In this document: piece by piece, positions 1 through 28,977 of the stretch
Layout of the letters: each line of letters begins with the position of its first letter
Position numbering within the stretch: the first letter of the stretch is position 1
Source: Thermoplasmata archaeon
GTDB lineage: Archaea; Thermoplasmatota; Thermoplasmata; Thermoplasmatales; Thermoplasmataceae
Assembly: GCA_021827885.1 (NCBI GenBank)
Contig: JAKAUD010000212.1
Coordinates: forward strand, 1 to 28,977
Length of the DNA stretch: 28,977 bases
Direction: 5' to 3'
Made by a program: the position numbers and the translations under genes
The notes under the pieces: model-generated
The model's database searches: none
The model's input: the letters and a program-made list of their open reading frames with translations, nothing else
Told to the model about the DNA's origin: nothing

Positions 1-23
1 TGCGAGAAATAGTAACCTTTTCG

Positions 24-60
24 CTCGCTTTCATCCCCTATCTTGCGAAAGGGGAATTCC
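24..60. repeat. Palindromic segment resembling an IS200/IS605 end
   Basis: A 6-bp perfect inverted repeat, TCCCCT and AGGGGA, surrounds a 10-nt loop in the phrase around positions 32-55 and is followed by GAATTCCCGC. Right ends of IS200/IS605 elements typically carry a C-rich/G-rich hairpin of this kind just after tnpB. No transposase is visible because the window starts here, so this is only a resemblance. A short open frame also crosses positions 3-131 with no recognisable product. Confidence 0.3.
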
Positions 61-145
61 CGCTCACAAATGTTAAATTGCATTTTATTGTTGGCAAACT
101 AAAGGGTTTAGACAATAAAGTAATCATCTAATTTTGAATGGGAGG

Positions 146-153
146 TTTATATA
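146..153 (+). promoter_or_regulatory. TATA box of tbp
   Basis: TTTATATA is centred about 31 nt upstream of the tbp ATG at 181. With the usual archaeal spacing of roughly 25 nt from TATA centre to transcription start, the mRNA would begin within a few bases of the ATG, so it is probably leaderless. No Shine-Dalgarno motif precedes the ATG, which fits. Confidence 0.6.
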
Positions 154-180
154 CTGTATTTAAATAACCAATAGATTTAT

Positions 181-735
181 ATGAGCGAGAGAGAAAAGAT
201 CAATATAGAGAACATTGTTGCATCAACGTCACTTGCTGAGCATCTTGATTTGAGCCAGATAGCCATGGCACTTGAAGGATCAGAGTATGAACCGGAGCAG
301 TTTCCCGGTTTAATATACAGGCTAACAGAACCAAAAACTGCAGTTCTTATATTCAGAAGCGGTAAGGTCAACTGTACAGGGGCAAAGAATCTTGCAAACG
401 TTAAACTGACAATACAAACGATAATCAGCAGGCTTAAAAAGGCGGGAATTGAAGTTTATGACAATCCAGATATCGTGGTTCAAAACATCGTAGCGGTATA
501 CGATCTTGAGGCAGACCTGAATCTTACAGATATTGCCATGTCACTTGGGCTTGAAAACGTCGAGTATGAACCGGAGCAGTTTCCGGGTCTGGTTTACAGA
601 GTCGAGGAACCCAAGGTAGTCCTGCTTCTTTTTGGCTCTGGAAAGGTTGTGTGTACAGGCGCCAAAGAAGAGAGCGAAATAGAACAGGCAGTTATCAAGG
701 TAAAAAAAGAATTGCAGAAAGTTGGCCTAATCTAA
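181..735 (+). CDS. tbp: TATA-box-binding protein (TBP)
   Basis: General transcription factor that binds and bends the TATA box and recruits TFB and RNA polymerase. The 184-aa length is normal for archaeal TBP. Two direct repeats make up the saddle fold: residues about 7-93 and 98-184, each with QFPGL(I/V)YR and (F)xSGKVxCTGAK blocks. The four phenylalanines expected to intercalate in the DNA minor groove are visible at F41, F58, F134 and F151. There is no acidic C-terminal tail. The gene stands alone behind its own TATA box and is convergent with truD, with a hairpin between them whose left arm lies in the last codons. Identification is secure from the paired repeats. Confidence 0.97.
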   Translation: MSEREKINIENIVASTSLAEHLDLSQIAMALEGSEYEPEQFPGLIYRLTEPKTAVLIFRSGKVNCTGAKNLANVKLTIQTIISRLKKAGIEVYDNPDIVVQNIVAVYDLEADLNLTDIAMSLGLENVEYEPEQFPGLVYRVEEPKVVLLLFGSGKVVCTGAKEESEIEQAVIKVKKELQKVGLI

Positions 736-755
736 TTTTTCAAAAGCAGGCCAAC
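721..755. terminator. Hairpin between convergent tbp and truD
   Basis: An 8-bp perfect inverted repeat, GTTGGCCT (721-728) and AGGCCAAC (748-755), encloses the tbp stop codon. A T-rich tract follows on the plus strand (764-769), and a run of seven A (T on the minus strand) lies at 702-708 beyond the other arm. The arrangement looks like a bidirectional terminator. Termination itself is inferred; archaea often use T-tracts without a hairpin. Confidence 0.5.
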
Positions 756-759
756 AAAT

Positions 760-1959
760 TCAATTTTTTATTAGATTTAATACTTGCGTAATTAATGCCG
801 TGGCATACATCCCTCTTCCGAGGCTGAAATCCAGGCACTTTTCCCTGCATCCAAACTCCACTGGATAAAACCTGATGCTTCTAAAATTTCCCGAGGAAGA
901 AAGTTCACCTTTGCCGTTTATCTTGAACATGGACCTTTCAACCTTAAATTCATTACATGTCTTCTCAACTATTTCACCGGGAATACCATTCTGGCGTGGA
1001 GTTTCAAATCCAACCAGCGGCATAACTGCAGAGACCTTTCCCTCAAGCGACAATTTAAAAATCTTATCAAAGTTGAATGAAGTAACTTCAATAAGGTCTC
1101 CTGATATGTTGAAATATCTATCTGTCTTCTGAACTAAATCTCCCTCAAATATTTGTGATCGTGATTCTGAATATTTACTCCTGGTTTCAAGCATGCGGTT
1201 AAACATCATGGATTGAAAGGAATGGACAAACATGATCTCAAGGGTTCTTGGCAATACATCCAGTGCATCTTCATACCTCCCTCCTGAATTAAGATGAGAT
1301 ATAATTGCCCTCTCAAAATTAAGAAATTCGGGATATTCATCCAGTGCCTTCTTGTAATCCCAATCGCGGGAGAGGTTTACCCTGTATTCTTCCGTGTCAA
1401 ACTCAGGATCATAGAGGTATAGCTTAGCCGCCTGCTCAAAATTACCCCTCAAAAGCTGTTCGCCAACTTTATGTGTATTGCTGCGAGTGGTGCCAAACCT
1501 TTGCTCGCCGTACAAATTCCAGTAGCCGCCTTCTTTCGTGATAGAGTTATTTGCCATCTCGATAGTTTCATCACTGATCCCATCAAGCTTCAATTTGATC
1601 TTGAACCTATTTCCAGCCAGATCTCCCATTCTGAGCATTTTGTCTGTCTTGAAGACTTCAAGAACTTCGCAATCTGAAAGCTTTTCCAGCTGATTGGAAT
1701 ATGTGCCATTGATGCAAAAATACTGGGTAGTCACTGCCCTCTTATCCTTCGTTCCGGCGAACGTGATTCTTTTCCTGCTGATCTGGAGCATGCGTGCCAG
1801 GACAGATACAAAGCGGTTCGTGTCCCAGTTGGTTAACTTCACCTTGAGGATGGTATATTTCCCGTCATATTTTGTTTCAAAAGCCTCCGGTATTTCTTCA
1901 ACAACGAAATCTTCGGCAGAATTTTTAATTAATCCCTGCAAATTCTGTGTCTTCATCAA
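760..1959 (-). CDS. truD: tRNA pseudouridine(13) synthase TruD
   Basis: Isomerises uridine 13 of tRNA to pseudouridine. The 399-aa length fits archaeal TruD. The catalytic motif FAGTKDKRA is at residues 67-75 with the nucleophile Asp72. The N-terminal SAEDFVVEEIP block and the later NLYGEQRFGTTRSNTHKVGE block are also family hallmarks. The start is either TTG at 1959, giving a 4-nt TTGA overlap with the stop of mqnC, or the next codon, ATG at 1956, giving a TGATG overlap. Either way it is the second gene of an mqnC-truD transcription unit and is probably translationally coupled. Its 3' end faces tbp across a hairpin. Confidence 0.95.
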   Translation of the reverse strand: MMKTQNLQGLIKNSAEDFVVEEIPEAFETKYDGKYTILKVKLTNWDTNRFVSVLARMLQISRKRITFAGTKDKRAVTTQYFCINGTYSNQLEKLSDCEVLEVFKTDKMLRMGDLAGNRFKIKLKLDGISDETIEMANNSITKEGGYWNLYGEQRFGTTRSNTHKVGEQLLRGNFEQAAKLYLYDPEFDTEEYRVNLSRDWDYKKALDEYPEFLNFERAIISHLNSGGRYEDALDVLPRTLEIMFVHSFQSMMFNRMLETRSKYSESRSQIFEGDLVQKTDRYFNISGDLIEVTSFNFDKIFKLSLEGKVSAVMPLVGFETPRQNGIPGEIVEKTCNEFKVERSMFKINGKGELSSSGNFRSIRFYPVEFGCREKCLDFSLGRGMYATALITQVLNLIKN

Positions 1960-3062
1960 TTATAATTCCTTATAGTCCTGTACATATTATCTCTCTCTAC
2001 AGGTATCATGCCTATTTCCTTAACACTCTCTATGATAATTTCTTTCCTGAGATTACCAACACTCTTGCCGGTAGCAGGGATGACCTTCTCATCATAAATT
2101 GTTCCGCCCCAGTCGTTTGCCCCATACAAAAGGGCCATTTGACCCATCTGAACGCCATTTGTTAGCCATGAGGATTGTATTATGGGTAAATGTTTATTGA
2201 AAACAATTCTCGATATTGCTATATTTTTCAGCACGTCAACCCCACCTGCCCTATACTTAACAATATTTTCCTTTTCAAGTTGCGTATTGCCGGGTTCAAA
2301 GTTCCATGGTGTAAAGGAAACAAACCCGTGATATTTCTTTTGCAGCTCCAGTATTGAAAGCAGGTGTTCCGCCTTATGCCTGCTCTCTTCCACATGACCA
2401 AACATCATGGTCGCGCTTGTCCTGATTCCCAATTTATGGGCTTCTTCCATTATGCTCAACCATTCTTTTCCACTTCCCAAGGGTCTTCTTAATATCTTTC
2501 TCACCTCATCAGAAAATATCTCGGCCCCTGCCCCTGGAATAGTTTCAAGTCCAGCTTTGCGTAATGTTTCAAGAAGTTCTGGGATTGTTATCTTTTCTTT
2601 CTTAGAAATAAATGAAAGTTCTGACGTGGATAGTCCGTGAATCCCAAGATCTGGAAATTTTTCATGAAGAGTCTGAAATAGGTTTACATAATAGTCAAGG
2701 GGCAAATCAGGATTAACTCCGCCCTGTATAAGCAACTGCTTGATCCCAAACGTGTCATAAAAATGTTTTACTCTCAATACCACGTCTTCCACATTCAGCA
2801 TGTAGGCATCATCCTCTGATCCTGTCCTGTAAAATGCACAAAATTTGCACCTGACATTGCACACATTCGTATAATTCATAATCATGTTTGATACAAAACT
2901 GACCTGCTTTCCGGTAAGGCCATCGGTAATGGACCTTGCCATTCTTCCAAGGTCATTGATGTTTGCAGAATCATACATGAATACAATCTCATCGTACGAT
3001 GGCGAATCACCGCGGTTTACTTTCTTCCATATGTCAGAAAGTATACCCTCATACTGGCTCAT
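1956..3062 (-). CDS. mqnC: Cyclic dehypoxanthinyl futalosine synthase MqnC (radical SAM)
   Basis: Radical SAM enzyme of the futalosine menaquinone pathway that cyclises dehypoxanthine futalosine. The [4Fe-4S] motif CNVRCKFC uses Cys68, Cys72 and Cys75 of 368 residues. MqnC-type blocks are LLIQGGVNPDLPLDYY, RTSATMMFGHVE, FTPWNFEPGNT and the C-terminal IPVERDNMYR. The FxPWxFxPGNT block separates it from MqnE, which usually has FIPLxFxxENTPL. The expected GGGAEI loop reads GAGAEI here. It is divergent from mqnE-mqnA and overlaps truD downstream. MqnC versus CofH-like assignment rests on these motifs and on the mqn context. Confidence 0.88.
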   Translation of the reverse strand: MSQYEGILSDIWKKVNRGDSPSYDEIVFMYDSANINDLGRMARSITDGLTGKQVSFVSNMIMNYTNVCNVRCKFCAFYRTGSEDDAYMLNVEDVVLRVKHFYDTFGIKQLLIQGGVNPDLPLDYYVNLFQTLHEKFPDLGIHGLSTSELSFISKKEKITIPELLETLRKAGLETIPGAGAEIFSDEVRKILRRPLGSGKEWLSIMEEAHKLGIRTSATMMFGHVEESRHKAEHLLSILELQKKYHGFVSFTPWNFEPGNTQLEKENIVKYRAGGVDVLKNIAISRIVFNKHLPIIQSSWLTNGVQMGQMALLYGANDWGGTIYDEKVIPATGKSVGNLRKEIIIESVKEIGMIPVERDNMYRTIRNYN

Positions 3063-3229
3063 AACTTGGATATATCTAATCGTGTAATAACATTTTCTTG
3101 GAAATTTTTATTCATCAACATATGGCGGAAATCCCTTACCAAAGGACTATTTTAGGTCACATTTTATGACGGGAACCTCCAAATTCAAAAATTGGCAATT
3201 ATTAACTATTAATCTGCAATTAAGCTCTC

Positions 3230-4348
3230 ATGAATATCGGGTCATATGAATCTTCATACTGGTTTGATATAATTTCTTCAGGACACAGATTGGACTTCAA
3301 TGAAGCCAGGGAAATAATTGAAGATATGACAGTACACGAAATCATGCATCTTGCTGATCAATTGACAGGTACACAGATAGGAGACACCGTGACCTACGCG
3401 GTTTCCTATAATATAAATTACAGCAACTACTGCACAGCAAGTTGTCCAATATGTGCTTTTTACGTCCCTGCTAAACTCAAGGGCAAGTCAAGCAAGGGGT
3501 ATGAACTTTCTATAGAGGATGTAAGATCAGAGTTGAAAAAAGCGGAAAAGCTCAACCCAACTGAGATTCACATTGTTGGGGGATTTAATCCCTACCTACC
3601 GATAGAATACTATGAAAACGTTTTTCGCACTGTCAAGGAAAGTCTTCCGGAAGTGACACTAAAGGCTCTTACCATTCCGGAAATCGATTTTATTGCCCGT
3701 GAAACAGGAAATTCCATAAGGGAGGTTATAGAGAGGTTTCATGAGGCTGGAATGGATGCACACACCGGAGGCGGGGCTGAAATTTTCAATCCCGAGGTAA
3801 GAAAGCAAATTTCAACCCCGGAAAAGATATCCGGTGAAGACTGGCTTAAGGATGCTAAAATTATTCACTCTATGGGCATTCGGGGGAATTCAACAATGAC
3901 TTATGGGCATGTGGAAAACTGGGATAATATCATTGACCATATGATAAAAATCAGAGAAAACCAGAAGGAGGTACCAGGATTTCTGTCCTTCATCCCGCTG
4001 AAATTCAGTATAGAAAACACCCCCCTAAAAAAAATGGGGAAGGTGAAGCACCCAGCTTCTGGCGAAAAGGATCTTAAGGTTGTTTCCATGGCGAGGATAA
4101 TTATGGGTCAGGACATTAGAAACATCAGTGTTTACTGGGTTTCGGTTGGAAAGGGAATAGCACAGGTAGCCCTGAATGGAGGGGGCAACGATCTTGTTGG
4201 AACGGCAGTAAGTGAAAAAATCTTCGGTGCCACTGACAGAAGGGAATATACCACCATAGAAGAACTTAACAACATGGTTGAATCCATAGGAAAGATACCA
4301 GCTAGGAGAGATACTTTCTATAATATCGTCGGGAAGTTTGACAGATAA
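3230..4348 (+). CDS. mqnE: Aminofutalosine synthase MqnE (radical SAM)
   Basis: Radical SAM enzyme that adds the adenosyl radical to the MqnA product to make 6-amino-6-deoxyfutalosine. The cluster motif CTASCPIC uses Cys68, Cys72 and Cys75 of 372 residues, the same spacing as in the paralogous mqnC across the divergent promoter region. MqnE-type signatures are EIHIVGGFNPYLPIEYY, LTIPEIDFIARETG, GGGAEIFNPEVR, SGEDWL, RGNSTMTYGHVE and FIPLKFSIENTPL. It ends with TAATG, its stop sharing one base with the start of mqnA, so the two are co-translated. The intergenic region 3063-3229 must hold both promoters; no clear TATA box was singled out there. Confidence 0.9.
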   Translation: MNIGSYESSYWFDIISSGHRLDFNEAREIIEDMTVHEIMHLADQLTGTQIGDTVTYAVSYNINYSNYCTASCPICAFYVPAKLKGKSSKGYELSIEDVRSELKKAEKLNPTEIHIVGGFNPYLPIEYYENVFRTVKESLPEVTLKALTIPEIDFIARETGNSIREVIERFHEAGMDAHTGGGAEIFNPEVRKQISTPEKISGEDWLKDAKIIHSMGIRGNSTMTYGHVENWDNIIDHMIKIRENQKEVPGFLSFIPLKFSIENTPLKKMGKVKHPASGEKDLKVVSMARIIMGQDIRNISVYWVSVGKGIAQVALNGGGNDLVGTAVSEKIFGATDRREYTTIEELNNMVESIGKIPARRDTFYNIVGKFDR

Positions 4349-5082
4349 TGATTGCATTAATTGATCTAGTTCATAGTTATCCTCTCTACCATGCTCTTTC
4401 AAGCACAGAAGAAATTTCACGGGGATCTCCGCAGAAAAACCTGAAACTTGTGCTTGATGGAAATGCGGAATGTGGCATGGTTTCACTTATTGACTATTTC
4501 AAGAACAGGGATTCGCTGAACTTAATAAGTGGACCCAATATTCACAGCCGCGGAAGAACCATATCCACCATAGTGGTTTCTCGTGGTGAAAGCCTTCATC
4601 ATGGGTCAAGGATAGCTGTCACATCTCAAACCGAGACTACTTCATTTTATCTGGGACAGATATTGAAAATTGAATTTCCTCAATCTGAAATGATAAGGTG
4701 TTCCTATAATTCAGCAAAAGAACTCCTAGAAGAAGAACAATTCGCACTGGTTATCGGAGATGAAGCATTAAAAGCATACTCTGGGGATTATAGAATAATA
4801 ATGGACATAGGTCTTCATTATTCGAGATTGACATCTTACTATCCGGTATATTCCGTGATGGTTTCCAGGGACAAGATCAGCGATGAAAGGATAGGAACAA
4901 TAAACAACGCTTCTTTCAACTCATCTAAACATATTGAGGAATCTATTCTGGAAGGAGAGGAAAGAGGGTTTTCAAGAGAGCTCCTTGTTTCATATTATCG
5001 GGCGATTTCATATACCTATGATGATATCATTCGTAGAAGCATTGATTACACATACATGAATTACAAGAAAAGAATTCTTTAG
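4348..5082 (+). CDS. mqnA: Chorismate dehydratase MqnA
   Basis: Periplasmic-binding-protein-like fold enzyme (MqnA/MqnD family) proposed to dehydrate chorismate to 3-enolpyruvyl-benzoate, the first step of the futalosine route. Visible features are the N-terminal LIDLVHSYPLYHAL strand-turn (about residues 4-17, replacing the usual NxxPLxxGL), GNAECGMVSLIDY (about 38-50), TSQTETTSFYLGQIL and ALVIGDEAL, the last typical of MqnA. At 244 aa it is somewhat shorter than bacterial MqnA (about 270-280). MqnD is the alternative, but GDEAL and the pairing with MqnE favour MqnA. The start overlaps the mqnE stop by one base. No mqnB or mqnD is present in the window. Confidence 0.8.
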   Translation: MIALIDLVHSYPLYHALSSTEEISRGSPQKNLKLVLDGNAECGMVSLIDYFKNRDSLNLISGPNIHSRGRTISTIVVSRGESLHHGSRIAVTSQTETTSFYLGQILKIEFPQSEMIRCSYNSAKELLEEEQFALVIGDEALKAYSGDYRIIMDIGLHYSRLTSYYPVYSVMVSRDKISDERIGTINNASFNSSKHIEESILEGEERGFSRELLVSYYRAISYTYDDIIRRSIDYTYMNYKKRIL

Positions 5083-5116
5083 ATAAATTCAAATACGAAT
5101 TTTAACTATATTTACA

Positions 5117-6571
5117 ATGTATACAAAGAAAATCGAAAATATGGCTGAAGGAATAACTTTTGATGATGTTCTTGTAATTCCTTCCAGATCAAACATAGAG
5201 CCAAAGGAAACCGATATTAAATCGAGGTTTTCAAGGCACATTAACCTTAATACTCCTATATCAAGTGCACCCATGGACACTGTTACCGAGGCAGAAATGG
5301 CTGTGGCAATGTCAAGGTATGGTGGAATAGGAATTATTCACAGAAATATATCACGTAATGAGCAGGCCAGCCTTGTAAGGAAGGTTAAGCGCGAGGAATC
5401 TATCATTATTAGAAACGTGCATACAGTTGATCCGGCAACTCCAATAGAAGTTGTAAGAAATATAATGGAAACGAAGAAAATTAATGGTCTTCCGGTTGTT
5501 TCTGGAGAAAAGATTGTAGGAATTGTAACAAAGAGAGATTTAGAGTTTGCAACAAAAGCTATGATTACTGTTAGTGATGTGATGGTAAAAGATGTAATCT
5601 ACGCAAGTGATAACATCACACTAGAAGAAGCAAGGGAGATTCTCTACAGGAACAGGATTGAAAAACTTCCCCTGGTTGACGAGAAAAAGAAGGTTGTCGG
5701 GCTTATTACGTCGAAAGATATCACAACAAGGCATAAGTTTCCAGAGGCTACAAGGGATGAAGAAGGTCAGTTAATGGTGGGTGCATCCGTTGGCCCATTT
5801 GACATTGATCGGGCAATGATGCTCGAAAAGGAAGGCGTTGACGTTATAGTTATAGATACGGCGCATGCCCACAATTCCAATGTCCTCGAAAGCATAAAGA
5901 AGATGAGAAAAGTGATCTCTGCCGACATAGTCGCCGGCAATATTGCAACTGGAGATGCTGCTGAAGACCTCATCTCGCTTGACATAGATGCATTAAGGGT
6001 TGGCATCGGTCCCGGTTCAATTTGCACAACAAGAGTAGTAGCGGGAATAGGAGTTCCCCAGATTACAGCAATATCCAGTGTAGCTTCGGTAGCACATAAA
6101 AGCAATATTCCTGTCATAGCAGACGGGGGAATAAGATTCTCAGGTGATATTGTTAAGGCAATAGCAGCAGGCGCGGATTCTGTCATGCTTGGATCTCTCC
6201 TAGCAGGGACAGAGGAAAGCCCCGGAAACGAAATAATTATAAATGGAAGGAAATACAAATCATACAGGGGAATGGGCTCTATCGGGGCAATGCAGAAGGG
6301 TTCAGACAGGTATGGGAAATTCTCCGGATCGAAATTTGTTGCAGAAGGCGTGGAAGGCGCCGTTCCATACAGGGGGAAGGTTGAGGAAGTCCTATTTCAA
6401 CTCGTGGGAGGATTAAAATCAGGCATGGGTTATTCGGGTTCAAAAGATATTACTGAACTGAAGAATAAGACAAAATTCATAAGGGTAACAGCCAACGGGT
6501 TAAGGGAAAACCATCCACACGACGTCAGGATCATGACAGAACCTCCCAATTACCAAAATTTTTATCCTTGA
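5117..6571 (+). CDS. guaB: Inosine-5'-monophosphate dehydrogenase
   Basis: NAD-dependent oxidation of IMP to XMP, the committed step of GMP synthesis, in the cytoplasm. The 484-aa length is standard. The N-terminal [13 protein letters not shown] block is at about residues 13-25. Two CBS domains are inserted at about 95-210 ([19 protein letters not shown] and [19 protein letters not shown]). The catalytic loop GPGSICTTR carries Cys303, followed by [10 protein letters not shown] and the flap [14 protein letters not shown]. It is 34 nt downstream of mqnA on the same strand, so it may be read through from that operon or have its own weak promoter. All key residues appear intact. Confidence 0.97.
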
Positions 6572-6585
6572 TAAAATAAAAATTC

Positions 6586-6605
6586 ATTTCATATCAAAAT
6601 GAAAT
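6586..6605. repeat. Small inverted repeat downstream of guaB
   Basis: ATTTCAT (6586-6592) and ATGAAAT (6599-6605) form a 7-bp dyad with a 6-nt loop, just after the guaB stop. It could fold in the guaB 3' end, but no T-tract follows directly. Apart from this dyad, the one at 6756-6796 and the promoter, the 272-nt interval 6572-6843 shows nothing recognisable. Confidence 0.3.
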
Positions 6606-6755
6606 TTAACTAATCAGTACATCAAGAGATATTACTATCAACATTTTATAACTAGAATAAAATTTGCATTTCATAAATTCGTTCATTCTATATCTGGCGA
6701 AAAGCGGGTATTGCCAATCCTAAATTTTAAGTTAAAAAACACACAATAGATCATC

Positions 6756-6796
6756 AAAACGCATGAGAAATGTTGACACATATTAATGTGCGTTTT
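6756..6796. promoter_or_regulatory. Dyad upstream of the thermopsin promoter
   Basis: AAAACGCA (6756-6763) and TGCGTTTT (6789-6796) form an 8-bp perfect inverted repeat. Inside it, CACAT (6777-6781) and ATGTG (6786-6790) form an alternative small stem. The dyad ends about 12 nt before the TATA box of the thermopsin gene, a position suited to a regulator site. Because the right arm ends in five T, a terminator for upstream transcripts is the alternative. Function is inferred only. Confidence 0.35.
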
Positions 6797-6808
6797 TAAA
6801 GTCAAAGC

Positions 6809-6820
6809 TTAAATAATATA
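6809..6820 (+). promoter_or_regulatory. TATA box of the thermopsin-family gene
   Basis: TTAAATAATATA lies about 30 nt before the ATG at 6844, the spacing expected for a leaderless or very short leader transcript. A GGAG at 6833-6836 is 7 nt before the ATG and could act as a Shine-Dalgarno site if the leader extends that far. Confidence 0.5.
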
Positions 6821-6843
6821 CATATATCCATCGGAGATTTACA

Positions 6844-9800
6844 ATGGATACTAAGAAAATATTGGTCATCGTAATGGCTTTGTTCATGGTTATGTCTGTT
6901 GGAGCAATTCTGAGTTTAAATCAGTCTTCAGGCTCCCACTCAGGCACACCATCACCATCGCCAAGTGTAACGGGTTCGTCAGTTCAGGGTCAGCAGCCGG
7001 TTAAGGCAACAGGTTCTGTGGCTACAGGGTCTTCATCGGCTCCTACTCAATCGCATAGAATGCAGATGTATAACCAGGTAGTTCAGTACTCAAAGGCACA
7101 CGGAATAGCACTGTCTAATGTGTATATACCTAATTACTTATCACAGAGTCGCATAACCGGCGGCCACATAACACCTGGTTATTCAATCTCTCCTGCCCCA
7201 ATGGGTATCGGAGATTATGGTCTAATGAATAAGAGTGGACAGATAGTAACCTATAATTACACTACACAGAGTTATGAGGCAGTTTTGAGCATGAATCAGT
7301 TGAACAACTTCTATCTTGCTGCAAACGATGCGCATACTGTCACTTTCCAGTTGAATGCTGTTCTTAACAATGTGGGTCTCTTTGGAACACCAAGCCAGAT
7401 GTGGACACAGAACGTAATTCTATATTCTTCGAGGACCCACCAATTGACTTTTGAGGACAATGTCTGGAATTTCTCAAGTCCTGCAGTCTATCTGACAACA
7501 AACGCAATCAACTATTCAAGTGCAGCTCAAAACGGTAAAGGGGCAACTGGAGGAGGATTCCATTATGGATATTCGCAATCATTCAACATGTCATATCCTT
7601 TCACAGTTGATCTTTACCTTAACACGTCTGTTACTGCAACTGGAAACAGTGTAGTCTGGTATAACTATACCATAGTAAGTGGATACATAAACGCAAAAAC
7701 AGGAGCCTCCAAGGGAAAAATTTCTGGAAATTATGATGAAGTTATTTTCAACTCAACATATGACCAACCCTCAACATATAGAGCACCACATCCGCATTAC
7801 TTGGTTAGCGGAACGCAGTTTACACCAACAGGTTTCATACCATATGACGCAGAAATAATGATTGGAGGTCCAGGAGGAGGAAGCACAGCAGTTATAAATG
7901 GAATAAACGGTACAATGAACCTGATGTATTATAATAACACGACAGCTTCCCCAAGTTATAAGAATGTAAGAGCTGCTTATGATATCGGTTCAGAAACAGG
8001 GGAAACTTCGGTGGGCGTTGATGTCCACAATGCAGGAGCAACAGCTTATCTTAGCTCAGGTCCTGGTTTGGTTTATGGTCTATGGAACAATACATATAGC
8101 TGGTCAAAGAAGACAGTTACCACCTCAACTTCATCCAGCACTACGTACATGTTCCTGAACAACAACGTTACAATGATGAACCAAGGAATTTATGCATGGG
8201 CTCCACTCACAAAGGCAACATCCACATTCTACCTTCCTTCAAGCACGTACCTGTATGATGCCTTACAAAACTATCATGTTCCAATTATGGAGCAGGTACT
8301 AGGCTCATCAACCGATTTAACAACAATGACGTCAATGAAGTCAATGGGCATCTACACGCCAATAATAGTCACAAATAATAGTCAGCTTACGGCCTATGCA
8401 TATAAAGGTACAGGCTCCGCGGCGAACCCATATGTAATAAATGCATCAAGCAGTACAGGGATGAATCCACTGTTTGGAGCCATTAATGATTATGAGTTCC
8501 CAACGTTCCCTGGTTTATTGATAACGAACACTTCAGACCATGTCATAGTAAATAACATGACAATGCCTGTAACATATACTGGCTTTAATGCGTTGTTAAT
8601 AAACTACTATAATTCAGTATATGGATTTGTACAACCACTCTCAAATCAGATGCAGTTACAGATTTACAACTCTTCTAATGTAAGTGTCACCAACTCATCC
8701 AATGTAAATGTCTGGTTCAGCGGTGAGTTTTATCCATACTTCTATGATGGTGCATTTGAGATTTGGAACTCAACGAATATCCAAATTTACAACAACAGTT
8801 TCGTGTCATGGGGCTCATCAATAACCGTTTACAACCCGTCAAATGTAAGTGCTAATATAACAATATTCAACAATGAGTTCATGGGTGTATCAGTAACAAA
8901 CGCATTTACACCTGCTCAAACGCAAGGAATAATTGGTGCTTCCTTTGACTTTGGCTCACAACAATTTGGCATACAGCTATTCAGCAGCCACAACCATGTT
9001 TACAGGAATGCATTCGTTACGCAAAACCCGGTTCAGAGTTACGACTTCAATATATATTGCGGAGATGTTCCAGTGGTTGCTTATAGCAATGATTCTTTCA
9101 ATGCTACAAGCGCAATTGCAGCGTCAATGAATGGTTGGAACTTAACAGGACCGCTTGGGACTTTCACTTTAAGCTCTACAGATCTCGGAAACTATTGGTG
9201 GAATTACAACGGAATCGGTTCTTACAACGATTCTGGTGCAATCACAACTGGTAACGATTCTTCACCCATCGTGTTGCCAAGCGCAGGAAACGTAACTTTC
9301 AGTGCAGTATCTGGCGCTCTTGGGCAGTTTTCTGTTAGTATGAATGGATTGATCCAGAATGGAGCAGCAGGTAGTCCTGCAACATACATGGATATCCCTG
9401 CAGGAACTTACCAGTATTCGTATGAGTATGTAAATGCATTCAGTGAAACATCATGCACGCAAGGTGCCATAACTCTATCTCCAGGAACCACTAAGCCAGT
9501 GCAGGCAATATCAAGTTATGTCCACCTGTCTTTTGCAGAAACAGGTTTGCCAGCTGCGACAACATGGACAGTAAACGTTAATGGAGCGCCTCTAACTGGA
9601 AGCATAACAACTCTATCAACAGGAGTATTGCCTGGCTCATACACATACCAAGTAGGGGGAATCTCAGGTTACAATATTGCCAACGAAACAGGCACCATCA
9701 GTGTCTCGTCAAGCCAAACAGTGAATATTGTCTTCACACCAACGCCAACTGTAACATTGTATAAACTGACTTTCACAGAAACAGGCTTGACATCTGGAAC

Positions 9801-10560
9801 TTCCTGGACAGTAAACGTTAACGGAGCAACCTTAACTGGAAAGACAGCAAGCCTGTCAACTCAGGTAACACCTGGCAACTACACTTACCAAGTTGCGGGT
9901 GTCTCAGGTTACAATATTGCAAACGAAACAGGCACTATCACTGTCTCGTCAGCCACCACAGTAAATAATATTGTTTTCACACCAATACCGGCACATTATA
10001 CATTGACTTTCACAGAAACAGGCTTGACATCTGGAACTTCCTGGACAGTAAACGTTAACGGAGCAACCTTAACTGGAAAGACAGCAAGCCTGTCAACTCA
10101 GGTAACACCCGGCTCATACACATACCAAGTAGGGGGAATCTCAGGCTACACTACTGCTGACGAAACAGGCACCATCAGTGTATCGTCAAGCCAAACAGTG
10201 AATATTGCATTTACTTCTACAACTTATACATTGAATTTCACTGAAACAGGGTTGAACAGTGGCACATTATGGTCTGTAACAATCGGAGGAAAATCATACA
10301 CAACAGATAACGCATCCCAGAATATCAGTTTACCAGCCGGAACATATTCATTCAGCACTGGTAATGTCAGTGGATATACCTCTTCGAGCGTATCTGGAAA
10401 AATAATCGTGAATGGCAATGCCCAGTTCAAAATAGTTTACACACCGGTACCCAGTGCGCCATCAAATACCTTCGCATATGAACTTCTTGCTGCAGGGTTA
10501 GCAGGAGGATTAATTGTTGGTGGCGGATTGTCAATGCTGTTTTTCAGAAAGAGGCCATAA
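6844..10560 (+). CDS. Membrane-anchored thermopsin-family (A5) acid protease with beta-helix and FTETGL repeats
   Basis: Predicted extracellular protease of 1238 aa. A hydrophobic signal segment (residues about 5-27) is followed by a Ser/Thr/Pro/Gln-rich linker to about 75. The thermopsin domain covers about 100-410, recognised from PAPMGIGDYGL, TVTFQLNAVL, QNVILY, VWNFSS, EIMIGGPGGGSTAVING and GSETGETSVGV. Residues about 540-760 contain runs such as NSSNVSVTNSSNVNVW and NSTNIQIYNNSF that look like a right-handed beta-helix. Four beta repeats of 76-80 aa start at residues 895, 975, 1054 and 1130, each opening (L)xFxETGL. A C-terminal membrane segment, LLAAGLAGGLIVGGGLSMLFF, and the short basic tail RKRP anchor it. 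Sequons (N-x-S/T) are abundant. Thermopsins act at acid pH; membership is clear, but the catalytic residues of A5 are not assigned here. Confidence 0.85.
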   Translation: MDTKKILVIVMALFMVMSVGAILSLNQSSGSHSGTPSPSPSVTGSSVQGQQPVKATGSVATGSSSAPTQSHRMQMYNQVVQYSKAHGIALSNVYIPNYLSQSRITGGHITPGYSISPAPMGIGDYGLMNKSGQIVTYNYTTQSYEAVLSMNQLNNFYLAANDAHTVTFQLNAVLNNVGLFGTPSQMWTQNVILYSSRTHQLTFEDNVWNFSSPAVYLTTNAINYSSAAQNGKGATGGGFHYGYSQSFNMSYPFTVDLYLNTSVTATGNSVVWYNYTIVSGYINAKTGASKGKISGNYDEVIFNSTYDQPSTYRAPHPHYLVSGTQFTPTGFIPYDAEIMIGGPGGGSTAVINGINGTMNLMYYNNTTASPSYKNVRAAYDIGSETGETSVGVDVHNAGATAYLSSGPGLVYGLWNNTYSWSKKTVTTSTSSSTTYMFLNNNVTMMNQGIYAWAPLTKATSTFYLPSSTYLYDALQNYHVPIMEQVLGSSTDLTTMTSMKSMGIYTPIIVTNNSQLTAYAYKGTGSAANPYVINASSSTGMNPLFGAINDYEFPTFPGLLITNTSDHVIVNNMTMPVTYTGFNALLINYYNSVYGFVQPLSNQMQLQIYNSSNVSVTNSSNVNVWFSGEFYPYFYDGAFEIWNSTNIQIYNNSFVSWGSSITVYNPSNVSANITIFNNEFMGVSVTNAFTPAQTQGIIGASFDFGSQQFGIQLFSSHNHVYRNAFVTQNPVQSYDFNIYCGDVPVVAYSNDSFNATSAIAASMNGWNLTGPLGTFTLSSTDLGNYWWNYNGIGSYNDSGAITTGNDSSPIVLPSAGNVTFSAVSGALGQFSVSMNGLIQNGAAGSPATYMDIPAGTYQYSYEYVNAFSETSCTQGAITLSPGTTKPVQAISSYVHLSFAETGLPAATTWTVNVNGAPLTGSITTLSTGVLPGSYTYQVGGISGYNIANETGTISVSSSQTVNIVFTPTPTVTLYKLTFTETGLTSGTSWTVNVNGATLTGKTASLSTQVTPGNYTYQVAGVSGYNIANETGTITVSSATTVNNIVFTPIPAHYTLTFTETGLTSGTSWTVNVNGATLTGKTASLSTQVTPGSYTYQVGGISGYTTADETGTISVSSSQTVNIAFTSTTYTLNFTETGLNSGTLWSVTIGGKSYTTDNASQNISLPAGTYSFSTGNVSGYTSSSVSGKIIVNGNAQFKIVYTPVPSAPSNTFAYELLAAGLAGGLIVGGGLSMLFFRKRP
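9526..10443 (+). repeat. Four tandem FTETGL beta repeats in the thermopsin gene
   Basis: The units start at 9526, 9766, 10003 and 10231. Units 2 and 3 share an identical 106-nt block (9767-9872 and 10004-10109). From about 10111 unit 3 instead matches unit 1 exactly for 35 nt (9634-9668 and 10111-10145) and closely thereafter. Unit 4 is diverged. The pattern points to recent intragenic duplication and conversion. One further unit of the same type ends the sedolisin gene downstream. Confidence 0.85.
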
Positions 10561-10577
10561 ATCAAATCTCTAAATAA

Positions 10578-10610
10578 TTTTTTATTTTTTTTTTATAGAC
10601 TTTTTCTTTA
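10578..10610 (+). terminator. T-rich terminator after the thermopsin gene
   Basis: Starting 17 nt after the stop codon there are dense T runs (a run of ten T at 10585-10594 and TTTTTCTTT at 10601-10609). This is the usual signal for transcription termination in archaea. No hairpin is needed or obvious. Confidence 0.5.
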
Positions 10611-10684
10611 TCCATTCTTTCTGTTTCTTATATATAATTGCAAGGACGAACTTTTGTTATACATAACGCAATGAGTGTTGTCGT

Positions 10685-10707
10685 ATGTATGTTATCATTC
10701 CATACAT
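10685..10707. repeat. Hairpin at the 3' edge of the IS630 relic
   Basis: ATGTATG (10685-10691) and CATACAT (10701-10707) form a 7-bp perfect inverted repeat with a 9-nt loop. It abuts the stop codon of the decayed transposase. It may be part of the old element's end or a terminator; no matching second end was found. Confidence 0.3.
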
Positions 10708-11189
10708 CATAACATTCTGAAGGTTTTATTCTCTTTCACCCATAACGGGAATTGCTCACCCAAAAGTTTTATCATTTCGATCAGGCTCGGAAAATATTTG
10801 TTAGGCAATCTCAATCTTTTGAGGAGTTTCCACACCATCTATATGGAATTCAGTTGTGGGGAGTATGCCGGAAGGGAATCTAGAAACAGCAGTTCCTTGC
10901 ATTCTTCCAGCCATGGTAGGAGCAGTTTTGCATGGTGGTACTTTGTGTTGTCAAGGATGATCTGCATCTTCTTCCTCTTTCTCCTCTTTATAAGAACCAT
11001 TAGGAACTTTCGAATGTTACTGCCTTGAATCTACCTGCCCCATTTCAACGAATTCCCTGCCCTAACATTCACTGCACCAAACACACTGATACCCTTCATG
11101 GTTGGATACTGCAATACCGTTGGATCCTTGTCTTCAGGCGGTATCCACATGGCCAATCTGGTTCCATGCTGGTAGAAACGGCACTCAAA
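10707..11189 (-). pseudogene. Decayed IS630-family transposase (C-terminal half)
   Basis: On the minus strand one frame reads through a DDE transposase C-terminal half: ECRFYQHGTRLAMWIPPE, then IILDNTKYHHAKLLLPWLEE, LDSLPAYSPQLNSI, VWKLLKRLRLPNKYFPSL and a terminal WVKENKTFRML before a stop at 10707-10709. ILDN (Asp codon at 10950-10952) is the second catalytic acid. Two in-frame amber codons interrupt it, at 11031-11033 and 10839-10841; the second sits exactly where the catalytic Glu precedes (M)VWKLLK, 37 codons after the Asp, as in IS630. The 5' half including the first Asp is missing beyond about 11189. It cannot encode an active enzyme. The plus-strand reading frames here are its shadows. 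Confidence 0.85.
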
Positions 11190-11218
11190 TAGTGACCTAT
11201 GTCAGGGTCTTCTCTTTT

Positions 11219-11983
11219 TAGATCGAGGTTATGGAGAAATACAAGAATCTCTGGAGAATCGAAAGGCCATTCCGGACAATGAAGTCATTCCTGGAGATAG
11301 GGCCGGTAGGACATTTGAGGTCGGAACGCTTAAGATCACATGTGTTTGTGTGTGTGCTTTCCCTGCTTCTGTCAAGGTTCATGGAGAGGCATGATGTCAG
11401 GAGGGAAAGTGATGAACGTGCCGATCTGCACAGGAACATCATGGAACGCAGGAAAAGGATCGGGTCACTGCAGGTGAGGAAAGGAAAGGTAAAGATCATA
11501 GAATCCATTGCAGGTTCATTCCTGAGGTATATCCCATACAGGATTGAGAACAATACTGTTAAAACCAGTGCAAGGGACAATGCCATATCTGCTGCAGAGA
11601 ACAGGATGGGAAGGTTCCTGTTAGTATACAAAGGTGAATACTCCGATTCCAGTTGTTTGAGTGTATACAGGCATAGGGATGCAATAGAGGAGGCTTTTCG
11701 TGTGCTCAAAACAGATCTGGATATATTCCCACTCAGGGATCACAAGGAATCCATTGTACGTGGATCTGTGTTTGTGTTCTTTTTATCGCTGCTCATAAGA
11801 TCGGCACTTAGAAGGGGCATGGAATCTACCAAACTCAACGAGAAATACTCCATGGAGAGAATGTTCCTTGAGCTTGAGAAACTGCACATGATAGAGGATC
11901 AGAATGGTGACCTGAAAGAACTGGAGAGAACGAAAAAACAGAAAGATATCCTCAATCTCCTGAACTCGGTATCGTGGTGGTAA
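11219..11983 (+). pseudogene. Chimeric remnant of IS4/IS1634-like transposases
   Basis: A 250-codon open stretch from ATG 11231 holds two copies of the C-terminal DDE 'Y-x2-(W/R)-x-(I/V)-E-x2-F-R-x-(M/L)-K' signature. These are YKNLWRIERPFRTMK at residues 4-18 and YRHRDAIEEAFRVLK at 146-160, each followed by the HVFVCVLSLLLSR or SVFVFFLSLLIRS helix that normally ends such proteins. A real transposase has this block once, near its C-terminus. The N-terminal catalytic regions are absent, and an in-frame TAG at 11219-11221 directly precedes IEVMEKY. It is best read as a fusion of the tails of two related transposases with the intervening DNA lost. It is not expected to be active. Confidence 0.7.
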
Positions 11984-12018
11984 AAGTCTGGAGTTCAGGA
12001 AACTTCCGTTAAAAAATC

Positions 12019-12028
12019 TTTATATATA
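12019..12028 (+). promoter_or_regulatory. TATA box of the sedolisin-family gene
   Basis: TTTATATATA is centred about 26 nt before the ATG at 12048, giving an essentially leaderless transcript. It lies directly after the transposase remnant, so the gene keeps its own promoter despite the insertion debris upstream. Confidence 0.6.
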
Positions 12029-12047
12029 TTAAATCTTTTAGAGTTTC

Positions 12048-15000
12048 ATGGACTCTAAAAAGAAATTGGTCTTGGCAATAATGATTGCAATGATCATGGT
12101 GCTATCTTCACTGATAGCCGTGATGCCGCAGTCTAATAATGCTAGTGTTCAGGGAAATAGCGCAAAGAATGTAACTATGGCGGGTAGCTTTTCAAAATTA
12201 ACAAGTACTCAGTTGCAGCCCATAGCTGAAAACTTTTCTGGGATATCCAAGGAGCTTTCCCACTATCATCTGCAAAACATGAATCCAAACAAACAGATGA
12301 CTTTTATGGTGAATTTCCAGATCCCCGATAGTTCTGCTCTAACTCAATATATAACAGAAGAAGCTACACTTGGCTCACCATATTATCATAAATACTTGAC
12401 TTATTCTGCGTTCCAGCCAGGCGGGCAGTTCGGAATTAGCAAGACTCTATATCAGAACACAATAGCGTATTATGCCCATTACGGTTTTGTTCCAATCAAG
12501 CAAACAGCTTTGGGAATAGAGTTTCAGGGGGTAGTCAGTCAGGTTAACACGGCTTTCAATACAAACATGGTCACATTTATGTATAAGAATCAGTCCATGT
12601 ATACCAACAACAAGGCTTTGAATCTGCCATCGTTCCTCGCATCATCGGTTCTATCGATAGATGGGCTCACGAACCTTCTACAATATCAGCCCACACTTAC
12701 ATTGAGCCCACCAGTTTCAAGCTCCGTGGGATCAATGTCCGGCACTTCAATTCCAACATCATCAAGCCCAGCTTTGACGAACTACCTTTCGCACAGTCAG
12801 GTTCTTAACTATTCGAAGCACTCTTTTCTGTGGACTTCTATGGGAAGTCAGAAGCTCCAGTTTATGTTCCCCACAACTATGCCTGCCCTTTACAATGCTA
12901 CAGGCTTGATAAACAAGGGATATAACGGAAAAGGAATAAATATTGCAATAGTTATGGAGGCAGGCTATAATCCATCCGATCTTTACACATATGCAAAGCA
13001 GGTATGGAATAACCCGATGCAGATTCTGAACCGTATAAAGGATATAACCGTGAACGGAGCAACACCTGCGAGTAACTCCACGCCTCTTAGTTACACAAAT
13101 GGTGGAGCCGGCGAATTCTCACTTGATATAGAATATTCATCAACAATGGCACCGGGCGCACACATATATGCTGCTTACGGACCGGATCTCTCAACATTGT
13201 CATTGGATTTGGTTTACGCAGCTCTTGCATCAAATTCTACGCATTTTAACATAATCACAAACAGCTGGGGAGGAGATGAAGATATATGGTGGAATCTTTT
13301 CGGTCCAAGCTGGCAGAACGCCTTAACAATGACACAGAATTTTCAGGTGTTGACTTCAATGGGGTCATCGATCCTTGCATCGTCTGGTGATAATGCAGGA
13401 ATTGATTCATATACCGGTTTCGTTGCACCAAGTTTCCCGGCTGATTCACCATATGTCACCTCAGTAGGTGGTGTTAGATCAGTTGCAGCAAACGGGACAA
13501 ACGGTCCATTCCCAACATCTACCAATCAGTCAAACTTCACGTTAGCTCCATACACCTCAGGTTTTGCCAGCACTGGATTATTTTTCCCAGACATGACGAT
13601 GAATGTCTCAAGTGCGACGGGATTGCAAACAGAATCTTACTGGTACACTGTAGGATCGGGAAATCCTAAGACAACTGCACCATATGCAGGAGGACAGTTT
13701 GGATTGAGCTACTGGAACGCACAACCTTACTGGCAACACGGTCCGGCAATACCTAATTCTGGAAGACTAAGTGCTGTGGACATAGCTGCAGAAGCTGATT
13801 TCAACGAATCAGAATACTTTGCCGGAGGGTGGGTATTCTTCTGGGGAGGAACAAGTTTCGCCTGTCCTACTACGGCAGGATTATTGGCAGATATCCTCAG
13901 TTATACAAACGCAACGACCTCAATCAATGAATTTCCTGGTGGAGCAAATCCATCCATCTTTGAAATAGGTAACTTTGCACAGAATCTCTCAAACCATGAT
14001 CCGTTCTATACTGTAACCAATGGTAGCAATCCATATGCGCAGAACAACCTCAATCTCGGATGGCCAGGAAACATGTACTATCCAAATGAATTCAACACAT
14101 CAATCGCATTTAATGGATCAACGACACCGCTGAAATACAACTACCTGACAGGATGGGGATCAATAAACGGGTACAACTTTGCACAGGATTTGAAAGAGAT
14201 CTTTACATACACATCGGGACTTTCAAACTCAACACATCCATTTACCACCCTCTACTCCGGAAAAGAGTACAATTATAGCACGGCCGCCACAACAGTTAAG
14301 TTCATTCTGTACAACAACTTCGGAAGAATTACAGATGTATTCACAGTAACAGCATTAAGTGGAAAAGTTACTCTTAATACCAACGGAATGAACAATGGAA
14401 CAATTGAAGCAATCGTTGGAGGAGAATACTTTTATGCATATGTCCATCATGTGATACCCGGAATTGGGCATCTTAATATTACACTGCTCACACCTAAGAC
14501 AATCACAGGTGGGTTCTCTACCTTTAACCAGTTCTTATCTGATGTTAATCCAGCATACGAATTCTATCCTTTGGTAGGTCCTCTAATGCCCAATACTGCA
14601 GAGGTTCAGGTCACCCTTAACGGAACACCTGTTGCCAATGCTCAGGTACTCGCACAACAATCTGCATATGCTCCATTTGACAATCCGTATGCTCCGTTTG
14701 GTTTAACCACAAACAATAGGAGTATCGGGTTCACAAACATGACCGGAATTGCTTTTGTAGAAACATGGAATGTTGCAAATAATGTGACTTATTACATAAA
14801 CGCAACATACCAGAATCAGACCGCTGGAACCCAGATGTATGTTATGCCACAGCTCAACGTTAACGCTTCAAGCAGCAAGTTCAGCGTCGCGCCAGGAAGC
14901 GGTGTGCTAATAGCACCGGCAGTAGTTGGAAACACAAATTACACCATGGAATTCAGGGCAGTCAATGTAACAGGAAAACCGGTGTCAGGAGCTTACGTTT

Positions 15001-16214
15001 CTATAGATTGCGAGCTGCCATATGGTAATTTTGGATTCATTCCAGTGACGAGCGTTGAGAAAACCAGCAAGAATGGTTACGTGAACCTCAGTATTACAAG
15101 TAACATAGCACCCGCAGAGTACTTTGTAGGCATAATGAATAGTTCTTTCAGTTCAATGTCATACAACGGGCAATCACTCATATCAAACACCAGTGAAATA
15201 CCAATTATATTCCAAGCAAGCATAACAACCGGAATGGCTGAGGTAGTTGGAGCAACTTCACAGGGCGTACCATACGGAGGTCTGGTAGCCGATCAGAATA
15301 GTCAGATCTCTGCTGCTGTGGTATTACAAGGCATCATAAGTAAAACTGATTCTATAAACGGCACGATTAACACAGGGGTGTCATACTGGTTTAACAACAT
15401 GGCTCCAAGCATTGCACCCATAGGGTACAACGTTACTGCAACCGATCCACAGAATATCGTAACGTTATCAGCATCAATGCCAAGTGGATTAACTGTAGGA
15501 ATGAATACATTCAACATGAAATACAGTGATACTATGGGAGTTACATTTTATTCCACAACCCAATTCTACTATATGGGGGCACATACAACTGCTGCTGTAA
15601 ACTTATCGGTCAGTTCTGGAACAACCGTTCCTGTAAACGGGTCTACATACTACTCCGGGCAGGTAACGCTTGGATTCTCAAATAACCTGCCAAGTGGATT
15701 TGGAGTTGCTACACTGAACATCGCAAATTCAAGCCTTGGTATAAGTGAGAACGTAAATGTTACGGATCTCTCATCTTATACTGTCAATTTTGCGAACCTT
15801 CCGGCAGCTCAGTATACGGTAACATATTCAGTAACGAACGGTTATGGACAGACAAACTCCACAACAGTAATGGTGAATACGGGATATTACACAGTGACAT
15901 TCACAGAAACTGGCCTCAGTTCAGGAACAACATGGGGTGTTCATATCGGTGGCAAGAATTATACAACAACAAACACATCACTAACAGTAAATCTGCCTCT
16001 CGGAACCTATGCCTACTCGGTGATTGGAGTTTCTGGATACACATCTCCATCATCAAGTTCCGTAACTGGTTCCGGCTCAGTCCAATTAGCATACACTTCT
16101 ATACCTGCTCCCGCAAATACGGTTTTAATAATCGTCTATATCATCGCTGGAGTAGTAGGTGGATTTGTTGTTGGAGCTGCAGCGATAACATATCTTAAAC
16201 CTAAGAAACCGTAA
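12048..16214 (+). CDS. Membrane-anchored sedolisin-family (S53) serine-carboxyl protease
   Basis: Predicted secreted, pro-domain-containing acid protease of 1388 aa. The signal segment covers about residues 5-25. A pro-kumamolisin activation domain covers about 75-225 (SPYYHKYLT, GIEFQGVVSQVNTAFNT). The S53 catalytic domain spans about 280-715. The catalytic pair Glu356 and Asp360 is in GEFSLDIEYSS, the oxyanion Asp448 is in ASSGDNAG, and the nucleophile Ser603 is in GGTSFACPTTAG. The closing LTGWGSINGYNF motif is at about 700. A long beta-rich, sequon-rich stalk follows, then one FTETGL repeat from about residue 1283, the membrane helix TVLIIVYIIAGVVGGFVVGA and the tail KPKKP. Repeat and anchor resemble those of the thermopsin upstream. 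Family and active site are clear; substrates are unknown. Confidence 0.92.
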   Translation: MDSKKKLVLAIMIAMIMVLSSLIAVMPQSNNASVQGNSAKNVTMAGSFSKLTSTQLQPIAENFSGISKELSHYHLQNMNPNKQMTFMVNFQIPDSSALTQYITEEATLGSPYYHKYLTYSAFQPGGQFGISKTLYQNTIAYYAHYGFVPIKQTALGIEFQGVVSQVNTAFNTNMVTFMYKNQSMYTNNKALNLPSFLASSVLSIDGLTNLLQYQPTLTLSPPVSSSVGSMSGTSIPTSSSPALTNYLSHSQVLNYSKHSFLWTSMGSQKLQFMFPTTMPALYNATGLINKGYNGKGINIAIVMEAGYNPSDLYTYAKQVWNNPMQILNRIKDITVNGATPASNSTPLSYTNGGAGEFSLDIEYSSTMAPGAHIYAAYGPDLSTLSLDLVYAALASNSTHFNIITNSWGGDEDIWWNLFGPSWQNALTMTQNFQVLTSMGSSILASSGDNAGIDSYTGFVAPSFPADSPYVTSVGGVRSVAANGTNGPFPTSTNQSNFTLAPYTSGFASTGLFFPDMTMNVSSATGLQTESYWYTVGSGNPKTTAPYAGGQFGLSYWNAQPYWQHGPAIPNSGRLSAVDIAAEADFNESEYFAGGWVFFWGGTSFACPTTAGLLADILSYTNATTSINEFPGGANPSIFEIGNFAQNLSNHDPFYTVTNGSNPYAQNNLNLGWPGNMYYPNEFNTSIAFNGSTTPLKYNYLTGWGSINGYNFAQDLKEIFTYTSGLSNSTHPFTTLYSGKEYNYSTAATTVKFILYNNFGRITDVFTVTALSGKVTLNTNGMNNGTIEAIVGGEYFYAYVHHVIPGIGHLNITLLTPKTITGGFSTFNQFLSDVNPAYEFYPLVGPLMPNTAEVQVTLNGTPVANAQVLAQQSAYAPFDNPYAPFGLTTNNRSIGFTNMTGIAFVETWNVANNVTYYINATYQNQTAGTQMYVMPQLNVNASSSKFSVAPGSGVLIAPAVVGNTNYTMEFRAVNVTGKPVSGAYVSIDCELPYGNFGFIPVTSVEKTSKNGYVNLSITSNIAPAEYFVGIMNSSFSSMSYNGQSLISNTSEIPIIFQASITTGMAEVVGATSQGVPYGGLVADQNSQISAAVVLQGIISKTDSINGTINTGVSYWFNNMAPSIAPIGYNVTATDPQNIVTLSASMPSGLTVGMNTFNMKYSDTMGVTFYSTTQFYYMGAHTTAAVNLSVSSGTTVPVNGSTYYSGQVTLGFSNNLPSGFGVATLNIANSSLGISENVNVTDLSSYTVNFANLPAAQYTVTYSVTNGYGQTNSTTVMVNTGYYTVTFTETGLSSGTTWGVHIGGKNYTTTNTSLTVNLPLGTYAYSVIGVSGYTSPSSSSVTGSGSVQLAYTSIPAPANTVLIIVYIIAGVVGGFVVGAAAITYLKPKKP

Positions 16215-16220
16215 ACCAAA

Positions 16221-16271
16221 AATTTTTATTTTTTTAAAATTTTAATTTCATTTTTAACAACTTTTTATATT
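16221..16271. terminator. AT-rich T-tract terminator between convergent genes
   Basis: Between the sedolisin stop (16214) and the udg stop (16272), the sequence is almost wholly A and T, with plus-strand T runs at 16223-16235, 16249-16255 and 16262-16270 and A runs that give T on the minus strand. It probably ends transcription from both sides. Confidence 0.45.
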
Positions 16272-16829
16272 TTAATTTTTATTAGCTATTTTCCTGAAAA
16301 CTCCTTCAAACACTTTTAACCGTTTCATATCCCTGAGAATTGCAGCGGGGTGAAATTGTGGAATAATAATCATCTGATTCCAAGAAATCTTCTGTCCGAT
16401 CGCTTTTGTTATAGGGTCAAATCTGATCCCGCTGATATATGAGAGGGCCCCGAGTGAACTATTTCCAAGTGGGACAATGATATTTGGTTTAAGGAATTCA
16501 ACCTCAAACTTGAGGTAGGCACTGCATGCAATCAAATTCGCTTTCTTCGGTTTTTGATTGTTATGCGGTCTGCACCTGACAGAATTTGTGATATAAACGT
16601 CTTTACTGTCAATACCCGATTCTTCCATGACTTTCCTGAGCAAAACTCCGCTTCTCCCGGAAAACGGAATCCCGTTCTCGTCCTCAGTTTTACCGGGAGC
16701 CTCTCCGATTATCATGATTTTGGGATTCTTTGGTCCATTGCCACAAACCGCATTTTTCCTCTTCAAGGAAAGATTGCATTTAATACAATTTTTTATGAGC
16801 GCATTCATCTCATCAATGTTACTGTACAT
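16272..16829 (-). CDS. udg: Family-4 uracil-DNA glycosylase (Fe-S type)
   Basis: Removes uracil arising from cytosine deamination in DNA. The 185-aa length fits family 4. Fe-S cluster ligands are Cys15 and Cys18 (CIKC), Cys86 (VRCRP) and Cys102 (ACSAYL). Uracil-binding motif 1 is GEAPGKTEDENGIPFSGRSG at residues 42-61, and the second motif HPAA (His160) takes the place of the usual HPS/HPA. The start overlaps the end of the upstream EamA gene by 11 nt; a later in-frame Met8 is possible but would leave few residues before the cluster. Its pairing with a transporter looks like gene packing, not function. Confidence 0.94.
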   Translation of the reverse strand: MYSNIDEMNALIKNCIKCNLSLKRKNAVCGNGPKNPKIMIIGEAPGKTEDENGIPFSGRSGVLLRKVMEESGIDSKDVYITNSVRCRPHNNQKPKKANLIACSAYLKFEVEFLKPNIIVPLGNSSLGALSYISGIRFDPITKAIGQKISWNQMIIIPQFHPAAILRDMKRLKVFEGVFRKIANKN

Positions 16830-17706
16830 CCTTTCCCCTCCGGGCTTTAAGAACTCCTGATGAGAAAAAGGTCCCCACCGAAATCAACGCCAACCCAACC
16901 ATCGCCACTAATTCCAGCGATTGGTTTAGAATAATAAGGCTGAAAATTGTTGACAGGGCGGGCACAACAAAAAGGAGTGAAGAAACCCCTGCCACTGAAT
17001 AATCCCTGTTGAGGTGTAGGAATGCAAAGTATGCAAATGCTGTTCCGGGTATTCCTATTAACGCTGCTATGAATAGAGACCACAATGTCGGATTAATGAC
17101 CTCATCAAGTTGTCCTGACAGCATTACCAATATGAATGTTACCGGAAGGGCAAAAAGGAATTGGTAGAAATTTACGGTTTCCTTGCTCTCATTATTTATG
17201 AATTTCTTGAAGAACAGGGTCCCCAAGCTCCAGGAAAGTGCAGCCAGTAAAGCAATCACTGGGCCGGTAAATGAATGCACTCCAAGATTATAAGAAAATA
17301 CTATTATCATCCCTGTGAATCCTAAAATAATACCTACGATAATGCCCATGTTAACCTTTTCCTGAAGAACAGATATTGATAAAACCGTTGAAATTATGGG
17401 GTAGGTATATATCAGGACGGATGTGAGCGGAGCAGACATGAAATTTTCTGAATAGAACCAGAGTTCCATGAATAATACCACATTAAAAAGAGATAGCACA
17501 ATGACCTTTAGGGCAGTATTTCTGGAAATTTTCAGTTCAATGTTTTTCCAGAACAAAAGCAGTGAAAAGAGGGTCGCAAAAAGGACCCTGAAAAACAGGA
17601 GCACCGTGGGGCTTTCATATGAAAGCGCTATTTTGACCAGTGGGTAATTTAAAGCCCAGAATGATGACATCATGATGAATAGAATGGGGTCAATCCTCTT
17701 TGACAA
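16819..17706 (-). CDS. EamA/DMT-family membrane transporter
   Basis: Integral membrane protein of 295 aa with about ten hydrophobic helices in two EamA halves. The first half carries NYPLVKIAL and LLFFRVLFATLFSLLLF; the second carries LLAALSWSLGTLFFKKF and the closing IPGTAFAYFAFLHLNRDYSV and LVVPALSTIFSLIIL blocks typical of drug/metabolite transporters. The substrate cannot be told from sequence; relatives export amino acids or metabolites. The start codon is TTG at 17706, and no ATG is available nearby in frame. The last 11 nt overlap the udg start, so the two are one transcript. The interval to DP1 (17707-17810) holds divergent promoters. Confidence 0.88.
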   Translation of the reverse strand: MSKRIDPILFIMMSSFWALNYPLVKIALSYESPTVLLFFRVLFATLFSLLLFWKNIELKISRNTALKVIVLSLFNVVLFMELWFYSENFMSAPLTSVLIYTYPIISTVLSISVLQEKVNMGIIVGIILGFTGMIIVFSYNLGVHSFTGPVIALLAALSWSLGTLFFKKFINNESKETVNFYQFLFALPVTFILVMLSGQLDEVINPTLWSLFIAALIGIPGTAFAYFAFLHLNRDYSVAGVSSLLFVVPALSTIFSLIILNQSLELVAMVGLALISVGTFFSSGVLKARRGKDVQ

Positions 17707-17810
17707 TACTGGTATATTAACAACAATTATAGAACCGTTGCCAAATTCTTGAAATCATTTAGCGACAATGATAAAAATATCAATATAAGAGAGAAATAGA
17801 TTATCATGTA

Positions 17811-19220
17811 ATGATAACTCCCAGGGCGTTCTCAGATAAATCTGCAGTGCTAGAATTCTTTCAGTCAAAGGGAATTCTGGTGTCTCCGGAAGCTCTGGAA
17901 TCCATTATGAAGAAGGGCATGGGTTCCCTTGTTACACGCCTTCTATCGCCAGAAATAATTTCTTCTGGATATATAAGCGAGAATGACGTGATGAGACTTG
18001 TCCGGGGAGAAATTACAATTGACAATAATATAAAGGAGATCAATTTCGATGAAGTGAGAACGGGTAGTTCAATAAATGATTTCCAGAGCCTGTTCAGGAA
18101 CAGGTATGAAAAATTAAAGCAAATAATAGTGACCAGCAGCAAGATTAGATCTGCATCCGACATCAAAACGGCAAAAAAAGTGGGCGGGACAGTCAAACTG
18201 GTCGGAATGGTTACGGACATAGCAGAAACAAGGAACGGCCATAAAAGGTTGATACTGGAAGACCTGGATGAAAGTATAGATGCCATAATAATGAAGGATA
18301 ATCCGGTCAAGAAAGAACTGATACTCAACGATGAGGTTATCGGGGTAATAGGGTCGGTATCAAAAACGGGAAATAAACCTGCAATATTTGTTAAGGAGGT
18401 TATAAGACCCGACATCCCTGAAAGGGCGATACAGAGTAACGGAAAAGAGCCGGTATATGTGGCATCAATTTCAGACATCCATGTTGGGAGCAAAACGTTC
18501 CTGAAGGACGGTTTCAGGAAGATGATAAACTGGATTAAAGCCTCTGACGAGGATGTGCAGCGGTTGAAATACCTGGTTCTTTCTGGTGATGTCATTGATG
18601 GAATTGGGGTCTACCCAGGACAGGATCACGATCTTGAATACCTGAACCCCATGGATCAATACGCAATTTTATCCGATTATTTACGTGAAATCCCGGAAGA
18701 TGTCCAGGTTTATGTAATGCCTGGAAATCACGATACCGTAAGGCTTGCTGAACCCCAGCCCCTATTTTCAAACGCCGTTAGAAACCTGTTTCCAAAGAAC
18801 ATAAATTTTCTGCCAAATCCGTATTCACTCCTTCTGGAAGGCAAGAGGGTAATGGTTTACCATGGCATGTCCCTGAATGATATGGTTGAACTTGTTCCTG
18901 GTGCTAATTTTGAATCCATTGGAATGGCGATAGAAGCTATCTTGCAGAGAAGGCACCTTTCACCGGTGTATGGAGGAAAAACTCCAATCATACCTTCCGG
19001 CACGGATTATCATGTCATAGAAGAAGTACCAGACATTTTCATAACAGGGCATATACATTCACACTATGTTGGCAATTATAAAGGGGTCAGGTATGTCAAC
19101 TCATCGACATGGCAATCTCAGACGGATTATCAGAAAATGATGAATTTTGCGCCTGATCCATGCATAATGACAATGTTTGACCTAAACTCAGAGAGCGTTA
19201 TCAATAAGAAATTTATTTAG
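17811..19220 (+). CDS. polB: DNA polymerase D (II) small subunit DP1, 3'-5' exonuclease
   Basis: Small subunit of the archaeal replicative polymerase D; with the large subunit DP2 it forms the proofreading polymerase. The protein has 469 aa. An N-terminal helical domain (about 1-70) and an OB fold (about 115-205, GGTVKLVGMVTDIAETRNGHKRLILEDLD) precede the calcineurin-like phosphoesterase domain (about 210-469). Metal-binding motifs are complete: SDIHVGS (Asp222, His224), LSGDVIDG, PGNHD (305-308), VYHG and TGHIHS (His414, His416). The exonuclease should therefore be active. No DP2 gene is in the window. It faces a small helical ORF with a 12-nt gap. Confidence 0.96.
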   Translation: MITPRAFSDKSAVLEFFQSKGILVSPEALESIMKKGMGSLVTRLLSPEIISSGYISENDVMRLVRGEITIDNNIKEINFDEVRTGSSINDFQSLFRNRYEKLKQIIVTSSKIRSASDIKTAKKVGGTVKLVGMVTDIAETRNGHKRLILEDLDESIDAIIMKDNPVKKELILNDEVIGVIGSVSKTGNKPAIFVKEVIRPDIPERAIQSNGKEPVYVASISDIHVGSKTFLKDGFRKMINWIKASDEDVQRLKYLVLSGDVIDGIGVYPGQDHDLEYLNPMDQYAILSDYLREIPEDVQVYVMPGNHDTVRLAEPQPLFSNAVRNLFPKNINFLPNPYSLLLEGKRVMVYHGMSLNDMVELVPGANFESIGMAIEAILQRRHLSPVYGGKTPIIPSGTDYHVIEEVPDIFITGHIHSHYVGNYKGVRYVNSSTWQSQTDYQKMMNFAPDPCIMTMFDLNSESVINKKFI

Positions 19221-19232
19221 TGCAGGCGTTAC

Positions 19233-19574
19233 TCAAAGGGTTCTCAGAATTATCTCCTGAATCTCTCTCTTGAAGGTATCCATGATATCCTTCATCGCCT
19301 CATCCTTGATTGAGTCAGGAGCCGATACAAGTCCAATCTTGGCTGTTATTTTAGCCATCTTGGCTATGGAGTCATACTCCTTCACCTTTGATTCAAAGAA
19401 TTCCATCATCATCTCAGCAAGGTCGCTCTTCAGCTTTGGATCATCATTTATCTTTTTTCGGATCATCTCCTTGACCAAGTCCTTGACTATATCGTGAATA
19501 GCATCCATGAACATGTCCTCTGAGGGCATTGCCTTGAGAAAACCCTTAATGTATCTGTCGATATCTTCCTGCAT
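19233..19574 (-). CDS. Small all-helical protein of unknown function
   Basis: A 113-aa charged, Met-rich protein with no recognised family. The sequence looks wholly alpha-helical: helices at about residues 3-15, 18-44 (VKDLVKEMIRKKI), 46-80 and 86-111, with no signal, membrane segment or cysteine. Coding status is supported by a well-formed reading frame filling the gap between DP1 and fhs, by codon use like its neighbours and by amphipathic periodicity. It is convergent with DP1 (12-nt gap) and divergent from fhs. It may be a lineage-specific protein; no function can be proposed. Confidence 0.7.
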   Translation of the reverse strand: MQEDIDRYIKGFLKAMPSEDMFMDAIHDIVKDLVKEMIRKKINDDPKLKSDLAEMMMEFFESKVKEYDSIAKMAKITAKIGLVSAPDSIKDEAMKDIMDTFKREIQEIILRTL

Positions 19575-19620
19575 AGGTGTTTAATGATTTTGAATAGATA
19601 AAGATTGACATTGAAAAACC

Positions 19621-19628
19621 TTTATAAT
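19621..19628 (+). promoter_or_regulatory. Probable TATA box of fhs
   Basis: TTTATAAT is about 35 nt before the first ATG (19659) and 53 nt before the second (19677). A second AT-rich candidate, CTATAATTT (19634-19642), is about 38 nt before the ATG at 19677. The choice of TATA decides which ATG begins the protein and cannot be settled by inspection. Confidence 0.4.
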
Positions 19629-19658
19629 TCGGGCTATAATTTGAATTAGTATTATACG

Positions 19659-21314
19659 ATGTTATATCGATGTCATATGGGTTTAACAGATTTGCTTGCG
19701 ATAGAAAAAGTTGCAGGAAATATTGGCATATCCGCCGATGATTTAGAATCTTACGGAAGGTTCATGGCTAAAGTTGATTTCAGGAAGCTTGGCGGCGGGA
19801 ACAGACAGGGTAAGCTGGTTTTGATCACTGCAATGACCCCTACAAAATATGGCGAAGGCAAAACAACGACCGTTATTGGGCTCTCACAGGCACTTCACAG
19901 TCTAGGAAAAAAAGTGTCAATTTCCATTCGTGAACCGTCAATGGGGCCTTGTTTTGGAGTGAAGGGAGGTGCAACAGGCGGCGGAATGGCCACTGTGGAA
20001 CCATCAGACAGGATAAATCTCATGTTCACCGGAGATTTCCCGGCTGTAACAGCCGCACACAACCTGTTATCGGCACTTATAAACAACCATATGTTTCATG
20101 GAAACGCATTAAAGATCAACCCAGAAAAAATAGTTTTTCCCAGGACCATAGATATGAATGACCGATCATTGAGGAATATAATTGTTGGGGTATCACAAGG
20201 GGAAGGGGGGATACTGGCGCATGACAATTTCGTTATAACTCCCGCTTCAGAGATCATGGCAATATTGGGACTTTCTGAAAGTTATGATGACCTGAAATTA
20301 CGCCTGTCAAGGATACTGGTTGCATATTCCTTTGACGGCAAACCTGTTTTTTCCAGTGATCTCAAAGCCGAAGGAGCAATGGCAGCCATACTTGCCGATG
20401 CCCTGAAACCCAACATCGTTCAGGCTAGAGGTGGAATTCCCGCCTTTATCCACACAGGACCCTTTGGAAACATTGCACATGGAACATCGAGCATCATTGC
20501 GGCAAGAGCTGCTCTTTCAACAAGTGATATTGTAATCACCGAGGCCGGTTTTGGTTCTGATCTTGGTGCAGAAAAGTTTATGAATTTAGTTTCTAGGGTT
20601 GGGAACCTCCCACTGAGTGCGGTAATAATAGTGGCAACAGTCCGGGCTATCAAACTGCACGGCGGATGTGAAGATATTGGAAAAGAAGATGTGATTGCCA
20701 TTAGAAAAGGGTTCAGTAATCTTTTATTTCACGCCCGGAACATCAGGAAGTTCGGATTTGAACCGATAGTGGCGCTTAACAGATTCCCTGAAGACACAGA
20801 TATTGAACTTTCTGAAATAGGGAAATTAATGAAGGAAAACAATCTCATTCATGCCATTTCCGATGTTTATAAAGAGGGTTCAAAGGGCGGGATGGAATTG
20901 GCACAGACGCTGCTCAAACACACCCCTGATCAACCAGTGAATGTGAATTATTCCTACAATCTCGAAGACACAATAAAGGAGAAGATAGATGCTATCGCGA
21001 TGAAAGTGTACGGTGCGGAAAGAGTGGCATATACAAAAAAAGCTGAATCAAGCATAAAGAGAATAGAGAAGATAGGCTATGGAAAACTACCCATATGCAT
21101 GGCAAAGACGCAATATTCTATTTCAGATGATCCCGCAAGGCTTAACGTACCAGAAAAGTTTACTGCTACGGTTACCTCTGTTTCACTTTCATCCGGTGCA
21201 GGATTCATTGTTGCCTACCTTGGTGATATCATGACGATGCCTGGATTGCCTAAAGAGCCTGCTTCAAACGATATAAACATTACTTCTGAGGGGGTAATTA
21301 CGGGACTCTCTTGA
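19659..21314 (+). CDS. fhs: Formate--tetrahydrofolate ligase
   Basis: ATP-dependent formation of 10-formyl-tetrahydrofolate from formate, feeding purine and C1 metabolism. The 551-aa length is standard. The ATP-binding loop PTKYGEGKTTT is at residues 61-71, followed by REPSMGPCFGVKGGATGGG, DFPAVTAAHNLLSALINNH, THIGPF-like FIHTGPFGNIAHG and EAGFGSDLGAEKF, all hallmark segments of the family. The start may be ATG 19659 or the in-frame ATG 19677 (MGLTDLL); the extra six residues are not conserved-looking. A single-gene unit divergent from the helical orphan and convergent with the PAC2 gene. Confidence 0.96.
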   Translation: MLYRCHMGLTDLLAIEKVAGNIGISADDLESYGRFMAKVDFRKLGGGNRQGKLVLITAMTPTKYGEGKTTTVIGLSQALHSLGKKVSISIREPSMGPCFGVKGGATGGGMATVEPSDRINLMFTGDFPAVTAAHNLLSALINNHMFHGNALKINPEKIVFPRTIDMNDRSLRNIIVGVSQGEGGILAHDNFVITPASEIMAILGLSESYDDLKLRLSRILVAYSFDGKPVFSSDLKAEGAMAAILADALKPNIVQARGGIPAFIHTGPFGNIAHGTSSIIAARAALSTSDIVITEAGFGSDLGAEKFMNLVSRVGNLPLSAVIIVATVRAIKLHGGCEDIGKEDVIAIRKGFSNLLFHARNIRKFGFEPIVALNRFPEDTDIELSEIGKLMKENNLIHAISDVYKEGSKGGMELAQTLLKHTPDQPVNVNYSYNLEDTIKEKIDAIAMKVYGAERVAYTKKAESSIKRIEKIGYGKLPICMAKTQYSISDDPARLNVPEKFTATVTSVSLSSGAGFIVAYLGDIMTMPGLPKEPASNDINITSEGVITGLS

Positions 21315-21355
21315 TAAAAATTTTGGGATTTATGTATCCTTTTCCGCGCTGCCAT

Positions 21356-22111
21356 TCATCCGTACATGGATTCGGGAGTTTTCTTAGGGTTCACCGCGCT
21401 CTGTGATTCATTATATTCTTTTACAACCCTGTCAATTTCCTGGTGCAGCTGCATTACTGTCTTCTCAAGCAATGTCGTCTGGATCGATAGATCATATATG
21501 TCGTTCAGTGATTTCACAAGTGCCAGAACGGAATCAGGATCAGGGTATGTTGATGAAACCATTGTTAAGAGTGAAATAGCTGGAACTTTCGATATTATGC
21601 ATTCATTCAGCAATGCCCCACCGATTCCAAAAATCACGGCAGATTCGGCATTTGGTATGCCTTTCTTGGACAGTTCTTTCAATCTTTCCACACCTGCAAC
21701 AATGTAAGATTTTCTGTCGCCTGGTGGTTCCTGGGTCGGTACCCCATCAAGTATAGCTAATTCCTTTGGCTTAAATTTGCCTGTCCATTTGATCAGGGCC
21801 TCAGAGACATCATAGAGATTCTCTTCCTTGATAGGAATTTCACACTGAATGACCATAAGCTTGCCTTCCAATCCTGAATATATACGGAAAGGGTGCCTCA
21901 ATTTCCCGCCAACAAACACCGCTACCGGAGGGATTAACTTTGATTTCAGGTGGGCAACCTGATGCATTCCCAGTTGGGATATAATGTAACTTGTGGCTAT
22001 TATGCTGACCATTGTCTGCCCCACAAATCCACCTATAATTATGGGATTGTCAAAATTCACTTTGTCTATCTCTACTACCTCAGAAACGTTTTCTCTTTCC
22101 TCAGTTGCCAT
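21356..22111 (-). CDS. PAC2-family proteasome-assembly chaperone-like protein
   Basis: A 251-aa protein of the PAC2 superfamily, which includes archaeal PbaA and eukaryotic PAC2. The core lies at about residues 20-210: IIIGGFVGQTMVSIIATSYI, LPPVAVFVGGKLRHPFRIY-like strand, AILDGVPTQEP, IFGIGGALLNECI and SLLTMVSSTYPDPDSVLALV. A helical or coiled-coil tail (about 215-240) precedes the C-terminal tripeptide Met-Tyr-Gly. This fits the HbYX motif used by proteasome activators and chaperones to dock on the 20S alpha ring. That reading is an inference from three residues. The gene is convergent with fhs and divergent from the large surface protein at 22189. Confidence 0.87.
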   Translation of the reverse strand: MATEERENVSEVVEIDKVNFDNPIIIGGFVGQTMVSIIATSYIISQLGMHQVAHLKSKLIPPVAVFVGGKLRHPFRIYSGLEGKLMVIQCEIPIKEENLYDVSEALIKWTGKFKPKELAILDGVPTQEPPGDRKSYIVAGVERLKELSKKGIPNAESAVIFGIGGALLNECIISKVPAISLLTMVSSTYPDPDSVLALVKSLNDIYDLSIQTTLLEKTVMQLHQEIDRVVKEYNESQSAVNPKKTPESMYG

Positions 22112-22188
22112 AATATGTCAGTGCATAAGGGGATAAAGTAATTTTTGGTGATAAGCAGGCAAGATTTATGTTCGTTTAGAAATCACCG

Positions 22189-25100
22189 TTGGTGAAATAT
22201 AGTTCAATTCTTACAACAATTGCAATAATTGCACTTTCATTCAGCATGGTAGCAAACGTCCCACTGGCAAAACAACCAATGGCCGCCAGTTATAATTCCC
22301 CGTTTCAGGCAAAATCTGGAAACATCTCACTTTGCACAGTCAATTCAACCGCATGCAAGTTCAAGTTTACTTCGACAAATGGCAGCCTGCCTGTAAATGT
22401 AATGGCAGGAGATTATTTCAACGCATCATACCTGAAAGCCAATTTAACTGCATGCCACTTTTACGCATATAAATTGGCTTTCTCGTGGAACTTCGACATG
22501 GGTTATTCAACAACCAATATCCAAATTTTATTTACCGAAGGTTCACAAACTCTTCTTTCCATGACATTTGGCATGAAAAGTGAAAATGTTTTGCTGATTA
22601 ATTCTGGAAAAACGTCAGAAACTATCAGTGAAGGCATAAAACAGAACACAAGATATAACCTGACAATCGGTTTCTCTCCAAACACTAGGGACGCATACAT
22701 TTCAATAGGCCCCGCAGCCTCTGGTTATCTCAAAGTGCCCATAATGTTCAACGATTCTGCAGCATATAATTTGAATGGCAGCAACTCGATAGACTTTGGT
22801 GGAAACTATTATAATTTGACCCTCTATTCAATTCATGGAGTCAGCGGTTTATTTCCAGTCACGCAGCGCAATGAAAGAGTCATTTCACCTGAGAAAAATT
22901 ATCTCTTTCCCGCTAACTCAGGAATATCTGGAAATATTGAACCTTATTACGACGGTGGCCTGAACACCGCAATTTTTCCAATGAACAACTCATTAATCAG
23001 TTTCCTGAATCTGGTGAACGGTTCATTCTGGCATGAATCTTTACCTGCAGTATTTGGCAAATTTTCCGGGTGGGTAAAATCTAAAAATATGTTATACATG
23101 CTTTTTGGCAACAAAAGTTCATCCGGGATTCTATCACTTAATCTGTCTAACCTGAACATCCGCTATTATTCTCAGATTATACCGTATGGAAATTCAATGT
23201 TATCCTATGTGAATCGAAACCTGTTGGTCTTTGGGAGTAATGGAACGCTCCTTGTATACCGCAATGATTCAGCAGGCTATTTTACAGAAAAAATTAAGAT
23301 TTCACACGGTACGATAGCCTATGTGCATCCGGGGGAAAATACGACGTACTTTGCCGTAATAAACCTGAGCACTGACATAATCACTTCATGCTCAATAGAT
23401 TCAGGGTTATCCGTAAAAGAGCTATCCCAGGTAAAAATTCTCAATTACAGTAAAATTAGCATAGTGAGTGTTCAGGGGCAAAACGGATACTTATCATCAT
23501 TGATTGCTGGACAAAACGAGGGTCCGGATGGTTTATGGCTCAATTCAAACCTTCTTCTCAACGTGAACTCAACCTTTGAACATGCTGGAAACAGAACCAT
23601 CTATTCAACAAGCAACTCCCTCTTTATCATGAATTCATCAGTTACAACACAAATTTACAGCGGTATAAATGAAATCAAATCATTCTCATATTTTGAGCCC
23701 ACAAATATTTTTCTCGTTCTGAACAGAACTGAGATTGCAATTGGAAATATTTCCAACGGCAATTTATCAGGTGGGTTGAAGCCAATTATCTCTGTTCCCG
23801 CTAACGTGATAATAAACGGCACCTATAATTTCAGTTTCTCCGAGGATAGCCAGATGCAATTCAGGGCAGCATTACAGATATTAAACAGAACATTCACCTC
23901 AATAAACGATTCATATTTTGAATTAAACACTTCTCAATTTCCGAATGGAATTTATCCATACACATTGGCAGTTTACAGCCTCAATGGCTATTCCGACAAT
24001 TTTTCAGGCTCGCTTACGATTGATAATGCAATTCCTTTGGTAAATATTTCCGCCGGAAATGTTTCAACGATTTATCCGGGAGAATATATTTCGGTTTCCG
24101 TTAAAGATATTGTTGGTGTGAAGTCGATCTCTTACAGATTCGCAAATCAAGCGTTTCAGGTAAACAATGCATCATTTTTAATAAGAGTTCCACGGTTGGG
24201 AAACATTTCATCAGTATTTTTAAATTATACAGTCTTTGACGATCTTGGGCGATCATTTAACTTCACGGTGCCTTATAAATATATAGCTGAAAATCATTCA
24301 AGATTCTCTTCATCCATGGGTAATGGGACTTATATCAGCACAGGTAATTTCAACCTCAGTTTTACGCCTCTTGCAAATGTATCATATTTCTTGATCAATA
24401 TTTCTCGTGATGGATCCACGGTATTTTCAGAAATTACGGGCGAACCATGGGCAATGGTAAATAACATAGGGAATGGATTATTCGAACTGAATATTTCAGC
24501 ATGCTATTCCACAGGAAACATAGTAAATTTGCAAAAGTCAAACTTCACAGTCATTTCGTATGCTCCCGGGATATCTTATAAGGAGACAAACGAAACCTTT
24601 TATTCATTCCATGGAAACTCATTAAACAATTCGATGAACCTGCAGCTCTCCTCAAACGTTTCATCAAACATATACATGAGAATATGCAATGGAACAGGTT
24701 TCCAAGTAATGGGAATCATTTACCACGACAGGTTGAATTTCACGCTGAACCGATCCAACTCAGAATTCTTTCATAATGGAATTTACCACATTTATGTTAC
24801 AGCAACCTCATTTTCCGGGACAGTAGCAGAGTTTAATACCAGTTTTACTGTCAACAACACGCTTCCAGTGCTAACACTGAGCGACACATATTTTGTGAAC
24901 AAATCAGCAATACCCGTCAATATTTCCCGAAGCTTGCGAGTCTCACTTTCTTCCAGCAGCAATGGACTATTTTTTTCAAATGATACGATCGAAATGAATG
25001 AAACAGGGACATATAGGTTCACGATTACCGTAACCAGTGAATCCCTGAATACGGCGACTTCGTCTTCTACAATCTACTATTATGTCGCAAAGCCGGTAAT

Positions 25101-25851
25101 ATTATTTCATGGGAATGTTTCTTCATATGACATGCATTCAAAATCTATTGACATCAATATCTCCGTTAAGGATAGGATCTCAATTTCCAGGTTATTTTAC
25201 ACTCTTGGTAATAAGAGCTTTGTAATTAAAAACAACAGTATGATTATAACGCCTGCTCAGGACGGAACATATAACCTATTAGTTTACGCGTATGATGCCT
25301 GCGGGAACTGGAATCATTCCTCAGCCATAAATGTCACGGATGAATATTTCCCAAAAGTGTTTTCCAGCAAAATCAATGGCATTGTCATCGGAAAATATCC
25401 ATATCTTGCCGTATCAATGAAAGGATATGCGCTGTCAAAAGTGAATGTTACATGGTTTGTAAATAATAATAAGGAAGGAAACGGCACATCATTCAATAAA
25501 GCGTTGCCTTTGGGGGTTGATATCATCACTGTCCAGTTGAAATTTGGAAACCATACAGTATTGGACAGCTACAGAGCCATAAGCATTACTAACACGCCAA
25601 TTCTTGTCCCGGTTATAATCATCGGCATTTTCTTTATGGTGACAGTGGCCAGGAGGGACAGAAGCAGAGACAGGATATCTGATTTCTTAAGGTCAATGGA
25701 TCATTGCTCAATCAAGGACTTGAAGAAAAGATGCAGAAAACAGAACTTCTCATTCCGGCAGGCCAAGAAAGTTATACCGAAAATGATATCCTCTGGAGAA
25801 CTGGCATATGGAAAAGATCTTGATGGGAGGAAATTTATAATAAAAAAATAG
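22189..25851 (+). CDS. Giant type I surface protein with cytoplasmic winged-helix-like tail
   Basis: A 1220-aa protein of unrecognised family. The start is TTG 22189 or the adjacent GTG 22192, both with leaderless spacing from AT-rich GATTTATG at 22163-22170. A signal segment (about residues 5-28) leads to a beta-rich ectodomain: about 40-220 is LamG/concanavalin-like in appearance, 230-540 looks propeller-like (repeated strand pairs), and 545-1135 is a string of Ig/cadherin-like beta domains. N-x-S/T sequons are very frequent. One membrane helix, ILVPVIIIGIFFMVTVA (about 1138-1154), is followed by RRDRSRDR and about 60 cytoplasmic residues. In these, helices DRISDFLRSM, SIKDLKKRCRKQ and FRQAKKVIPKMISSGEL and a beta-wing GKDLDGRKFIIKK resemble a winged helix. 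Topology is visible; the sensor role is inferred. Confidence 0.8.
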   Translation: MVKYSSILTTIAIIALSFSMVANVPLAKQPMAASYNSPFQAKSGNISLCTVNSTACKFKFTSTNGSLPVNVMAGDYFNASYLKANLTACHFYAYKLAFSWNFDMGYSTTNIQILFTEGSQTLLSMTFGMKSENVLLINSGKTSETISEGIKQNTRYNLTIGFSPNTRDAYISIGPAASGYLKVPIMFNDSAAYNLNGSNSIDFGGNYYNLTLYSIHGVSGLFPVTQRNERVISPEKNYLFPANSGISGNIEPYYDGGLNTAIFPMNNSLISFLNLVNGSFWHESLPAVFGKFSGWVKSKNMLYMLFGNKSSSGILSLNLSNLNIRYYSQIIPYGNSMLSYVNRNLLVFGSNGTLLVYRNDSAGYFTEKIKISHGTIAYVHPGENTTYFAVINLSTDIITSCSIDSGLSVKELSQVKILNYSKISIVSVQGQNGYLSSLIAGQNEGPDGLWLNSNLLLNVNSTFEHAGNRTIYSTSNSLFIMNSSVTTQIYSGINEIKSFSYFEPTNIFLVLNRTEIAIGNISNGNLSGGLKPIISVPANVIINGTYNFSFSEDSQMQFRAALQILNRTFTSINDSYFELNTSQFPNGIYPYTLAVYSLNGYSDNFSGSLTIDNAIPLVNISAGNVSTIYPGEYISVSVKDIVGVKSISYRFANQAFQVNNASFLIRVPRLGNISSVFLNYTVFDDLGRSFNFTVPYKYIAENHSRFSSSMGNGTYISTGNFNLSFTPLANVSYFLINISRDGSTVFSEITGEPWAMVNNIGNGLFELNISACYSTGNIVNLQKSNFTVISYAPGISYKETNETFYSFHGNSLNNSMNLQLSSNVSSNIYMRICNGTGFQVMGIIYHDRLNFTLNRSNSEFFHNGIYHIYVTATSFSGTVAEFNTSFTVNNTLPVLTLSDTYFVNKSAIPVNISRSLRVSLSSSSNGLFFSNDTIEMNETGTYRFTITVTSESLNTATSSSTIYYYVAKPVILFHGNVSSYDMHSKSIDINISVKDRISISRLFYTLGNKSFVIKNNSMIITPAQDGTYNLLVYAYDACGNWNHSSAINVTDEYFPKVFSSKINGIVIGKYPYLAVSMKGYALSKVNVTWFVNNNKEGNGTSFNKALPLGVDIITVQLKFGNHTVLDSYRAISITNTPILVPVIIIGIFFMVTVARRDRSRDRISDFLRSMDHCSIKDLKKRCRKQNFSFRQAKKVIPKMISSGELAYGKDLDGRKFIIKK

Positions 25852-25865
25852 GGTGTCTGCCAGGA

Positions 25866-26426
25866 TTAGCTTCTTCTGTTAAAGACGAAATACATAATGA
25901 ATACTGAAGCTATAATGGCTATCAGCACAATATAATATTCTTCCTCAAGGGTTCCTGATTTATTTATAGGTTTGGACCACGAAAATCCTGGGTATGCACC
26001 TGCGTCAAGTGCTTGTATATTGGTGTATCCGGAAACCTTTGACGGCAAATTTTCAATTGACTTGAAAGCAATCGTGGCATTTTGCGTTGTAGGCGAACCA
26101 CCCTGCTTTGCAAGGGCAGCGATAAACTCCAGGCCAAACGGATTCATTCCTGTGTATGTTATATCAAAGAATACCAGTGCCTGTGTCAGGTTATTAGCCC
26201 ACGGGTAGGACACTATACTTGTATTATCAAGAACTGTACTTAAAATCTGGTTCCAATCATATCCATTTATTGTATAGTGCGTTGTGTTGGTGTAATACAA
26301 CTGAACAGGAAGCGATGCCGGAGGTGGAGATATATTTGGGGCACTCGCATTCGAACTGAACGGAATAAGCAGGAGGAACAGAACAGCAACTATTGGGAAC
26401 ACGACAGCTTTCTTTTTGGCGATCAT
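25866..26426 (-). CDS. Small secreted type I membrane protein, unknown
   Basis: A 186-aa protein with an N-terminal signal (about residues 6-28, KKAVVFPIVAVLFLLLIPF), an ectodomain of about 130 residues with several sequons (NTT, NTS, NLT, NAT) and a single C-terminal membrane helix (YYIVLIAIIASVFIMYFVF) ending NRRS. No known domain was recognised. It is convergent with the giant surface protein (14-nt gap), and its TM-plus-short-basic-tail anchor resembles those of the proteases at 6844 and 12048. It may be a cell-surface partner of its neighbours, but nothing in the sequence proves this. Confidence 0.75.
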   Translation of the reverse strand: MIAKKKAVVFPIVAVLFLLLIPFSSNASAPNISPPPASLPVQLYYTNTTHYTINGYDWNQILSTVLDNTSIVSYPWANNLTQALVFFDITYTGMNPFGLEFIAALAKQGGSPTTQNATIAFKSIENLPSKVSGYTNIQALDAGAYPGFSWSKPINKSGTLEEEYYIVLIAIIASVFIMYFVFNRRS

Positions 26427-26569
26427 TTATGATATCTTGGGGTTAATATGAATTGGAATATAACAATTTTCCGATTGCAATGTTTTTAGAATGGAAATCG
26501 ATTGTAAGCATGTCTCAGTGTTGTATGTATCCAATGCAGTAAAATCAAAGTTTCAAAAATTTATTTGTC

Positions 26570-26590
26570 AAAAAAAAGAAAAAAAATTTG
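26570..26590 (-). terminator. T-tract terminator of the DUF4382-like gene
   Basis: On the minus strand the run of about 17 nearly unbroken T at 26572-26588, reading down from the stop of the DUF4382-like gene at 26608, is a typical archaeal T-tract terminator. The rest of the 181-nt interval 26427-26607 holds nothing recognisable beyond the promoter region of the 186-aa gene. Confidence 0.5.
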
Positions 26591-26607
26591 TAATTGGTTC
26601 TTTGCCC

Positions 26608-27144
26608 TCAGATCAACGAAGACGTTGAGGACACCTGAACTGCACCAATCACAGGGTTAAATTGGCTGGTAGCTATCATCGAGGCCGGATTCAGCGTAAA
26701 ATCAATCACCATGTTCGTTGTCGTATGGGATGATATCGTGAACGGATGAATAACAATGGCATATTGTGAAGCCATTGTCATTGTTGCATTCACTCCGCCA
26801 ATTGTGGCGACGACCTTCGTTATGTCAAGCCTGATCTGGGTATACTTGCCTGCTGAAAGACTTAGCGAGCTGAGGAAAGACGGATTTGTCATATTGACGT
26901 TAAAGATGTTTATGGTTGTAGCTGTAAGATTGTAGTTATGCCATCCACTGCTGTTATTCCCTCCTGTAGAATGAACATCCACACCGGTAAACGTGATGAA
27001 TACTGCCGACACTCCTGGACCCGCCGAATCCGCTACCGAAACATTGAGCTTCCCGCCCGTGTTGTAGCCAAACTCATAATACAGCAACCCGCCTGCGATC
27101 AATATCACTATTATGGCTGCTGCAATTATTTTCTTCGATTTCAT
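26608..27144 (-). CDS. DUF4382-like membrane-anchored protein
   Basis: A 178-aa protein with an N-terminal membrane anchor or signal (about residues 5-24, IIAAAIIVILIAGGLLYYEF). Its ectodomain opens GKLNVSVADSAGPGVSAVFI and continues with the strand order and the SAGKYTQIRLDI motif (about residues 97-108) typical of DUF4382 beta-sandwich proteins found in many archaea and bacteria. Function of the family is unknown; members are exported. No C-terminal anchor is present, so it is N-anchored or released. It has its own T-tract terminator and stands apart from the 186-aa gene on the same strand. Confidence 0.75.
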   Translation of the reverse strand: MKSKKIIAAAIIVILIAGGLLYYEFGYNTGGKLNVSVADSAGPGVSAVFITFTGVDVHSTGGNNSSGWHNYNLTATTINIFNVNMTNPSFLSSLSLSAGKYTQIRLDITKVVATIGGVNATMTMASQYAIVIHPFTISSHTTTNMVIDFTLNPASMIATSQFNPVIGAVQVSSTSSLI

Positions 27145-27255
27145 AATTTGTTATAAGTATCATGTGATATTGATATTTTTGGTACAAACTCACCTCACAA
27201 AACTGGAAAGCGTTCAAATGTGCGAACATTCAGGATATCTTTGGATTGAGGGGTA

Positions 27256-27263
27256 TTTTTATA
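27256..27263 (+). promoter_or_regulatory. TATA box of ubiX
   Basis: TTTTTATA lies about 46 nt before the ATG at 27306, predicting a leader of roughly 20 nt. That leader contains GAAGGA at 27293-27298, 7 nt before the ATG, a fair Shine-Dalgarno match, unlike the leaderless genes elsewhere in the window. Confidence 0.45.
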
Positions 27264-27305
27264 GCGTTGAAAAGACAATAAATTAATCCATCGAAGGATT
27301 ATCCA

Positions 27306-27869
27306 ATGATGAGTAAAAAAATAGTCCTTGGGGTCACCGGTGCTTCAGGCAGCATCCTGGCATGGAGATTCATGGAGGCGGCTAGAGGCAATGAAATTCA
27401 TCTTATAATTTCCAGGAATTCGGATCAGGTGATCGATTATGAAATGGGAAAGTCATCTTCAGATTTTGAAAAATTATCAACGTTCTCATACAGTGATTCT
27501 GATCTAGCTGCCAGAGTAAGTTCCGGCAGTTTCATGTTTGATGCGATGGTGGTAATGCCCTGCTCAATGAATACCCTTGCAAAGATTGCCGGTGGAATAT
27601 CTGATTCGCTTATCACAAGGGCAGCCGCGGTTTGCCTTAAGGAAAGAAGAAGATTGATCCTTGTTCCAAGGGAGATGCCCCTGAGTGAAATCGCCCTTGA
27701 AAACATGCTGAAGTTGACAAGGGCTGGGGCAATAATTGCACCATCCATGCCTTCATTTTATACCCTTCCCAAGAACGTTGATGACTTGGTGAATTTTGTC
27801 GTATCAAGGATTCTGGATCTGTCAGGAATAGAGAATGATTTAATAAAGAGGTGGAAACAGGAAGGATAA
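27306..27869 (+). CDS. ubiX: Flavin prenyltransferase UbiX
   Basis: Makes prenylated FMN, the cofactor of UbiD-type decarboxylases. The 187-aa length is normal. The FMN-binding GASGS is at residues 12-16, the central MPCSMNTLAKIAGGISD block at about 84-100, the PREMPLSEI loop at 121-129 and the tail SRILDLSGIEND. A second in-frame ATG follows immediately at 27309. In an organism with the futalosine pathway it may serve the late decarboxylation step of menaquinone synthesis; no ubiD is in the window. It heads a unit with the Mut7-C gene and pelA. Its stop, GGA TAA, lies where the next gene's start would be expected. Confidence 0.95.
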   Translation: MMSKKIVLGVTGASGSILAWRFMEAARGNEIHLIISRNSDQVIDYEMGKSSSDFEKLSTFSYSDSDLAARVSSGSFMFDAMVVMPCSMNTLAKIAGGISDSLITRAAAVCLKERRRLILVPREMPLSEIALENMLKLTRAGAIIAPSMPSFYTLPKNVDDLVNFVVSRILDLSGIENDLIKRWKQEG

Positions 27870-27885
27870 ATATCTCGCTGACCAC

Positions 27886-28311
27886 ATGGTTCTCAGGCTT
27901 GGAAAGTGGATGAGGATAATGGGAATGGATACGGAATATGCGAAAATAAATTTTGATGATGACATGATAAGAGCTTATTGCGATGAAACCGGAAGAGTGT
28001 TGATCACTCGGGATGTTCAACTGTCAAGGGCTCAAAAGAACTCAATACTTATCAGGTCCACTGAAATAAAGCTGCAGATAATGGAAATCACAAAATCCAT
28101 CACGCCAAAAAAGAATGCATTCCTGACGATATGTACTGTCTGCAATACAACTCTGGAACCGTGTGATCCAGAAAGTTGTCTCGATCGGATACCACCAGAC
28201 GTAATTGGTTCCAGGACCAGTATATGCAGAAATTGTGGGAGAATTTACTGGTGTGGTTCCCACACAGAGAATATGTTAAAGATTCTAGAAAACTGCGGTG
28301 TTTACAATTGA
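27886..28311 (+). CDS. Mut7-C RNase-like protein with zinc ribbon, start codon apparently lost
   Basis: Mut7-C (DUF82) family, a PIN-like fold predicted to be an RNase, with a zinc ribbon. From ATG 27886 the protein has 141 aa, with LGKWMRIMGMDTEYA, LITRDVQLS (Asp43) and zinc ligands Cys83, Cys86, Cys114 and Cys117 (CTVC, CRNC). However, the family's opening block, (M)K-(F/Y)-L-A-D-x-M, is encoded in frame just upstream as KYLADHM (27868-27888), including the conserved acidic Asp. That frame contains no ATG, GTG or TTG between the stop at 27844-27846 and 27886. Inserting one G after 27867 would restore ATG AAA TAT and an ATGA overlap with ubiX. The gene is thus either truncated, wrongly sequenced or unusually initiated. 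It overlaps pelA by 4 nt. Confidence 0.85.
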   Translation: MVLRLGKWMRIMGMDTEYAKINFDDDMIRAYCDETGRVLITRDVQLSRAQKNSILIRSTEIKLQIMEITKSITPKKNAFLTICTVCNTTLEPCDPESCLDRIPPDVIGSRTSICRNCGRIYWCGSHTENMLKILENCGVYN

Positions 28312-28977
28312 AGGCGAGAAATGTTCCCGAGGAACCTGGATGGAAAGAAATTCTCATAGAGAATGACAACGACCTCTGGTACATAAGGAGCATCATTTCA
28401 AACGGCGACCTTATACGGGCAACGGTAATGAGAAGGGAGGAGAAAAAGGGTGATATGGATCGCAGCAAAGAACAGAAGCGAACTCCCACCAGGGTGACCG
28501 TAAGGATTGATGAAACATTTTTTCAACCTTTTACCGGCAGGCTGAGGATAAGCGGCCAGATCACGGATGGAAACGCTGAATTGAGAGGATCTTTCCAGTC
28601 AATCAACATCTCCCCCATGGATGAGGTAGAGCTTTTCAAGGAAAACTGGTCTGATGCATCCGAGGGCATAATCAATGAGGCACAGCTTAAATGGGTTGGC
28701 AACAACATCCTGTTTGTTGTTCTCGATGATGAACAGTGTGATATCTTTACGGTAAAGGCATACGGCATAGAGAACCATGGAAGGATTTTTTCCGGGAAAA
28801 GCGGAAAGGGATATGAGCAGCAGAAATCACCATCCACTTACTATTCAGATATAGAAAAAACCATAAACTCATTTTCCGCGATTAAGGCCATAATAATTGC
28901 AGGCCCCGGCTTTGAAAGGGAGAACCTGCTTTCCTATCTTACGAAATCAGGGAAATTCTTCAGGCAGCAGCTCAGAT
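28308..28977 (+). CDS. pelA: Pelota/Dom34 ribosome-rescue factor, 5' part
   Basis: Frees stalled ribosomes together with aEF1A/ABCE1, the archaeal counterpart of Dom34. The frame starts at TTG 28308, sharing TTGA with the stop of the Mut7-C gene, and runs to the window edge (223 codons, incomplete). The N-terminal domain (about residues 1-130) shows NDNDLWYIRSIISNGDLIRA, RTPTRVTVRIDE and LRISGQITDG, matching the Pelota Sm-like domain. The central eRF1-like domain begins near YYSDIEKTINSF and continues AIIIAGPGFERENLLSYL. TTG is preferred because the family's usual length before DDLW fits and no ATG precedes it. It is co-transcribed with the Mut7-C gene and likely translationally coupled to it. 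Confidence 0.92.
   Translation, partial: MKARNVPEEPGWKEILIENDNDLWYIRSIISNGDLIRATVMRREEKKGDMDRSKEQKRTPTRVTVRIDETFFQPFTGRLRISGQITDGNAELRGSFQSINISPMDEVELFKENWSDASEGIINEAQLKWVGNNILFVVLDDEQCDIFTVKAYGIENHGRIFSGKSGKGYEQQKSPSTYYSDIEKTINSFSAIKAIIIAGPGFERENLLSYLTKSGKFFRQQLR

Follow-up and report, generated by a model that had tools for sequence, protein, structure and literature searches.

Absence of canonical start codons before the Mut7-C gene in part of the Thermoplasmataceae and its probable translation from a non-canonical site inside ubiX

The ubiX, Mut7-C and Pelota-like genes

The window, the whole stretch of 28,977 nt that was analysed, ends in three genes on the forward strand, ubiX, a Mut7-C gene and a Pelota-like gene (Table 1), the second of which is a probable RNA-processing gene of this acid-loving archaeon. 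UbiX ends in GGA TAA, and its stop (27867–27869) overlaps the Lys codon of Mut7-C. The 3' end of ubiX carries a Shine-Dalgarno-like sequence, GAGGTG, which is an exact 6 nt match to the complement of the 16S 3' end; at the five loci of this genus the matches are 6–8 nt. In the Mut7-C frame, TAA TAA (27841–27846) is followed by AGA GGT GGA AAC AGG AAG GAT AAA TAT CTC GCT GAC CAC ATG. The sequence-only reading had pointed out that this frame encodes KYLADH 5' of its first ATG (27886) and that no other ATG, GTG or TTG follows the stop at 27844 before this codon, and both statements are borne out by the window.

The Pelota-like gene is truncated by the end of the window, and the piece present matches TIGR00111 at 5.2e-35, which is under the cut-off. 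Its start overlaps the Mut7-C stop as TTGA (28308–28311), which means that the Pelota-like gene would start with TTG. Besides ubiX, the window contains a menaquinone biosynthesis gene and a pair of radical SAM genes whose C-terminal region is of the CofH/MqnC type (all within 1956–5082), as well as a DDE transposase remnant (11231–11983), for which the PF01609 match covers the last 46 profile positions only.

Table 1. Features at the ubiX/Mut7-C junction and their positions in the window
Feature	Coordinates	Strand	Basis or remark
UbiX flavin prenyltransferase gene	27306..27869	+	TIGR00421 4.4e-69; PF02441 2e-45
GAGGTG, Shine-Dalgarno-like	27848..27853	+	within UbiX Arg-Trp codons
Candidate initiation codons AGG 27859, AAG 27862, GAT 27865	27859..27867	+	spacing table, tree
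Mut7-C coding region (PF01927), including unannotated K-Y-L-A-D-H N-terminus (27868-27885)	27868..28311	+	
First conserved Asp, LAD block	27880..27882	+	
First in-frame ATG, LADHM Met	27886..27888	+	P0001 prediction begins here
Pelota-like gene (eRF1 domain)	28308..28976	+	PF03463 3.3e-21; exits window

In a Pfam search, PF01927 matches the extended Mut7-C frame at 1.3e-32 over residues 2–140 (profile positions 2–145 of 146), the alignment beginning at residue 2, the K. The whole domain is present, including the N-terminal K-F-x-x-D and the Cys4 zinc knuckle, and Cys 90, 93, 121, and 124 are invariant among 18 aligned sequences. The closest solved relative is MUT-7 8q66 (E 5.8e-4 by sequence, 1.8e-3 by fold), which was at the top of a fold search that returned no matches at E 0.001 or better. 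A PIN nuclease fold finds little support there, with a protein titled PIN domain at rank 46 (E 0.91). Mut7-C has been described as having a TOPRIM-like fold, with its function in archaea stated there to be unknown (PMC11347159).

Start codons across the family and the order

One base added at 27867 would give an ATGA-type junction, and on this ground the sequence-only reading took a single G to be missing. A fresh inactivating mutation, a sequence error, and non-canonical initiation or frameshifting were put forward as explanations. The junction has now been aligned with the closest genomes. In a second assembly (G001, a Thermoplasmata MAG; locus L001 on contig JAJZXT010000187.1) the junction letters are identical to those of the window, and the two sequences are 99.76% identical over 4109 nt, with 10 differences, none of which is at the junction. 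The stated coverage of that contig is only 1.77, which leaves some room for an error. L031 lies on the same contig as L001 and was left out of the counts.

Three other species of the window's genus, here called g1, have Mut7-C proteins with 56–60% identity (L002, L003, L004), and their junction reads AAT AAA TAT CTN G(C/T)N GA(C/T) CAT ATG. There is no ATG, GTG or TTG directly before the LAD block in any of the three. With positions given in codons relative to the first conserved Asp, L002 has an in-frame ATG at -15 and a GTG at -1, L004 has a GTG at -1, and L003 is the only one of these three without any upstream ATG, GTG or TTG. The junction geometry is alike in all five g1 loci. When L002, L003, and L004 are compared with one another, pairwise dN/dS is 0.12–0.15, which indicates purifying selection on Mut7-C in these species; the comparison tried with the window was saturated.

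Mut7-C is present in 74 of the 77 family genomes. The family survey comprised these 74 loci and the window (n=75), to which 23 loci from other families of the order were added, giving 98 in total. Loci were called start-less when the 16 codons preceding the first Asp included no ATG, GTG or TTG. By this rule 22/75 family loci are start-less, 2/75 have only a GTG at -1, and 51/75 have a canonical codon at -4 or further up, some of which are doubtful, such as the ATG at -15 in L002 and the codons of g5 that lie inside UbiX. The count is the same when the rule is extended to 20 codons (22/75), and rises to 30 with 12 codons and to 34 with 8. The start-less loci are found in g1 (3/5, two of the three being the window and the near-identical G001), g2 (5/5), g8 (1/1), g12 (11/12), and g14 (2/2). 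Outside the family none of the 23 loci is start-less; 22 have a canonical codon 4–7 codons before the conserved Asp, and the other, cut by a contig end, has a GTG at -2. A start of the M-K-F-L-A-D type would therefore appear to be ancestral, in agreement with the family N-terminus, M-K-(F/Y)-L-A-D, from which the sequence-only reading had argued. The absence of a canonical start is older than the species and, judging by the tree, probably older than genus g1.

The neighbouring genes at the same loci served as controls. The UbiX start is canonical in 45/45 assessable cases (10/55 could not be assessed), and a same-strand Pelota match is present at 87/98 loci, with a canonical start in 86 of the 87. 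The lone exception, L026 (G009), has GCT GAC CTG ATA ATC after AGGTGA and no ATG, GTG or TTG ahead of its conserved block.

That a base was freshly deleted at 27867, or was lost there through miscalling or misassembly, is contradicted by the identical junction in the second assembly, by the lack of a canonical start adjoining the block in three other g1 species, by the 19 loci of four other genera that are start-less under the strict rule, and by the dN/dS values, and can now scarcely be entertained; a mutation in a single species is ruled out by the relatives with the same gap. The apparent one-base gap seems to be a coincidence of the overlap with the UbiX stop, since the Mut7-C frame is +1 relative to that of UbiX in 53/55 UbiX-linked loci, whatever their start. 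That the gap is common to so many relatives would suggest that unusual start codons, rather than a fresh break, are probably involved, and it is to the last of the explanations offered from the sequence, non-canonical initiation or frameshifting, that the comparison points.

Coding constraint and candidate initiation sites

Changes were counted on the Mut7-C protein tree for 21 start-less loci, with L001 left out as its junction equals that of the window. In the LAD block (codons -3 to +1) there are 7, 8, and 27 changes at codon positions 1, 2, and 3 (binomial p = 4e-5), in the Lys codon 2, 4, and 7, and further upstream, over the eight codons from -12 to -5, 29, 33, and 32. The four g1 loci have 0, 1, and 6 changes in the LAD block (p = 0.007). 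By this measure the LAD block is still evolving as coding sequence and the bases upstream of it are not, which sets the onset of Mut7-C coding constraint near the Lys codon.

These counts bear on the suggestion that Mut7-C starts at the ATG at 27886, the Met of LADHM, with strand 1 and the Asp lost and the upstream block a relic. This is the first canonical codon of the frame, and three of the four public protein clusters that match g1 take this Met (P0001) or its equivalent (P0003, P0004) as their first residue, the fourth (P0002) beginning at the -15 ATG of L002. However, the changes upstream of the ATG are of the synonymous type, both in g1 and in the 21 loci. The AlphaFold model (mean pLDDT 94 with an alignment of 18 sequences, 95 for the first ten residues) has a confident strand 1 at residues 2–5, with Asp6 next, and according to this model a start at 27886 would remove both strand 1 and an Asp that may be catalytic. 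The first Asp of the LAD block was located in all 98 loci analysed, using a search pattern that demanded an Asp and that no locus failed. A start at the later Met is thus distinctly improbable, and gene-calling programs would seem to trim away the conserved N-terminal residues of Mut7-C.

Upstream of the block the codons differ between genera. Genus g12 is the sister group of g1 (support 1.00) in the tree built from Mut7-C, UbiX, and Pelota, and the GAT at 27865 is at the position homologous to the AUU/AUA of g12. At this ancestral start position, -5, the 12 g12 loci have ATT (7), ATA (4) or TTA (1), and nine of the 11 with ATT or ATA have GGAGG 8–9 nt before the codon, eight of them as AGGAGG; L056 and L067 have no 5 nt Shine-Dalgarno match at the right spacing. 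In the four ATA loci an ATG would be one change away. In g5, ATT or ATA is present at -5 in 5/5 loci, with an additional TTG at -3 in L081, so that the -5 codon is AUU or AUA in 16/17 loci of the two genera, the exception being L048. This locus (G065) is also the only one in g12 with an in-frame ATG (at -12); its UbiX ends GAT TAA, and the Mut7-C frame relative to that stop differs from that of the sister loci. In g2 there is a CTG at -8 in 5/5 loci, where g4 has GTG in 2/2, and the single g8 locus has a CTG 6 nt behind GGAGGT. A defined start codon is conserved in g12 and g5 (AUU/AUA) and in g2 (CUG at -8), but not in g1, where the window, L002, L003, and L004 have AGG/AGG/AAG/AGG at -7, AAG/AGC/ATC/ATC at -6, and GAT/AAT/AAT/AAT at -5, with no accepted near-cognate codon at a conserved place among these positions. 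AAG and AGG are the weakest of the near-cognate codons. The two g14 loci lack near-cognate codons throughout -9 to -3, and neither has a Shine-Dalgarno match of 5 nt at the site.

A Shine-Dalgarno match of at least 6 nt is present in 18/22 start-less loci and in 7/53 others, the loci being taken without correction for relatedness. Compensation by the Shine-Dalgarno sequence has been reported for GUG and UUG starts (PMC5622118), and the longer matches at the start-less loci are in line with this.

A +1 shift at the UbiX stop (GGA UAA A to AAA), through which some UbiX::Mut7-C fusion would be made and Mut7-C would need no start of its own, would be consistent with the +1 relation of the two frames in 53/55 UbiX-linked loci, although 36 of those 53 are not start-less. 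In 16 of the 17 start-less UbiX-linked loci the UbiX stop is 13 nt before the Asp codon and overlaps the residue before F/Y-x-A-D. A shift would also account for g1 and g14, neither of which has a suitable near-cognate codon, and it may operate in these two genera. On the other hand, no conserved slippery P-site codon was found at the UbiX stop, where there are eight codons in the 17 loci (GAT 7, AAG 2, CAA 2, GGA 2, and one each of GAG, GAA, AAA, and CAG), which would be expected to re-pair poorly at +1. In the window, the region 27810–27960 folds no better than its shuffles (z 0.25), giving no sign of a stimulatory RNA structure, and an Rfam search of 27200–28400 returned no match. Further, the upstream flank contains no UbiX at five start-less loci out of 22, in the sense that a tblastn search with the window's UbiX gave no match on the same strand over about 1.2–1.5 kb; AUA follows GGAGG at four of the five, and CUG follows GGAGGT at the fifth. 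The four ATA loci cannot be explained by frameshifting out of UbiX. L037, which is among the four, has an uncharacterised open frame of 105 codons that terminates at the site; none was seen at the other three. Overall, frameshifting is an unlikely explanation.

Another alternative is that a terminating ribosome restarts wherever the Shine-Dalgarno and the UbiX stop dictate, on any codon. The UbiX stop overlaps the first conserved codon of Mut7-C, and for the restart codon there are candidates only. Among the g1 species the codons at the likely site differ while the position of the stop and the Shine-Dalgarno stay the same, and coupling between stop and start has been demonstrated in Haloferax (PMC6728339). 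Against this is the AUU or AUA at -5 in 16/17 loci of g12 and g5, from which it can be argued that the identity of the codon matters in those genera. Restarting without regard to the codon is quite improbable, though it may occur in g1.

The preferred reading, to which a probability of about 0.64 is given, is that the Mut7-C gene is intact and that its translation begins at a non-canonical site lying within the 3' end of ubiX. In its favour, there is no ATG, GTG or TTG upstream of the conserved N-terminus, this absence is conserved among relatives, the N-terminus is under coding constraint, and the start-less loci have the longer Shine-Dalgarno matches. The strong Shine-Dalgarno nested in the Arg-Trp codons of UbiX would position a ribosome that had probably only just finished translating UbiX, and translation would then begin immediately ahead of the LAD block, at a codon other than AUG, GUG or UUG. 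In g12, the sister genus, and in a more distant genus this codon would be AUU or AUA, in others CUG, and in the window the candidates are AGG, AAG, and GAU. Points against this reading are the codons of g1 and g14 set out above, the Shine-Dalgarno context of L056 and L067, the -15 ATG of L002, the open frame at L037, and the presence of the fidelity factor aIF1. A general laxity of initiation is not suggested, since SUI1, the fidelity factor aIF1, is found in 56/61 genomes, including all four of g1, and loss of this factor was rejected as a cause. In Sulfolobus, aIF1 favours discrimination against non-canonical starts (PMC6237735).

Other genes with odd starts appear to be rare. A cleaned ortholog search in which 1.14 Mb of G015 was compared with 0.55 Mb of G004 (284 pairs, 568 ends) flagged 17/568 ends, most of which were not credible on inspection by eye. 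About three are left in G015, together with one in G004, the names ROK-type kinase, Mre11-like, and AlaRS-like being given by eye. The ROK-type kinase (G015 L159:16032-17030, +) has its N-terminus after ATT CTG GAC GTA CTG, behind AGGTGG, with no canonical start, and overlaps a 453-codon open frame upstream. The Mre11-like gene (G015 L163:7079-8203, -) has ACG GTC, preceded by a stop, directly before R-F-L-H-I-S-D, with no canonical start, and the third G015 candidate, a glycosyltransferase, has a G-run that could hide an indel. The AlaRS-like frame (G004 L143:11448-14051, -) has no canonical start; there is an ATG a few codons upstream in another frame, which makes a one-base indel in the assembly likely. 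The search did flag the window's Mut7-C against both genomes (7/38 and 2/36 ends flagged in all). It would not flag the Mut7-C of G015, which has a distant in-frame TTG, and the yield is therefore a lower bound.

Comparison with known systems

In bacterial prfB there is programmed +1 frameshifting at a stop codon. The ubiX/Mut7-C junction is similar in that its second frame is likewise +1 and opens at the stop codon, but no conserved slippery codon or structure was found there, and a shift would join two unrelated proteins. Termination-reinitiation pairs, in which reinitiation between stop and start has been shown in Haloferax (PMC6728339, PMC10666635), share with it the short overlap of stop and coding sequence and the internal Shine-Dalgarno. 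The overlaps reported for such pairs are of the kind ATGA or TGATG, whereas the Mut7-C junction has no canonical start.

Changes of start codon of this kind are reported to be very rare: of 61,358 reconstructed AUG starts, two had become CUG and one AUU (PMC5622118). By contrast, there is no AUG, GUG or UUG before Mut7-C in 22 loci from five genera of one archaeal family, and AUU/AUA has been kept in one genus although AUG is one step away. If confirmed, this would offer a natural system in which archaeal start-codon selection and reinitiation could be studied. A literature search over titles and the openings of abstracts found no such start described for archaeal Mut7-C, which is weak evidence of absence.

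In bacteria, infC, which encodes IF3, has an AUU start. Conserved non-canonical starts have been characterised in infC and in sigR, the latter having a GTC start behind a strong Shine-Dalgarno, AGGAGGTG, with GTC in 32/34 Streptomyces (PMC5472188). The conserved non-canonical start codon is common to these genes and Mut7-C, as is, for sigR, the strong Shine-Dalgarno before it. In infC and sigR the weak start limits expression, and that of Mut7-C may likewise serve to keep expression low. It is possible, if doubtful, that reinitiation in g1 is blind to the codon, the start being set by where UbiX terminates and by the internal Shine-Dalgarno, and that in g12 AUU/AUA is kept by selection for a deliberately weak start on the Pelota-linked Mut7-C, even after loss of the overlap with UbiX. 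Were both parts true, this would be an archaeal counterpart of the start-codon control of infC and sigR. It would differ from them in being archaeal, in using several codons across genera, in having its start nested in the upstream gene, and in belonging to a gene for neither an initiation factor nor a sigma factor.
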